NCBI RefSeq assembly: GCF_025370755.1
Contig: NZ_JAMXFC010000027.1
Coordinates: forward strand, 1-64,000
Source of the DNA: Laspinema sp. D2d
GTDB lineage: Bacteria; Cyanobacteriota; Cyanobacteriia; Cyanobacteriales; Laspinemataceae
DNA length: 64,000 bases
Reading direction: 5' to 3'
The notes below the pieces were generated by a model. It was not told where the DNA came from. It saw only the letters and a program-made list of their open reading frames with translations, and did not search any database. The position numbers and the translations under genes are program-made. Shown piece after piece: positions 1 to 64,000 of the stretch; position 1 is the stretch's first letter; every line of letters begins with the position of its first letter.

Positions 1-345
1 ACCCGCTTTTTTACGACTTCTTCATTATCTCAAACAATTGCCCCGTATGGGTTTCCCCTGCCTTGTCACCCTCTCAGCTTCTACCCAGTCCCGTAGTCAA
101 AGATTTATGAACTCTTTAGCCTCCGCATCAGAGAATCCCCCCAAATGGCCCCATTCTTGCTCGGGGTGGGTTTGGGCTGACCCGATTGCTCTTGCAGCAC
201 TTATATTTTGTGACCTAACTCCGTTTGTCTACCTTCTCCTGTACTCACCTCCTAGCCAAAAATATAGGTGGATCAGATCGGATCGTATCATCGGATTCAG
301 TTGCCAGTAAACCTATTGAATAGTTCCCAACTCCACTAAAGCCTA

Positions 346-490
346 TCTAGCGGTTCCCAGTCCAGTGAGGTACAGATTTGAGGCTTTAAAATATGAATTT
401 GGTCTCCAGCGAGTAAGTTACAAAGCCTACGGCCTAGCCTCGATTACCGCCCTCTAAAAATGTAGGGGAATAACTGTGGGAACCGCTAGA
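346..490. repeat. Short element with 14-bp terminal inverted repeats
   Basis: TCTAGCGGTTCCCA at 346-359 is perfectly mirrored by TGGGAACCGCTAGA at 477-490, enclosing about 117 bp without an open frame. Perfect inverted termini around a non-coding core fit a miniature inverted-repeat transposable element. I see no clear target-site duplication, and the matching full-length insertion sequence is not in the window, so this is tentative. Confidence 0.4.
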
Positions 491-779
491 GTAATCTTAA
501 ATAAGTGGTAACAAAGCCAGGGATCATCGGGTTTGTTAGTTGGGTTATCCATGATTGAGGAGGGCGATCGCTAGATTTAAAGAAGGGGGTTTTAAAATAA
601 AAGTTATGTAAAACAAATTTTATTGATGCTGGGAAGGTAATCCTAAATATGGACTATCATTGCATCCGCAAAAGTTGGTTCTCAGCAGCCGGATGGCAAG
701 CAAGGAGCAGGATTGTACAATCTTAAAAGTTTCTAGTAAAATGAAACCCCTAAATGATTCTAGTCTGGGATGCTCATCC

Positions 780-1041
780 CGCAATAGGAGAATCGAATTG
801 AGGCGATTAGGGGGTAACTTGGCTCATTCTTTGCCCCTTGGGGAGTCAGGTTGATCCAGGGCAGCATATTCGGGTTGCTCGACTCAGAAAGGTGGCTTCC
901 GAGGTGATGGGAATCCGATCGCCGCTTTCAAGAAGGGGAAAGTCCCGAAAGGGTGGGAAAAACCACTCTTTTGGTACAGGGCGACTCACGGCGATGCCCT
1001 GTTAGGCTATGAATTGATGAAAGGGTTGCACCCGAAACCTT
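780..1041 (+). pseudogene. Frameshifted coding remnant, family unknown
   Basis: Read on the plus strand in two frames, this stretch gives protein-like text: one frame contains the run HIRVARLRKVASEVMG, and after a frameshift near 945 the next gives KGWEKPLFWYRATHGD and then ALLGYELMKGLHPKP before a stop near 1040. Neither piece has a start codon with a ribosome site, and the parts are out of frame with each other. I read this as a decayed gene; I do not recognise the family. A structured RNA is the alternative. Confidence 0.25.
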
Positions 1042-1482
1042 GACCTGCACTAGATTAGAAGAAATCCCCTCGGGTTTTGAGGGCCTCTCTCTAATCCGGG
1101 ATAAATGAAGTACAGTAAAGATTGAGGAGATGGTAGGAGTCGGAAAGTTCAGGTGGGTTCGCATAGGGTGTCAGAGGCGATCGCCTCAAACCTGAACAGT
1201 TTTCCAAGTCCCTAGGTCATATAGACAACCGTCGAAGCGATGGGCAAGGGTAAAAGGGGTGAGGTTCTGTGGGTACAATTCGTTAACTTATTTTGACTAG
1301 AGGTTGACAGATTACCCCAGCTTTTATGCTTATTGTCTAGTGGGAAATTTTACTCTTTTTTGTTAAGAAACATTACATTTAAAGGGGTTGGGGCAATCCT
1401 TTAAATACTCCGGAGGAGTTAGGGAATCATTAACTTAGGCAACGCCAAAATTGAACAAATCGGCCCAATTCTCTCTAAAACT

Positions 1483-4400
1483 ATGGAAACTCTAAATTCT
1501 AAAATAAATATGAATCATCGGTTACCCAGCCAAATTATCCTATATTTGGACCGCGAACATTTGTTCTCTTTATTTCAACTGCTGCGCCATGCCCTAGAAA
1601 GTAGTGGTTGGTTACGGGCTTTATTAGTAGTCGGAGATAATTTAGAACGGTGTCAAAAGCTACAAGAAATGTGGTATAAAACTGGGCAGAGGATTCCAGA
1701 GAAGGTGGAATCTGAAGTGGTGACATATCCGGTAAAAACAGCAATCACGCCTAGTCGGTTCTCCGTAGCTGAAATGGAGGTGCAATCCATGCCCCATGCC
1801 GCCAGCCCGCCCAACTATTCCCTAAGTAAGCCCCAACGATTTGCGCCGGTTCCGGTGATTGCCCTAGGGGGAGTGGAAACGAGCATTCTGGCCCTGAGTT
1901 CTCATCTGAATGTCTGGATTCAAGTGGAACTGAATCAAGCTTACACAGAGGAAGAATTTGCAGCCGTTGAGGAAGGGAATGAACCCCGTACTCGGGTATC
2001 GGTGGTGTTCGATCCCGGGGCGATCGTTAAATTGCTCCGAAGCTCAACCCTGGCGACAGCAGTCCCTCATTGTTCCGGCTTGGAAGCAGTGGATTTAGAG
2101 AATGATGAGCGGGTTTTGCGGCGGTTTTGGTTACATACCCTCCATTTAATTTCTTCCCAAGACTCATCGATCGCTGTTGCTCAAGAGCGTCCCAACCTCG
2201 GCGAGTCTAACCCATTAGGAGAGAGGACGGCTCAAAACCGGCGATTTTCCCGGGGGAGAGAGGCGGTGCGATCGCCCGCTTATAATTCTCTACCCCCGGA
2301 GTCACCTTCCGACGGCATCGAGCAACCCTCCTCCTGGATCTCGTTTCCAAATCCCGGCTTTGATGGGCTGTTTTGGGACTGTCCCACGGGAATTGTTTAC
2401 CACAGCATGGATGGCGGAATCCTCAAAGCCAATCCCGCCTTTTGTCAAATGACCGGGTATAGTTCCAGTCAACTGCGCTATTTAGATTACCGGGCAATTT
2501 CCCATCCTGAAGATTTCGCAGCCTTGTTGCGACTGATTCAACAAATGGTGCGAGAGGGAGTCAAACGGCAAACCCTCCGCCAGCGCTATATCTGCGCCAA
2601 TGGTTCCCTATTGGCAGCAGAGGTGACCCTCTGCCTCGTGGGGGAAGAAGAGGACGATAGCTATTTTATGACCTTTGTTACGGATTTGAGCGATCGCGCC
2701 CGAGCTGAACAGGAAATTCAACAACGGCGATCGCGGGAAATGCTTCTGAGCCGAATTTCCGCTAAAATCCGCTCCACTTTTGATCTGCCCACCATTTTAA
2801 AACTCGGGGTTCAGGGTCTCCGACAAGCCCTAGATACTGATCGCGCCCTTGCCTTTCAGTTTTTGGCGGATGGCAGTGGGGTTTGTATCGCTGAAGATGT
2901 GCAAACGCCTTATCCATCCATCAAAGGACAGTGGTTTCCTGCCGACTGTATGCCTCTAGCCCATCAAGATGCCTATCGCAATGGACGTCTCGGCTCAATT
3001 CCAGATATTCAAAATGCAGCCCTGAGCGATTGCCATCGCAAAATGCTCAACCAGTTTCAAGTCCGCAGTTTTATGGGAGTTGCGATTGGGCGGCAGAAAG
3101 ACGAGTCTATTATACCTGATAGTCTCGGCGTGAGAGAACTGCCGAACTCCACGGTGGAAATTTCTGAGATTGACGCCACTGTACTCAAATCGGCGAGTGT
3201 TTCTAGTCTGTGGGGATTGTTGGTTGTCCATCACTGTCATGGTCCCCGACAATGGACTACGGATGAAAAGCAACTGGTGCAAGCGGTGGCGACTCAGATG
3301 GCGATCGCGATCGAACAAGCCAATCTGGTCCAACAATTACGCACCTACGCGCGGGAACTCGAAGATCGGGTACAGCAGAGAACTACAACCCTTGCGCGAT
3401 CGCTCCAATTTGAGCAACTGATTCGCCACTTAACCGAAACCCTCAGCAGTGCCACCAATGAAGATAGTGTAATCAATGCAGCGGTACAAGGCATCGTAGA
3501 AACTCTCGGGGTCGATAGCTGTCATGCCCTGTTATGGGATGAGGCACAAGGAGTATATCAGGTCCAGGCATCGTTTCTCAATCCCCTGTCGGAAAAAGCC
3601 TTGCCCATTGCTACTCGCTTGGACTTTAATCAGATTCCTTCGGACTGCCGTACTGTCCTCTTACAGGGGGAACTGTGTGTCTTAGCAGCGGTGAATTGTG
3701 AGGAACTCAGCGATCGTCCTCTACCTGGGGATGAGAATTTCAACGAGTTGCCTCAAAACCAATGTTTCCAACAAACCCTAGTTCCGATCGCCGACGATAG
3801 CGGTTCCATTGGTGCGTTAGGCATCATTCAACCCCAACACAAAGACTTTAATAGCGACGAGATTGAACTGGTGAAGCAAGTCGCTAAAGTTTGTGCGATC
3901 GCCATCCGGCAAGCCCGCCTACTGAGAAAAGAACAGTCCTCCCGCTTGAGTGCGGACTACTTTCGGTCTTTTCTGCGTCAATCCACTGATATTTTTGTTG
4001 AATATGATACCCAACTGCGTTATTTATCCATTAACGCAGCAGGTGCGACCTTCTTTGGCCTGACTCGTGAACAAATCATCGGCAAAACTAATCGAGAACT
4101 AAACGCCAACGCTGCCGATGCGATCGAACCCTTGCTGCATCATGTCTATGAAACCGGCGATCGCGTTTTAGTCAGTCACGATATTAGTTTCCCCATTGGC
4201 AACAAAACCCTAGAAACCGTCTACTCACCCATCTCCGACGAAACCGGCTCAATCCATCGAATCATTGCGATCGCCCGAGATGTGAGTGAATTTCGTCACC
4301 AATGGCAGCGCCTGCAAGAGCAAAATCAAGAACTAGCCGCCATCAACCGTCTCAAAGAAGAATTTATTGCCACCACCTCTCACGAACTCCGCACCCCCTT

Positions 4401-5169
4401 AACTGCTATTCTCGGCTTCTCCAGCGTCCTGCTCGAAGAATCCTTCGGGTCATTAAACGGTAAACAAAAAATTTACCTAGACCGGATTCATATTAGCGGA
4501 CAACACTTATTATCCTTGATTAATGATATCCTCGACCTCTCCCGAATTGAAGCCGATCGCCTGGAACTCGAACCCCAACTGGTGTATATTTGCGATATTT
4601 GTCAGGGTCTCGTCAGCTTGATTCAAGAGCGAGTCGCTAATCACGGCTTACAATTTCAAATGGAAGTAGACCCCTCCCTAGAATGTATGGTGGTTGACCC
4701 CCGCAGACTCAAACAAATGCTGCTTAATCTTCTCACGAATGCGATTAAATTCACCCCAGAAGGTGAGGTTGGGTTAAAAATTTATCGGTCTAGTGCCAAC
4801 GAAACTCCCGAGGGTTGCGATGGGAACTCAAAAGCGGAAGACAAGGGCCTATCTAAGCCTATGCGGAACACAGTGAGTCGCCCTCATGATTGGATTCACT
4901 TTGTGGTCTGGGATACGGGGATTGGCATTGACGAGCGCGATCGCCCGAGGTTGTTTTCTCCCTTCTCTCAAATTGATTCCTCTCTCACTCGCAAATATCA
5001 AGGCAGTGGGTTGGGGTTAGCCATTACCCGAAAATTAGTCGAACTCCACGGAGGATGGATTTCTGTCACCTCTCACCCCAATCAAGGCTCGACTTTTAGT
5101 ATCACCTTACCGTTATACGAATCCGCCACGGAAATTCTCCTAGATGCCCTCAAAAATGGCACCGTCTAA
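1483..5169 (+). CDS. PAS/GAF sensor histidine kinase with cyanobacteriochrome-like GAF
   Basis: A 1228-residue cytoplasmic sensor kinase. Order: N-terminal module of unknown type (about 1-220), linker, PAS (about 295-405), GAF1 (about 425-620), short coiled coil, GAF2 (about 660-815), PAS (about 825-935), HisKA with SHELRTPL (His967), and HATPase with DTGIGI and GSGLGLAI boxes. There is no receiver domain and no membrane segment. GAF1 looks like a bilin-binding domain: Cys517-His518 (DCHRKML, then FQVRS) sits where cyanobacteriochromes attach the chromophore, and Cys489 lies 28 residues before it, the position of the second cysteine of DXCF-type domains (here ADCM). About 30 extra residues interrupt GAF1 after GVAIGRQ. 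ATG 1483 has no obvious ribosome site; ATG 1510 is an alternative. No partner regulator is adjacent, so its output is unknown. Kinase function is certain by family; light sensing is inference. Confidence 0.9.
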   Translation: METLNSKINMNHRLPSQIILYLDREHLFSLFQLLRHALESSGWLRALLVVGDNLERCQKLQEMWYKTGQRIPEKVESEVVTYPVKTAITPSRFSVAEMEVQSMPHAASPPNYSLSKPQRFAPVPVIALGGVETSILALSSHLNVWIQVELNQAYTEEEFAAVEEGNEPRTRVSVVFDPGAIVKLLRSSTLATAVPHCSGLEAVDLENDERVLRRFWLHTLHLISSQDSSIAVAQERPNLGESNPLGERTAQNRRFSRGREAVRSPAYNSLPPESPSDGIEQPSSWISFPNPGFDGLFWDCPTGIVYHSMDGGILKANPAFCQMTGYSSSQLRYLDYRAISHPEDFAALLRLIQQMVREGVKRQTLRQRYICANGSLLAAEVTLCLVGEEEDDSYFMTFVTDLSDRARAEQEIQQRRSREMLLSRISAKIRSTFDLPTILKLGVQGLRQALDTDRALAFQFLADGSGVCIAEDVQTPYPSIKGQWFPADCMPLAHQDAYRNGRLGSIPDIQNAALSDCHRKMLNQFQVRSFMGVAIGRQKDESIIPDSLGVRELPNSTVEISEIDATVLKSASVSSLWGLLVVHHCHGPRQWTTDEKQLVQAVATQMAIAIEQANLVQQLRTYARELEDRVQQRTTTLARSLQFEQLIRHLTETLSSATNEDSVINAAVQGIVETLGVDSCHALLWDEAQGVYQVQASFLNPLSEKALPIATRLDFNQIPSDCRTVLLQGELCVLAAVNCEELSDRPLPGDENFNELPQNQCFQQTLVPIADDSGSIGALGIIQPQHKDFNSDEIELVKQVAKVCAIAIRQARLLRKEQSSRLSADYFRSFLRQSTDIFVEYDTQLRYLSINAAGATFFGLTREQIIGKTNRELNANAADAIEPLLHHVYETGDRVLVSHDISFPIGNKTLETVYSPISDETGSIHRIIAIARDVSEFRHQWQRLQEQNQELAAINRLKEEFIATTSHELRTPLTAILGFSSVLLEESFGSLNGKQKIYLDRIHISGQHLLSLINDILDLSRIEADRLELEPQLVYICDICQGLVSLIQERVANHGLQFQMEVDPSLECMVVDPRRLKQMLLNLLTNAIKFTPEGEVGLKIYRSSANETPEGCDGNSKAEDKGLSKPMRNTVSRPHDWIHFVVWDTGIGIDERDRPRLFSPFSQIDSSLTRKYQGSGLGLAITRKLVELHGGWISVTSHPNQGSTFSITLPLYESATEILLDALKNGTV

Positions 5170-5178
5170 TCTGAAGCT

Positions 5179-5200
5179 GGGTTCTGCTCGTTCAGAACCC
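5179..5200 (+). terminator. Hairpin after the sensor kinase
   Basis: GGGTTCTG at 5179-5186 pairs perfectly with CAGAACCC at 5193-5200 over a 6-nt loop, 10 bp after the kinase stop and before the convergent Crp-type gene. There is no U-run on either strand, so it is a transcript-end hairpin rather than a textbook Rho-independent terminator. Confidence 0.4.
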
Positions 5201-5257
5201 ACACCCTTTCCGAACGTAACCCTACGCCCGGTGCGGGTTAAACCGGGCAAGAGACCG

Positions 5258-6079
5258 CTACCGGCGGGGTAATCCAATTAAGTGACCCTCCCCCACTTGA
5301 ATCAACCCCTCTGCCCGTAATTTGCCCATTAATCTCGTCACGGTTACCCGAGTTGAACCGATCGCACTCCCAATTTGAGCATGAGTTAAATTCCAAGGCA
5401 GGTAATACCCGCTTACCCCCTCTTCTTTCGGCTCATCCCTGATCGCTTGACCATGTTCTTCAATCAGTAAGCTCAAAAATCCCAACAGTCTGGCGATCGT
5501 GCGTCGCTGTCCCAAAATTCCCAGCCACAGAAGCTTGCGCTGGTGCTGATACCGAAACGCATCCAGGACCTGTTGTCGAAATAACGGCCACTGATCTAAG
5601 TCCGGCCAGTACATCCACATCACAGCGGTTTGGTCAATGTGAGCGTAAGCTTCAAAGGTAAAAAACGTTTCGCTGACTACTTCAAAGGGTTGACCCTGAC
5701 TCACAAATCCTAAAAAGGTTTCAGCGTTTTCCCCTTTGTCTTCCCCTAGGACGGGGAGGGTATTGAGTTTCGAGCCTTGAGAGGCCATTTCTCCATGCGA
5801 TCGCTCAGGGGAGGCAACTTCCACAGGAGACAAATCCGCGTAAGGGAGACTTTCCCGGGTCCTTTTCCGGGATGAAACCGGAAGGGAACAAGGGCTATCT
5901 TTGGCAATTCCCACCAACCGGACGGCTCCTGATATCACCAAATATACTAATCCAGGACGAGTGGGGATTCGTTCTTCTTTCCGAAAGGTCCGACATCGAT
6001 AGTGTTGTTCAGCCCACTCCAAAATCGGTTGGTGAGTTAAAAAAGGCCGAGAGGGTTGGGCAGGTTCAGATGAGTACAT
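5258..6079 (-). CDS. Crp/Fnr-family transcription regulator
   Basis: A 273-residue regulator. The C-terminal winged helix is clear: a Crp-type helix-turn-helix (LTHAQIGSAIGSTRVTVTRL, about 220-240) followed by the wing (EGLIQVGEGHLIGL). The N-terminal half is a weak cupin-like sensor fold (RPGLVYLVISGAVRLVG), interrupted by about 60 low-complexity residues (about 61-122). I see no intact phosphate-binding cassette of cAMP-binding Crp, so a cyclic-nucleotide ligand is doubtful. The architecture is closest to the NtcA/Crp-like group, but it is longer than NtcA (about 223 residues) and should not be called NtcA. It converges on the sensor kinase gene. Target genes are unknown. Confidence 0.8.
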   Translation of the reverse strand: MYSSEPAQPSRPFLTHQPILEWAEQHYRCRTFRKEERIPTRPGLVYLVISGAVRLVGIAKDSPCSLPVSSRKRTRESLPYADLSPVEVASPERSHGEMASQGSKLNTLPVLGEDKGENAETFLGFVSQGQPFEVVSETFFTFEAYAHIDQTAVMWMYWPDLDQWPLFRQQVLDAFRYQHQRKLLWLGILGQRRTIARLLGFLSLLIEEHGQAIRDEPKEEGVSGYYLPWNLTHAQIGSAIGSTRVTVTRLMGKLRAEGLIQVGEGHLIGLPRR

Positions 6080-6682
6080 ATCTAAAATTTTTGCAGAGTT
6101 TGGCTCGACGCACCAAAGCTGATGATGCAGTGGCGATGCAAATACTCCCTTCTCTAACTAAAGCGACCCTAAATGAAAGTGACCTAGAGACAGCGAGCAA
6201 GATACAAAGTAAGTAGGCATAGCTCCGATGTGCGAACAAGACGATGAGCCTTGTATCCATTGTCAGAATGATTTAGACGCGCTATAAAGCGTCATAAACT
6301 GTTAAAAACCGTTCATGTTGACCCTCAGTCTGGTTCAACCTCATAAAAATAGGCGGTTTCTGCCCCACCTGTAGCCTTCTCGATTTGTAGCGCCTAAACC
6401 GACTTGACCTTGAAACCGGGTCAGAGGAGTTAAAACACTAGAGAGTCCAGAATAATGGGTCATCGGTTGGGAGCGATCGCCCTTGAACAGGTCTCGGTTC
6501 ATATAAAATAAGCTGGGATCCAACAATTAGGGTAGCCAATATTACTTAATCCCCTCTGACTTGTCCGGTTACTTTTTGCTTAGTTTTGTCTGGTGAGGGA
6601 TCGGCAGGCTTGCGGCTATCTCCTGAATTTTGGAGACCCCACTGGACCGCATCAACTCACCCTCTCACTCCCTCACCCGATC
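6080..6682. other. Intergenic region between divergent genes
   Basis: Upstream of the Crp-type regulator (minus) and of the DALR protein (plus). Open frames here overlap each other on both strands and lack family resemblance or ribosome sites. No repeat or RNA was recognised. It must contain both promoters, which I cannot place. Confidence 0.5.
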
Positions 6683-7579
6683 ATGGTTGAACCCTTGGCG
6701 ATCGCCTCCGTACTCCTACTCCAACTTCAACAAGCCATCCCCTCACGGTTCACCCCGGGCCAGCTTTCTGGTGGGTCCATCCCCGTGACTGGACCCCAGT
6801 CTATCCCCCTTTATCGCTCCAAAGATACCCAACGGATCCTTTATATTTCCCCAGTCGCTCTACAACTGGCAAAACAGGGGTCTATACCCCCGATGGAAAT
6901 TGCCCAGGCGATCGCTGAGAGTTTCCGGAACTCCAGGCCCCCAGACCTCCCTTCTCCCCTTGGGGCCAACCTCTGGAACCTGAGCGTAATTCCACCGGGC
7001 AAACTGTACCTCGAACTCACAGACCCCGGGATTGCGATTTGGTTACAACGGGCGATCGCTTGGGACCTTGAATCGGATGCCACTCCAGACCCGGGACCCC
7101 TTCCCCCCTCTGAGTCCCTGGATTTATTTGCAATTCAGTACGCCCATGCCCGGTGTTGCGCCCTGTTACGGTTAGCCCACCGCGAGGGCTTGATTACCCT
7201 GGAAAACCCCACCCCTCCTGGAACCTCTACCAATATTGGCTCAGTAACTGCACCAGATCCGAGCGCCTGGTTGGAGTCCCCAACCCGCCTCAAGCCCCAT
7301 CATCCTGCGGAACGTACCTTAATTTCCCGGGCGATCGCCACCGTCGATGCCCTCAGTTGTCCCCTTTCTCCGTCCCAAATTACTAGCCGACTTGCGATCG
7401 CCACCCTGTTAAGTCAGGACTTCCTGACTTTTCACGCGCAATGTCAAATTTTTGGATCCGTGCAATCCCAAGATTTGGATTTAGCCCAAGCCAGATTAGG
7501 GCTAATTTTCCTCACTCAAAAATTGCTGAAACGCTTGCTAGAAAAAGACTTTAGTAGTTTGGCCCCCTTGGAACTTTAG
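6683..7579 (+). CDS. DALR anticodon-binding domain protein
   Basis: About 298 residues from ATG 6683; an in-frame GTG at 6593 would add 30 residues. The last 80 or so residues resemble the DALR helical bundle of arginyl-tRNA synthetase (SRAIATVDAL, then LLSQDFLTFHAQCQIF). The catalytic Rossmann fold with HIGH/KMSKS motifs is absent, so this is not a synthetase. Stand-alone DALR proteins of this kind occur in cyanobacteria; their role is unknown, with tRNA-arginine binding a reasonable guess. Several HIP1 octamers lie inside the gene. It is followed after about 110 bp by a small RNA candidate on the same strand. Confidence 0.7.
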   Translation: MVEPLAIASVLLLQLQQAIPSRFTPGQLSGGSIPVTGPQSIPLYRSKDTQRILYISPVALQLAKQGSIPPMEIAQAIAESFRNSRPPDLPSPLGANLWNLSVIPPGKLYLELTDPGIAIWLQRAIAWDLESDATPDPGPLPPSESLDLFAIQYAHARCCALLRLAHREGLITLENPTPPGTSTNIGSVTAPDPSAWLESPTRLKPHHPAERTLISRAIATVDALSCPLSPSQITSRLAIATLLSQDFLTFHAQCQIFGSVQSQDLDLAQARLGLIFLTQKLLKRLLEKDFSSLAPLEL

Positions 7580-7652
7580 GCCAAATGCCTCCGTCTGGGA
7601 ATTGGAACTCAAAAAAATGTCACAAAATTCTCAAGAAAGTTTGTTGAGGGGG

Positions 7653-7681
7653 GTGACAAATCCGCTTGGGTTCGATATATT
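7653..7681 (+). promoter_or_regulatory. Sigma-70-type promoter of the Yfr2-like RNA
   Basis: A -35-like GTGACA (7653-7658) and a -10-like TATATT (7676-7681) are separated by exactly 17 bp. Transcription would start near 7688, at the 5' end of the hairpin RNA that follows. It lies in the spacer after a gene, so it fits an independent small-RNA promoter. Confidence 0.5.
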
Positions 7682-7687
7682 AACAGG

Positions 7688-7752
7688 TGTGTGAGGAGCG
7701 AACCAGATAAGGGCACCGAGACGAAACACGGCCAGTCGTCGGTGCCCTTTCT
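7688..7752 (+). ncRNA. Small RNA candidate, Yfr2-like
   Basis: The predicted RNA of about 65 nt starts with GUGUGAGGAGC (7689-7699) and continues into a strong hairpin: AAGGGCACCGA (7709-7719) pairs with TCGGTGCCCTT (7739-7749), and the stem extends inwards GAC/GTC with one bulge. The loop carries CGAAACACGGCCA, which resembles the GGAAACA loop motif I recall for cyanobacterial Yfr2-family RNAs. The size, single strong hairpin and own promoter agree with that family. The 5' segment is also complementary to the conserved ACUCCUCACAC element of Yfr1 over 10 of 11 positions. Family assignment is from memory, not a covariance search. Confidence 0.5.
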
Positions 7753-7766
7753 GCTGCAAATTTTTA

Positions 7767-8003
<237 letters not shown>

Positions 8004-8009
8004 TCAGAG

Positions 8010-8882
8010 TTAGAGCAAAAACCGCTCGATCGCCCGGGCAACCCCTTCTTCTTCAACTGAGGGACTCACCCAATTGGCGACTGCTTTGACTCCTTCGGGG
8101 GCGTTACCCATTGCCACCCCGACTCCGGCATACTCCAGCATTTCCACATCGTTGAAATTATCTCCAATACACATGACGTTCCCTGGGGAGAGTCCGAGGA
8201 TATCTTCTGCTAGATAACGCACAGCAGCGCCTTTATTCACCGCTGGATTTCCCGCTTCTAGGAAGGTGGTATGGGATTTGGTGAGGTAGAGTTCGGTGGG
8301 GGTATAGCGCAAACTAAAGGCTTGCAGTAACTCGTCGATTAAAGCGGTATTTTGGCTGAGGGCGAGGAGTTTTGTGGGCGCAGATGCGGCGATGAGGGGT
8401 CTCAAGTCGCCATAGGGAATGGGTGTCACTCCGGTGCGATCGCCATAAGCTTGGCTGTCTGCGGTGAGTTCCCGAACGTAGAGACAATCGTCAATATAGC
8501 AGTGAACTGAAAGCTGTGATCGCACGGTGGAATCATCAAAGTAGTCTAATAGTTCCAGGGCGATTTCTGATGCAACTGGGGTGTGATAATGAAGGGTTTC
8601 CGTGGCGGGGTCTTTGATTAATGCCCCTTGGTAAGCAATTAAGGGTAAGGGGGAGACAATTTCCTGGTGGAACCGAAGGGCCGATCGATACATCCGTCCC
8701 GTGGCGATCGCGACAGGGATGCCTTTTCTATGGACTGCGGCGATCGCTTCCTTCACTGATTGGGTGATTTGATTTGAGACTCCGGCAATGGTGCCATCAA
8801 TATCAAGGACCAGCAATTGGATATCGGCATTGGCGATCGCCGGTTCACCCAATTGGGAGGGGTTGGTTACAGGAGTTAGCAT
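8010..8882 (-). CDS. Cof-type HAD-IIB family hydrolase
   Basis: 290 residues. HAD phosphatase motifs are complete: motif I LVLDIDGTIAG (nucleophile Asp and acid/base Asp, about 29-31), motif II ATGR (about 60-63), motif III with Lys in TKLLALSQ and NKGAAVRYL, and motif IV GDNFNDVEML. The C2-type cap between motifs II and III is typical of Cof/YidA proteins, which dephosphorylate small sugar or cofactor phosphates. The exact substrate cannot be read from sequence. The last codons lie 10 bp from the repeat locus. Length is normal for the family (270-290). Confidence 0.88.
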   Translation of the reverse strand: MLTPVTNPSQLGEPAIANADIQLLVLDIDGTIAGVSNQITQSVKEAIAAVHRKGIPVAIATGRMYRSALRFHQEIVSPLPLIAYQGALIKDPATETLHYHTPVASEIALELLDYFDDSTVRSQLSVHCYIDDCLYVRELTADSQAYGDRTGVTPIPYGDLRPLIAASAPTKLLALSQNTALIDELLQAFSLRYTPTELYLTKSHTTFLEAGNPAVNKGAAVRYLAEDILGLSPGNVMCIGDNFNDVEMLEYAGVGVAMGNAPEGVKAVANWVSPSVEEEGVARAIERFLL

Positions 8883-10034
8883 GGCTTGTTGGGTCCCTTG
8901 AGTGTTACGGATTGACCTATTGTCTGAGTATGGAAGCAGTTGCCCCCCGATGGCAAGGGTAATTTTTCGGCCCTAGAGTATCGGTCCAATAGGAGATTCT
9001 AGGGACCCAAAATCAGAGTTTTGGTCCAGATGAGGTGCTAACGGCTACAGGGTTTTTCTCGAATCCCTGTTGGTGGTTTCCATGCTGTCCCTTCCGACTT
9101 CCCCAGGCGATCGCTTGGAGTCTGGGAACTGGTAAAGTTAGGGGTTTTTCCGAATAAATCTGGGAATCAGCCGTCCCACTCCCACCCATTGCTACAGTGA
9201 TTTCCCGAGTTTATAGAAACAGGAAACTCTCTTTTGCACCCCTCTTGCGATCGCCCGAATCGAGTCCTCTGGTTTGAAAACCAAAATGTTGTCCAAGTGG
9301 GAGCGTTTCCTAGATAATTAAATTTTTATTAAGTTCAGAAACCCCTTCTTCAATTGCTGATAGAATTAATTTATTATAGTTTAACAAAATATTTTATAAT
9401 AATCTATAATCTAAAAAATTGCAAAAATTTTTACGAATAAAATAAAAGAGGAACTGTTCAAAAAATGGGTTAAACTGAGAATTACCAGACTCATCAAGTC
9501 TTAAAACTCTCCCAAATTCAACTCAAACCCTGGACTGAACACCGACAAGAAACCTGCATCACTAGGGAATTGCAGAAGAGGAACAGGCTCTGACGAAGAA
9601 GCAAGGGGATTTCAGACCGAGTTTACTCCGTTATGCCAGACTCTCCAAGCAGTGCTAGGGATAGGGATTCAAGAAATTGACAATTTTAGAAAGCCCTGGG
9701 GATATTGTTTCATTTTTTGAAGAAATCCCCCCATTTGGAAAAGAACATGAGAAAATAGTTAAAGGGTTAGCCCAAAGTCAATTGGGCGCTGTCATTAACG
9801 AGAGTCTCATGGGTTATGGGAGGAATATTATATAAAGTTTAGAAAGCCCTAGGAACACGGGTTGACTATAAACTTCAGGCAACTCATAAAAAAGAATGCT
9901 TGGACATACAGGTTCAAGAAAAGGATACCCCGAACCCAAATTGTAACCACTCAACATCTTCAGTTCACCCCAAGGGAGAAAAATCACCCTTTTTACCTTT
10001 AATCACCGCATCCATATCAAGGAGTAAAGAAACG
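8883..10034. other. Long intergenic region upstream of the chemotaxis cluster
   Basis: Over 1.1 kb without an intact gene. 9300-9440 is very AT-rich and is a plausible promoter region. 9540-9960 holds a decayed coding remnant, listed separately. Nothing else was recognised. Confidence 0.5.
9540..9960 (+). pseudogene. Decayed gene remnant before cheY, family unknown
   Basis: One frame reads ALTKKQGDFRPSLLRYARLS, hits two stop codons near 9650-9660, then resumes as LESPGDIVSFFEEIPPFGKE and AQSQLGAVINESLMGYGRN before TAA near 9835. A shifted frame continues with ALGTRVDYKLQATHKKECLD. Joined, these make coherent protein-like text of about 130 residues broken by stops and one frameshift. I do not recognise the family. 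Its place just before the chemotaxis genes suggests a lost first gene of that cluster. Confidence 0.35.
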
Positions 10035-10403
10035 ATGAAACGGATTTTAGTTGTGGATGATTCCGCTACGATGAGAAAAATGGTAATCGCATCCCTGCGA
10101 GACTTAACCAACGTCACTTTTCAGGAAGCCGGGAATGGACTAGAAGCGATCGAACAGTTAGCAGTTGCTCCCTTTGATTTGATGATTTTAGATTTGAATA
10201 TGCCGGATATGCACGGGCTGGAAGTATTGAGGTTCGTTCTGGGACATCCCAGCTACAATGCAACACCGATTGTCATTTTAACCACTAAAGGGGATGAAGG
10301 CAGTCGGAGCGAAGCCATTCAAGCTGGGGCATCCTGTTATTTAACCAAACCCTTTGAACCCCGATCGCTTTCCAGTCAAGTGCATGATTTACTAACTCAT
10401 TAA
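10035..10403 (+). CDS. cheY: CheY-type single-domain response regulator
   Basis: 122 residues, a receiver domain alone. All key residues are visible: acidic pair Asp8-Asp9 (VVDDS), phospho-acceptor Asp53 (ILDLNMPDMHG), Thr83/84 (ILTTKG) and Lys105 (LTKP). ATG 10035 is chosen because AAGGAG (10019-10024) lies 10 nt upstream and the domain starts at once; an upstream in-frame start at 9900 would add 45 residues of unrelated text. It is the first gene of a same-strand run with cheA, cheW, a receptor, a PAS-HEAT protein, cheR, cheB and cheC, so it is the likely diffusible output of CheA. Without flagella in cyanobacteria the target is probably a pilus or gliding machine (inference). Confidence 0.9.
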   Translation: MKRILVVDDSATMRKMVIASLRDLTNVTFQEAGNGLEAIEQLAVAPFDLMILDLNMPDMHGLEVLRFVLGHPSYNATPIVILTTKGDEGSRSEAIQAGASCYLTKPFEPRSLSSQVHDLLTH

Positions 10404-10506
10404 ATCCTCACTTCTAATTCTACTCCCCCGCCAAATCCTGACAAATTTTGCCTCTAAAATCTAATTCATTCCTTGAGTACCAAGATATAAAAGAGAGAAA
10501 AACCTC

Positions 10507-12750
10507 GTGTCTACCCACCCAGACGCTACAAATTTTTTTAAAGATTTCTTAGACGACTATTTTGCAGAATGCGACGAGCATTTAACAGTAGTCCGTCGAG
10601 AATTATTGAATATTGAACCGTTTGTGGGAAAAGAGAAAATAGAGCGTTCGGTTTTAAATGAACTGTTTCGTAGCTTTCATTCCCTCAAAGGGTTATCCGG
10701 TATGGTCGGCGTGAAAGATGCAGAAGAATTAGCCCATGAAATGGAAAGCTATTTGCGGGTACTGCGGGATCAAGAAGTCATGCTGAGTCCCGAAGGATTT
10801 GATGCCTTATTGGGAGGAACGAAGGGACTAGAGCAAACCATTGCATCCCATCGTAACAAAACCCCGCCCCTGGATATTAAACCCGCGATCGCCGCTTTAA
10901 GATCTGTAATTTCCCAAGCTGAACCCGAACCTTCTATTGTAGAAGAGTCAGCCCCTCCAAAACTGCGACTCAAACCGGAAGAAATCGCCCACTTTGACCG
11001 GGCGATCGTTCTCCCAGGAGTTACCGCGTGGCACTTTATTTTTGTCCCCACACCGCAACTCTCGAATAATGGTATTAACGTCAATAAAATTCGCGATCGC
11101 CTACAAAGTGTAGGGGAATTAATTTATGCCGCCCCTCGAATGACCCGAGAGGGAAAAATCGAGTTTGATTTTCTAATCGTTAGTAGCCTGAATGTCAGCA
11201 CCTTTATGGGGTGGGAAAATGAGGGACTGAGCTGGATGCCCTATCTTGATTCCGCCACCCCTTCCCCAAACCTAGCGCCCCCCGATGCCGCCCCTACCCC
11301 TCCTGTGGAGCCTACTCCGGTTTCCAACCCGTTACCACCCACCTCCGTGGAAAGTAACCCCACCCTCGAACGGGAAGAAAACCCTCTCCCGGCCTCTGCG
11401 ATTACCCCAAGCGCTCCCTTAATTTCTCAGAGTTCCAACGTAGTGCGGGTAGACCTCCCCAAATTAGATGAATTGATGCGGATGATGGGGGATTTGGTGA
11501 TTACAAGGGCGCGACTGGAAGATACCCTCACCCGGATGAAAGAGAAAGTCCCCCTGGCCGACTTGCGTCCCTTAATTGAAATCAACCAAATCCTGGAACG
11601 ACAACTGCGGGATTTGCGGGAAGGGGTGATGCGGGTGCGGTTAGTGCAGATCGGGGAAATCTTTGCCCGGATGCAATTTGTCGTCCGAGACCTCGTGCGG
11701 GAGAGCCAGAAACAAGTCCGGGTTGAATTGAGCGGACAGGAAACTGAAATTGATAAATTTGTAGTTGAGCGGATGATGGATCCGCTATTGCATTTAGTCA
11801 GAAATGCCGTAAGTCATGGATTAGAGACCATTGAAGAGCGTTCCCTCGCGGGCAAACCCATCGAGGGAAAAATTGCCCTGAGAGCCAAAACTTGCGGGGA
11901 GATGGTGGTTATTGAAATCGAAGATGATGGGATTGGGATTGATCAACCCAAGGTGATGGAAAGGGCCGCTTCGCGAGGGTTGTTACCCAACTGCGAGAGT
12001 CGAAATATGCTGCATCAGGGTTATGACCCCACGACTATTTTAGAGATTCTTTGCACCCCTGGGTTTTCCACCCGAGATGTGGCCGATTTAGCCAGTGGTC
12101 GGGGAGTCGGGATGGCGATCGTCAAAAATACCGTTCAGGAACTGGGTGGAACCCTCACCTTTGAGAGTGTAATCGGTCAAGGAACGAGATTTATGATTGA
12201 ATTACCCCTGACCTTGGCGATCGCCGATGCCTTTCTCGTCAGCGTTTGTCGCGAAACCTACGCCATTCCGCAAAGTTCAGTGCGCGAGGCGATCGCCCTC
12301 CCCTCCACCGCCGTCACCGTCTTTGAACAGACCGAAATGATTCCTTACCGAGGGAAAGTCATTCCCCTATTGCGCTTAGAATGCCTGTTTGACTTAACTC
12401 CCCTGGAATTAACCCGGTCTAACTCCCGGAATGGGCAACAGTCCCCTCTCTCCCCCAAGGCCAATTCCAGTCCCTCTGCCCTCACCGAATCCCCTAGAAA
12501 TCCTACCCTCTTAACCCGCCAACCGCCACAAACGAACTCCTCCTTACGGGTCGTGATTGTCGGCAGTGGACCCAGTACCGTCGCCATTGCCGTTGATCGC
12601 ATTATCGGACAAAGAGAAATTGTGGTGCGCCCCCTAAACGACCCCTTTGTTCAAGTCCTCGGCATTTCTGGAGCCACTGAAATCGGGGATGGTCGGGTCA
12701 TCTTAATTCTTGATGCCCCCGCCTTAGTGCGAACCTCCAATCCCAAATAA
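10507..12750 (+). CDS. cheA: Chemotaxis histidine kinase CheA
   Basis: 747 residues. Order: HPt/P1 with FRSFHSLKG (His58 as phosphorylation site), a middle domain (about 165-250), a Pro-rich linker (about 255-310), the CheA dimerisation helices (VRVDLPKLDELMRMMGDLVI), HATPase (HLVRNAVSHGLE, DDGIGID, GRGVGMAIVK) and a CheW-like P5 domain. The P5 domain is interrupted by about 45 low-complexity residues rich in Ser, Pro and Asn (about 638-683), which is odd for a domain that docks CheW. No receiver domain is fused, unlike many cyanobacterial CheA/Hik proteins. It starts at GTG 10507. It receives signals from the adjacent receptor through CheW and should phosphorylate CheY and CheB nearby. Confidence 0.93.
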   Translation: MSTHPDATNFFKDFLDDYFAECDEHLTVVRRELLNIEPFVGKEKIERSVLNELFRSFHSLKGLSGMVGVKDAEELAHEMESYLRVLRDQEVMLSPEGFDALLGGTKGLEQTIASHRNKTPPLDIKPAIAALRSVISQAEPEPSIVEESAPPKLRLKPEEIAHFDRAIVLPGVTAWHFIFVPTPQLSNNGINVNKIRDRLQSVGELIYAAPRMTREGKIEFDFLIVSSLNVSTFMGWENEGLSWMPYLDSATPSPNLAPPDAAPTPPVEPTPVSNPLPPTSVESNPTLEREENPLPASAITPSAPLISQSSNVVRVDLPKLDELMRMMGDLVITRARLEDTLTRMKEKVPLADLRPLIEINQILERQLRDLREGVMRVRLVQIGEIFARMQFVVRDLVRESQKQVRVELSGQETEIDKFVVERMMDPLLHLVRNAVSHGLETIEERSLAGKPIEGKIALRAKTCGEMVVIEIEDDGIGIDQPKVMERAASRGLLPNCESRNMLHQGYDPTTILEILCTPGFSTRDVADLASGRGVGMAIVKNTVQELGGTLTFESVIGQGTRFMIELPLTLAIADAFLVSVCRETYAIPQSSVREAIALPSTAVTVFEQTEMIPYRGKVIPLLRLECLFDLTPLELTRSNSRNGQQSPLSPKANSSPSALTESPRNPTLLTRQPPQTNSSLRVVIVGSGPSTVAIAVDRIIGQREIVVRPLNDPFVQVLGISGATEIGDGRVILILDAPALVRTSNPK

Positions 12751-12829
12751 CCCCTGAACATCACCCCGGAGGATTTTTACCCCCTCGGGTTCTCCCTGAC
12801 ACTCCTGATTTCTACTCCCTTTTAGTCCA

Positions 12830-13297
12830 ATGGTAAATACTCAAAATACCGACTCTACCTTTATTTTTTTTGAACTGGCGAATACCACCTATGGAATTCG
12901 TTCCGAAGTCGTGCAGCAGATGGAAATGATTGACCGAATTACCCCCGTTCCCAAAGCACAGGCTTTTGTGGAAGGCGTTGTTTTTTCTCGGGGACAAGTG
13001 ATTCCCGTCCTGAATTTGCGCGTGAAATTTGGCCTAGAAAAAATTCCCTACGATCTTCGCACCCGCTTAATCGTCATTCACATCAATCAGCGCACAGTCG
13101 GATTGGTAGTGGATACAGCCCGCGAGTTCGTATCCGTACCGATGGAGGCCATACAACCGCCCCCAGAAGGAATGCCCGGATTGACCAGCCGTTATTTATC
13201 AGGAATTGCCACATTAGGAGAGCGAGTTGTTCTCTTACTCAATGTTGACGAGTTATTGAATGGCTCGGGATCCATAGAGCGAGTAACCGTAACGTGA
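12830..13297 (+). CDS. cheW: CheW coupling protein
   Basis: 155 residues, a single CheW domain. Recognisable blocks: FIFFELANTTYGI at the start, VVFSRGQVIPVLNLRVKFGL in the core, LIVIHINQRTVGLVVD and the final VVLLLNVDELL. The family couples receptors to CheA in the array. It lies 79 bp after cheA and 93 bp before the receptor gene, consistent with one transcript. Family length is normal. Confidence 0.93.
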   Translation: MVNTQNTDSTFIFFELANTTYGIRSEVVQQMEMIDRITPVPKAQAFVEGVVFSRGQVIPVLNLRVKFGLEKIPYDLRTRLIVIHINQRTVGLVVDTAREFVSVPMEAIQPPPEGMPGLTSRYLSGIATLGERVVLLLNVDELLNGSGSIERVTVT

Positions 13298-13390
13298 TTC
13301 ACGGGTACATTTTAATTTAAAATTAATTCAGTATAAACCCGAAAATTTAAGGGTTACTGAATTTATTCCAAAACTATTTGAGAGAAAGTC

Positions 13391-15487
13391 ATGGCAAAGA
13401 AAGAGCCTAAATTTAACAGCAAAAACAAAATCAAGAATGGTAAAGTCTCAGTCAAATCCGAAAAGGGTAAAATTCAGTTATCTGCCAGTCAGATGACTGA
13501 ATCTGCCCATGAAATTTCTCGGATTGCTGAGGAGGTTTCCACCGGCGCAGTGAAGCAAATCCGATCGCTCGATGATAGTACGGTCCAAATCAATCAAATG
13601 GTCATCTCTCTGAAGGAAACTGCTACCCAAGCGGACTCCGTTGCCACCGCCAGCGAGCAGTTGGTCTCCTTTGTCAATGAAATGGCCGCCTCCATTGAGC
13701 AAGTCACCGCCAGCACCATCAGTTTAGCTACAGAAATTAGCGAAATCTCCACCAACACCCAGGAAACCGCCAGTTCCATCAAAAGTGTCAGCGCCACCAC
13801 CGAGGAGATGGCGACCTCTGGAACCCAGCTCACCAGCTCAATGGGCGAAATCGCCGCCTCCATCAAAAGCGTTAGTCGAGATACCGACGAACTCGCCTCC
13901 GCCATCAATCAAACCGCCGCCTCCATTGAACAAATTACTACCTCCATCTCCGGCGTTGCGCTCAATGCCGATGACTTAAACACCGCCGCCGAAGAAACTA
14001 CCCATTCAATGGATGAAATGGCCGCCTCCATTGAGGAAGTCTCCGCCACCTCGGAAAACCTCGCCGCAATGGTGGAACAAGTTTCCGTCTCCATCGAAGA
14101 AATGGCCCGCTCAGTCTCCGGTGTGGCGCTCAACAGCAAAGAAATTACCGACGCCGCCACCAATGCCGCCGTCAGTGCCGAACAACTGGCGCGCTCTATC
14201 CGCAACGTCTCCACCCTCACCCAACAAACCAACGAAATCACCCGCAAAGTTGCCACCGATGCCACGGTTGGGGGAGCCACAGTCCAAAAAACCATCCAAG
14301 GACTCAGCCTCGTGCGGGCCTCAATGGTCAAATCCGCCGATGCTATCCGGGAAACCGGCAAACGCACGGACGAAATTAGCTCCATCGTAGACACCATTAA
14401 TTTAATCGCCGAGCGCACCAATCTCCTATCCCTCAATGCCTCCATTGAAGCCGCCCGTGCCGGAGAAGCGGGACGCGGTTTCGCCGTAGTGGCCGAAGAA
14501 ATTCGCGCCCTGGCCGATCGCGCTGCCACGGCTACCTCGGAAATTGGCGGAATCATCAAAAGCTTACAAACCGTTGTTCAAGAAGCGGTCAACACCTCCA
14601 ATGATGGCCTCAAAGTCGCGGACGATAGCGGGCGTCAAGCCGAAGATGGGGTCAATGCCCTCAAACAAATCCTCAGCGGTATTGAAGAAACCGCCCAACT
14701 GGTGAACCAAATCACCCGCGCCTCAGAAGAACAACTCAGCGCCGGACAAGCCGTCGTCACCAGCATCGATACCACTGCCAATCAAGCCAAACAAGTCGCT
14801 GGCGCAACCGCCGAACAATCCGAGACGGCTCAAAGCATCGTTCAAGCGGCTTCGCAAATGCGGAAAATTGCGATGGAAGTCACCAAAGCCATGAACGAAC
14901 AAGCCCGCGCTGCCCGAGATGTCATGAAAGCGGCGCAAAATACCTCCCTGCTCACCGCCCAAATTCGCAAAGCTACCGCCGAACAGGCTAAAGGGGCAAA
15001 CCAAATCGTTCAAGCGGTGGAATCCATGCGCCGTGCCGCTACCAGCACCTCCCGCGCCCTGGCCCAACAATCCACCGCTTCGGAACAAGTCAATCAAGAA
15101 GCCGGACGTCTGGCCCGCTTAATTTCTAACATTTCCCGAGGAATGCTTGAACAAGGCAGCGCCAGCGACTTTATTGCCAGCGCGGTCCAAAACCTCCAAC
15201 AACAATCGGAACAAGTGGCTCGCGCCATGACTGAACAATCCCGCGCCATCAAAGAAATGACCGTAGCCCTCAACACCATTTCCAAACAAATTCAGTCGAT
15301 GGTTCATGCTAATCAAGAACATGGCACTGTCTCCGAAAGCATCCTTACTTCCTTTCAACAAATGCGGGAAATTGCCGAATGGAACGCCAAGGGAGTGCAG
15401 GAAACCCAACGGGCCACCTCCAACCTCGTGGAACGGGCCATTAATCTTGCTGCGATCGCCGGTTCAATCCAAGACACCTCGGAATGA
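13391..15487 (+). CDS. Soluble methyl-accepting chemotaxis protein
   Basis: 698 residues, almost entirely coiled coil with no transmembrane segment and no recognisable ligand domain. The conserved hairpin tip is at about 330-380 ([20 protein letters not shown], then [20 protein letters not shown]), nearly mid-protein, so two very long helical arms flank it. Both arms are rich in Ala, Ser, Thr, Glu and Gln heptads, with repeated blocks such as AASIEEV and MEEMA-like units that fit adaptation (methylation) sites. A start with GAGAGAAAG just upstream is good. A cytoplasmic receptor without its own sensor must take its input from a partner; the neighbouring PAS-HEAT protein is the obvious candidate (inference). 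CheR and CheB downstream are its likely modifiers. Confidence 0.92.
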
Positions 15488-15553
15488 AGCCCCTGCTAAC
15501 CCCTTCGCCCCCTTCGCGGCATACTCCATACGGTACTGATAGGGCTATAGAAA

Positions 15554-15574
15554 CCCACACCCGCAAGGGTGGGG
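15554..15574 (+). terminator. Hairpin between receptor gene and PAS-HEAT gene
   Basis: CCCACACCC (15554-15562) and GGGTGGGG (15567-15574) form a near-perfect stem closed by a GCAA tetraloop, 67 bp after the receptor stop. No U-run follows, so it could be an RNA-stability or partial termination element in the middle of the operon. Confidence 0.35.
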
Positions 15575-15736
15575 CTAAACAGACGGAGCCTGCCTTCGCT
15601 TCGCTTATAGATAAAACCGACTTGAGACAACCGGATTAAGTATGCCAACCCGCCAAAACCTCTGGCTTCAGCCCCCTCACCCCTGCTCCTTCCTTCCCAT
15701 GCCACTCGTTCATCCTTACAACCCGGTGTCAGGCTC

Positions 15737-18700
15737 ATGACTATTAGCATTTTTACAACCGACACGAATCTGATTGTACGCTCCTGGGACCCCCGCCTCG
15801 CCCAAATGACTGGCCTCAGTGGAGAAACCGCTGTCGGACTCCATTTAGCTACCCTGGCTCCGGACCTGATCTCCCGGGGATTCGCCACTCGCTTTGAGCG
15901 GGTTCTGACTGAAGGAGTGGTAGAAACTCTCGCCCCAGCCCTGCACCACTACTTGATCCCCTGCCCCCCCTTAGTCCCCTCCAAATATTTCGACCATATG
16001 CAGCAACGGGTGACCATTGGGCCCCTGCGGGATAAAGACCGCATCATCGGGACCATTGTCACCATTGAAGATGTCACCCCTCGGTTAGAGCGGGAACGAG
16101 AACTCGCCGAACAGCTTTCCCGCCCGGAATCGATATTGAGTACCCGGGAGGAAGCCCCGATCAGCAATGAGGTGTCCTCCTCCTTGACTTTTGCTAACTT
16201 TCCGCTCTTGCAAGCCTTACAGGATAAAAATTGGCAAGTGCGACGGGATGCGGTCGATCGCTTGGCTTCCGATACCGACCCCAACTTAACGGCTGAATTA
16301 TTACAACTGCTGCGTAACGAACACCGCAATCCAGGCATCCTCAATGGCGTGCTTCAGGTCTTAGCCGTCTCCGAAGTCGATATGATTCCCGCCTTAGTGG
16401 AATGCCTGAGCGACTCCGACCCTGACTTACGGATTTATGCTGCCCTGGCCCTGGGCGAACGCGCCGACCCCAGAGCCGTCCAACCCCTACTCACGGCCCT
16501 AGAGGACCCCAGCCCCAATGTCCGCTATCACGCGATCGATGCCTTGGGCCAGTTACGCGCCCCTGAAGCTGTCGAACCCCTCGTGGCGATCGCCGAGTCC
16601 AATGACTTTTTCCTCGCCTTTCCCGCCTTAGATGCCCTGATGCGGATTTGCGATACCGCCATTGCCCCCCGTCTGCTTCCCCTGCTCAAAAATACCCTCA
16701 GTTGGCGGGTCCGTCGTGAAGCGGTCGATAGCCTCGCCCAACAAAATGACCCAGCGATCGCCATCGAACTCCTGCGAATGTTGCGCGAGCAACACCGCAA
16801 TCCCAACGTCCTCAACAGCGTCCTCCAAATCCTCGTTCTCAGCGACGTTGACCCCATTCCCTCCCTGGTCGAATGCCTCAAAGATCCAGACCCCGACCTT
16901 CGGATCTATACCGCCCTCGCCCTGGGGGAACGTCATGATGACCGGGCCGTACCTGCCTTGATCGAAGTCCTCAATGACCCCGATACCAACGTCATCTATC
17001 ACGCCATTGAAGCCCTGGGGCGCTTGCGGGGTGTGGATGCGGTGGAACCCCTGCTCACCCTTGCTGAATCTGAAGACTTCTTCCTGGCCTTTCCCGCCAT
17101 TGATGCCCTGACTCGGATTGGCGATCGCACCATTGCCCCCCGCCTCGCCACCCTCCTGGAAACCAACGAACTCCTCGGTCCCCAAGTGGCCGATGCCCTC
17201 GGTCAACTGGGAGATGCCGATGTCATCAAGCCCCTCGCCACCTTATTAAACCTCGAACAACAGCCCATCAAAGAAATAGCGGTCGCGATCGCCGCCATTT
17301 ACCACCGCTATGAAACTCTCTTTGGGGAAGGCATTCATATCGCCGACCTCACCCGCGCCCAAATCTTACCCCGAGGCCAAGAGAACCTGATCCTCGCCAC
17401 TACCCTCAACCCCAACTCCCAAGAATTACCCGCCCTGGCCCTGATCTTGGGCTGGTTAGAGGGTCCCGCCGTCGCCCAAACCCTGGGACAGTTGCTGGGT
17501 AAACCGGAAGTGCGCGAAATTGCCCTAGAAGCCTTAGTCCGTTCCCGCAGCCCGGTTACTGACCTGTTAATTGAACAACTCGATGCTGAAGACCTGGAGA
17601 CGCGAAAAGCGGCCATCATTGCCCTGGGCCGAATTGGCAGCAGTCAGTCCGTCCCCGCTTTAATGGAACAGTTGCTCAATCAAACCTCCGAGTTGGTGAT
17701 GGTGACCACCACCTCCCTGGCGCAAATTGGCGATCGCTCCTCCTATGAAGCCCTGATTGCCTTATTAGGTCATCCCGATGTCTCCGTCCGCCTCGGAGCG
17801 ATCGCGGCCCTCAACTCTCTGGGCCATCCGGCCATGCCTGAACGGGTCTTAACCCTCCTCCTGGATGCCAACCCCCTTGTCCGCGAATCCGCCATTAAAA
17901 TCGCTGGATATTTTGCCTATGCCAACTGCATTGACCCTTTATTTAACCTCTGCCAAGACCCGGAAGAACGGGTACGCCGTGCGGCGATCGAGCATCTTCC
18001 CTACTTAGAACAAGAAGAGCGCGCCCTGAGCGTTCTCAAAAAAGTCCTCGACAACGATACCCCCCTCGTCCGGGCTGCAGCCGCTCGCGCCTGTGGGGAA
18101 ATTGAACATCCCTTGTGTTATGAGTATCTACTCCAAGCCTTACAGGATGAGGACTCTTGGGTTCGCTACTATGCCGTAAGTGCCACGGCCAAGCTCACCC
18201 ATAGCCGCCGCCGGGAAAATATTTCAGAGCAAGCAGCACAGTGGGACGAACTCAGCCCCATCTCCAACTTTTTTGCCATCCTGCAAAACCTCGCCTTGCA
18301 CGATCCCGCCAATCCGGTGCGGGCTTCCGCTACGGAAGCTTTGGGCTATTTCGGCCAAGAACAAGCCGTCCCGATTTTAGCCGCCATTGCCGAAGACCCC
18401 GGCCAAGATGAAGATTTGGTCCGGGCCGCCCTGCGCGCCTTAGGGCGAATTGAGCATCCAATGGCTCTGGCCCCGTTATTAACTGCTTTAAATTCTCCCC
18501 AAGCCGAACGGCGAATGGATGCCTTGCAAGCGTTTAAAGAACGGGGCGGCACGGAAGCGGGAGTTGCCCTGCAATGGTTGGGGGCCGCCGACCCCGAAAC
18601 CCGGGTGGTGCAGGCGGCGATCGATTCTTTAGCGCGGATGGGGACTCCCGAGGCGATCGCCTCCCTCTTGGATTTAACGGTGGACCCCACCTGCCGGGAT

Positions 18701-19066
18701 ACTTGCATCAAAACCTTAGCCACTCGCGGCGGAGTCCATGATAGCAAAGGGTTCAACCATCCTAATCCTTACCCGGCGATCGTCTCTATTGAAGCCTATA
18801 TTGAGGCGATCGGGCGGGGTTTACGCCATGTCCATCCAGCGGTGCGCACTGCGGTGGTGGAAATTCTGACTCGCTTAAAACATCCAGAAGCCTCCGAACT
18901 GTTAATTTTGGCCCTGGATGATAGCGATCCTCAAGTCCGCCTCGCTGCCGTGACTGCCCTGGGTCATCTGGGTAACCATGCCTGTGAGGATAAGTTAGTC
19001 ATTTTGGCGCGGACTGATTCGGATACTCGGGTTCGTCGGGCTGCCCGTAAGGTTCTGCAAAGCTGA
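15737..19066 (+). CDS. PAS domain plus HEAT-repeat protein of the chemotaxis cluster
   Basis: 1109 residues. The N-terminal 120 or so form a PAS fold (TDTNLIVRSWDPRLAQMTGL, then GTIVTIEDVT). From about 150 to the end there are some 25-30 HEAT/PBS-lyase-type helical repeats with the usual signature (DPDLRIYAALALGERADPRA; DEDSWVRYYAVSATAKL; DSDPQVRLAAVTALGHLG). Residues about 167-323 and 324-480 are a tandem duplication with a 157-residue unit. HEAT solenoids are protein-protein scaffolds; no enzyme motif is present. Sitting between the receptor and cheR, it may bring a PAS-sensed signal to the soluble receptor, or organise the array (inference). Similar lengths occur in cyanobacterial HEAT proteins, but I do not know a characterised member in a Che cluster. 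Confidence 0.85.
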   Translation: MTISIFTTDTNLIVRSWDPRLAQMTGLSGETAVGLHLATLAPDLISRGFATRFERVLTEGVVETLAPALHHYLIPCPPLVPSKYFDHMQQRVTIGPLRDKDRIIGTIVTIEDVTPRLERERELAEQLSRPESILSTREEAPISNEVSSSLTFANFPLLQALQDKNWQVRRDAVDRLASDTDPNLTAELLQLLRNEHRNPGILNGVLQVLAVSEVDMIPALVECLSDSDPDLRIYAALALGERADPRAVQPLLTALEDPSPNVRYHAIDALGQLRAPEAVEPLVAIAESNDFFLAFPALDALMRICDTAIAPRLLPLLKNTLSWRVRREAVDSLAQQNDPAIAIELLRMLREQHRNPNVLNSVLQILVLSDVDPIPSLVECLKDPDPDLRIYTALALGERHDDRAVPALIEVLNDPDTNVIYHAIEALGRLRGVDAVEPLLTLAESEDFFLAFPAIDALTRIGDRTIAPRLATLLETNELLGPQVADALGQLGDADVIKPLATLLNLEQQPIKEIAVAIAAIYHRYETLFGEGIHIADLTRAQILPRGQENLILATTLNPNSQELPALALILGWLEGPAVAQTLGQLLGKPEVREIALEALVRSRSPVTDLLIEQLDAEDLETRKAAIIALGRIGSSQSVPALMEQLLNQTSELVMVTTTSLAQIGDRSSYEALIALLGHPDVSVRLGAIAALNSLGHPAMPERVLTLLLDANPLVRESAIKIAGYFAYANCIDPLFNLCQDPEERVRRAAIEHLPYLEQEERALSVLKKVLDNDTPLVRAAAARACGEIEHPLCYEYLLQALQDEDSWVRYYAVSATAKLTHSRRRENISEQAAQWDELSPISNFFAILQNLALHDPANPVRASATEALGYFGQEQAVPILAAIAEDPGQDEDLVRAALRALGRIEHPMALAPLLTALNSPQAERRMDALQAFKERGGTEAGVALQWLGAADPETRVVQAAIDSLARMGTPEAIASLLDLTVDPTCRDTCIKTLATRGGVHDSKGFNHPNPYPAIVSIEAYIEAIGRGLRHVHPAVRTAVVEILTRLKHPEASELLILALDDSDPQVRLAAVTALGHLGNHACEDKLVILARTDSDTRVRRAARKVLQS

Positions 19067-19388
19067 TTGGCAGACCAGCGGGGCCGGATGGGGAGATGGA
19101 GAGGGATTCTAGGGGTTAACGGCTTTTACCGTTATTCTGGTCAATTTCAGTTGAATCTCAGGCCCATTTTCTGCTTTGCCGGGGTTAGGTTCTGGGCAGG
19201 AAGACCCGGGAATGTGTGGAGAACAGATCTACTCTTAAAGTCCGAAGGGTTTGGACCTATTCCTGGTTTCTGCTCCCCTTGATCTAATCCTGACCCGGAA
19301 GCGATCGCTCATCTTGGACATCGAGGTATTAATCAACGTCCAGGATGTTGTGTCTCATGAAAGATTTCTATACTTTTCTATTCTAGCC
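19067..19388. other. Spacer before cheR
   Basis: 320 bp with an open frame running into cheR from 19251, but its extra 46 residues do not resemble the family, so I treat this as untranslated. No repeat or RNA was recognised. Confidence 0.45.
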
Positions 19389-20279
19389 ATGAGATTTTTT
19401 CCAGAGCCTTTACAGTTGACGGATAGTGTTTTTACTATTCTGCGCGATTTGATTCATGAACGGACGGGTTTATACTACGACAATGATAAGCGGGAAATTT
19501 TAGCAGATAAACTGACTCCTCGCGTAATTGATCGCGGGTTAAATTCATTTTTAGATTATTACTATCTGCTGAAATACGATGCGATCGCTACCAATGAATG
19601 GAAGTCGGTCCTGGATGTTCTTTCAGTCCCGGAGACCTTCTTTTGGAGAGAAAACGATGCATTAACCGCTCTGGTTGAGGTGTTGTTACCCCAATATTTG
19701 GCGGAGCGTCGAGAGATGGTTGCTCGGGGGGGTTCTTACTCGCTTTCTTCCAAACCCCTGCGAATTTGGAGTGCTGCCTGTGCTACGGGAGAAGAACCCC
19801 TTTCCATTGTGATGGCATTGGAGGAAGGGGGATGGTTTGAACGCTTACCCATTGAATTGTATGCGTCTGATGCCGCTAGCGTGGCGATCGCCAAAGCTCA
19901 AACGGGAGTTTATCGAGAGCGGTCTTTCCGCAATTTTTCGGCATCCCTCCAAGAGAAATACTTTACCAAATCAGAATTCGGTTGGCAAGTCTGTTCTTCC
20001 CTGCATAAGCGTATTCAATGGAGTCTTGCCAATTTAATGAATGAGTCAGAAATTGAACGATTCAGTCAAGCTGATATCATTTTTTGCCGGAATGTATTTA
20101 TCTATTTCTCACCAGATTCGATTCGGAAAACTGTTGATTATTTTTATCAGAAGATGCCCAGTCGTGCTTATTTATTTTTAGGGTCTTCTGAATCGCTGCT
20201 CAAACTGAATAGCGATTTTGATTTACGAGAAATAGGCGGTGCTTTTGTGTATGTTAAGGAGAAAGTTATTAAAGGGTAA
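19389..20279 (+). CDS. cheR: CheR-type protein-glutamate methyltransferase
   Basis: 296 residues from ATG 19389 (MRFFPEPLQL), chosen because the all-helical N-terminal CheR domain begins there. The SAM-binding region shows WSAACATGEEPLSIVMAL and the C-terminal part has IIFCRNVFIYF, the CheR signature, followed by LFLGSSESL. The enzyme methylates receptor glutamates using S-adenosylmethionine; the likely substrate is the soluble receptor encoded upstream. CheR is uncommon in cyanobacterial Pil/Hmp/Pix-type clusters. No tetratricopeptide tail is present. Confidence 0.93.
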   Translation: MRFFPEPLQLTDSVFTILRDLIHERTGLYYDNDKREILADKLTPRVIDRGLNSFLDYYYLLKYDAIATNEWKSVLDVLSVPETFFWRENDALTALVEVLLPQYLAERREMVARGGSYSLSSKPLRIWSAACATGEEPLSIVMALEEGGWFERLPIELYASDAASVAIAKAQTGVYRERSFRNFSASLQEKYFTKSEFGWQVCSSLHKRIQWSLANLMNESEIERFSQADIIFCRNVFIYFSPDSIRKTVDYFYQKMPSRAYLFLGSSESLLKLNSDFDLREIGGAFVYVKEKVIKG

Positions 20280-20576
20280 AGGGCGAAAAATTAGGATATG
20301 TGGTTACTCATCCTTTAAATTAAAAAGAAGCAAATTGAATAATTTCTATTTTTAAGCCAAAAAAGGATTAAGCTGTTCAGCATTTCAATTGGGTGTTTGT
20401 AGAGAGCAAGATGTAAAGCAAGTAGGCAGGCTTCCAGGCATCACGCACAGGCTGTTTGTTGCGATCGCGAATGCACTCCAAAGGGTTCCTAATTTTCTAA
20501 TCTCTAATTTAGACAAGTAACAGCTTAAATTAAGTCCAATTCATTAACATCAAGGGTTCAATCAATGGAGAGCTAT
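20280..20576. other. Spacer between cheR and cheB
   Basis: Nearly 300 bp, AT-rich, one HIP1-like octamer, no gene. The gap is large for an operon, so cheB may have its own promoter, which I cannot place with confidence. Confidence 0.4.
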
Positions 20577-21623
20577 ATGAAGAAAGTTGTACGAGTTTTG
20601 GTCGTAGATGATTCAGCTTATGTCCGCAAGGTGGTCAAGCAAATGTTATCCCGTTCTCCCTTTATTGAAGTGGTAGGAACGTCCCGAGATGGTGCAGAAG
20701 CATTGGAGGCGATCGAACACCTCAACCCCGATGTGGTGACTTTAGACTTGATCATGCCGGAAATGGACGGGGTGGAATTCTTGCATAAACAAATGGCTCG
20801 TCGTCCCATTCCGGTGGTGATTATTAGTATTGCGAGTGAAGGGGGTGAACAGGTACTGGCTGCACTGGATGCGGGGGCGGTTGACTTCTTACAAAAGCCT
20901 ACGGCGTTGGCAAATGAAAAGATTTTTGAGATTAGCAATGAGTTGATTGAAAAGGTGAAAGCGGCTGCTAATGTGCCCCTGAATCGCCTGCCGGTGATGT
21001 CGGAACGACCGATTCAATTGAGCAAGGCGATACCTTCTTCCCCCTCATCTGGGGTGGTGGACCTCGTGGCGATCGGAATTTCTACCGGGGGTCCCCAGGC
21101 CCTAGCTTTTTTAATCGGTCAGTTGCCTGCGGATTTACCTGTCCCTGTGGCGATCGTGTTACATATGCCTGTGGGTTATACCGCAATGTATGCCAAACGG
21201 CTGAATGAGATGTCGTTGATCAAGGTTGTAGAAGCTTCCGAAGGGGATGTACTTGAACCAGGGGTTGTGTTTGTCGCTGCGGCGGGACGGCATTTGACGT
21301 TTGTTCGCCACAGTGATGGCACGGTGAGGACGCATCTGGATGCTCGCCCGTTCGATACACTGCATCGTCCCTCGGTGGATGTGATGTTTCAATCCGCAGC
21401 GGAGATATATGGCGATCGCGTTTTGGGGGTGGTGATGACAGGGATGGGTTCCGATGGCACTCAAGGTTCGGCTTGGATTAAATCTCGTGGCGGATCCATT
21501 TTTACCGAAGCGGAGGAAAGTTGTATTGTCTATGGAATGCCGCGATCGGTTGTCGAAGCGGGCTTAAGTGACCGCTCTTTGCCTTTAGATGGCATGGCAC
21601 AGGCGATTCTTGACCGGCTGTAA
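20577..21623 (+). CDS. cheB: CheB protein-glutamate methylesterase/response regulator
   Basis: 348 residues. The receiver domain has Asp11-Asp12 and phospho-acceptor Asp57 (TLDLIMPEMDG). The esterase domain shows the catalytic Ser in GISTGGP, the His in IVLHMPVGYT and the Asp in MTGMGSDGTQG. The start at ATG 20577 is preferred because GGAGAG lies just before it; ATG 20565 is an in-frame alternative adding four residues. Phosphorylated by CheA, it removes methyl groups (and deamidates Gln) from the receptor, giving adaptation together with CheR. Confidence 0.95.
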   Translation: MKKVVRVLVVDDSAYVRKVVKQMLSRSPFIEVVGTSRDGAEALEAIEHLNPDVVTLDLIMPEMDGVEFLHKQMARRPIPVVIISIASEGGEQVLAALDAGAVDFLQKPTALANEKIFEISNELIEKVKAAANVPLNRLPVMSERPIQLSKAIPSSPSSGVVDLVAIGISTGGPQALAFLIGQLPADLPVPVAIVLHMPVGYTAMYAKRLNEMSLIKVVEASEGDVLEPGVVFVAAAGRHLTFVRHSDGTVRTHLDARPFDTLHRPSVDVMFQSAAEIYGDRVLGVVMTGMGSDGTQGSAWIKSRGGSIFTEAEESCIVYGMPRSVVEAGLSDRSLPLDGMAQAILDRL

Positions 21624-21913
21624 TGGTCCACCGGGGTTGTTTCTTGTGAGGGCAAGGAAACGCCCCAAAGGGGTTCGGCAGTTGGGTTAGTTTCGGGTTC
21701 ATCCGAAAAACTGTTGACTCGGGTTTCTCTGAAATTTCTGTTCTGGCGATCGATGACGAGGACATTTCAATTCCTCCATTTAGGGTCTCTCATTTCAGGG
21801 TTGAGAATTTAGGGTTTAGGGCGGTCATACCCCAGCGGGTTTTCAGGGAATATTACCCTTAACCATTTTGGATACTGGCCTTAGCCATTTAATTAGCAAC
21901 ATAGAGGTGAACA

Positions 21914-22543
21914 ATGCTACTGACTGAAACACAAAAAAATGGATTAACTGAATTTACCAAAATGGCCTTAGCCCGACGCACTGCTGCCTCCCTTTCAGAA
22001 CTGATTGGTTTCCCAGTCGTCGTCCAGGTCTCTAATGTTTCCCTCCAGCCGCTCAGTGGATTGGTCCCTGAATTTTCCGAACTTTTACCGAACCAAGTGG
22101 CAACAATTCATCAATTGTTTACGGGTTCTATCACCGGGGATGCTCTATTGTTAGTCGATTATTACTATGCCTTGATGTTGTCTAATGTATTCAGGCATGA
22201 TTCGGATATCCTCCCTCATCGCCTCGATGCTTCAGCTTGTGAGATTTTAACTGAAGTCGGAAATATTGTTTTAAATGCTTATTTAGGGATGTTAAGCAAA
22301 ATGCTTCAGCGACAACTTTCGTTTTCTATTCCCTGCTTTGATATTGAAGAACTCGTTTCCCTGACTGACTCTCTCACCATTGGCAAGAATGAATTTCGGT
22401 ATGCTCTTGTGGTGGAGACTTTGTTACAATTTCATGATAAATCTGTACCGACTCATCTCGTTTTTGTATCCGGTGTTGTTTCTATTTCCTGTTTAATTAA
22501 AGCGATTGAAACTTGGGCCTCTCTTTCGGTTTCTTGTTCCTAG
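21914..22543 (+). CDS. CheC-family protein (CheY-P phosphatase-like)
   Basis: 209 residues. The second half has the CheC/CheX helix with the phosphatase signature E-x2-N (Glu114, Asn117 in LTEVGNIVLNAYLGML). The corresponding helix in the first half (KMALARRTAASLSELIG) lacks Glu and Asn, so only one of the two CheC active sites is kept. The family removes phosphate from CheY. A good ribosome site AGAGGTG precedes ATG 21914. As last gene of the cluster it supplies signal termination, consistent with there being no CheZ. Confidence 0.8.
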   Translation: MLLTETQKNGLTEFTKMALARRTAASLSELIGFPVVVQVSNVSLQPLSGLVPEFSELLPNQVATIHQLFTGSITGDALLLVDYYYALMLSNVFRHDSDILPHRLDASACEILTEVGNIVLNAYLGMLSKMLQRQLSFSIPCFDIEELVSLTDSLTIGKNEFRYALVVETLLQFHDKSVPTHLVFVSGVVSISCLIKAIETWASLSVSCS

Positions 22544-22878
22544 TATTGTATGAAATTTCTCGCGCTTTCCAAATTTTTCAAGTCTTTTCTAGCGCTACAA
22601 TCAGGCGAAGAAATGATGTCTGGCTTCCCAGTCAATCCGGGGTTTCATCCCTACTATGTTTTAAATAAACAGTTCGGCAATAACTAAAAGAGTTTTTGTT
22701 GAAAAAAGCGAGCATTTCCGATATTTTTAACCTAAAAATACATGAAATAGCTCGCTTATTTAATAGAAAAAGACCTCTTAAGCAATTTTGGCTTGATTTT
22801 TTTGAACCCCTTTCTCAAAGCCTATTGGCTTGAGAGAATTTTCCCAAAAGCATAGTCCATTGATAGACTAATTTTAAC
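22544..22878. other. Region between cheC and the transposase remnant
   Basis: AT-rich and without a gene. The minus strand downstream of the transposase fragment gives no DDE-domain text in any one frame. It holds the long imperfect palindrome listed separately, possibly an insertion-sequence end or a terminator. Confidence 0.4.
22707..22756. repeat. Imperfect 24-bp palindrome near the IS630 remnant
   Basis: The left arm (22707-22729, beginning AGCGAGC) and the complement of the right arm (22733-22756) agree except for a one-base gap and a few mismatches, with a 3-nt loop. It could act as a bidirectional terminator for cheC and the transposase fragment, or be an insertion-sequence end. Confidence 0.5.
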
Positions 22879-23373
22879 TCAATTAAATGAGCTAAGTTGC
22901 AACGGAGAAATTGGAGAACTTCTTCTCGGCCTTGAGCACCTGTTTGACTTAAATTTTCCTTTGAATTTATAGCGAACTGCTCGGTAAACTACATGATAAT
23001 CTACATCAACTCCGCAGGCTTCTTTCAACCAAGATTGAATCTCTCCATAACTGTTAAACCCTTCGTCGCTTTGAATTCTTAATTTCAGTTTTTCTAGGGC
23101 CTCGGCGGGAATGGTAATGGGTCTCCCAGCGGGTTTATAAACTTTGAGTAATCCCTCTAATCCTTCATGTTTGTATTTCTGAAACCAGCGATAGAGGGTT
23201 GAAGTATCTCTCGATAGCAGCCTTGAAAGGGATTCTAAGGTGGTGACTTTACCAGATTTTAGCAAGTACAATGCGTGTAGTCTTTCTTTTTTTTGAGCGT
23301 TCGTCTCTTTTTTGAAACGAGTTTTGAGTTCATCTGCTGGTTCTTTGATATCTAACTTGAGGGTGTTCGCCAT
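22879..23373 (-). pseudogene. Truncated IS630-type transposase
   Basis: 164 residues. The N-terminal 135 match the helix-turn-helix half of IS630-family transposases (LESLSRLLSRDTSTLYRWFQ; KPAGRPITIP; SYGEIQSWLKEACGV; YRAVRYKFKGK). The DDE catalytic domain that should follow is missing: after YKFKGKFK the frame drifts into non-family text and stops, while a neighbouring frame continues briefly. This is a dead fragment left by frameshift and deletion. An alternative is a two-frame transposase whose second part was deleted. Confidence 0.75.
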
Positions 23374-23986
23374 TTTACAATCGCTCTAATTAAAATAACT
23401 CCAGCTTAATTTTGGCGAGATTAACACAAACCAGGAACTCGCCCTCGCTGCTATAAAAACAGTCGCAGGCATCCTCGCGGTTGCGATCGCCTTGAATAGT
23501 TCATGACGGTTCGTGATCGGGTTAAGTCCGCATCCGGTTGACCTAGGGTACTCTCTACTCAATGAATCAGCAGCGGGTCAATCCGGAATGGGTAGGGACG
23601 TAGGCATCTTTTCCTTATCCCATTTGTGGATTAAAATCAAATGCTACCCATATCTTATTCTCGACAGCCCGATGAGTCAATGGCAATCTGTCGCTACAAT
23701 CACCCTTATCCTAAACTGGCTGTTTAGCTTTTTCTCATAGCAATTTCACCCCACCCGAGGTAACGCGGGTGAGGTGCTGTGGTTAAATTAGGCTTGATCC
23801 GGCGAGTCTTCTGTGCCAGGTGCGATCGCGGACCCTGCAACCAGATTACCCTCCTCTTGGATCTAATCTCTTAAAAAATGATTAAATTTACAGCAATCGC
23901 GCATCTTCTTGGGGATTGAGGACCCAGTAGAGGCAATCCCCCCGGAATGACCTCTACAGACTTTCTCCTCATGCCTAAAGCTTCTT
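23374..23986. other. Non-coding region right of the transposase fragment
   Basis: About 600 bp with no recognised gene. 23405-23505 gives a short protein-like run (ELALAAIKTVAGILAVAIAL) ending at TGA with no start codon, possibly the tail of a gene lost when the element inserted. The open frame at 23513-23740 has no ribosome site and no family resemblance. Confidence 0.4.
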
Positions 23987-24541
23987 CTAAGCTGCCACCA
24001 GTTCTTTCCCTTGCTCGGTGGTTGCCCAAGTTTTGTAATCTAATAATAACTGTTGCATTAATCCTTGTTTCATTTTCAGGAGGACATTTCCGAGTAAATT
24101 ATTCCCCGTACTTTGAATCATGGATTTCGGCATCATCGAAAACGGTGGGGGTAGGTAAATGGTTAATCCTAACTCCGCATCCCCTCCTAAATAAGTCTTC
24201 CCTTGATTGCGATAGGCTTCCATTGTCCCACTCAGTTCTAACTGAAAGTGTTCATTAATGGTTTCAATCCCACGCAAATTACAGCCTACGGATTCTAAAC
24301 AAATTGTACCATCCCCATCCGCCCAAACTTTCATGTCTACGGTGGGTTCGATTTTTAAACTAAAAAAGTTTAAGGGGCGCATTCTGAGGCGGTAGCAATT
24401 GCTACTTAACTGTTCGATGCAGCTTGGATCTGCGATCGCCCTAACAATTCGTTCAGGGGACTGCAAATACCTCTCAATCTCTACAGGTTGCTGTGGAACA
24501 GCCAGATCAACCGATTGGGTGGCAACAAACTGATAGTACAT
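23987..24541 (-). CDS. DUF1997 family protein
   Basis: 184 residues. It begins MYYQFVATQSVDLAVPQQPV and carries the family pattern YLQSPERIVRAIADPSCIEQ, YRLRMRPLNFFSLKIEPTVD and a C-terminal LLLDYKTWA. DUF1997 proteins occur in cyanobacteria and plastid-bearing eukaryotes; the function is not established. A fold like small lipid- or ligand-binding START/polyketide-cyclase proteins is a guess from length and alternation. It is a close paralog of the gene 117 bp upstream on the same strand, so the two likely form an operon. Confidence 0.8.
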   Translation of the reverse strand: MYYQFVATQSVDLAVPQQPVEIERYLQSPERIVRAIADPSCIEQLSSNCYRLRMRPLNFFSLKIEPTVDMKVWADGDGTICLESVGCNLRGIETINEHFQLELSGTMEAYRNQGKTYLGGDAELGLTIYLPPPFSMMPKSMIQSTGNNLLGNVLLKMKQGLMQQLLLDYKTWATTEQGKELVAA

Positions 24542-24658
24542 GGGAGAAGACTCTATGAATATTTGTTAAGCGGGTTTCATAAACCTTACAGTAGTTTACA
24601 CCTATTGGCAATATTTTCTATGTACCCCAGGGCTGAACTCGCGATCGGCCTCTATCCC

Positions 24659-25249
24659 TTATGCGGAGGGTGTATTCGGGGACAGCACTTGACCCCCCAG
24701 CGCCAACTCCGACTCGGTGGCATCCGATGCCCAATGACGATAATCCAGCAACAACTGGTACATCAACCGTTGTTTAATCGTCAGCAACACACTCTTCAGC
24801 AATCCATTCCCTGTAGTTTCTAATAAAGATTTCGGGGCCATCCACAAGGGCGGTGGCAAATCTACTTCTACGACTAAATCCGCTTTTCCCTTCAAATAAG
24901 TGACCCCCCCTTCTTCCACTGGGGAAAGTTTCCCTACCAGATCCAGGCAAAAGCGGCGATCGATATATTCAATCCCTCGGATTTCACTCCCCACGGAAAC
25001 CAAATGCACAGTTCCATCGGGTTTTGCCCAGACTCGGAGATCTACCGTCGGTTGAATCCGCAGCATCATAAATTCTAAGGGACGCATTTTTAATCTAAAC
25101 CGCTCTTTCCCTAATTGTTCAGTGCGCGTCGGATCCACCAGCGCCTGAATTAACCGTTGGGGTTGCCGTAGATAATGTTGAATCGGAACAGGTTGCACGG
25201 GAACAGGTATGGACACAGATTGAGAGGCGACAAACCGGATATTATGCAT
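24659..25249 (-). CDS. DUF1997 family protein, paralog of the next gene
   Basis: 196 residues, same family as the gene at 23987-24541: MHNIRFVASQSVSIPVPVQP, RLIQALVDPTRTEQLG, FRLKMRPLEFMMLRIQPTVD and LLLDYRHWASD align throughout. The pair arose by tandem duplication and has diverged substantially, so each may have its own role. No signal peptide or membrane segment. Function unknown. Confidence 0.8.
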   Translation of the reverse strand: MHNIRFVASQSVSIPVPVQPVPIQHYLRQPQRLIQALVDPTRTEQLGKERFRLKMRPLEFMMLRIQPTVDLRVWAKPDGTVHLVSVGSEIRGIEYIDRRFCLDLVGKLSPVEEGGVTYLKGKADLVVEVDLPPPLWMAPKSLLETTGNGLLKSVLLTIKQRLMYQLLLDYRHWASDATESELALGGQVLSPNTPSA

Positions 25250-25589
25250 GGGGGTTAAACTCAGGTTGAGGTTTCTTAATCACTACGCTATCAAAATTTA
25301 CATTTATTTAACAAAGTGTAAACTTTCCTAGCTCAGGCTTTATTTTGGGCCATTTGGTGATTAAATACGGGAAATGACCCAGGCTATCTGTAGAATAACC
25401 GCTTTAACTTGCCGTTAATCTTACTCTATTTCTGAGAAACCCCCTCAAAAACTTAACGGATTGGGATAATCTCACCGATGAAAGTTTGACCAGCACACCC
25501 AGGGAAGTAGACCCAACTTTTTGGAGCTTTCTGGTGTTCACCCTTTTGCTATTTTTCAAAAAGAACTGAGTTAACTGAGGAAACCTGCG
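25250..25589. other. Divergent promoter region, DUF1997 pair and pheA
   Basis: 340 bp between genes pointing away from each other. AT-rich near 25280-25330 on the DUF1997 side. No recognised operator or RNA element. Confidence 0.4.
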
Positions 25590-26438
25590 ATGACTGTATC
25601 CATTGCCTATTTAGGGCCTCCAGGCACCTATTCTGAAGCGGCAGCTCTAGCTTATGTGGACCAGTTGCAGCAAGATACAGGGGAGGACTGTCTGTTATGT
25701 CCCTATCCCAGTATCTCCCAAACGTTACGCGCTGTTGCCCGATCGCAGGCTCAACGGGCAGTGGTCCCCGTGGAAAATTCCCTGGAAGGGAGTGTACCGA
25801 TGACTTTAGATGCCATTTGGCAGTTAGATAGTCTGCAAATTCAACGGGCTCTGGTGTTGCCGATTTCCCATGCGCTGATTTCACCTGTCCCCGAGTTGTC
25901 AGCGATCAAAACGGTGTATTCTCATCCCCAAGCGTTAGCTCAATGTCAGGGATGGTTGGAACAGTTTCTCCCGGCGGTACAGTTAATTCCCACGAATTCT
26001 ACAACGGAGGCGGTGCAACAGTTAGAAGGCGATCGCTTCGCTGCGGCGATTTCTTCTCAACGCGCTGCTGAACTTTACGATCTCCCCATCATCGCTTTTC
26101 CGATTAATGATCGCCCGGATAACTGCACTCGCTTTTGGGTAGTGAGTTTACAACCGTCTCCCGGGGGGGCTTATACCTCGTTGGGGTTTAGTGTCCCCGC
26201 GAATCTTCCCGGCGCGCTGTCTCAACCGCTCCAAGTCTTTGCCAGTCGGGGGATTAATTTAAGTCGGATTGAATCTCGTCCAACAAAGCGATCGCTCGGG
26301 GAATATTTGTTTTTTCTCGATTTAGAATGCGATTCTCGAAAATCCTCGGTGGAATCAGCATTCCAGGAATTACGCTCCCATACGGAGACGCTGAAAATTT
26401 TTGGCAGTTACGATTTTGTCGCGATTAAGTCGGATTAG
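25590..26438 (+). CDS. pheA: Prephenate dehydratase
   Basis: 282 residues. It converts prephenate to phenylpyruvate in phenylalanine synthesis. The catalytic region shows AYLGPPGTYSEAAA, VPVENSLEGSV, NSTTEAVQ, and the conserved TRFWVVS containing the catalytic Thr. The C-terminal ACT domain (about 195-280) has LSRIESRPTKRSLGEYLFFLD, the phenylalanine-binding ESRP motif, so feedback inhibition is expected. There is no chorismate mutase domain, which is normal in cyanobacteria. GAGG at 25577-25580 supports ATG 25590. Single gene. Confidence 0.95.
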   Translation: MTVSIAYLGPPGTYSEAAALAYVDQLQQDTGEDCLLCPYPSISQTLRAVARSQAQRAVVPVENSLEGSVPMTLDAIWQLDSLQIQRALVLPISHALISPVPELSAIKTVYSHPQALAQCQGWLEQFLPAVQLIPTNSTTEAVQQLEGDRFAAAISSQRAAELYDLPIIAFPINDRPDNCTRFWVVSLQPSPGGAYTSLGFSVPANLPGALSQPLQVFASRGINLSRIESRPTKRSLGEYLFFLDLECDSRKSSVESAFQELRSHTETLKIFGSYDFVAIKSD

Positions 26439-26846
26439 GGGATGTCTCCTGGGGGTTGGTCAGGTTAGGATAGGCAGCATCTATCTCGAATCCTGACCTA
26501 AAGGGGTTCCACCCAATTAAAACGGTAGGTTTTCGTCAAAAAAAAGACCCCGCTCGGAGCTGTTGAGCGAGGTTCTCATGTGGTGTGAGAAGTGAACGTT
26601 ATTGTTCTCTATAAAAAGAGTAGTCAGCAGATATGGCAGTGTTATGGCGATCGCATGACTAAAGGATGTCATTTCTTCCCGGGGCGATCGTCATCGGAGA
26701 TGTAACCCTTCTGATCTAGTTTATGGATGCAACCAATCCGGTTCCGGGTCTGACTCCCTGGTGTGGCGATGGGGATAGATCGATAAACCTATTCTACCTT
26801 CCTTTAACCCTTTGAGAAGCTGGAGGATTTCAGCTTTACCCTGATT
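26439..26846. other. Intergenic region after pheA with minus-strand RNA
   Basis: About 400 bp. It contains the minus-strand small RNA candidate with its terminator (26538-26607). The remainder (26610-26846) has several HIP1-like sites and no gene. Confidence 0.45.
26538..26607 (-). ncRNA. Small RNA candidate with terminator, Yfr1-like element
   Basis: On the minus strand GAACCTCGCTC (26575-26565) pairs with GAGCGGGGTC (26555-26546) over a 9-nt loop and is followed at once by eight U (26545-26538): a textbook Rho-independent terminator with no minus-strand gene upstream. Just before it lies ACUUCUCACAC (26593-26583), one base from the ACUCCUCACAC element of the cyanobacterial RNA Yfr1, and before that a small GAAC/GUUC hairpin (26607-26594). 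The order hairpin, single-stranded element, terminator is that of Yfr1. Against it: the element is reported as nearly invariant, and here it could also pair with the following UGAGAA. The promoter is unclear. Confidence 0.4.
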
Positions 26847-28235
26847 ATGTATTCAATGGTTCAAGGCATTCCGGCATTACCCGATCTGACTCATGCTGAT
26901 GAATTGATGCAGTTTGGCGATCGCATTCTCAGTCTATCCGTAGGCTTAGGAATTTTTTTAGTGGTTTTCGGATTGGCGATCGCTGCTATCAAATGGACTT
27001 ACCGACAACCCGAACCCCCCTTCCCCCTCCTCGAAGATTGGGTAGGCGGTTATTTAGTTTTGCTCCACAAGTTACCCCATTTTATTTTAATTCTCGCCTT
27101 TTTAATCGGGGGATTCTTTTTATCCTCGACCTTAGCCAATCGCTATCATCACTGGGAACAATCCCGGGTTCAAGAGATAGCTGCCAGCGTTTCAGGAGAA
27201 CGACTGGAACAGCCTTCTCCTCGGATTCGCTATGTGGTTGAAGAACCGTACAAATACAGCAATTGGATTAATGGTCAGTTAGTTGAAATCCAGGATACCC
27301 AAGAAGTCAATCGTTTCCTGGCCCTCTCGGGTTCAGAAATTTCCGTCACCCTTAATCAATCAACAGATGTTAGCAATAACAAAGCCATTTATCTGGCTGA
27401 ATTTGAAGCAGAATACCAAGTGATTAACTCCCTGAGAGAACCTCGGAATTTTTTCTTTGAAATTCCTGCTCCTTATGGTTATTCCCTACTCCAAAACTTT
27501 AAAGTAGAGCGGGATGGGGAGCGGATGCTCCAAATTAATCCGGGAGATTATGGTTTTCCGTTCTCCTTACAACCTGGGGAAGAAACGCGCTTTCGGGTGA
27601 CTTACAAGGCTCAAGGAGGACCTCGATGGGTTTACAATTCCCAAGGTGAGTCCCTCTCTAATTTCCGCCTCACCGCATTAGCAAATTTTCCCACAGCTGA
27701 TTTTGCCAGTGGGATTATCCCAACCGCCACGAACCAAGAACGTTCGGGGACGCGCTTTAGTTGGGTGTTTGAAGATAATGTATCGGTTCGCGATCCGTTT
27801 GGGGTTTTTACTGCAACAGAGACGGTCCGTAAGACAGGGGTGCTGCCTCGGTTACTGTTGTTAGCACCGGGGGTATTTTTGTGGTGGATTGTCCTGCTTT
27901 ATCTCTCGGTCCCGATGCGTCTGGTGGATGTCTCCCTGGCGGGGGGTCTATTTTTTGCAGGATTGTTGAGTTTGACTTATTTTAGTCGGGTGATGGATGT
28001 TACCCTGGCTTGGCTGTTGCTTTCTCTCATCCTGTTGCTGTTGGTATGGGGTTTGGGAAATCAGAAGCGCGCTTCGTTAGCTGCACTGATTTGTACCTTT
28101 ACTGGAGCAGTTCTGCCAATCTGGGGATTAGTTGGCGGCTATACGGGTCTAACGTTGAGTGTTGCTGGATTGCTGTCCGTGGTTTGGCTGGCCCTTCGCC
28201 ATTGGTATGGAGGAGTGGGACGGTTGAGATTTTAG
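26847..28235 (+). CDS. Multi-pass membrane protein of unknown function
   Basis: 462 residues. Two N-terminal membrane helices (about 30-52 and 78-97) enclose a short Pro-rich stretch. A soluble domain of about 230 residues (about 105-335) rich in beta strands follows; then five or six hydrophobic helices (about 335-455) end the protein. The middle part has a repeated style of aromatic and acidic residues (VVEEPYKYSNWINGQLVEI; YEFEAEYQV-like text), suggesting an extracytoplasmic beta domain. I do not recognise the family. It lies alone between the small RNA candidate and a convergent LON-domain gene. Confidence 0.75.
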   Translation: MYSMVQGIPALPDLTHADELMQFGDRILSLSVGLGIFLVVFGLAIAAIKWTYRQPEPPFPLLEDWVGGYLVLLHKLPHFILILAFLIGGFFLSSTLANRYHHWEQSRVQEIAASVSGERLEQPSPRIRYVVEEPYKYSNWINGQLVEIQDTQEVNRFLALSGSEISVTLNQSTDVSNNKAIYLAEFEAEYQVINSLREPRNFFFEIPAPYGYSLLQNFKVERDGERMLQINPGDYGFPFSLQPGEETRFRVTYKAQGGPRWVYNSQGESLSNFRLTALANFPTADFASGIIPTATNQERSGTRFSWVFEDNVSVRDPFGVFTATETVRKTGVLPRLLLLAPGVFLWWIVLLYLSVPMRLVDVSLAGGLFFAGLLSLTYFSRVMDVTLAWLLLSLILLLLVWGLGNQKRASLAALICTFTGAVLPIWGLVGGYTGLTLSVAGLLSVVWLALRHWYGGVGRLRF

Positions 28236-28308
28236 AAACTTAGAAATCGAGAGATGTTGGATTTTAGAGGCGATCGCCGATCTAAAATCCAATATCCAAA
28301 GGCTTTGC

Positions 28309-28953
28309 TCACTCATTCAGGGTGTCTTTGAGGACGGTCCGTGCGGCCAAATGAGAGCGCGTGGAGGTGAGAATCTCTGATTCGCGTTCCAGTCGGGCTC
28401 CGGTATCTAACATTTCCAGAAGGGATTGCTGTTCGGCAGCGACGCCATAGAGATTACTGGCGACCCAATAGGAGAGTTCCACGGGGAGATCGGGGATGTC
28501 GTCGGGAAGTTCGATGGTTTGATCCATGAGTTTGCCAGAAAGACGGACCACATCTCTTAAGAGCCGATCAACTTCACTGGCGAGGGGTCGGAGGTCTTCC
28601 TCGGGGGGTTGATCTTCGAGCCACTCGACTAACCCAACGAGATAGGGTTTTTCTCGGACATATTCTAGGACTCGAAACCTCTGCTGGCCGAGGGTGAGCA
28701 TTTTCATCCGGTCGTCGGGGAGTCGGACATATTGCAGAATTTCCGCACAGCACCCGATGGAGCTGGGTTGACCTTTGACGGGATCCCACATAAGTACCCC
28801 AAATCTGCGATCGCTCTCCAAAATGGTGTTCATCATAATTCGGTAGCGAAACTCGAAAATATGCAGGGGGAGGGGTCTGCCGGGAAAGAGTACGACTTCA
28901 GGTAAGGGAAATAAGGGGAGTTCTCGAACGGCGATCGAGGAGGAGGATTGCAT
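28309..28953 (-). CDS. LON substrate-binding domain protein
   Basis: 214 residues. It begins with the N-terminal LON domain (ELPLFPLPEVVLFPGRPLPL, HIFEFRYRIMM, FGVLMWDP, then GCCAEILQYV and LGQQRFRVLEYV). The AAA and protease domains of Lon are absent and are not encoded nearby, so it is not a protease. Stand-alone LON proteins are common in cyanobacteria and plastids and are thought to bind unfolded or specific proteins; role unproven. Convergent with the membrane protein gene; a transcript end lies in the 70-bp gap. Confidence 0.88.
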   Translation of the reverse strand: MQSSSSIAVRELPLFPLPEVVLFPGRPLPLHIFEFRYRIMMNTILESDRRFGVLMWDPVKGQPSSIGCCAEILQYVRLPDDRMKMLTLGQQRFRVLEYVREKPYLVGLVEWLEDQPPEEDLRPLASEVDRLLRDVVRLSGKLMDQTIELPDDIPDLPVELSYWVASNLYGVAAEQQSLLEMLDTGARLERESEILTSTRSHLAARTVLKDTLNE

Positions 28954-29337
28954 TATGCCTCAGTTCAAAAAGTAACTTCGCTTTTATCTTAGCTGATAGG
29001 TTTGAACTGAACATTCCAGCACCCGCCGATCGCCGGTCCACCCTCCCGACTGAGTGAGGATTTTTTGATAATTTTTTGATTTAAAAGCTTGACTTTTTTA
29101 AAGTGTTATGTTAGGAAAATTTCAATTTTAAGGAAAGTTTTTTAAGCGTAATTAGAATTTTAAAGAATTTTAATAGATTGAAAGGCGATCGCTTTTAAGG
29201 TTGGTCTCCGCTTAAATGTTTAAAAAAGGAGAATTCTGAGTTCTCCTTTTTTAAAAGTATAGATAAAACAGTCCGCTGTAATGCCAGAAGCGAGGCGCTG
29301 GATTTATGCAGACCGTGCGATCGGCTGAGGAAGACCT
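28954..29337. other. Intergenic region downstream of the str operon
   Basis: AT-rich, no gene; it holds the palindromic terminator at 29222-29252 and the upstream region of the LON-domain gene. Confidence 0.45.
29222..29252 (-). terminator. Palindromic terminator of the str operon
   Basis: AAAAAAGGAGAA (29222-29233) pairs with TTCTCCTTTTTT (29241-29252) across a 7-nt loop. On the minus strand the hairpin ends in a U-run, 86 bp after rpsJ, so it is a good Rho-independent terminator for rpsL-rpsG-fusA-tuf-rpsJ. The symmetrical A/T arms let it work in either direction. Confidence 0.75.
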
Positions 29338-29655
29338 TTAGAGTTTGACTTCAATATCTACACCGGCAGGCAAATCGAGTTTCATCAGCGCATCAATCGT
29401 CTTAGAAGACGGTTGATAGATATCGATAATGCGGCGGTGAGTACGAGTTTCAAAATGCTCCCGGGAATCTTTATCCACGTGGGGAGAACGGAGTAAACAG
29501 TAAATACGTCGGTTCGTCGGTAAAGGAATAGGGCCGACGGCTGTGGCGTTGGTCCGATTCGCGGTATCTACGATTTTTTCGCAGGAAGTATCCAGCAATC
29601 TGCGATCGAAGGCTTTTAGACGAATACGAATTTTTTGCTGTTGTAAGGTAGCCAT
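29338..29655 (-). CDS. rpsJ: 30S ribosomal protein S10
   Basis: 105 residues, full length. Family text is unmistakable: [60 protein letters not shown] and the end [13 protein letters not shown]10 binds 16S rRNA in the 30S head and also acts as NusE in antitermination. In cyanobacteria it closes the str operon, after tuf, as here. A strong hairpin lies in the 156-bp gap upstream. Confidence 0.98.
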
Positions 29656-29717
29656 TGATTTTTAGTTGTCTAGGTTCGGTTAATAAATGGGTCATTTGAC
29701 CCGTGACAGACACAAGC

Positions 29718-29759
29718 AGAGCAGAAAAGCTTCTCAAGTTGGGATAGCTTTTCTGCTCT
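29718..29759 (-). promoter_or_regulatory. Hairpin in the tuf-rpsJ spacer
   Basis: AGAGCAGAAAAGCT (29718-29731) and AGCTTTTCTGCTCT (29746-29759) are perfect 14-bp complements around a 14-nt loop. A second palindrome GGGTCATTTGACCC is at 29689-29702. Without a U-run on the minus strand this looks more like an RNA-processing or attenuation hairpin that separates tuf from rpsJ expression. Confidence 0.55.
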
Positions 29760-29811
29760 ACCGTCAATCAGGACGCTTCTGCCTTAAAAGGCAGGAGCGC
29801 CCTAAGCCGGT

Positions 29812-31062
29812 TTACTTCTTGGCTGCTGCTGGTTGGTCGAGGATTTTAGAGACCACACCCGCGCCGACGGTCCGTCCACCTTCACGGATGGCGAAGCGCA
29901 TCCCTTGTTCAATGGCGATCGGGTTGATTAGTTCAACCGTCATCTTGATCCGGTCTCCGGGCATGACCATTTCCACTTCGTCTCCTTCGTCGGAGGTGAA
30001 GGCTTTAATGGTTCCGGTCACGTCAGTCGTCCGAACATAGAACTGAGGACGATAGCCAGAGAAGAACGGTGTATGACGGCCCCCTTCTTCCTTCTTGAGA
30101 ATATACACTTCAGATTCAAACTGAGTGTGAGGCGTAATCGAACCGGGTTTAGCAATCACCATCCCACGCTCGATATCTGCCTTTTGGATACCCCGGAGCA
30201 GGACCCCGACGTTATCTCCAGCCAGACCTTCTTCCAGGATTTTTTGGAACATTTCCACCCCAGTCACCGTGGTGCTGCGAGTGTTTTTGATTCCAACCAA
30301 TTCCACGGTTTCGCCGACTTTGACCTTACCGCGTTCGATCCGACCCGTGGCAACAGTTCCCCGACCCGTAATGGAGAAGACGTCTTCTACCGCCATCAAG
30401 AAGGGCTTATCGATCGCCCGTTCCGGAGTCGGAATGTAAGCATCCACTTCATCCATCAAGGCGTAGATTTTATCAACCCACTCATTGTCACCTTTCTTGA
30501 GACCCGGAGTTTTGGTCAAGGCTTCTAGGGCCAACAGACCAGAACCGGAAACAATCGGAATATCATCACCGGGGAAATCGTAGGAGCTCAGGAGTTCGCG
30601 AACTTCCAGTTCCACGAGTTCCAGGAGTTCTTCATCATCAACTTGGTCTTGTTTGTTCAAGAAGACGACGATATTCGGAACCCCCACCTGTTTTGCCAAC
30701 AGAATGTGTTCCCGGGTCTGAGGCATAGGGCCATCAGCAGCGGACACCACCAGGATAGCGCCATCCATTTGGGCAGCTCCGGTGATCATGTTTTTCACAT
30801 AGTCAGCGTGACCCGGGCAGTCAACGTGGGCATAGTGACGATCAGTGGTTTCGTATTCCACGTGAGCGGTGTTAATCGTGATCCCCCGTTGTTTTTCTTC
30901 GGGAGCAGCATCGATTTCATCGTACTTTCTGGCTTTGGCTTGACCCAGAGCAGCAAGAGTCAGAGTAATTGCTGCGGTCAGGGTCGTTTTACCGTGGTCA
31001 ACGTGACCGATCGTACCGATGTTAACGTGGGGTTTATTCCGTTCAAACTTTGCGCGTGCCAT
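29812..31062 (-). CDS. tuf: Elongation factor Tu
   Basis: 416 residues. GTPase motifs: G1 [10 protein letters not shown], switch [16 protein letters not shown]3 [13 protein letters not shown]4 NKQDQVDD, then [11 protein letters not shown]. Domains II and III follow ([41 protein letters not shown]). It brings aminoacyl-tRNA to the ribosome as the GTP form. The N-terminus [20 protein letters not shown] is typical for cyanobacterial and plastid EF-Tu. Only one tuf gene is in this window; it follows fusA after a repeat-bearing spacer. Confidence 0.98.
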
Positions 31063-31088
31063 GTCTTCTCTAGTTCCTTTCTCAATCG

Positions 31089-31145
31089 TTCATTGTTCAT
31101 TGTTCATTGTTCATTGTTCATTGGGAAAAAGCAATGAACAATGAA
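31089..31145 (-). repeat. TTCATTG heptamer repeat and hairpin in the fusA-tuf spacer
   Basis: Five exact tandem copies of TTCATTG (31089-31123) are followed by GGAAAAAG and then two exact copies of the complement CAATGAA (31132-31145). The last two copies of the first set form a perfect 14-bp stem with the second set, loop 8 nt. It is a short tandemly repeated repetitive sequence of the kind known in filamentous cyanobacteria. It occupies the tuf leader, so copy-number changes could alter folding and tuf expression (inference). Confidence 0.9.
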
Positions 31146-31166
31146 CCGTGAACAAATGAACTACTA

Positions 31167-33242
31167 TTATGCGTTCCCTTTACTCTTGGCGATGATGGGT
31201 TCAGCCACGTTGCGAGGCACCTCTTCATAGCGGCTAAACTCCATCGTAAAGATACCTCGGCCTTGGGTTTTAGACCGGATATCCGTGGCATAGCCAAACA
31301 TTTCTGCTAATGGAACTTTAGCAGTCACCTTGGCAATTCCTTGCTCGGAGCCCATTCCTTCGATTTGGCCCCGGCGGGAATTGAGGTCGCCCATTACGTC
31401 CCCGAGATAGTTCTCGGGAACTTCTACCTCAACCTTCATCATAGGCTCTAACAGAACGGGTGACGCTTTCATCACCCCTTCTTTAATTGCCATAGAGCCA
31501 GCAATTTTAAAGGCCATTTCCGAGGAGTCAACATCGTGGTAGGAACCATCTACCAACGTGGCCTTGATGTCAATCATGGGGTAGCCTGCTAAAATCCCAG
31601 ATTCGCAGGCTTCTTTCATCCCTTGTTCTGCGGGGGAGATGTACTCTTTAGGTACGGTTCCGCCCACAATTTTCGAGACAAACTCAAATCCGGTACCTGG
31701 CTCACCCGGTTCGATCTGGATGACGACGTGACCGTACTGACCTTTACCACCGCTTTGGCGAATAAATTTGCCTTCAGCTTTGACGGCTTTCCGAATCGTT
31801 TCTCGGTAAGCAACTTGGGGTGCACCCACGTTCGCTTCTACCTTAAACTCGCGCAACATCCGATCCACCAGAATTTCGAGGTGGAGTTCACCCATCCCGG
31901 CAATCACGGTTTGATTGGTTTCGGCATCAATGCTCACCCGGAAGGTGGGGTCTTCTTGGGACAAGGATTGCAGTGCTTTCGACAGCTTCTCCATGTCTTG
32001 CTTGGTCTTGGGTTCCACCGCCACGGAGATCACGGGTTCCGGAATGAACAGGGATTCCAGAATCACCGGACTATCCGGGGTACAGATGGTATCGCCGGTG
32101 AAGGTGTCTTTCAAACCGACAGCGGCACCCAAGTCCCCAGCTCGCAGTTCATCGACTTCAATCCGCTCGTCGGCTTTCATGACAATCAGGCGGGAAATCC
32201 GTTCTTTCTTATCCTTGGTGGAGTTGAGAACGTAACTGCCTTTTTCCAGAACGCCGGAATAGACCCGAATAAAGGTCAGACGTCCATAAGGATCGGCCAT
32301 GATTTTGAAGGCTAATGCCGAGAGGGGAGCCTTGTCATCGGCACTGCGAGTGATTTCTTCCCCATTGGGCAAGGTTCCCTGAATCGGAGGCACGTCAATG
32401 GGAGCGGGTAGATAATCTACCACGGCATCCAATAGGAGCTGTACCCCTTTGTTCTTAAAGGCCGAACCGCACATGGTGGGGACGATCTTACCGCTAATGG
32501 TTCCTTGGCGTAATGCTTTGACGATTTCTTCCTCGGTGAATTCTTCACCTTCGAGGTATTTTTCGGTCAACACATCGCTCATATCTGCCACGGCTTCAAC
32601 GAGCTTGGTGCGATATTTTTGAGCCAGTTCCATTAGGTCATCGGGAATCTCGGTCTCTTGGATATCAGTACCCGTATCATTGGTGTAGATCCGAGCCTTC
32701 ATTCCTACCAAGTCGATGATGCCAGAGAATTGGTCTTCGCTGCCGATCGGGAGTTGGATCGCTACGGCATTAGTCCGCATCCGATCGCAAATCTGATCGT
32801 AAACCTTGTAGAAATTCGCCCCAGTGCGGTCCATCTTGTTGATAAACGCGATGCGCGGCACTTTATAGCGATCGGCTTGACGCCACACGGTTTCGGATTG
32901 CGGCTGAACTCCACCCACGGAGCAGAAGACGGCAATCACGCCGTCCAGTACACGCATGGAGCGCTCCACTTCAATGGTGAAGTCTACGTGACCGGGGGTG
33001 TCAATAATGTTGATCTGGTTGTCTTTCCAACTGGTGGTGATGGCAGCAGCCGTGATGGTAATGCCCCGCTCTCGCTCTTGCTCCATCCAGTCTGTCACGG
33101 TGTTGCCATCATGCACCTCACCGATTTTGTGAACCACACCGGAATAAAACAGAATCCGCTCCGTCGTTGTGGTCTTGCCCGCATCGATGTGGGCGGCGAT
33201 TCCTATGTTTCGCACTTTCTCAAGCGGGACAGTACGTGCCAC
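31167..33242 (-). CDS. fusA: Elongation factor G
   Basis: 691 residues from GTG 33242 ([20 protein letters not shown]). An upstream in-frame ATG at 33320 would add 26 residues foreign to the family. The GTG is decided by a perfect AAGGAGGT (33247-33254) four bases before it. GTPase motifs: [37 protein letters not shown]. Domains II-V are complete through the [19 protein letters not shown]-like region. EF-G drives translocation. It lies between rpsG and tuf as in most bacteria, but 549 bp after rpsG, a long gap. Confidence 0.97.
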
Positions 33243-33791
33243 AGCTACCTCCTTGTTTGTGTTGCCGCAATTATCTTTGAATGATGCGTTAAACGCACTT
33301 TGATGTTCGTGCCTTTCCAAGCCTCCGGCACAATCCTCGATTCTACTTCACCAGACGCTTGGCGGTTTTACTGTTTAGACGCTTGGCGATTCTATTTCCT
33401 AAGCGCTTGACGATCGCGCTGGGAATGTCGCGTTCGACTTTCAGTAAGTCTTAGGGTTGAATGGGGTTGGGTGACCCGCCGTTTGCTGAAACGGGCTAAC
33501 GTCATTTCACCGACTTACCTTCCCGAGAAGACAACACCTAAAAATTCTCCTCGGGTTGCGAAGTCACTCGCTGTTATTTTTTTAAGGAGTTTGACTTCTG
33601 CTTTGCCACTTTTCTAGAAGTCTAGAAAAAGGTTCACCTCGACATGACAGAAGGAATCCACCGTCTTAGAAGTCAACCCGAATGGGTCATACTCCTGTGG
33701 ATTTTCCCCGGTCCTGTTACATTTTAATATTTTTTGCAAAATTTGTTTACATAGAACACCTTTTTTTTCCGCAATGGGTTTGATTCCGATT
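33243..33791. other. Long rpsG-fusA spacer
   Basis: 549 bp. Open frames here run out of phase with rpsG or are antisense and show no family resemblance. Contains the 24-bp repeats and the TTTTCTAGA palindrome. Could carry a promoter for fusA-tuf-rpsJ; no clear sigma-70 site seen. Confidence 0.45.
33353..33424 (-). repeat. Three 24-bp direct repeats in the rpsG-fusA spacer
   Basis: Three consecutive 24-bp units start AGACGCTTGGCG (33353), AGACGCTTGGCG (33377) and AAGCGCTTGACG (33401); the first 12 bases are nearly identical and the rest drift. Nearby, TTTTCTAGA (33610-33618) is mirrored by TCTAGAAAA (33621-33629). Together they sit in the untranslated stretch between rpsG and fusA. Confidence 0.6.
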
Positions 33792-34262
33792 TTAGTAACG
33801 ATAGTGCGCGAACGCTTTGTTAGCTTCTGCCATCCGGTGGGTTTCTTCCCGTTTGCGGATTGCGTTGCCCGTTTCGTTGGCGGCATCCATTAATTCGTTT
33901 GCCAATTTCATTGCCATCGTGCGACCCGCACGGGTTCTGGAAAAGTGAATGATCCAGCGCAAGGCTAAGGCTGTACCGCGATCGGACCGAACTTCCATCG
34001 GGACTTGATAGGTGGCCCCGCCAACCCGACGACCTTTGACTTCCACTAGGGGAGTCACATTTTTGACCGCCTTTTCAAAGACTTCCAGGGCATCTGCGCC
34101 GGTTCTTTCTTCGATGGTTTTCATGGCGTTGTAAACAATGTTGAAGGCAACTGACTTTTTGCCACTCTTCATTACGCGCCGCACCATCATACCAACCAAG
34201 CGGCTGTTATAAACTGGATCGGGAGCAACAGAACGTTTTTGACTACCAGTGCGACGAGACAT
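33792..34262 (-). CDS. rpsG: 30S ribosomal protein S7
   Basis: 156 residues, full length. Family blocks: [60 protein letters not shown] and the end [21 protein letters not shown]7 nucleates assembly of the 30S head and in many bacteria represses its own operon by binding the rpsL-rpsG leader. Here that spacer is 568 bp with decamer repeats and hairpins, so leader control is possible but unproven. Confidence 0.98.
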
Positions 34263-34830
34263 ACTAACTTTTCACCCAAACTAACGACTGTAACTAACTG
34301 TAACTAACTGTAACTAGCCATGACTAGCTGTGATTTGTGGCTGAGGCGATTCAGCTTGAATCCTCCCACTGTTGTGGGCAGGAAGGCGGTTTTGTTTCTT
34401 TGGAGTGTTCGGAGGTCCGCTTAGTCCCTGTGAAGTGACGGTTCGCGATGGGTTGGACAGGCTTGATGGTCTGGCCGATGCTTTAATTAGGTCAGGCGAT
34501 CGCATCTTTTAGCTGTCCAAGGCGACTGCTCCCTCTAGTTTTCCTACCGAGTCCGTTGAGAACTACCTGAATCTTTCTGGGGATCGCTCATCCTGATATC
34601 ATCCATTGAATCGATGGGGTTTTTCAGGCCATCATTGGGCGAGATGAGCGCCGTCAGATTGTACCTCTTTTTGTCGATCAACTTAAGGGTTGGACTCTCT
34701 GCATCCCGTGGGAAGCTTGTTAATCCTTGGGTTCAATACCTTGGATACCCCACATCAGCGATCGCCCTTCAACTTTCCAGCAGACCCTTGAAGGTTCTGA
34801 TTCAGGCTTCGCGCCTCATTTAATATCTAT
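34263..34830. other. Long rpsL-rpsG spacer with decamer repeats
   Basis: 568 bp without a gene. TAACTAACTG is repeated exactly at 34291-34300 and 34301-34310 and is flanked by partial copies (CTAACGACTG, TAACTAGCCA), so the tract covers about 34281-34320 just upstream of rpsG. At about 34363-34383 a CCCAC-TGTT-GTGGG hairpin follows. The S7-binding leader of other bacteria sits at this place; I see no conserved sequence match. Confidence 0.6.
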
Positions 34831-35205
34831 TTAGGATTTAGGACGCTTCGCCCCATATTTAGAACGCCCTTGACGGCGGTCCTTGACTCCGGCAGTGTCT
34901 AAAGTTCCACGGATGATGTGGTAACGAACTCCGGGTAAATCCTTGACCCTGCCGCCTCGGATCATCACTACGGAGTGTTCTTGCAGGTTATGACCAATGC
35001 CTGGAATGTAGGCGGTGACTTCAAATCCAGAGGTCAGACGAACCCGTGCTACTTTTCTGAGGGCTGAGTTCGGTTTTTTCGGTGTGGTGGTATAAACTCT
35101 CGTACAAACGCCCCGACGCTGCGGACAACTCTTGAGTGCAGGCGACTTGGTTTTCTTTTCGATCTTCTGCCGTTCGGTACGAATAAGTTGTTGTATTGTG
35201 GGCAT
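34831..35205 (-). CDS. rpsL: 30S ribosomal protein S12
   Basis: 124 residues, full length: [80 protein letters not shown]. It sits in the decoding centre. The loops with Lys in [10 protein letters not shown] and in GGRVKDLPG (streptomycin sites) keep the sensitive-type residues. First gene of the str operon; its promoter should be in 35206-35376. Confidence 0.98.
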
Positions 35206-35376
35206 GAGTTATGGGGTATTCAGGTTTTCAAGGATCAAGTTGACAACAATCTACAATTATATCTTACCCTAGTATCCCGTGTCAATTTTTAGGGCAGAAC
35301 AACAATCTTAAATGGCAGGGGATAAAAATCGCCGGGGGGCCATATTAAAGATTGAAGGGCTGACCTAAGCGGGTCC

Positions 35377-35718
35377 CTAGGGGGTGGAGGACTCAACAAT
35401 TGAGAAGGAGTTACCACAACCACAAGTCTTTGCAGCCTTGGGATTATGGAAGCGGAACCCTCCTCCCATCAAATCCTGCGAGTAATCTAAAGTTAGGCCG
35501 TTGAGATAGTCGAGGAGGCGGCTATCGACCGTCACTTGAACGCCATCGCACTCACAGATGAGATCATCGGGGTTGCACTGTTCGTCAAACGCCATCGTAT
35601 AGTACCACCCAGCACAACCCCCGGTTTCAACCCCGAGACGAAACCAGACATTTGGGTTGGACTGTTTAGACTGGATGCGTTTAATTTCGGTGACGGCTGC
35701 TTTACTCAGCTGAATCAT
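35377..35718 (-). CDS. IscA/ErpA-type iron-sulfur carrier
   Basis: 113 residues from ATG 35718 (MIQLSKAAVTEIKRI), the usual family start; an earlier in-frame ATG at 35778 adds 20 unrelated residues. The three ligand cysteines of A-type carriers are present: GGCAGWYY near residue 36 and TCGCGNSF near the C-terminus, with the family core DLMGGGFRFHNPKA. The protein delivers Fe-S clusters to target enzymes. Cyanobacteria have two such proteins (IscA and SufA types); I cannot tell which this is. It stands alone upstream of the str operon on the same strand. Confidence 0.9.
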   Translation of the reverse strand: MIQLSKAAVTEIKRIQSKQSNPNVWFRLGVETGGCAGWYYTMAFDEQCNPDDLICECDGVQVTVDSRLLDYLNGLTLDYSQDLMGGGFRFHNPKAAKTCGCGNSFSIVESSTP

Positions 35719-36027
35719 GAATGGTGGACATTGGCTGTCGTGATCGGCGATCGCCATTTTACCGCGATCGCGACTCAAATGCTACCGCGATCGCCGGAGA
35801 ATTTCCTCGAAAAATCGCCCTTTACTCGGATAAAAGGCGATCGCCTCTCATTTATAACCGATTCAAACCCCATTCCGCCCTATCACAACGGGAAGTTTTT
35901 TCTCCTTCCCCATTGACAACCCTTCCCCCAAAACTCCAATGGCGGCCTATTTTAGGCCGCCATTGAATCACCGCTATAGCGATAAAAACAAGAAAATCAC
36001 AAGAGTTGCTGACCATCCCAATGAGGA

Positions 36028-36438
36028 TTATTTAGTCCGGGCGTAGTCATCTTGGAAGCGCACGATATCATCTTCACCCAAATATTCCCCATTTTGAACC
36101 TCAATCAAAATCAAAGGAATCACCCCGGGATTTTCCAGACGATGATTCGTGCATTGCGGCACATAAGTAGACTGGTTGCTGGTGAGCATCAGTTCTTGGT
36201 CTCCGCAAACCACCCGGGCTGTTCCGCAAACCACGATCCAATGTTCGCTGCGATGGTGGTGCATTTGCAAACTGAGACGGTGACCCGGTTTGACTTCAAT
36301 TCGCTTAATTTTATATCCTTTCGCATCTTCTAAAACCGTAAACGAACCCCAGGGGCGGAGTTCCGTTGCTGCCACCATCGCAGAGGATGAAGAGGTAGCA
36401 GTTGCTACGGGATGAAGAATTTCTTGAGCGTTAGCCAT
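36028..36438 (-). CDS. Cupin protein, mannose-6-phosphate isomerase type II-like
   Basis: 136 residues from ATG 36438, supported by GGAG nine bases upstream; in-frame starts up to 36492 are possible. It matches the C-terminal cupin of bifunctional mannose-1-phosphate guanylyltransferase/mannose-6-phosphate isomerase: LRPWGSFTVLEDAKGYKIKR, PGHRLSLQMHHHRSEHWIVV, and CTNHRLENPG. The metal ligands HHH and H in the cupin strands are present. The guanylyltransferase domain is absent. Likely a sugar-phosphate isomerase for GDP-mannose or cell-surface sugars; exact substrate unproven. Confidence 0.85.
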   Translation of the reverse strand: MANAQEILHPVATATSSSSAMVAATELRPWGSFTVLEDAKGYKIKRIEVKPGHRLSLQMHHHRSEHWIVVCGTARVVCGDQELMLTSNQSTYVPQCTNHRLENPGVIPLILIEVQNGEYLGEDDIVRFQDDYARTK

Positions 36439-37491
36439 TGTTCGAGTCTCCATAATCGTTGATTGAGAGTGGGGAAGCGGCATCCAGTCCATCTAAGCGA
36501 TCGCCCGGAAGGTTCGTTTGGGGTGGATCTGCACGATGAGAAATTTTCTGACATGAGTTGAGCTAACGAGTAGCTCGGATCTGCTTCTTAAAGATATATT
36601 TCCCCGAAAGCGCCCAATTAAAATAAAGCATTGAATTTCGTTACAGAACCGAGGGCCTTCCCGAACCCTCTTTACCCCACCATAACAAGCCAAAAACCCC
36701 TTGTCAGTCGTCCTCGGGATAGATTGGGGCAATCTATATCAAATCTTTAATCTCTAACCCTAGGGACTTTATCCGGGCTTTAATTTTCACCTCAACACTT
36801 AACCCTTAATCGGTATGAGCGATCGCACCCATCCCCCTCTACAGCTTGGGGCAACTCCGTTGGATGGCCCATCTTTTATAGATCTCATGTGTAAGTCCTG
36901 AGTATCTTCAGACCAGGGATTGTCAGATGAAAGTTATTTCTATATGATTTTTAATCCGGACCTATAACTGTGGCTTACCCCTAACATTCAGGGGTTTAAT
37001 CTGGACTCCTCTGGTCCATCCTGGTTCAACAGGGCCGCCCTCAGCATCTCAAGACCGCAGGGAAGGAGAGCTAAATCAGAGGGAACCGAGAAAGTCCCCA
37101 GGTTCAACACAAATTTAGGGCCATTCTCAAGACAACCGCTCAAGTCAGACCGGAATTAACAATGGCCTGAAAACCTTCTAAAATTAATGAGAAAGAAGGT
37201 CAATTTACACAGATGCCCGATCGCCAGATTGGCTATTTCCGTTCGGGACTTGCATTCGGGTAAAAACGGATAGGCACCTCACCAGATCAAGCCAAACCCT
37301 TGAGGGTCAGAAGGGACAGCATTTAAATGCGATCGCGCCTACCCCAGACCGGCTCATTTCCATCCCAACATTGTTTACCCCTAATTTATAGAGAAATCGA
37401 TGATTAAAAGCTGGCAGATTTAACCGGAAGAACCTCTAAAACCTAAACTCTAAACTCTACAATTCTCCATCCATCATCTACCCGAAAAGCA
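36439..37491. other. Long regulatory region upstream of glutamate synthase
   Basis: Over 1 kb with no convincing gene. It should hold the promoters of the cupin gene (minus) and gltB (plus). I looked for the NtcA site GTA-N8-TAC and found no perfect match in a suitable place. A short AACTCTA direct repeat lies just before gltB (about 37445-37460). Confidence 0.5.
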
Positions 37492-40400
37492 ATGCCCAAC
37501 CCAAATACTCAATCCAATTCCATCAATGAGTTCGGTTTTCTCGGTCAACCCTGGTTAGTGGAAGAACGAGACGCCTGTGGAGTCGGTTATATCGCCAATC
37601 CCGAAAACGTTCCCAGTCGGGAAATTGTTTCAATGGCGCTCAATGCCTTAACCTGTCTTGAACATCGGGGCGGTTGTTCTGCCGACCGGGATTCGGGAGA
37701 TGGGGCCGGAGTAATGACCGCTATTCCTTGGCAACTCTTCCAGCCTTGGTTACAAGAGCATAACCCGAATTCCTATCCCCTCGAATCTATTGGGGTCGGG
37801 ATGGTGTTTTTCTCCCTGGACCCGGTGTTGCAACAGGCAGCGCGTCAAATGGTTGAGGACACGCTCAAAACATATAATTTGCAACTGTTGGGGTGGCGTA
37901 AGGTCCCCGTGCGTCCGGAAGTGTTGGGGGTGCAAGCGCGGGAAAATCAGCCTCATATTGAGCAAATGTTTGTCCATTCGCCGGATAAAACCGGGGATGA
38001 GTTGGAACGGCATCTGTATCTGACGCGCCGCGCGATCGGTTCTGCCTTGAAAGTGAATGCAGGGGGGCCGAACCACCCAAATCCTATGATTTGGGGACAA
38101 GATTTCTATATTTGCTCCTTCTCTAACCGCACCATTGTCTATAAAGGCATGGTTCGTTCTGCGGTGCTCTGTGACTTTTATCTGGATCTGCTGGATGAGT
38201 CCTATACCAGTGCTTTCGCGGTTTATCATCGCCGGTTTAGCACCAATACCCTGCCCCGATGGCCGTTGGCTCAACCGATGCGGTTGTTAGGACACAATGG
38301 GGAAATTAATACCCTGTTGGGCAATATCAATTGGATGATGGCGCGGCAAGTGGATTTACAGTCGCCGCTATGGGGGGAAAAGATTGAACAACTTAAACCC
38401 CTAGTCAATCCCAACAATAGCGATTCTGCCAACCTAGATAATGTCATGGAATTGCTGGTGCGATCGGGGTCTCGCGCCAGCGAAGCCTTGATGATTATGG
38501 TGCCGGAAGCTTACAAAAATCAGCCTGCACTCAAGAATCGTCAGTCTATTGTCGATTTTTATGAATACTACAGCGGCATCCAAGAACCTTGGGATGGTCC
38601 GGCTTTGATTGCCTATAGTGATGGTCAACAGGTTGGGGCTACTCTTGATCGCAACGGATTACGCCCCGCCCGCTATGCGATCGCCCGTAATGGCTTAGTC
38701 ATGGTCGCTTCCGAAGCCGGTGTCGTCAATATTCCCGAAGCCGACATCCTCGAAAAAGGCCGTCTGGGTCCCGGTCAAACCCTCGTTGTAGACCTAAGCA
38801 CTCACGAAGTCCTCAAAAACTGGGAAGTTAAGGAACGGATTGCTCAAGCCCATCCCTATGGTGAATGGTTGGCCCAACATCGTCAACATCTCCAACGCCA
38901 AACTCCCCTGACGGCCAATCAACTGACTTCTGAACAACTCCTATCCGCCCAAACTGCCTTCGGTTACACCAGCGAAGACGTGGAAATGATCGTTGAAGAA
39001 ATGGCGGCAATGGGTAAAGAACCGACCTTCTGTATGGGCGATGATATCCCCTTGGCGGTTCTGTCTCAAAAACCCCGTCTGCTTTATGACTATTTCAAAC
39101 AACGGTTTGCGCAAGTCACCAATCCCCCCATTGACCCCCTGCGGGAAAGTCTGGTGATGTCCCTGCGTATGCATTTAGGCGTTCGGGGAAATCTCCTGGA
39201 AGTCAAACCCGAATTTGCAGGACAGCTAGAAATTGACTCCCCGGTGCTCAATGAAGCGGATTTACGCCAGATTGAATCTCGGTCCGATGCGGTGTCTCTG
39301 TCTACCCTATTTCCCCTGACAGATAGCCCCTCAGAATTGGCCGACTCGGTGCAAACCCTCTGCAATCAAGCTGAGTCAGCGGTGCGAAATGGCGCAACCC
39401 TGGTGATTCTGAGTGATGCACCGGGACCGAATGCGGAGACCACCTACATTCCCCCACTGGTGGCGGTTGGGGCGGTTCATCATGCCCTGATTCGGGCAGG
39501 ATTGCGCTCTCATGCTTCTTTGATTGTCAATACGGCCCAATGTTGGAGTACCCATCATTTTGCTTGTCTGATTGGCTATGGTGCATCGGCAGTTTGTCCC
39601 TATTTGGCTTTAGAATCGGTGCGCCATTGGCATGAAGATGGCAAAACTCAGAAGTTGATGGAACGGGGTAAACTGCCGCAAGTTACCCTAGAGCAGTCCC
39701 AGGAAAATTATCGTCATGCGATCGAAGCGGGACTGTTGAAGATTCTCTCGAAAATGGGGATTTCCCTGCTGTCGAGTTATCACGGCGCTCAAATTTTTGA
39801 GGCGATCGGGATTGGTCGGGAGTTGCTGGATCTGGCCTTTGTGGGTACGGCTTCTCAAATTGGCGGATTGAGTGTCGCTGAATTAGCCTCAGAACTGCGG
39901 GCGTTCCATGAGAAGGCATTCCCCCAACCCGTGGGCAAGAAATTGCAGAATGAAGGGTTTGTCCAGTATCGCCCGGGTGGGGAATATCACATGAATTCTC
40001 CGGAAATGTCTAAGGCGCTACATAAGGCGGTAGCGGATACCAAGGGTTCTGGAGAAGGGTACGAGCATTATCAACTCTATAAGCAGTATTTAGCCGAACG
40101 GCCACCGACAGCGTTGCGAGATTTGTTGGATTTCAAGAGCGATCGCCCTTCGATTTCCATTGATGAAGTTGAACCTGTAGCCGAAATTCTCAAACGGTTC
40201 TGCACGGGTGGAATGTCCCTCGGGGCCCTGTCTCGGGAGTCCCATGAAGTATTAGCGATCGCCATGAACCGGATTGGGGGTAAATCCAACTCCGGAGAAG
40301 GCGGGGAAGACCCGGTACGGTTTGGTCGGTTGGATGATGTGGATGACCAAGGTAAGTCGCCTTCGTTACCGCATCTGAACGGGTTACAAAATGGGGATAC

Positions 40401-42150
40401 TGCTTCCTCGGCGATTAAACAGGTGGCCTCTGGTCGCTTTGGGGTGACTCCCGAGTACCTGATGAGTGCCCAGCAAATCGAAATTAAAATGGCGCAAGGG
40501 GCCAAACCCGGTGAAGGTGGACAACTGCCTGGGAAAAAAGTTAGTCCCTATATCGCTATGTTGCGGAAATCTAAGCCCGGAGTGCCGTTGATTTCGCCCC
40601 CACCGCACCACGATATCTACAGCATTGAAGATTTGGCCCAGTTAATTTTTGACCTGCACCAAATTAATCCCAAAGCCGGGGTTTCGGTGAAATTGGTCTC
40701 AGAAATTGGCATTGGCACGATCGCCGCTGGGGTTGCCAAGGCGAATGCGGATATTATCCAGATTTCCGGCCATGATGGCGGTACCGGCGCTTCTCCCTTG
40801 AGTTCGATTAAACACGCTGGGAGTCCCTGGGAATTGGGATTAGCCGAAGTGCAGCGGGTGTTGATGAGCAATGGACTGCGCGATCGCGTCGTCCTCCGCA
40901 CCGATGGCGGCTTGAAAAGTGGCTGGGATGTCCTGATTGCTGCCTTGATGGGGGCGGAAGAGTTTGGTTTTGGCAGTATCGCCATGATTGCTGAAGGTTG
41001 CATCATGGCCCGGATTTGCCATACGAACAATTGTCCCGTGGGCGTCGCCACCCAGCAGGAGAAACTCCGGGCGCGGTTTACTGGGGTTCCCGAGCACGTC
41101 GTCAACTTCTTCTATTTCATAGGGGAAGAAGTTCGCCAATTGTTGGCGATGTTGGGATATCGCTCTTTGCAAGACGTGATTGGACGCGGAGACTTGCTGA
41201 CCCTGCGGGAGTCGGTGCAGTTGACCAAGACTCAGGGACTGAGTTTGGATGTGATTACCAAGATGTTGCCGGATACCCGGGGCGATCGCAGTTGGTTAAA
41301 TCATGGTCCGGTGCATAGTAATGGGCCGGTGTTGGATGATGAATTGTTGGCAGATACAGAGATTACTCGGGCGATCGCCACTCAATCCCAAGTCTCCAAA
41401 ACTCTGCCGATTGTCAATACAGACCGTTCCCTAGGGGCGCGTCTGGCCGGGGAAATTGCCTCTCGCTATGGCAATAATGGCTTTGGCGGTCACATTAACC
41501 TGACCTTCCAAGGGGCTGCCGGACAGAGTTTTGGGGCATTTAATGTCTCTGGAGTCACCCTGCGCCTAGAAGGAGAGGCCAATGATTATGTCGGTAAAGG
41601 CATGACTGGCGGAACCTTGGTGGTGGTGCCCCCAGCGGGAGCCACTTATAATCCGGCAGACAATGCGATCGTGGGGAATACCTGCCTTTATGGGTCCACC
41701 GGCGGATACTTGTTTGCCCGGGGTCAAGCCGGAGAACGTTTTGCGGTCCGCAATTCCCTAGGTAAGGCTGTGATCGAAGGGGCCGGGGACCATGCCTGCG
41801 AATATATGACCGGCGGCGTAATTGTGGTTCTGGGCAAAACGGGCCGGAACGTGGGGGCCGGGATGACCGGAGGATTGGCCTATTTCTTGGATGAAGAGGG
41901 CAGTTTTGAGGAGTTGGTCAATCATGAGATTGTCCAGGTTCAGCGGGTAACGACGCCTGCCGGAGAGGCGCAACTCAAGGAGATGATTCAGATGCACCAA
42001 GAACACACGGGTAGCGAGAAGGCATCTCAGATTCTGGACAACTGGACGGAGTATTTACCCAAGTTCTGGCAAGTCGTCCCGCCTTCGGAAGCCGATAGTC
42101 CCGAGGCATCCGCTGAGTCCACTGTTGAGAAGGTGCCCGTGAAGGCATAA
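37492..42150 (+). CDS. gltB: Glutamate synthase large subunit, ferredoxin-type
   Basis: 1552 residues. It makes two glutamates from glutamine and 2-oxoglutarate, the exit of ammonium assimilation. The amidotransferase nucleophile is Cys29 ([12 protein letters not shown]) after a short propeptide, followed by [18 protein letters not shown]. The synthase TIM barrel binds FMN, and C1170-x5-C1176-x4-C1181 ([15 protein letters not shown]) holds the 3Fe-4S cluster. The C-terminal GxGxG beta-helix ([34 protein letters not shown]) is complete. The N-terminal text is closest to the plastid ferredoxin-dependent enzyme, so the electron donor is probably ferredoxin (also called GlsF); there is no small subunit gene adjacent. 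The stop is directly followed by a repeat locus. Confidence 0.95.
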
Positions 42151-42368
42151 GGGAGATGGGGGAGATGGGGGAGATGGGGGAGATGGGGGAGATGGGGAGG
42201 ATGGGGAGGATGGGGGAGATGGGGAGGATGGGGGAGATGGGTTGGGGGTTTGAGTGAAGTCGTTACCCCCCTTTCAACGTCACGACTTCAGCCATTTCCT
42301 GTCCCCACCTCCCCTATCCTCCCTATCCTCCCCATCCTCCCCATCCTCCCTATCCTCCCCATCCTCCC
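42151..42368. repeat. Second mirrored 9-bp repeat locus
   Basis: GGGGAGATG and GGGGAGGAT units run from 42151, the base after the gltB stop, to about 42248. A unique core of about 55 bp contains a 9-bp inverted repeat (TGAAGTCGT 42255-42263, ACGACTTCA 42282-42290). CCCATCCTC and CCTATCCTC units follow to about 42368. The layout is the same as at 7791-8000: purine arm, core, pyrimidine arm, between convergent genes. The last units encode the final GGWGG of the cyclase gene on the minus strand and its TAG stop. Confidence 0.88.
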
Positions 42369-44299
42369 AGTAACCAATAAGTCATCATCTCTCCTCTTCC
42401 TTTCACCTCAACCAGTCCGCGTGGCTCAAAGTGGAACTGATGTTTTAAGCGTTCGTAAACGGTTTCTGTGACTTGAATTTTGCCGGGGATGCCGGATGAT
42501 TCCATGCGCGAGGCGACATTGACGGCATCTCCCCATAAGTCGTAACTGAACTTTTTGACGCCAATCACACCCGCAACAACGGGTCCGGTGTTGATGCCGA
42601 TTCTAATTTGAAGCGTGGACCCATAGTGGGATTGAAATTGGGCGATGCTGGATTGCATTTCTAAGGCCATTTGAGCGATCGCCTCAGCCGAATTGGGGTG
42701 TTTAACAGGAAGTCCACCGACTACCATATAGGCATCACCTATAGTTTTAATTTTCTCTAACCCCAGTTTTTCGCTGAGGGTATCAAAGGTGGAGAAAATT
42801 TCATTGAGTAGGTTGACTAATTCGGGGGGTTGCATTTTGGCCGAAAGCGGGGTGAATCCAACAATATCGGAAAATAAAATGGTGACTTCCTCAAATTGTT
42901 CAGCAATAGCGCTAGTGTCGGTTTTCAAGCGATCGGCAATGGCTTTGGGTAAGATATTTAATAATAATTTTTCGGTTTGTTCTTGACTTTGTTGCAAGGC
43001 AATATCGGTGATTTTTCGCTCTAATTCAGCCCCGGCCCTAGCCGCAAAAATTTTCAATACGAGCTTGCGGGTGTCGTCATCGATCATGGGGTGGGTATCT
43101 AAGACGGCAATATGACCAATCACCTCCCCTGTGGTGTTCATTAAGGGGATTCCGGCATAGCTTTGCACATTCAACGCGGCCAAATCGGCTCGCTCGGGAA
43201 ACCGAGCCGTAATATTTTCAGGATAGTAATAATATTGTCCCTTGGCAATCACTTCATTGCAAGGTGTCCCCACTAAATCATATTCTAATTTTTCAGAAAA
43301 GTTTTGGTCTTTCCAGAAAGATAACATCCGAACTCGGTCTTTTTGCACGTTCGCACATTCCGTAATCAAGGCATAGCGAATTCCCAAAATTTCCGCCAAA
43401 TATTGAACACAAGACTGGAAAAAGTCTTGTCCAGTTTTGGAGGCAGTGCCTTCAACAATGAGTTTGAGGGCTTCTTCTCGCCGTTTGCGATCGCTGATAT
43501 CTCGGACGACACAGAGAACTGAGTTTAAAGAAATGGGGGAAAGGCTTGCAGATGCCTCTATTTTAGTTTGTCCGAGGGTGAAACTATATTCGACTTCTCG
43601 CGTTTCTTGGCGCGCTAAAGCTTCTCGAACTTCAATTAAGAATAACTGAGCAGTTGCTTCGGGAAGTACATCATAGATTGTTTGACCTAATATCTCTTCA
43701 GCGGGTTGGGAAAGCAGCTTAGTATTGGTGTTGGCAATTTTTAAATACCGGCCCTGAGCATCTAAAACATAAATCAATTCATTCATGCTTTTAATGAGGG
43801 CTAATAATTCGTTTTGAGAGGTCTCTAAATCAGTTTGGGCTTTTTCTAGGCCAATAATTGTTCCCTGCAATTCTTCATTTTTAAGGGTTAATTGTTGTTG
43901 GAGGTTTTTTAAATTGAGTTGGGTTTTAACTCGGACTAACACTTCTTCCAATTGAAAAGGTTTGGTAATGTAATCTACGCCTCCAACTTGAAACGCTTTA
44001 AGTTTATCCTCCACTTCATTTCCAGCGCTTAAAAAAATCACAGGAACCTCACGGGTTTGAGGGTCACTTTTTAAATGTTCACAGACTTCATAACCTCCCA
44101 TTTCTGGCATATTAATATCCAGAAGAATTAGGTCAGGAGGAAGCATTTTGGCAGCATTTAACGCATATTTTCCATTAGTCGCTTTACGAATTGAGTACCC
44201 TTGACTCGATAAGAAGTTTGCTAAAAACCGGATATTTTCTAGCTTGTCATCTACAATTAAAATATTGCCAAGCTCTTGAGGGGTGGGAAATTCTGTCAT
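42350..44299 (-). CDS. REC-PAS-GAF adenylate cyclase
   Basis: 649 residues from ATG 44299 (MTEFPTPQEL), supported by TTAGGT upstream; a TTG at 44314 is the alternative. Order: receiver domain (ILIVDDKLEN; acceptor Asp in LILLDINMPEMGG), coiled coil, PAS (about 165-270), GAF (about 285-430), class III cyclase (about 455-645). In the cyclase, metal Asp is in FSDIVGFT. The purine-specifying pair is Lys518 (KIKTIGDAYM) and Asp587 (SYDLWGDAVN), 69 residues apart as in mycobacterial Rv1625c, so it makes cAMP rather than cGMP. Light, redox or phosphorylation input is not known. The extreme C-terminus GGWGG is encoded by the neighbouring repeat. It lies downstream of the kinase and REC genes on the same strand. 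Confidence 0.93.
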   Translation of the reverse strand: MTEFPTPQELGNILIVDDKLENIRFLANFLSSQGYSIRKATNGKYALNAAKMLPPDLILLDINMPEMGGYEVCEHLKSDPQTREVPVIFLSAGNEVEDKLKAFQVGGVDYITKPFQLEEVLVRVKTQLNLKNLQQQLTLKNEELQGTIIGLEKAQTDLETSQNELLALIKSMNELIYVLDAQGRYLKIANTNTKLLSQPAEEILGQTIYDVLPEATAQLFLIEVREALARQETREVEYSFTLGQTKIEASASLSPISLNSVLCVVRDISDRKRREEALKLIVEGTASKTGQDFFQSCVQYLAEILGIRYALITECANVQKDRVRMLSFWKDQNFSEKLEYDLVGTPCNEVIAKGQYYYYPENITARFPERADLAALNVQSYAGIPLMNTTGEVIGHIAVLDTHPMIDDDTRKLVLKIFAARAGAELERKITDIALQQSQEQTEKLLLNILPKAIADRLKTDTSAIAEQFEEVTILFSDIVGFTPLSAKMQPPELVNLLNEIFSTFDTLSEKLGLEKIKTIGDAYMVVGGLPVKHPNSAEAIAQMALEMQSSIAQFQSHYGSTLQIRIGINTGPVVAGVIGVKKFSYDLWGDAVNVASRMESSGIPGKIQVTETVYERLKHQFHFEPRGLVEVKGRGEMMTYWLLGGWGG

Positions 44300-44812
44300 A
44301 AGGTTACCTAACAATAAAGTTCAGTTACTTTTAATTCTCTAAATTGCGAGATTAAATCAGGCTAAAAATCCGTCCTGATTAATGAAATTGTTAAAATATC
44401 GGAAGAGGTTTAAGGGGGTAATTTCATCAGTTGCATAGGGGGAATTTTATTATTCATCCCGTAAAATCCGGTTAATATCTCATTTTTTCTCAAGTTAAGG
44501 TGTGGGGTATCTAAATAGGAGATTAGAAACGCCCCAAATTTTTGAATTACCCTAAGCGATCGCTCTTCCTCCTAGGTATGAGACCCGTAAGCCATCCCCT
44601 AGGCTTTGCATCAAGATTCAGGGGTAGAATTAAAGTCAATTCTTAATTCCTTAAACCCTAAAGAATTGCTCTGTTGGCATGAGAGACCCATTTCATCAAT
44701 CCTTAATAACTACGATAGGGGACTGACAATTACGACTATAGAGGGTGTGATTTAATGTCATTTAATGAATCAAGAAAATGAACTGTAAATAATTGAAATA
44801 AATCAGATAGAT
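44300..44812. other. Spacer between REC gene and cyclase gene
   Basis: 513 bp, AT-rich, no gene. The gap makes a separate promoter for the cyclase likely. No repeat or RNA recognised. Confidence 0.45.
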
Positions 44813-45232
44813 TTAATAAATGGAGGCTGTTTCTATCTGTTTTTTGATAGCCTCCATGAGTTTCTCTATATTAAAAGGCTTAGAAATATAGTCGGCTCCT
44901 CCTGTACTAATAGCTTTCCGTTTTTCGGAAGGATCATCATTAGCACTCAAAAATATGATGGGAATATCAAGGGTATTGGGGTCAGATTTAATGAGATGAC
45001 AGAGTTGATAGCCACTCATATCCGGCATTTGAACATCTAACAGAATTAGACGGGGTTTAGAGGATTCAATCGCCGTCAGTGCCATTTTCCCATTGAGCGC
45101 TTTTCGAGTTTGATATCCCCGTTTCACTAAAATCCGAGAGAGTAGGCGAATGTTATCGGCTACATCATCTACGATTAAAATATCAAGGGGATGGGCTAAA
45201 TTTGAGCCGGGGATTTGAGATTGAGTAACCAT
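44813..45232 (-). CDS. REC-only response regulator
   Basis: 139 residues: a short N-terminal tail and one receiver domain. Key residues: LIVDDVADN, acceptor Asp in LILLDVQMPDMSGYQL, Ser in FLSAND, Lys in ISKPFNIEKL. There is no output domain. It begins 5 bp after the stop of the hybrid kinase gene, so the pair is co-transcribed and the kinase is its likely phosphodonor. REC-only proteins act by protein contact; the cyclase downstream, with its own REC domain of the same type, is a possible partner (inference). Confidence 0.93.
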   Translation of the reverse strand: MVTQSQIPGSNLAHPLDILIVDDVADNIRLLSRILVKRGYQTRKALNGKMALTAIESSKPRLILLDVQMPDMSGYQLCHLIKSDPNTLDIPIIFLSANDDPSEKRKAISTGGADYISKPFNIEKLMEAIKKQIETASIY

Positions 45233-45237
45233 GAAAT

Positions 45238-48200
45238 TTAAGTCGATAAAGTTGGGGAGGGAGGTTGAGCCAATTCCATCAGGCGATCAAATTGGTAGTT
45301 TTCTAAGAGATCAGTTAAAGTTTCGATTAGCTCAGAGTGTTCCCGTGGAATCCTATTCAGGAGTTCTAAAGCTAGGGTATCGCTGCCTTGGGCGACGGCA
45401 TTGTAAAATTGGTTCACCCAATCTGGGGGCATAAATTGTAAGGCATCAGCCTCAAGTGAGCAAGTTGATTCTTTATTCTGGGAACTGGGACGAGTGGGGG
45501 TAATTTTCGTCTCCTGGTAGGAGTATTTTGCCCCAAGATAATGGGAGAGGGTCTCTAAAATTTCTTCTCGCCGGAAGGGTTTGCTGACGAAATTATCGCA
45601 ACCAACTTGTAAACACTCTTCTCGATTTTCTGAAAAGGCACTGGCAGTAATCGCGATAATCGGAGGAACAGGGGCTAAATCACGGGAGGGGTTCCTGCGG
45701 GTTCCGAATTGTTTAATTCGTTGGGTTGCCTCATATCCATCCATTTTGGGCATATGCATATCCATAAAAATTAGGTGAGGATGCCATTGTTGCCAACTGG
45801 CGATCGCCACTTCCCCATTTTCGGCTTCGTTAACTTCCACGCCGATATCCTTTAACAAGGTGACTAATAACAATCGGTTAATCGGGTTATCTTCTACTAC
45901 CAAAATTCGATAGTTCGGTTGTCCTGGTGCTAACCGAATAGCACCATTGAGATCGCAAGAATGTTCCATGCTGGACCCTTGAACCAAACCCACGGGAATC
46001 TCAAATTTAAAACTACTGCCTTCCCCTACAGTACTGGTAACGGTAATCAGTCCTCCCATTAATTGGACAAATTTCTGAGAAATTCGCAGTCCTAACCCTG
46101 TTCCTTCTTGGGATTGGCGTCCTACCCGAGTTTGCTGAAAGGCTTGAAATAGGTCCTTGATGTCTTCGGAACTGAGTCCGGGACCCGTATCTTCTACTTC
46201 AAATTTCAAGGTAGATTGGTAGGGGTTCTCCTTTTGATCTGAAAATTCTGGGCGAGATATCCGCAGGGTAACTAGCCCGGTGTTGGTAAATTTGATAGCA
46301 TTTCCCAGCAGATTAATGAGCACCTGGCGCAATTTATTTTCATCCCCGCGAATAAATTGCGGTAGGCTGGGTTGCAGTTCAAATTTCAGGCTTAAACCCT
46401 TAGATTTGGCTTTGAGTTGCAGCATGGATTCCAAGCTGTACACCAGTTTAGGGAGGTCAAATTCCACCTCATTCAGGGTGACTCGCCCCGCTTCGATTTT
46501 CGACATTTCTAAGACATCGTTAATCAGAGCGAGTAAATGGGAGCCACTTTTGTTGATAATGTCAATATATCCTTGATGCAGATCCGCAAGAGAACTATCC
46601 CGTTGCATCAGTTGAGTAAACCCTAAAATGGCATTTAGAGGTGTTCTCAGTTCGTGGCTCATATTGGCTAAAAATTCACTTTTAGCTCGGTTGGCTGCAT
46701 TGGCAGCTTCAGCGGTGCGATGCAATTCTTCGGCTTGTTTGTGGGTTTGGGCAAATAGTTCGGCTTGTTGGACGGCGACTCCCAATTGATTACCAATTTG
46801 GATAACAATTTTAACTTCCGCCTCTTTCCAATCTCGGGGACCGCTATTTTGATACACTCCCAGCAAGCCCCAAAGTGTACTTCCGGAAAAGATGGGTGCA
46901 ATCACATAAGCCCGGGCGCTTAATTGCTCTAAAAATTTGAGATAGCAGGAGCTAAAACCGGCTTGATAAATATCAGAAACTGAACAAAATGTTTGTTTCT
47001 GACGATAGATTCCTCCTTCCTGTTCTTGCAGGTAGGTGTCTTTAATCAACAAATTTGATGAATTCATTTGAGTGAGGACACAACTGGGTCCATCGGTGGT
47101 GACTTGTGTCAGGAGAGGGTCGTCTGCTTGTTCGGGCAATAACATATCCCAACCCGGGGTAACAGACTCGGAAACTAATGCACCACTCCAATCAGGATTA
47201 AAGCGATAAATCATGACGCGATCGCAGTCAACGGCTTGGCGCAGTTCGTTAGTGGTGGCATGAAAAATTGTTTCTAAATTTAAACTTTCCCGCATCCGTT
47301 GGATGATCAGAGAAATGGTTTTTTCCCGTTCTGCCATCACCCGCAGTTCGGCTTCCATCTCAATCCGTTCTTGAATTTCGGTTTCTAAAGTCGAGTTTAC
47401 AGCGACCAATTCAGCAGTGCGCTTCTGAACCCGAGATTCTAACTCTTCATAAGCCAAATGTTTCTCTTCTTCCGCCCATTTTCTTTGCAGTTCCGTAGCG
47501 GCTCTGGCCGCAAATACACTCATAATTGCTCGGGCTTGATCCTGCTCCTCTAAGGGCTTGACATCGAGAATACACAGGGTCCCGATCGCCTGGTGATTGC
47601 CATCTAATAAAGAAACTCCCAGATAGCTTTCGGCTCCAATTTCTTCCAGCAAAGGATCATTGGGAAAATGTTCCTGCAATTTCTCGGGATAGCAGGCAAA
47701 GTCTTGATTATAAGTAATAAAATCGCAAGGTCTTCCGGTAAAGTTATAAGTAAAATTATTACCCAAATCATCCCCAGCCCAAAAACCTAGACTCTCTAAA
47801 GTTTGGTCTTGCTCGTGATTTTTTTCTGAAACAATTACATACTTGACATTTAAAGCCTTGGCTAAGTTCTTAACGAGGGCCGGAAAAAAATCTTGTCCTG
47901 TAACGGAGGCAGTTCCGGACACAAGCGCTTGCAGAATTTCTTCCGTTCGTTGCCGTTGTAGCACTTCTTTCTGCAATTCGTGATTAACGGCTTCGAGCTG
48001 TTCTGGGGTGCGGAGGGCCAGAAATTGGGGCAGCAGTTCCACCAGTCGCAAGGCGGTATAGCAAGAAACAATGGCGGTGAGGGCTCGCTCAATTCCCGAA
48101 ACCCAATAATCAGGATGCCACAGGGTCCAAATATCTAATAAATGACCCACTCCACAGAGAACAATAAAGGCTCCAAACATCGCAAAGATGCTAGAAAACG

Positions 48201-48378
48201 CAATGTCTCTGCGTTTGTAGATGAAGTAAATCAGCATCGTGGGAATGGAGAAGTAGGCGATCGCAATTAGCGCATCGCTAACCAGATGCAGTGCAACGAG
48301 GGGAGTTTGCCAAAGGTAACAATGGCCGTGTGGAATATAGTAACGTGGGGTCAGAAAATCGTTCAAGAATTCCAGCAC
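45238..48378 (-). CDS. Ethylene-receptor-like hybrid histidine kinase with bilin-like GAF
   Basis: 1046 residues. Residues 1-120 hold three membrane helices of the plant ETR1 ethylene-binding type. Asp35, Tyr42, Ile45, Pro46, Ile72, Cys75 and His79 match ETR1 Asp25, Tyr32, Ile35, Pro36, Ile62, Cys65 and His69 with a constant offset of ten; Cys75/His79 (VLCGVGHLL) are the copper ligands. Then GAF1 (about 145-308), coiled coil, GAF2 (about 352-530), HisKA with MSHELRTPL (His575), HATPase (DTGPGL, GTGLGLRIS) and a receiver (Asp873 in FMDMHMPKMDG) with a helical tail. GAF2 is cyanobacteriochrome-like (DIYQAGFSSCYLKFL, then LWGLLGVYQNSGPRDW): the bilin Cys is kept (Cys478) but the next residue is Tyr, not His, and no DXCF cysteine is seen. 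The layout resembles Synechocystis Slr1212 (SynEtr1/UirS). Ethylene binding is well supported; light sensing is possible. Confidence 0.93.
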   Translation of the reverse strand: MLEFLNDFLTPRYYIPHGHCYLWQTPLVALHLVSDALIAIAYFSIPTMLIYFIYKRRDIAFSSIFAMFGAFIVLCGVGHLLDIWTLWHPDYWVSGIERALTAIVSCYTALRLVELLPQFLALRTPEQLEAVNHELQKEVLQRQRTEEILQALVSGTASVTGQDFFPALVKNLAKALNVKYVIVSEKNHEQDQTLESLGFWAGDDLGNNFTYNFTGRPCDFITYNQDFACYPEKLQEHFPNDPLLEEIGAESYLGVSLLDGNHQAIGTLCILDVKPLEEQDQARAIMSVFAARAATELQRKWAEEEKHLAYEELESRVQKRTAELVAVNSTLETEIQERIEMEAELRVMAEREKTISLIIQRMRESLNLETIFHATTNELRQAVDCDRVMIYRFNPDWSGALVSESVTPGWDMLLPEQADDPLLTQVTTDGPSCVLTQMNSSNLLIKDTYLQEQEGGIYRQKQTFCSVSDIYQAGFSSCYLKFLEQLSARAYVIAPIFSGSTLWGLLGVYQNSGPRDWKEAEVKIVIQIGNQLGVAVQQAELFAQTHKQAEELHRTAEAANAANRAKSEFLANMSHELRTPLNAILGFTQLMQRDSSLADLHQGYIDIINKSGSHLLALINDVLEMSKIEAGRVTLNEVEFDLPKLVYSLESMLQLKAKSKGLSLKFELQPSLPQFIRGDENKLRQVLINLLGNAIKFTNTGLVTLRISRPEFSDQKENPYQSTLKFEVEDTGPGLSSEDIKDLFQAFQQTRVGRQSQEGTGLGLRISQKFVQLMGGLITVTSTVGEGSSFKFEIPVGLVQGSSMEHSCDLNGAIRLAPGQPNYRILVVEDNPINRLLLVTLLKDIGVEVNEAENGEVAIASWQQWHPHLIFMDMHMPKMDGYEATQRIKQFGTRRNPSRDLAPVPPIIAITASAFSENREECLQVGCDNFVSKPFRREEILETLSHYLGAKYSYQETKITPTRPSSQNKESTCSLEADALQFMPPDWVNQFYNAVAQGSDTLALELLNRIPREHSELIETLTDLLENYQFDRLMELAQPPSPTLST

Positions 48379-48802
48379 TGTTCTCTTCTCCTTGCAACTC
48401 TTAATTTGAGCAATATCCAGTCAACATTTATAAAAATAGGAAGGGGAGTCTAGGCTCAGAGAGTGTCACTCTAAATTGAATCGTCTCTGATTCAATTTCC
48501 AGAGAGTTTTTAACCCGGTTCAGACTCTATCCAAGATGGAGCGGTCGGTTGGAACCTATTTCCTGGCTGTTCGGTTTCTTTGCAGTGGAGGAACTTCTGC
48601 CTTCAGACTGCTTTTGAAACTCAGCTCTCTCTCCTGAAGTTTATCCTGCCATCGGACAAGCGCGATCGCCACCCCCGATGGAACGTTAAGGCAGTAACTT
48701 AGGCATGGAAGCAGGAATCTTAATGGGAAGGGGTTGATAACCCCTGTAAAATGGGTAACGAATGGATTGAATTGAGATCAATAATTTTAGATTGGTTACA
48801 AA
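48379..48802. other. Divergent promoter region of sensor kinase and ATPase genes
   Basis: 424 bp between the hybrid kinase (minus) and the first AAA-like ATPase (plus). One HIP1-like octamer. No gene, repeat or recognisable operator. Confidence 0.45.
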
Positions 48803-50173
48803 GTGTTAAGTGTGGTTTTTCCTGATAGCCCATTGGAACGAACAACAGCTCAAAAACGTAGAAGAGGGGTGATTCTCAGCTCTCAGGGTGCTCAACGCTT
48901 ACAAGCGGCGGAGCATTTGTCAGCCGCACGGGATAATGGTGGCAACTCCTACACCTTGGAAGAGTTAAGCGATCGCACCGGACTGAGTACCAAAACTCTG
49001 ACAAAAGTCCGGCATCGACAAAAGCCGGTCGATTGTGTCACCTTAGCCGACTACTTCACCGCATTTGGCCTTTCCCTCCAAACCCAGGACTATGTTAGCC
49101 AGGAGCCCGACCCCGAGGCATCAATGGCCGCTTTAACGGGTTTACTCAGGACCCCACTGAAGGGACAGTTAGTGGTTGATTCTCCATTCTACATCTATCG
49201 ATCCCCGGCGGAACAGCTTCTGAAAGCTGAGAGTTTGCAACCGGGGGCCTTAATTCGGATTCGAGGGCCTCGACAGTTTGGCAAAACTTCTTTAGTAGTG
49301 CGGGGATTTACGCCTGTAGAAGAAAGTGATTTTCGCATCGCGATCGTCAGTTTGCAACTGGCCGATAGCGGTGTTTTTGACAGTTTAACAGTTTTCTTGC
49401 AATGGTTGTGTGTCATGATCACCCGGAGCCTGGGATTACCCAATCGCCTAGACGAATTTTGGAATCCGATGTTTGGCAGCAGCTATAGTTGCAATGATTA
49501 TTTTGAAAGCTATTTGCTGCCTGCGGCTGAAAATCCACTGTTGCTCGTCTTGGATGAAGTAAATTTAGTCTTTAGCTATCCGAAGATTGCCACGGATTTT
49601 TTTGGAATGCTCCGCGCTTGGTATGAGCGATCGCGTCACAGTACCGAGGGAAGTGAACTCTGGCAAAAACTCCGGTTAGTTATTATCTATTCTACGGATG
49701 TTTTTCTGCCGTTAACGGTGCATCAATCGCCGTTTAATGTTGGGTTATTAATTAATTTATCAGCATTTACGGTAGAACAGGTTGAGGAGTTAGCGGTGCG
49801 TTATGGATTAATGCCCCCCGAACACTATGCCACTCGTGCGATCGCCCTGCTTGGCGGCCATCCCTACTTAACCCAATTGGCCTTTTTTCACTTAAGTCAA
49901 CAAACCGTCACCCTCGAAAGCTTGCTCGAAACTATCACGACTCCCGATAGCATCTTTGAGAGTCATTTACGGCAACAATTCGCCTATTTAGAGCAGCATC
50001 CTGACCTCAAGGATGCCTGGAAATCAGTGATTTTGGCCCCAACGGGTGTAGAATTGCACCCCACCCAAGCTTTTAAATTGCAGGGATTGGGATTAATTAA
50101 ATTTGAAAATCAGTTAGCCTTCCCCAGTTGTCTGCTTTATCAAACTTATTTTTCCCGATTCTTGAAAGACTAG
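48803..50173 (+). CDS. AAA-like ATPase with N-terminal winged-helix-like region
   Basis: 456 residues from GTG 48803. Residues about 20-95 look like a DNA-binding-type helical domain (YTLEELSDRTGLSTKTLTKV). The ATPase follows: Walker A RGPRQFGKTS (155-163), Walker B VLDEVNLVF (about 249-257), typical of the AAA-like/STAND proteins common in cyanobacteria, and a helical C-terminal lid. No transmembrane segment. These proteins are usually regulators or sensors of unknown input. The same ATPase type starts the next gene on this strand, but the two are separated by a 250-bp G-rich repeat spacer, so co-transcription is uncertain. Confidence 0.8.
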   Translation: MLSVVFPDSPLERTTAQKRRRGVILSSQGAQRLQAAEHLSAARDNGGNSYTLEELSDRTGLSTKTLTKVRHRQKPVDCVTLADYFTAFGLSLQTQDYVSQEPDPEASMAALTGLLRTPLKGQLVVDSPFYIYRSPAEQLLKAESLQPGALIRIRGPRQFGKTSLVVRGFTPVEESDFRIAIVSLQLADSGVFDSLTVFLQWLCVMITRSLGLPNRLDEFWNPMFGSSYSCNDYFESYLLPAAENPLLLVLDEVNLVFSYPKIATDFFGMLRAWYERSRHSTEGSELWQKLRLVIIYSTDVFLPLTVHQSPFNVGLLINLSAFTVEQVEELAVRYGLMPPEHYATRAIALLGGHPYLTQLAFFHLSQQTVTLESLLETITTPDSIFESHLRQQFAYLEQHPDLKDAWKSVILAPTGVELHPTQAFKLQGLGLIKFENQLAFPSCLLYQTYFSRFLKD

Positions 50174-50421
50174 ACTTCTTGCCAAATTCTCTTAAGCCCC
50201 CCAAGAATTAACTATTTATTCCTCGGGCTTTCCCCTTCTTAAGGGGGACGGGAGGGGGATTCAAGGGGGTTGGGGGGATCAATCCGGTATTCTGCAAGAA
50301 TTCTAATAATTGAGGGAGAGAAAAGAATGATTTAAAAATTTTATTTCCTCTCCCTTTAATTTAAAGTCACCCCTTTATTTACCTGACCCTTTAAACTATT
50401 TTATTCTTAGTTAATGTACCC
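50174..50421. repeat. G/C-tract repeat spacer between two ATPase genes
   Basis: Alternating C-runs and G-runs: TAAGCCCCCC near 50193-50202, then CCCCTTCTTAAGGGG (50232-50246) as a palindrome, then GGGAGGGGG, AAGGGGG and TTGGGGGG up to 50279. The outer C6 and G6 tracts can pair across about 70 bp. Such GGGGGA/TCCCCC spacers are frequent between cyanobacterial genes and behave as dispersed repeats. The following 50285-50421 is AT-rich leader of the WD40 gene. Confidence 0.6.
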
Positions 50422-53400
50422 ATGCCACTTCTCAAAAACTCAGATTTTTCTTATCAAGTTGGCGGGAGTTTACCCTTTAATGCTCCCACTTATGTGCGCC
50501 GATTAGCGGATGAAACCTTATTTCATGAATTGGTTAAAGGAGAATTCTGCTATGTGTTTAATGCACGACAAATGGGCAAATCCAGTTTGCGGGTGCAAAC
50601 GACCCATCGCTTACAATCGATTGGGATTCGTTGTGGGGTAATTGATGTAACTGCAATTGGCACCCAAGAGGTCACCCCAGAACAGTGGTATGGGTCGATT
50701 GTCGGATTATTGACTAAGGCATTTCGACTGCAAGTGAATCTGTTAAGTTGGTGGCGCGATCGCGCTCATTCCTCCTATGTCAATCGCTTAAGTGATTTTT
50801 TGGAAACTGTTCTGCTGGCGCAAGTCCCTGAACCCATTGTTATTTTTATTGATGAAATTGATAGTGTTCTCAGTTTAAATTTTTCTACGGATGATTTTTT
50901 TGCCCTAATTCGGGCCTGTTATAACCGCCGCGCCGATCATGAAGAGTATCGCCGGTTAGCCTTTGCTTTATTTGGCGTGGCAACCCCGGCTGATTTAATT
51001 TCCGATGGCAGTCGCACTCCTTTTAATATTGGAAAAGGGATTGAATTATCGGGATTTGAATTTCAAGAAAATTCGCCATTATTGGGGGGATTGTCTCCGC
51101 AATTTGCCGATCCTCACTTAGCATTAAAGCGGATTCTCTATTGGACCGGGGGTCAACCTTTTTTGACTCAAAAACTCTGTCAAATGATTTCCAGCCACTC
51201 CGGGGACAATTATCCGGAATTAACACCAGATTTTATCAATCGTTTAGTAGAGACGAATCTGATTGGAAACTGGAAAGCCAATGATGAACCCGAACATTTT
51301 AAAACCATCTGCGATCGCCTGCTTTATAGTGAACAGCGAGTTGGGCGGTTGCTAGGACTCTACCAAAAAATTCTCCTGCATTCGGAAGAGGATGAAACTT
51401 CCTCGGGGTTTGAAAAAGTGGCGGCTGATGATAGTTCGGAACAAACTGAATTAATGTTAACCGGATTAATCGAAAAACGCGAAGGTATTCTACAGATTAA
51501 AAATCCCATTTATCAGAACATTTTTAGTTTTGATTGGGTCGCCAACCAACTGGCAAATCTCCGGCCCTATTCTCAGGCGATCGATGCTTGGATAGTCTCC
51601 GGATATCAGGATAAATCCTGGCTATTGCGGGGAAAAGCCTTACGGGATATTCTCGATTGGTCCCAGGGGAAAAGTCTGAGTAATTTGGATTATCAATTTC
51701 TAGCAGCTTCACAAGAATTAGACCGGGAGGAAACGCAAAGAACCTTAGAAGCGGAACGACTCCAAGAAGTAGAAGCGCGACTACAATTAGAACAGCGTCA
51801 CTTAAAGCGCCAAACTCTCCTGTTAGGAATTCTCAGCATGGCGACTATCATTGCCAGCAGTTTGGGTGGGTTTGCGTATCAGCAATATCAACAAACAGCA
51901 CTAAGTGAACTACGAGCGATTACGTTATCTTCAGAAGCATTATTTGCCTCTAATAAAAGTTTAAATGCGCTGCTTCAAGCTATTAAAGGAAAAGAACGCT
52001 TAAAACAGCTTAAAATTCTCGATTCACAACTGAACAAAAGCCTGGATGATGCCCTTTGGCAAGTGATTTTAAGCATTCAGGAATCTAATCGGCTCAATGG
52101 TCATACCGCAGCCGTTTTAGCGGTGGATTACAGTCCCGATGGGCAAGAAATTGTCACGGCTGGAGTTGATGGAACCCTCAAACTTTGGAATAGAGATGGC
52201 AAACTGATTCAAACCTTAACTGGACATCAAGCTGTGGTTCGGGTGGTCAAATTTAGTCCCAATGGAAAATTTTTAGTTTCATCGGGTGATGATAAAACCC
52301 TTAAATTTTGGAACCGAGATGGAACCTTATTAAGTTCAGTTCAGGCGAATACTTCAGGCATTTGGAGTCTTGACTTTAGTCCTGATGGTGAGCAGGTGAT
52401 TTCTGGAGGGTCTGATAGTACCGTAGAAGCCTGGAATTCTCAGGGTGAATTAGTGAGGCGATTTGAAGGAGAAACCACGGGAATTCGGGCTGTAGCATTT
52501 AGTCCTGATGGTCAAACCGTTGCAGCAGGTAAAATTGATAATACTATCCAGTTATGGAATGCACAGGGGAGTAAACTCCGGGAATTAGTTGGACATCCAG
52601 CCCCAATTTATGCGATCGCCTTTAGTCCAGATAATACCCTTTTGGCCTCGGGTACCGTGGATGGGATGATTAATATTTGGACCCGAGAAGGAACCCTCCT
52701 CCATACTGTAAAAGCCCATGATGCCACCGTTAAAGAACTGAGATTTAGCCCAGATAGCAGCATTTTAGCCTCGGTAAGCTGGGATAAAACTCTAAAACTT
52801 TGGAAACGGGATGGCACGTTAATTTCCACTCTGCGCGGTCATGATGCGGCAATTTGGGGAATGGCTTTTAGTCCCGATGGTAAAGAAATTGCTTCGGCGG
52901 GTGCAGAAAATGTGGCAATTCTTTGGAAAACAAACAGCATTTTTCAGCAAAAATTATATGCCTTAAATGGGTTAGTACGGGGATTATCATTGAGTGCCGA
53001 TGGCAATTTTATTGCTACATCAGGCAGCGAGAAAACTTTTCATATTTGGCAACTCGATGGAACAAAGGGACAACCCGTAGAAGGTCATACTGCATCGGTT
53101 GTTAATATCGATTTCCATCCTCAGCAGGAAATGATCGCATCAGTGAGCGAAGATAAAACCCTCAAAATCTGGAACTTGGATGGCACTCTTTTAAAAACTT
53201 TTGATGATGCGAATGCCGCTTTATTATCGGTTAATTGGGACTTTAATGGTGAAAGACTGGCTGCCGGAGATGCCAATGGAGTCGTTTGGTTGTGGAGTCG
53301 CCAAGAGGGTTTTATAAAACCTTTAAAGGGACATACTGCCCCCACTTGGAGCGTTGAATTTAGCCCCGATGGTCAACTTTTGGCGTCGGCGAGTAACGAT

Positions 53401-53928
53401 TCCACGATTCGACTTTGGAACCGATCCGGACAGCTTTTAAAAACTCTGAACGGTCATAATTCGGCAGTTTGGAAAGTTACCTTTAGTCCCGATGGGGAAA
53501 TGATAGCCTCGGGTAGTGGCGATATGACAGCTAAACTCTGGCGGAAAGATGGAACATTACTCAAAACTTTGACGGGACATACAGCGGCAGTGTGGGGAAT
53601 TGATTTTAGTCCAGATGGTTCTTTAATTGCGACGAGTAGTATTGATGAAACGATTAAAATTTGGACCCAAGAGGGGGTTTTACTCACGACTTTGACCGGC
53701 CATCAGGCGGGAGTTCGGGCGGTGGCTTTTCATCCAAATTTGCCCATTTTAGCCTCGGTCGGCGATGAACAAGTGATGACCCTTTGGCATCTCGATCGCC
53801 TCCTTAATCTTGACCCCCTGACTTATGCTTGTAATTGGGTCCGAGATTATTTAAAAACTAATCCAGCAGTGCCAACAGATGAAGCGAAACTCTGTACTCG
53901 CAAATTCGGTAAAATTCTATCAAAATAG
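50422..53928 (+). CDS. AAA-like ATPase fused to 14 WD40 repeats
   Basis: 1168 residues. The N-terminal ATPase (about 1-400) has Walker A-like FNARQMGKSS (about 46-55) and Walker B VIFIDEIDSV (about 139-148). A coiled coil with Glu/Arg/Leu (about 430-462) leads to one membrane helix (about 464-488, LLLGILSMATIIASSLGGFA). From about 558 to 1130 come 14 WD40 repeats, each about 41 residues with GH near the start and LW/IW near the end (SPDGQEIVTAGVDGTLKLWN; SPDGKEIASAGAENVAILWK): two seven-bladed propellers. Such sensor-transducer proteins are common in filamentous cyanobacteria; inputs are unknown. The ATPase half resembles the gene just upstream. Confidence 0.9.
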   Translation: MPLLKNSDFSYQVGGSLPFNAPTYVRRLADETLFHELVKGEFCYVFNARQMGKSSLRVQTTHRLQSIGIRCGVIDVTAIGTQEVTPEQWYGSIVGLLTKAFRLQVNLLSWWRDRAHSSYVNRLSDFLETVLLAQVPEPIVIFIDEIDSVLSLNFSTDDFFALIRACYNRRADHEEYRRLAFALFGVATPADLISDGSRTPFNIGKGIELSGFEFQENSPLLGGLSPQFADPHLALKRILYWTGGQPFLTQKLCQMISSHSGDNYPELTPDFINRLVETNLIGNWKANDEPEHFKTICDRLLYSEQRVGRLLGLYQKILLHSEEDETSSGFEKVAADDSSEQTELMLTGLIEKREGILQIKNPIYQNIFSFDWVANQLANLRPYSQAIDAWIVSGYQDKSWLLRGKALRDILDWSQGKSLSNLDYQFLAASQELDREETQRTLEAERLQEVEARLQLEQRHLKRQTLLLGILSMATIIASSLGGFAYQQYQQTALSELRAITLSSEALFASNKSLNALLQAIKGKERLKQLKILDSQLNKSLDDALWQVILSIQESNRLNGHTAAVLAVDYSPDGQEIVTAGVDGTLKLWNRDGKLIQTLTGHQAVVRVVKFSPNGKFLVSSGDDKTLKFWNRDGTLLSSVQANTSGIWSLDFSPDGEQVISGGSDSTVEAWNSQGELVRRFEGETTGIRAVAFSPDGQTVAAGKIDNTIQLWNAQGSKLRELVGHPAPIYAIAFSPDNTLLASGTVDGMINIWTREGTLLHTVKAHDATVKELRFSPDSSILASVSWDKTLKLWKRDGTLISTLRGHDAAIWGMAFSPDGKEIASAGAENVAILWKTNSIFQQKLYALNGLVRGLSLSADGNFIATSGSEKTFHIWQLDGTKGQPVEGHTASVVNIDFHPQQEMIASVSEDKTLKIWNLDGTLLKTFDDANAALLSVNWDFNGERLAAGDANGVVWLWSRQEGFIKPLKGHTAPTWSVEFSPDGQLLASASNDSTIRLWNRSGQLLKTLNGHNSAVWKVTFSPDGEMIASGSGDMTAKLWRKDGTLLKTLTGHTAAVWGIDFSPDGSLIATSSIDETIKIWTQEGVLLTTLTGHQAGVRAVAFHPNLPILASVGDEQVMTLWHLDRLLNLDPLTYACNWVRDYLKTNPAVPTDEAKLCTRKFGKILSK

Positions 53929-53971
53929 GTGAGTTTTTCCCGGGGAAAAATCTCACCTATTGGATTAGAGT

Positions 53972-54922
53972 TTAATCAATCCCATCGGGTACGGGAGTGG
54001 GATTAGTAGTGTTTTCAGCCAGACTGCTTTGCTTGTGCTGTTCGTAAAGTTCTAACAGTTCGGGTAAAGTAACAAATTTATATCCCCGTTGTTTGAGTTC
54101 GTTAATAATAATAGGTAAGGCTTGCACCGTGGCCGTGCGATCGCCTCCGCCATCATGTAATAGCACAATTCCTCCAGGTTTAGCGCTATTCAAAACATTG
54201 TTCACTAAGGCTCCAGAACTCGAAAAGAAAGACTCCCGAGCATCAGAAGACCACATCGCTACCGCATAATTTTGACTCAAGGCATAGTCGTTTAATCCGT
54301 TGGTCAAAACCCCTCCCGGAGGCCGAAACCACTTGGTGTTACATCCGGTTTTTTCATAAATGAGTGCAGCGGTATTTTCAATTTCTTGGGCGGCTATTTC
54401 TCGCGGGACATTATGATACTGATGACTCCAAGTATGGTTACCCAAGGCATGACCCGCTTCGACTACTTTTTGAGCAATTTCTGGATGATTTTTTAAGTGT
54501 TGACCAATCAAAAAGAAGGTGGCTTTAATATCCTGTTCTTTGAGAATATCTAAGACTTGTTCAGTATAAATCGGCCAAGGACCATCATCAAAGGTGAGGG
54601 CGATCGCTTTTTCACTGTCATCTAAAGCGACCTCATACAATGTGTTTCCTTGAAACTCCGGGGTAACAGCAAAATTAAACTGGTTTTCTTTGTCGGTCTG
54701 CTTTTGAGCGATCGCTTTGGTAAACCCTTCCAGTCTAATCTTCATTGCTTCCTGAACTCCGAGAGATGCTAAGACAATCTCTGGGGATTTGCCACTGGCT
54801 TCAACGATTCCTCCGGATAAGATCAGGGTCGGCAAAAATGTACCCATAATAATCGTACTAATCGCAGCGATCGCCGCCATTAACACCATCGATTTTGAAA
54901 AAAAGGGCTTCAGTTCATCCAC
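53972..54922 (-). CDS. NodB-type polysaccharide deacetylase
   Basis: 316 residues. One N-terminal membrane helix (about 12-36) anchors it or exports it. The NodB domain (about 108-300) has all five motifs: TFDDGPW (catalytic base Asp and metal Asp), HTWSH (metal His pair), RPPGG (motif 3), MWSSDARES (motif 4) and LLHDGGGD (catalytic His). The metal-dependent family removes N-acetyl groups from peptidoglycan or chitin-like glycans; the target here is probably cell-wall or exopolysaccharide GlcNAc. Convergent with the WD40 gene (43 bp apart). Confidence 0.9.
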   Translation of the reverse strand: MDELKPFFSKSMVLMAAIAAISTIIMGTFLPTLILSGGIVEASGKSPEIVLASLGVQEAMKIRLEGFTKAIAQKQTDKENQFNFAVTPEFQGNTLYEVALDDSEKAIALTFDDGPWPIYTEQVLDILKEQDIKATFFLIGQHLKNHPEIAQKVVEAGHALGNHTWSHQYHNVPREIAAQEIENTAALIYEKTGCNTKWFRPPGGVLTNGLNDYALSQNYAVAMWSSDARESFFSSSGALVNNVLNSAKPGGIVLLHDGGGDRTATVQALPIIINELKQRGYKFVTLPELLELYEQHKQSSLAENTTNPTPVPDGID

Positions 54923-55339
54923 ACTTATTTCTCCCGCCCTATTTGGCGAATTATATCGTGATGCTTTAGTAGATTTTTCCTGAAAAATTTAACGCTTTCT
55001 TTCACCCTAATTGAAAAAAAAGCTCAATTAAAATTTTTTGGCTTCCCTAATGACTTGCGGATAATCTTCAGGGTTTTTAACTCCTGATTTTGATATAGAT
55101 AAGGCTCAATTAACCCACCCGATTTAATTCCTTACAGGAGATTGACCCAGCTACCGATAGTAGCCCCGGGTCAATCAGTATTCGGTAGGCTGAGCCCTCA
55201 CAAACATTTCCCATTCAACCCTTTATTTCTAAAAAGAATCAGGGTTCTAAACCCCTCCTAAACCTTCACCACTGTTTAGGAACGAGTCAGGTTTTCTAGT
55301 TCTTGACGGTTAGTCCATGATTCTGCCAATTCCTTGTTC
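54923..55339. other. Spacer between deacetylase and panC/cmk
   Basis: About 420 bp, AT-rich at both ends, containing the hairpin at 55140-55176. No gene. Confidence 0.45.
55140..55176. terminator. Two-tier hairpin downstream of panC/cmk
   Basis: GATTGACCC (55140-55148) pairs with GGGTCAATC at the other end, and inside GCTAC pairs with GTAGC around CGATA. On the minus strand it lies 160 bp after panC/cmk; there is no U-run, so it is a structural end signal rather than a strict Rho-independent terminator. Confidence 0.5.
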
Positions 55340-56920
55340 TTATTCTTCAAATTTAGGGCGAACGATTGTTACATAATGGCTGACGATTTCATCGATAACT
55401 TCATCGATAGTCCGATGGTCTGTCTCAATTTCAATTGCATTCTCTGCTTTTGTCAAGGGAGAAATTTGGCGAGTGCTATCGAGGCGATCGCGCAAGGCAA
55501 TTTGGCCTTCAAGCTGTTCTAGGGTAATCCCTTCTTCCCCGACATTTGTCAGGTCTTGTTGACGTCGCCGGGCCCGTTCTCCCACAGAAGCAGTTAAAAA
55601 GATTTTTAACTCCGCATCCGGGAAGACATGAGTGCCAATATCTCGCCCTTCTGCAACCACTCCACCGCGTTCTCCAAAGTGCTGCTGCTGTTTGACTAAA
55701 TGAAGTCGCACGCTTTTGAAGCTAGACACCTGGGAAACATTAGCGGTAACTGCTTGCGTTCTAATCGCCTCAGTCACGTTCGATCCATCTACCCAAACTT
55801 GGGTCGGAATTGCCGGGTCCTGACTGGTCTCGATAAATTCAATTTTGGCCTGACTGACGACTTCAGCGATCGCCGGTTCATCGTCAAAAGCGATCCCTTT
55901 TTCCTGAACCAACCAAGTAATCGCCCGATACATCGCCCCTGTATCTAAATACATCAATCCCAGTTGTTTCGCCACCCGACGGGCTACAGTAGATTTCCCT
56001 GCACCAGCCGGACCGTCTATGGCTACAATCGGTTGACGGTCTTTCAGGATAATATTATCAATTAATCGGGTGTTGCCAATTTTTGCGGCGATCGCCACTA
56101 ATCCCGCAGATTCTATCTGTTCAATCGGTCTAAGACTTGTCGGTTCTACCAATTCACAATACTCTAGGTTAAGGTCCGGTTCGAGGCCCACTTCGGCTTG
56201 AACCGCAGCAATTATATCCTGACGAGTCACCTCCCCCCTGAGAAAAATTTTCTCAGCTTTTTGTAAGCCACGATACAACACCGCTGCACGCACTTTTTCC
56301 GAATCGCTAAGGTACTGATTTCTAGAACTCATTGCCAATCCCGAAGACTCTCGAACAATCTCACAGGGGACAATTTCCACCGGCAGGTTCAAATCCCGAA
56401 CCATCCGCTGTAAAATCGCCAGTTGCTGGGCATCTTTTCGGCCAAAATAAGCGCGGTCCGGTTGTACCACATTGAAAAGTTTGGTAACAATGGTCGCGAC
56501 TCCCTGAAAGTGACCGGGACGCGATCGGCCACATAACCCGGACATCATGGACTCGGGAGGCACAACCTGAGTTAAACCAGTCTCTGTTTCTTCCCCAATT
56601 CCCATCTCTTCCGGCATTGGCGCAAAGATGATATCTACTCCCGCTTGTTCACACAGGAGGCGATCGCGCTCTAAAGTCCGAGGATATCGCAGCAAATCCT
56701 CATTCGGCCCAAATTGCAGCGGATTGACAAAAATACTAACGACAACACTATCATTGCCTGCTCTAGCCCGTTCAATTAAACTCAGATGCCCCCCGTGCAA
56801 GGCTCCCATCGTCGGAACCAAACCCACAATCTGACCCTTAGACTGTAGGTCTAAGTAACAGCGCAACGCAACAACCGTTGTAAACAGGCGCACCACAACC
56901 CCCAAATCCTGACCAAACAT
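55340..56920 (-). CDS. panC/cmk: Bifunctional pantoate ligase/cytidylate kinase
   Basis: 526 residues. The first half is pantothenate synthetase, which joins pantoate and beta-alanine with ATP: VPTMGALHGGHLSLIERARA (HxGH-type motif), FVNPLQFGPNEDLLRYPRT, and SSRNQYLS. The second half (from about 293) is CMP kinase: IDGPAGAGKSTVARRVAKQL (P-loop), LDTGAMYRAITWL, and GRDIGTHVFPDAELKIFLTA. The fusion is the cyanobacterial norm. It may start at ATG 56920 or at one of the GTG codons at VVVRLFTT eight to ten residues later. The 5' side abuts a repeat element. Confidence 0.95.
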   Translation of the reverse strand: MFGQDLGVVVRLFTTVVALRCYLDLQSKGQIVGLVPTMGALHGGHLSLIERARAGNDSVVVSIFVNPLQFGPNEDLLRYPRTLERDRLLCEQAGVDIIFAPMPEEMGIGEETETGLTQVVPPESMMSGLCGRSRPGHFQGVATIVTKLFNVVQPDRAYFGRKDAQQLAILQRMVRDLNLPVEIVPCEIVRESSGLAMSSRNQYLSDSEKVRAAVLYRGLQKAEKIFLRGEVTRQDIIAAVQAEVGLEPDLNLEYCELVEPTSLRPIEQIESAGLVAIAAKIGNTRLIDNIILKDRQPIVAIDGPAGAGKSTVARRVAKQLGLMYLDTGAMYRAITWLVQEKGIAFDDEPAIAEVVSQAKIEFIETSQDPAIPTQVWVDGSNVTEAIRTQAVTANVSQVSSFKSVRLHLVKQQQHFGERGGVVAEGRDIGTHVFPDAELKIFLTASVGERARRRQQDLTNVGEEGITLEQLEGQIALRDRLDSTRQISPLTKAENAIEIETDHRTIDEVIDEIVSHYVTIVRPKFEE

Positions 56921-57332
56921 ACTCTTTGCAAAGTAGTTTATCCCAGGAAAGGATACAGGCGGAAGTCAGGACGAGGAATTTTCCGCAAAAAAACTCCGGT
57001 CCCCTCCCCTTGCTAAGGGGAGGGTTAGGGTGGGGTCCGACGGGTGGCGATTCCCTACGGGATAGCTCCGCTTACCGCCACATAAACCACTCTTAAAGGT
57101 TTAAGCGCCTGTATAGAGTCTCGTCCAAGCTCTTTCTTCGTGAGGTGGCAAAGCCATGTCACCGCCGACACCCTCCACCCAGCCATTCCTCTTGAGGTGC
57201 TTAAGCACCTCAATAGGACCCCACCCTAACCCTCCCCTTGCCAAGGGGAGGGAACCGGAAGTAATCTTAAATGTTAGGCAAATCCCCCTGAACGTAAAAA
57301 TTCTACTGTTGTAAGGGGTACCCAACTCCCGA
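56921..57332. other. Spacer with TIR element between rlpA and panC/cmk
   Basis: 412 bp, mostly occupied by the inverted-repeat element at 56998-57256. No gene. The panC/cmk promoter must be in the first 75 bp or within the element. Confidence 0.45.
56998..57256. repeat. 259-bp element with 40-bp terminal inverted repeats
   Basis: The left end 56998-57037 (GGTCCCCTCCCCTTGCTAAG and on) equals the complement of the right end 57217-57256 at 37 of 40 positions. Each end is itself a hairpin (CCCTCCCCTT/AAGGGGAGGG). The interior has no open frame but is full of structure, including the perfect 22-bp palindrome TTGAGGTGC-TTAA-GCACCTCAA (57192-57213) and GGTGGC/GCCACC pairs. This is a MITE-like or REP-like dispersed element; the CCCTCCCCTTGC-AAGGGG core is of a type frequent in cyanobacterial intergenic DNA. 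Confidence 0.85.
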
Positions 57333-58373
57333 TCACTCAGCAGATGAGGTGGTGGTGGACCCTAAAATCTCCAAACGCACCTCGGCAACGCCACTACTGA
57401 TCATGCCCAGATTCTCAGCGGCGGCGGCTGAAACATCAATGATGCGTCCCCCGGTATAAGGTCCGCGATCGTTGATTCTAACGACGACAGAGTTCCCATT
57501 ATCTAGGTTGGTTACCCGGACTTGGGTCCCAAAGGGCAAATACAAATGGGCCGCAGTTAACGCATTTTCGTCAAAGATTTCTCCACTGGCACTCATTCGA
57601 CCATGAAAGCCAGGGCCATACCAAGATGCCATCCCGTTGATTTGGTATTGAAGATATTCCGGGGTGGCAGCTTGTAGCGTGGGCGGTTCCGGTTCGGGTC
57701 TGGGTTGGGGGCGATTGGCAATTTCGGCGATCGCAGGTGCGCTGGCAATCAGGCGGCGGAGTCGGTTGGTGGCCTGAATCGCGTCTTGTGCTAGGTCGTT
57801 GGTGGTGTCTGGTAGGCGGGTTTGCTCGTCGATCGCCACCAGGTCCATGCCATTCACTTTAATCAGATATTCATCACGGATGGGGTATCCTTCCTCGTCC
57901 AATTCCCCATTCCATTCAAGGGTAATTTCCGGTGTGGCGTTACTTTTTCGTAACTGATTCAAGGTGGCGGCGATCGCCTCTGCTCTCGCTACGGGATCCA
58001 GACTATTCTCAGACTGCATCGGATTCTGGGCGATCGCTTTGGATTCCAAATTGCTTAACCCCTTCAAACCCTTCGCCTTCAGTCCCGATCCTGCCGACCC
58101 CATCTCAGTCTCTGAATTGGAATCCCCAGTCATGTCCGCAGACTCGATAAAGGTCAAGACGGGAATATTTCTGACATAGAGAGTCGCTGCCGGTTTCCCC
58201 GTGATTTCATGGGGTTGAATCTTGGTGATGACTTCGGACCAAGGACTGACCTGGATTCGGTCTGGATCCGAGTTCACATTGACGGGTCTATTAGGTTCAG
58301 CATGACTGGTTGAGGTTGTCCCGCAGGCGGTCATCAGCAGCACAACCGTTGTCCACCAAAATCTTTGCTTCAT
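57333..58373 (-). CDS. rlpA: RlpA-type septal-ring lipoprotein
   Basis: 346 residues from ATG 58373 ([18 protein letters not shown]), chosen because a lipoprotein signal with lipobox LMTAC starts there; an in-frame ATG at 58469 would add 32 residues before it. A low-complexity middle leads to the C-terminal double-psi beta-barrel: [56 protein letters not shown]. The Asp in NDRGP is the family catalytic residue. RlpA proteins cleave naked glycan strands or bind them at the septum. There is no SPOR domain, normal in cyanobacterial members. Confidence 0.9.
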
Positions 58374-58884
58374 ATATTTTGCTGTGAGGAACTGTTTAAA
58401 GAACAATCCATGAGTGGGGTTAGGTCCTGAGATAGACCTGATGCAGCCCCTTCCTTGGGGGTTGCTCAACCTTTCTCATAGTCGATACGTTTTCAGTTTG
58501 GTGTGTTGAACTGCAACAGACTATCACAAAGGTTTGAGATTGGGGATCGGTATGGGCGATTAAAACCGGGTAACTTTATCAAAACTTTACAATTCACCCA
58601 TAGGGTATATCCGACTAAACCCTATATAAAATAAGGATTTTGTATTTATCTGCTAGAAAGAATACTTTATCAAAACTTTACATTCAAGAAGCGAAATTTG
58701 CGCTGTGTTCAATTGCCAAGTGTAGAGTTGCAAACTGTAATTGATGAACAGTTGGAGTTTTGAGGAGAAGGAAGGGGCGATCGCGCCCAAAAATCCCGAA
58801 AACATCCTGCCTCGCGCGATCCATTGGTCCTACCTCCCCTGTAAAATAGCCAAGGTGGAAATAGCCGTTCAGATGGGTTGATAC
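58374..58884. other. Divergent promoter region, rlpA and purM
   Basis: 511 bp. Contains a direct repeat ACTTTATCAAAACTTT at 58573-58588 and 58665-58680, AT-rich sequence between, and HIP1-like sites nearer purM. No gene. The spaced direct repeat may be a regulator binding site or a small duplication. Confidence 0.5.
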
Positions 58885-59913
58885 ATGGATTATCGAGAAG
58901 CAGGCGTGGATGTTGAGGCGGGTCGAGCCTTTGTCCAGAAAATTCGGAATATGGTTACAGGGACCCATCGACCGGAAGTCCTCGGTGGGATTGGTGGATT
59001 TAGCGGTTATTTCGAGTTACCCACCGGATATCGGCAACCCATCCTCGTCTCTGGGACCGATGGGGTGGGAACGAAACTCAAACTCGCCATGTTGCTCGAT
59101 CGCCACGATACGGTTGGCATTGACTTAGTAGCAATGTGTGTGAATGATGTTCTAACATCCGGTGCCGAACCTTTGTTCTTTTTAGATTATTTAGCCACGG
59201 GAAAACTGAATCAAGAACAACTGGCGAATGTAGTCCAAGGAATTACCGATGGATGTAAACAATCCGGTTGTGCGCTGTTAGGGGGAGAAACCGCAGAAAT
59301 GCCCGGATTTTATCAACCGGGAGAATATGATTTAGCGGGGTTTTGTGTGGGAGTGGTGGAAAAAAGCGAACTCCTTACGGGTCAGCAAATCCAAGTGGGA
59401 GATGTGGCGATCGGGCTTGCCAGTTCCGGAGTGCATAGTAATGGATTTAGCCTAGTTAGAAAAATTGTGAGCGACTGCAACATCGATTGGCAGGACAAAC
59501 CGGAAACCCTCCCCGCATCCGTTGGCGAAGTCTTGCTCACCCCCACCCAACTCTACGTCAAACCCGTCTTAGAAGCCCGAAAAGCCGGAATAGAAATTCA
59601 CGGCATGGCGCATATTACCGGAGGTGGATTACCAGAAAATCTCCCCCGTTGTTTACCGGAAGGATTATCCATCCAAATTGACCCCAACAGTTGGCCGATT
59701 CTGCCCATTTTCACCTGGTTAGCGGAAGTCGGGAATGTCACCTTGCCCGAAATGTTTAATACCTTTAACATGGGCATCGGTTATGTAGTGGTTGTGCCAG
59801 CCAATCAAGCCGAAAAAACCATTGAATGGTTTGAATCTCAGGCAATTTCTGCCTATCAAATCGGTGAAGTCATTGCAGGAAATGGCGAATTGATAGGAAT
59901 TCCAGAAGCATAG
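58885..59913 (+). CDS. purM: Phosphoribosylformylglycinamidine cyclo-ligase (AIR synthetase)
   Basis: 342 residues. It closes the imidazole ring of AIR in purine synthesis using ATP. Family blocks: [100 protein letters not shown]. Length is normal. Followed closely by a strong terminator hairpin; no other pur gene is adjacent, as is usual in cyanobacteria. Confidence 0.97.
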
Positions 59914-59924
59914 ACTTAAAGGCG

Positions 59925-59976
59925 AGATAAAACCCGCGCATCTGAGTTCATCGAAATCTCTACGCGGGTTTTATCT
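59925..59976 (+). terminator. Bidirectional terminator after purM
   Basis: AGATAAAACCCGCG (59925-59938) and CGCGGGTTTTATCT (59963-59976) are perfect 14-bp complements. On the plus strand the stem ends in TTTTATCT after the GC block, 11 bp after the purM stop; on the minus strand it ends in the same way for the small gene at 59992-60201. Confidence 0.75.
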
Positions 59977-59991
59977 ATGGAGTAGCCTATT

Positions 59992-60201
59992 TTACTCCTC
60001 CCATTCTCCAGGTTCCAACTTGTGCAGAAGCCAGTCGAGATAAAGCACCAGAATCTTGAGTTTGATAGCAGTGAACAGCCGCTTTAGATTCTCATCTCTA
60101 AGCAGCCACTCCCAAAACTTCTTAAGCAGTAACTCCAAGACTATCTCGGCAGACTTCTGGACAACGACAGATAGGGCCAAGTTCACTAAGTTGATGTGCA
60201 T
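59992..60201 (-). CDS. Small amphipathic protein beside the NACHT gene
   Basis: 69 residues (MHINLVNLALSVVVQKSAEI and on), rich in Leu, Lys and Trp with a C-terminal LEPGEWEE. AGGA lies eight bases upstream of ATG, and the gene ends just before the shared terminator, so it is probably expressed. The helices look amphipathic rather than fully transmembrane. It is divergent from the NACHT ATPase, with 160 bp between the start codons. I recognise no family. A role linked to the NACHT protein (partner or regulator) is a guess from position. Confidence 0.5.
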   Translation of the reverse strand: MHINLVNLALSVVVQKSAEIVLELLLKKFWEWLLRDENLKRLFTAIKLKILVLYLDWLLHKLEPGEWEE

Positions 60202-60361
60202 GGTGATTTCCTAATTTATTGGACATCTCCACTGTCGCAACTCAACTTGAGAGTTATCTCTCAAACTTAGGCTGACATACCCTGACATTGCCTGACATCA
60301 AAGTAGACTTTCCACGAAAGTCTTTGCTAGACTGGGTTTAAAGTGATTGATAAATTTGTCC

Positions 60362-62617
60362 ATGCAACCTCTACCGCGTGACTTTCTGATTAAAGTGGCA
60401 GGCGATTATGGCGTGAAGGGTAAACACCAGGAGGCGTTTCTAGCACTCTTTAGTAGCAATAACAAGAAACCGCAGGAAATTGCAAAGACTCTCCATATCT
60501 CTTATGGTGCTTTCCGAACTCGAATGACAGAAGTCTATCGCAAGTTCGGGTTTAACTATGACGGACCAGGGAAAGAAGACGACTTACGTTCTTTTCTGAT
60601 TGAGAAGCATCAGCAATCTCGTGCTTCTACAATTCCCGATCCCTCTAACCCTCCCATCGATATCGAGTTCCTCGTGCAACAGGCACGGGAAATGGTCCGC
60701 GCCGACATCAAATACCACTGCGGCACCATGAAAGTCCTGGATATGACCCACCCGATCGAGGTAGATGACATCTATACCCATGTCCATATCCTGGAAAATA
60801 TTACCGGGCGCAGAGGCAAACGAATCGCTGAGTTATTGCAAGAGTGTAACGCCTATGACTGGGAACGGTTTGGACTGGGCAAAAGAACAGAAGAACCCCC
60901 AATAACTGGATTAAAAGCAGTTGCGGACTATTCTAAGCTGACAATTTTGGGTAAGCCCGGGGCCGGGAAAACCACCTTTTTGAAATATCTGGGGATTCAG
61001 TGCATTGAGGGTAAATTTCTCGGCGATCGCCTCCCAATTTTTATCACCCTTAAAGACTTTGCCGAAGAGGCAAACCAACTCAGTTTGCTAGAATATATCG
61101 CTAATTTTAACAAAGTTTTGTCTTTACAAGAGATTTTACAACAGGGCAAGGCTTTAGTCTTGCTTGATGGTTTGGATGAAGTTCGAGAAAAAGATAGTGA
61201 TATAATTGTAAAAAAAATTCGGGATTGTTCAAACACTTTTTGGAAAAATCATTTTGTAATGACCTGTAGAATTGCCGCACAGGAATATACATTTGAAAAA
61301 TTTACTGAAGTTGAAATGGCCGATTTTGAACCGACCCAAATTTCTAATTTTGCAAACAAGTGGTTTAAGAATAAAGAGGTTAAACCTGAAACCTTTATAA
61401 ACCATCTTGAAAATTACCCAAAAATCCAAGAACTTGCCACAAGTCCCCTGCTGCTAACACTGCTGTGTTTGACCTTTGACCAAACCGGATATTTTCCAGC
61501 TAATCGTTCTGAACTTTATAAACAATGTCTGGATGTGCTACTGGGAAAATGGGTTGATAAACCAGGAATTGGTCGAGATCCAGTTTATAAAAAGTTATCA
61601 AAGCCGCGTAAGAAAGATTTATTCAGCAAAATTGCTTTAACCACCTTTGAATCTGGAGACTATTTCTTTAAGCAAGAAGAAGCAGAACACTACATCACAG
61701 ACTACATTCGCAATTTACCGGATGCCAATACAGATGAGGAAGTCCGACAACTGGACAGTGAGGCAGTATTGGGCTCAATTGAAGCGCAACACGGGTTGCT
61801 AATCGAACGGGCTAAAGAGATTTATTCATTCTCTCATCTCACCTTTCATGAATATTTTACTGCCCGAGAAATTATTAGTCAACAATCTTCAGAAGAAGCA
61901 TTACGAAAGTTAGTTACTCATCTTACTGATAGACGCTGGCGTGAAGTTTTTATCTTAGCAGCAGGTATGTCGTGTCCTGCAGATAAGCTGTTGCTTTTAA
62001 TGAAACAGGAGGCTGAACATCTGATTTGCGGCAACGAGAGCATAGAACAGATTCTAAATTTGGTAAATAATCACCCTATTTTAGGCTATCAATGTAATGT
62101 GGGGGATAAATTGAAAGTTATTCCATACTTTTCTGTGGGTTTTGACAGTTTTTTGGAGCCAGTTGAAACCTATATCAATACTAGAAATAATATTTTTTTA
62201 ATTATCCGTTTCCGATACATTTTTATCTTATTAGGATTTTCGCCAATTATCAAGGAAAATACAGTTTTAAATTTTTTTGATAAACTAATGGATTTGAGTA
62301 CCATTGAAATAGCCTTAAATAATTTCGATGGTTCTGCTGTATGGACAGGAAAGGTTTTAGATGTATGGCAATCTTGGTCAAAAGAAATGGAAATAAATAA
62401 TAGTATGCTGGAAATTCTTGAATTTATAAATGTACAGGAACATATCGATTCCCCTACAGACGAAGTATTACTGCATGAGTATTCTTCTGCCAATGAGTTG
62501 CTCTTAGACTGCCTCAATAGTGATTGCCGTGTTTCCCGGGAGGTGCGGGAGGAGATTGAGGAGACTTTGCTGTTACCGATCGCAGAAATAGAAAAACGCA
62601 AAATAGAAAAACGCTAA
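60362..62617 (+). CDS. NACHT STAND ATPase with N-terminal HTH
   Basis: 751 residues from ATG 60362. Residues about 1-85 form a helix-turn-helix-like domain (QEIAKTLHISYGAFRTRMTE). NACHT core: Walker A GKPGAGKTT (197-205), Walker B ALVLLDGLDEVRE (264-276), then TCRIAAQEYTFEKFTEVEMA, TSPLLLTLLCL and FSHLTFHEYFTAREI, the winged-helix landmark of NACHT proteins. After about 520 come AT-rich helical segments with no leucine-rich repeats recognised. Bacterial NACHT proteins are oligomerising ATPases, several with shown antiphage activity; an N-terminal HTH variant is common in cyanobacteria, where its role is open. The C-terminal third is AT-richer than neighbours, hinting at recent change or transfer. 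Confidence 0.85.
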   Translation: MQPLPRDFLIKVAGDYGVKGKHQEAFLALFSSNNKKPQEIAKTLHISYGAFRTRMTEVYRKFGFNYDGPGKEDDLRSFLIEKHQQSRASTIPDPSNPPIDIEFLVQQAREMVRADIKYHCGTMKVLDMTHPIEVDDIYTHVHILENITGRRGKRIAELLQECNAYDWERFGLGKRTEEPPITGLKAVADYSKLTILGKPGAGKTTFLKYLGIQCIEGKFLGDRLPIFITLKDFAEEANQLSLLEYIANFNKVLSLQEILQQGKALVLLDGLDEVREKDSDIIVKKIRDCSNTFWKNHFVMTCRIAAQEYTFEKFTEVEMADFEPTQISNFANKWFKNKEVKPETFINHLENYPKIQELATSPLLLTLLCLTFDQTGYFPANRSELYKQCLDVLLGKWVDKPGIGRDPVYKKLSKPRKKDLFSKIALTTFESGDYFFKQEEAEHYITDYIRNLPDANTDEEVRQLDSEAVLGSIEAQHGLLIERAKEIYSFSHLTFHEYFTAREIISQQSSEEALRKLVTHLTDRRWREVFILAAGMSCPADKLLLLMKQEAEHLICGNESIEQILNLVNNHPILGYQCNVGDKLKVIPYFSVGFDSFLEPVETYINTRNNIFLIIRFRYIFILLGFSPIIKENTVLNFFDKLMDLSTIEIALNNFDGSAVWTGKVLDVWQSWSKEMEINNSMLEILEFINVQEHIDSPTDEVLLHEYSSANELLLDCLNSDCRVSREVREEIEETLLLPIAEIEKRKIEKR

Positions 62618-62637
62618 TCCCGATAAAACCGAACCCT

Positions 62638-63294
62638 TCAAACTCCCCCTATCCGACAAGGTGCAAACGATCGCCTATGTTGCCGCGATACCCCATACTG
62701 TTGCAAAGCCTGAGTATGTTTCGCCGTACCATATCCTTTATTACTGGTCAAATCATACTCCGGATATTTCTTCGCCAAGCGCACAATTAAATCATCGCGC
62801 CAGACTTTTGCCAGAATACTGGCAGCAGCAATCACTAACGAGTTGCTATCTCCTTTAATCATCGTTTGTTGGGGAATTCCTAAATTGGGAATGCGCTGAT
62901 TGCCGTCAATTAAACAAAACTCCGGTTTAACTTGCAGTTTATTAACGGACCGTTTCATCGCTAATAAAGAGGCTTGTAGAATATTCAGGCGATCGATTTC
63001 TTGGACCGATGCCATGCCAATTGCACAGGCGATCGCCTCCTCCCGAATCAGTTTTGCTAACCGATAGCGTTGGTTATGGGACAGCTTCTTACTATCCGTT
63101 ACTCCCGCTGCCTTCAACAGTATAGCCGCCTCATCGGACAAAATAACCGCCCCTGCAACCACCGGACCAAACAAACAACCCCGTCCCACTTCATCCACCC
63201 CGGCAATTCGGTCATTTGGGGGCGTTTTCTTAGGATTTTTGCTATTATTTGAAACATCCCAGAGCGTGAGTTGTTGCGGCACATTTAAAGACAC
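62638..63294 (-). CDS. rnhB: Ribonuclease HII
   Basis: 218 residues. It cuts the RNA strand of RNA-DNA hybrids and removes misincorporated ribonucleotides. Active-site blocks: IAGVDEVGRGCLFGPVVAGA (Asp, Glu), SQNQRYRLAKLI-type text with DSKKLS, PEFCLIDGNQR (Asp), KGDSNSLVIAAASILAKVWR (Asp). Start at ATG 63294; a later start would lose the N-terminal extension only. It follows rne on the same strand, the usual cyanobacterial order, with a hairpin between them. Confidence 0.96.
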   Translation of the reverse strand: MSLNVPQQLTLWDVSNNSKNPKKTPPNDRIAGVDEVGRGCLFGPVVAGAVILSDEAAILLKAAGVTDSKKLSHNQRYRLAKLIREEAIACAIGMASVQEIDRLNILQASLLAMKRSVNKLQVKPEFCLIDGNQRIPNLGIPQQTMIKGDSNSLVIAAASILAKVWRDDLIVRLAKKYPEYDLTSNKGYGTAKHTQALQQYGVSRQHRRSFAPCRIGGV

Positions 63295-63345
63295 GATTTT
63301 GGTGGGGGTAAATAATTATTCCGGTTCAAACAAAATTTAGACAAA

Positions 63346-63390
63346 AAGATTGTCCTTGGAGCAGCAAAATAACTCCCCAAGGACAATCTT
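63346..63390 (-). terminator. Rho-independent terminator after rne
   Basis: AAGATTGTCCTTGG (63346-63359) pairs perfectly with CCAAGGACAATCTT (63377-63390). On the minus strand the stem is followed by UUUUUGUCU, 14 bp after the rne stop and before rnhB. It should limit read-through from rne into rnhB, whose start is 52 bp further on. Confidence 0.75.
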
Positions 63391-63403
63391 AAATCAAAAC
63401 GAA

Positions 63404-64000
63404 CTAACCTTCTGCGGCAGAAGAACGACGACGGCGACGACGAGGGGGGGACCCAGCCGAATTATCCTCATTGTCTTCCTCATAGGATGCGGAGATGTCC
63501 TCATCATCATCAGCATCTGCCTGATGAACCGGAGCAAAATTCTCCTCGGGAGATTCCTCCTCGGGAGATTCTGCCTCTACCTCCGCCTCTACAATGGGTT
63601 CTTCCTCGTTAAAACTGGGTTCCGAGAACGAAGAAACCGACTCTCCCGGTTCCGTCACCGAGATAACGGCTGATTTGGAAGGTTTTACCTCTTCTTCCCG
63701 GAGGATTAACGGCGAAATCCCCATCAGCGCATAGACATCTTGCTCTTCCGGCGTCATTTCGACCTGAATCACCTCTGCCGGTTCATTCACCTTCTCATAA
63801 TCGCGGAAACGGCGACCCCGTTCCGATCGCTCAGGACGATCCTCTTTAGGCGATCGCACATCTCGCTCATTCGTCAGCGCATAAGCGGGAGCAGCCACAA
63901 ACGGTTCCGGTTCTGTCCATTCGGGTTTCGGTTCCCGACTCGCCGGTAAAATCGGCGAAATACTGCGAACCGACGCAGTTTTTACCGTGGTTTCCTCCGT
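63404..64000 (-). CDS. rne: Ribonuclease E, C-terminal part (5' end outside window)
   Basis: Only the last 198 or so residues are in the window; the frame stays open to base 64000. The text is acidic and disordered (EVEAESPEEESPEENFAP, ADADDDEDISASYEEDNED) and ends with PPRRRRRRSSAAEG. The nonapeptide RRRRRRSSA is the conserved C-terminal motif of cyanobacterial RNase E that binds PNPase, so the identity is good even without the S1 and catalytic domains. A helix-like element EMTPEEQDVYALMGISPLIL (about 100 residues before the motif) is another conserved block. rnhB downstream supports it. Confidence 0.85.
   Translation of the reverse strand, partial: TEETTVKTASVRSISPILPASREPKPEWTEPEPFVAAPAYALTNERDVRSPKEDRPERSERGRRFRDYEKVNEPAEVIQVEMTPEEQDVYALMGISPLILREEEVKPSKSAVISVTEPGESVSSFSEPSFNEEEPIVEAEVEAESPEEESPEENFAPVHQADADDDEDISASYEEDNEDNSAGSPPRRRRRRSSAAEG

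Follow-up and report, generated by a model that had tools for sequence, protein, structure and literature searches.

The window, which is the whole stretch of DNA analysed, comprised 64,000 nt of Laspinema sp. D2d (NZ_JAMXFC010000027.1, positions 1–64,000 of the forward strand). Genes for a hybrid histidine kinase, a REC-only protein, and a predicted adenylate cyclase lay on its (-) strand, with the following features.

45238..48378, (-): hybrid histidine kinase with ETR, GAF1, GAF2 (predicted insert-Cys cyanobacteriochrome type), HisKA, HATPase, REC, and tail regions (ORF, Pfam, orthologues)
48013..48300, (-): ethylene receptor N-terminal domain of the kinase, residues 27–122 (PF25487, 1.9e-39)
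47449..47946, (-): GAF1, about residues 145–310 (kinase/cyclase cross-match; second Pfam GAF stretch)
46771..47280, (-): GAF2, residues 367–536, cyanobacteriochrome type, predicted insert-Cys dual-Cys subclass (Pfam, structure matches, alignment)
47080..47082, (-): codon of Cys433, insertion-loop Cys and predicted second bilin ligand (kept in 37/37 non-DXCF GAF2 rows)
46945..46947, (-): codon of Cys478, canonical bilin-attachment Cys of the Cys-Tyr motif (kept in 41/41 GAF2 rows including the window)
46654..46656, (-): codon of His575, predicted phospho-accepting His of HisKA (SHELRTPLN box)
45760..45762, (-): codon of Asp873, predicted phospho-acceptor of the kinase's own REC (from sequence)
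44813..45232, (-): REC-only (CheY-like) response regulator, 139 aa, Asp66 (ORF, Pfam)
42350..44299, (-): REC-PAS-GAF-class III nucleotide cyclase, predicted adenylate cyclase (Pfam, invariant catalytic residues)
43928..44263, (-): receiver domain of the cyclase, Asp66 (Pfam; Asp66 invariant among aligned cyclases)
42368..42904, (-): catalytic domain of the cyclase (PF00211, 8.7e-69)

The ORF check reproduced the kinase coordinates and strand of an earlier note on this DNA, and the ORF encoded 1046 aa from a GTG start codon. Pfam placed ETR1_N at residues 27–122, HisKA at 565–631, HATPase at 678–796, and REC at 825–944, and GAF matched in two stretches, the best being 367–536. GAF1 of the kinase showed 33–38% identity with the GAF of the cyclase. 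An Hpt assignment for the C-terminal tail was rejected, as there was no Pfam Hpt match at E 0.001. The REC-only gene began 5 bp past the kinase stop, as had been noticed earlier, and adjoined the kinase in 7/7 congeners. From there to the cyclase, a gap of 498–513 bp was found in the genus Laspinema, and there was therefore no tight three-gene operon here; scanning the gap for promoter-like and terminator-like sites found none.

The cyclase ORF was open from TTG 44314 (42350–44314), and ATG 44299, preceded by AGGTAA, was judged the likelier start. In TTG numbering, D483, K523, D527, D592, N599, and R603 were invariant in 11/11 aligned cyclases; K523 and D592 are the Lys518 and Asp587 to which the earlier note had drawn attention. 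We take Asp483 and Asp527 to be the metal residues and Lys523 and Asp592 the substrate residues, joined by Asn599 and Arg603. The enzyme was thus predicted to produce cAMP, and its receiver was likely to be the part that faces the kinase. Sites of the CRP type, whose consensus we take to be TGTGA-N6-TCACA, matched 13 times in the window with at most two mismatches, fewer than the 21.6 expected on average by chance, and therefore gave no sign of cAMP feedback. In the genome as a whole, cNMP-binding domains gave 14 matches, 12 of them above the cut-off, matches that do not in themselves imply binding of cAMP.

Each of the six Laspinema genomes (window included) with a contig that extends beyond the REC gene keeps the link between kinase and cyclase. 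The pair also occurred in three other families (four genomes), at a kinase-to-cyclase distance of 9 bp (G169), 11 bp (G081), 13 bp (G097), or 73 bp (G257) and with no REC-only gene between the two. The outcome, raised earlier, that no close relative would show the linkage was ruled out by this genus-wide occurrence and by its recurrence in three other families. When 291 genomes of the order were sampled, all eight cyclase orthologues from outside the genus with at least 62% identity followed a kinase with the GAF2-HK-REC-tail core; four of these kinases carried ETR and four MHYT, the MHYT cases all belonging to one genus. A more distant cyclase in G018 (44% match, locus L095) had no recognised kinase adjoining it, and that of G042 (40% match) was outside the set with surroundings. 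This set covered 39 of the 111 match rows in the genome sample, window included, and was made up of the eight Laspinema rows, the majority of those ranking next, and some lower ones. Genome contigs were also scanned with the cyclase alignment, using search patterns within the receiver and naming the best 80 loci. Among these 80, only L105 (Laspinema olomoucense D3b, of the same genus) had an ETR kinase beside the cyclase, and 15 others had a more distant cyclase with no ETR kinase in the stretch covered; the matches listed were mostly other REC-output proteins.

The kinase tree contained 31 rows including the window. L026 and L030, in which the contig ends before the cyclase position, were left out, as were L083, L084, L089, L090, L098, and L101, which had no tail domain or another kinase type. 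The outputs following the 31 kinases were this cyclase in 10, REC-HK in 10, REC-GGDEF-EAL in six, and something else or nothing in five. The output is thus exchangeable: a REC-GGDEF-EAL protein or a REC-histidine kinase follows other orthologues, and the same cyclase stands behind the MHYT-sensor version of the kinase. This exchange, in which the core also carries MHYT or other N-terminal parts and is followed by several REC outputs, would also be expected if the locus simply belonged to a large cyanobacterial family of hybrid kinases followed by REC outputs, inherited or transferred as a block and without special meaning for ethylene and cAMP. We consider that explanation rather unlikely; it is also compatible with coupling, since such blocks often encode partners, and it lowers the novelty of the locus but not its mechanism.

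An unlikely explanation is that motility or gene expression is the target of the kinase, reached by way of its own REC and the REC-only protein, and that the cyclase is a neighbour with a transcript of its own and is driven by other kinases. The 5 bp spacing between kinase and REC gene, against several hundred before the cyclase, agrees with this, as do the absence of this cyclase beside other kinase orthologues and the dedicated response regulators reported to serve Slr1212 (PMC5812497). However, the close spacing of 9–73 bp in three other families, with no intervening REC-only gene, and the same-core kinase that precedes all eight of the nearer cyclase orthologues sampled outside the genus argue for coupling of kinase and cyclase. 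Because the cyclase comes directly after the kinase in these four non-genus genomes, a role of the REC-only protein as an essential carrier, which the earlier note had implied, was not supported. The proposed link from ethylene and light to cAMP itself gained real support from the kept and recurring kinase–cyclase pair.

In GAF2, the Cys478-Tyr479 motif was correct as given earlier. By sequence, the domain matched bilin-bound cyanobacteriochrome structures (best 3.6e-49), and its fold matched 3w2z (1.3e-18, TM 0.77/0.86); the kinase thus has a bilin-type GAF fold, and Pfam showed no PHY domain. Cys433, DTYL, and Cys478-Tyr479 were each present in 37/37 non-DXCF GAF2 rows, and the loop surrounding Cys433 was variable, yet Cys433 itself was kept. 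Seven of the 38 ETR homologues (L083, L084, L089, L090, L099, L101, and L102) had no GAF2 row and were uninformative on the light domain. When D447 was aligned on D583 of Mbl3738g2, using the residue positions given in PMC5240096, C433, Y449, and L486 of the window fell on C569, Y585, and L622, and L401 fell on Y537, so that four of the five compared residues were identical at an offset of 136. The loop Cys of Mbl3738g2 is reported to be a bilin ligand, and Mbl3738g2 to be a near-UV/green domain, as is Mbr3854g4 (PMC5240096). The C433–D447 spacing of 14 residues was found in 27/37 rows and differs from that of Mbr3854g4. The CXXR/K motif of insert-Cys loops, described as poorly conserved (PMC5240096), was present in 13/37 rows and absent from the window loop (CVLT), and the insert-Cys assignment is therefore worded as predicted and rests on the other features. 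The available text of PMC5240096 describes an insertion-loop Cys, like that of window GAF2, in Mbl3738g2, Mbr3854g4, NpF2164g3, and NpR1597g2; it names DTYL for Mbr3854g4, gives Mbl3738g2 the spacing seen here, and gives NpF2164g3 a CH motif, compared with Cys-Tyr in the window. No link of these proteins to an ethylene domain, such as the window kinase has, is mentioned in that text. GAF2 fits the insert-Cys dual-cysteine class, which predicts near-UV/violet sensing, and Cys433, DTYL, and the register with Mbl3738g2 sharpen the "perhaps light" of the earlier note to this form. An ordinary single-Cys red/green-like cyanobacteriochrome, with bilin on Cys478 only and Cys433 no ligand, appears improbable: the best structural matches were mostly of the red/green type (AnPixJg2, NpR6012g4, and Slr1393 GAF3) and the loop lacks the CXXR/K part of the motif, but the retention of Cys433 in so variable a loop and the DTYL and spacing shared with Mbl3738g2, whose loop Cys is a proven ligand (PMC5240096), point to the dual-cysteine type.

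The ETR1_N match of the kinase scored 134.3 bits against a cut-off of 27. All seven ethylene-site residues named earlier (Asp35, Tyr42, Ile45, Pro46, Ile72, Cys75, and His79) were found, and we take their ETR1 equivalents to lie at a constant offset of ten. They were all kept in 36/38 homologous ETR domains, which came from loci chosen by similarity to the window kinase, and each of the other two lacked one. A low-confidence model (pLDDT 58, 3 sequences) gave helices at 26–54, 61–85, and 89–120, and placed the seven residues on the first two of these; a sequence search of the domain against solved structures gave no meaningful match (best E 0.46). Seven residues are reported to be required for ethylene binding, and the SynEtr1 domain and Geitlerinema cells to bind ethylene (PMC6682694). 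By its sequence, the N-terminal part is a full ETR1-type ethylene domain, and ethylene binding is predicted. The genome encoded three further ETR1_N proteins, four in total, of differing architectures. Such a number exceeds the obvious need of one ethylene response, and a redox role has been discussed for ETR1 and UirS (PMC3546692), but with the site intact in the window and nearly all homologues, and with ethylene bound by SynEtr1 and Geitlerinema (PMC6682694), it is doubtful that the domain keeps the ethylene fold and instead senses copper, peroxide, or another small alkene, or mainly anchors or dimerises the protein.

The earlier comparison with Synechocystis Slr1212 was apt, as an ETR1-type ethylene domain, a bilin-type GAF, and a histidine kinase are common to both. 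The window kinase differs in having GAF1 ahead of the bilin-type GAF and a REC at the C-terminus, both of which we take Slr1212 to lack, and in a second Cys that is predicted in an insertion loop rather than in the DXCF motif, where that of Slr1212 presumably lies. Another relevant pair is the light-to-cAMP relay AphC-CyaC of Anabaena, whose gene partners and cyclase architecture presumably differ from those of the window pair. AphC, a phytochrome-like kinase, is purported to activate an adenylate cyclase by phosphorylating it, in a far-red response for which the available text mentions no ethylene domain (PMC4284465). Slr1212 (SynEtr1/UirS/PixA/Hik44) is reported to carry the ethylene-binding domain at its N-terminus and a GAF with dual-linked bilin and a UV/green cycle (PMC6682694, PMC5812497, PMC3546692), and to bind ethylene and act as a UV/green receptor (PMC5812497). 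Its neighbours Slr1213 and Slr1214 are described as AraC-type and PatA-type regulators (PMC3546692), whereas the same-strand neighbours in the window are the REC-only and REC-PAS-GAF-cyclase genes, which sets the locus apart from Slr1212-Slr1213-Slr1214 (UirS-UirR-LsiR). GeiEtr2 of Geitlerinema is alike in its length (1025 aa) and in having an ethylene domain, GAF, kinase, and REC, and unlike in that PAS/PAC separates the ethylene domain from the GAF (PMC6682694). The neighbour reported for it has a diguanylate cyclase domain (PMC6682694), resembles the REC-GGDEF-EAL neighbours of other orthologues, and leads to c-di-GMP, whereas that of the window kinase is predicted to lead to cAMP. The locus would thus extend the Slr1212 kind as a new variant with a predicted insert-Cys light domain and a cAMP cyclase neighbour.

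We put the probability that this is an ethylene/near-UV receptor kinase controlling cAMP through the neighbouring cyclase at about 50%. The reading builds on the domains present, on active residues that are intact and motifs that are conserved, and on an adjacency that recurs while the output can be swapped; the ligand, the chromophore, the sign of the effect, and the transfer of phosphate are what we infer. Ethylene would enter at a copper site in the three-helix N-terminal membrane domain, and near-UV/violet light through phycocyanobilin held on Cys478 and reversibly on Cys433 of GAF2. Together they would determine how far His575 is autophosphorylated, and phosphate would pass to the cyclase receiver, directly or via the kinase's own REC, changing cAMP. 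The REC-only protein, added in the genus Laspinema, may branch off the main route or act as a sink for phosphate.

Only a handful of bacterial ethylene receptors, from Synechocystis, Geitlerinema, and Azospirillum, have been characterised, with little established about their onward signalling. With a second-messenger enzyme lying repeatedly beside the receptor kinase, the response of a single protein to ethylene and light could be read out cleanly as cAMP, or in relatives as c-di-GMP, and the occurrence of the pair across several cyanobacterial families makes a gas-plus-light pathway to cAMP directly testable. Natural variants in which ETR or MHYT precedes the core and one of three outputs follows it would make the rules by which sensors and outputs are exchanged equally testable. 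Somewhat more tentatively, an old cyanobacterial receptor-kinase family may combine ethylene and near-UV sensing by means of an insert-Cys bilin domain, with cAMP, c-di-GMP, and second-kinase outputs swapped on one conserved receiver and cAMP being the choice of this genus. In both trees, the f28 pair was placed beside the window genus with moderate support (kinase 92/91, cyclase 93/91).

The earlier note had described a kinase, a REC-only protein, and a cyclase encoded on one strand, and an ORF and Pfam check placed all three on the minus strand of this cyanobacterial genome (6.63 Mb). The genes of the region are as follows.

45238-48378, minus strand: kinase (1046 aa), ETR-GAF1-GAF2-HisKA-HATPase-REC-tail
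44813-45232, minus strand: REC-only gene
42350-44299, minus strand: cyclase, REC-PAS-GAF-class III cyclase by Pfam (ORF from TTG 44314)
48803-53928, plus strand: divergent pair upstream of the kinase, AAA_35 ATPase (456 aa) and WD40-repeat protein (1168 aa)

The REC-only gene follows the kinase gene after 5 bp, and the cyclase gene follows after a further 498-513 bp, depending on the choice of cyclase start codon. In all seven congeners (G001-G007), the kinase (87-91% identical) was followed by the REC-only gene. The cyclase came next in all five congeners whose contig runs past the REC-only gene (G001-G005; six genomes with the window), with the contig of G004 ending within the cyclase. The contig of G007 ended and a cyclase match opened another contig (C19:66), and that of G006 ended with no cyclase match in this genome at the threshold used. 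Conservation of the three-gene order in relatives, proposed as a check in the earlier note, was confirmed in the congeners whose contig runs past the REC-only gene. A sample of 291 genomes from the order, the window genus among them, yielded cyclase matches at 1e-110 or better in 17. Eight of these cyclases were from outside the genus (62-68% identical), and all eight were directly 3' of a kinase with the GAF2-HK-REC-tail core. Four of these kinases had the ETR domain (G169 of family f32, the two f28 genomes G081 and G097, which share a genus, and G257 of f14), with kinase-cyclase spacings of 9, 11, 13, and 73 bp, respectively, measured to the first possible start codon. In the other four, all of one genus, MHYT replaced ETR (Pfam was run for one of the four). 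There were two weaker non-genus matches, G018 and G042; the surroundings were fetched for G018 only, and no recognised kinase adjoined its cyclase. By a separate route, only Laspinema olomoucense D3b (L105), of the window genus, had the kinase-cyclase pair among the best 80 named loci, whose flanks were often short; in 15 more of them a more divergent cyclase was present but no ETR kinase within the stretch covered.

The cyclase residues with presumed metal, substrate, and transition-state roles were invariant, as was receiver Asp66, across 11 homologues, and the enzyme is therefore predicted to be an adenylate cyclase. When the 31 kinases of the kinase tree, window included, were labeled by what came 3' of them on their own strand, the label was this cyclase in 10, REC-histidine-kinase in 10 (HATPase by Pfam in 10/10), REC-GGDEF-EAL in six (Pfam support in three), and neither in five, the last including the REC-PAS protein of L071. 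In the REC-GGDEF-EAL group, a second hybrid kinase stood between the ETR kinase and the output gene in L033 and L081, and an additional REC protein (428-461 aa) came next in L075, L078, L081, and L082. The unicellular cyanobacterium SU3 (L180) also had an ETR-GAF2-HK-REC kinase followed by REC-GGDEF-EAL. Since the output receivers outside the genus showed 56-74% identity with the window cyclase receiver across these outputs, it seems that the receiver stays constant and faces the kinase, whereas the output is what gets exchanged. When the labels were mapped onto the kinase tree, the one for the cyclase required three changes, of which well-supported branches force at least two; the full set required 11, versus 16.7 for shuffled labels. 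The f28 pair stood beside the window genus in both trees (92/91, 93/91). The four cyclases adjoining MHYT kinases grouped with the ETR-linked cyclase of G169 in the cyclase tree (96/95), so the sensor was swapped, in either direction, on an otherwise kept kinase-cyclase pair. A REC-only gene also followed the kinase in G193 (L072) and is thus not confined to the window genus. The 284-aa REC-PAS protein of L071 (8064-8918; G066), directly 3' of the ETR kinase, showed 74% (REC) and 50% (PAS) identity with the cyclase and had neither GAF nor cyclase domain; its gene looks like a shortened cyclase gene.

Pfam ETR1_N matched kinase residues 27-122 (1.9e-39), and the seven ethylene-site residues listed in the earlier note were all found. 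They were intact in 36 of 38 homologous domains from the fetched loci, the exceptions being L101 (Pro46 to Thr) and L102 (Asp35 to Asn). A low-confidence structure model (three sequences, pLDDT 58) had helices at 26-54, 61-85, and 89-120; in it, helix 1 carries Asp35, Tyr42, Ile45, and Pro46, and helix 2 carries Ile72, Cys75, and His79.

The PDB chains closest to GAF2 by sequence were red/green cyanobacteriochromes (6bhn, 3.6e-49; 5zoh; 3w2z; 5dfx), and the GAF2 model (pLDDT 71, nine sequences) matched those structures too (3w2z at rank 1, TM 0.77/0.86). Compared with these chains, the alignments gave GAF2 an insertion of about 20 residues, modeled at pLDDT <50 (model residues 72-103, kinase 416-447), and Cys433 sits inside this loop. 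All 41 GAF2 domains in the alignment, that of the window and 40 others, had Cys478; four were DXCF-type without the loop, and the remaining 37, from 31 ETR kinases (window included) and six MHYT kinases, all had Cys433, DTYL, and Cys478-Tyr479. In Cho et al. (2017, PMC5240096), a second Cys in the insertion loop defines insert-Cys cyanobacteriochromes, DTYL replaces DXCF in Mbr3854g4, and CXXR/K is a poorly conserved feature, which 13 of the 37 rows had and the window lacked. When D447 was set on D583 of Mbl3738g2, another insert-Cys protein of that study, C433/C569, Y449/Y585, and L486/L622 coincided at an offset of 136, and the sole unlike pair was L401 of the window versus Y537; the spacings of Mbr3854g4, in contrast, were unlike those of the window GAF2. 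The 14-residue C433-D447 spacing occurred in 27 of the 37 rows; this variation, the unlike spacings of Mbr3854g4, and the lack of CXXR/K in the window count against an insert-Cys assignment. With Cys433, DTYL, and Cys478-Tyr479 kept and in register with Mbl3738g2, the prediction for GAF2 is a near-UV/violet sensor of dual-Cys type. An extra Cys at kinase residue 465 (codon 46984-46986), 13 residues ahead of the canonical Cys, was found in 19 of 41 rows, all ETR kinases.

The observation in the earlier note was right, and its interpretation, a phosphorelay fed by ethylene and perhaps light and reaching cAMP, stood in part, with improvements: the kinase-cyclase linkage recurs, and the light domain now has a predicted dual-Cys near-UV/violet type. 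The known ethylene and light receptor Slr1212/UirS is a dual-linked UV/green sensor, according to PMC5812497. The window kinase resembles it in joining dual-linked UV sensing, here predicted, to an ethylene domain. The second Cys of Slr1212 is of the DXCF type; if the prediction is true, UV sensing has been joined to the ethylene domain in two ways that differ in the second cysteine. Among the fetched loci, one ETR kinase (L098) had a DXCF-type GAF. The most economical account is a two-input receptor with an adjacent enzyme output, in which a single receptor would take in ethylene and light and the adjacent receiver-bearing enzyme would be the output. As precedents, Slr1212 mediates effects of ethylene and UV-A on phototaxis (PMC6682694, PMC5812497), and in Synechocystis cAMP rises under blue light and supports motility; in Anabaena, CyaC is purportedly phosphorylated by AphC (PMC4284465). 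From these phototaxis and cAMP-motility precedents, a motility response would be a plausible endpoint. Among the matches listed in the open-access literature, subscription papers being outside the scope, neither an adenylate cyclase gene nor an insert-Cys cyanobacteriochrome was found paired with an ethylene receptor, and no paper among them had both 'ethylene-binding domain' and 'insert-Cys'. Within that scope, the claim that these pairings are new is a limited one. GeiEtr2 adjoining a diguanylate cyclase gene has already been published (PMC6682694). The system would be of the Slr1212 kind in a new form, and is worth bench work.

The AAA_35 gene adjoined the kinase in 7/7 congeners (in pieces in G006) and in six non-genus genomes (L032, L071, L073, L074, L077, L078; 62-74% identity), and so may be part of the kinase system. 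ETR1_N occurs frequently in this region of the phylum, with matches in 33 of 39 genomes searched, own included. There were four matches in the own genome and in each of the seven congeners, one of the four in G006 being below the cut-off. The others in the own genome were a 2013-aa ETR-PAS-GAF-HK-REC-REC-Hpt protein (C15, L034:2266-8307, minus strand), a 1026-aa ETR protein in which kinase unit and receiver each occur twice (C82, L036:6869-9949, minus strand), and a 1227-aa protein with ETR1_N, several PAS, and an MCP signalling domain (C4, L035:5857-9540, minus strand), which resembles a chemoreceptor for ethylene. Two genomes of another single genus in the family (G011:C33:51721-52007 and G012:C1:1365355-1365641) have broken ETR1_N pieces interrupted by in-frame stops, probably a decayed receptor gene.
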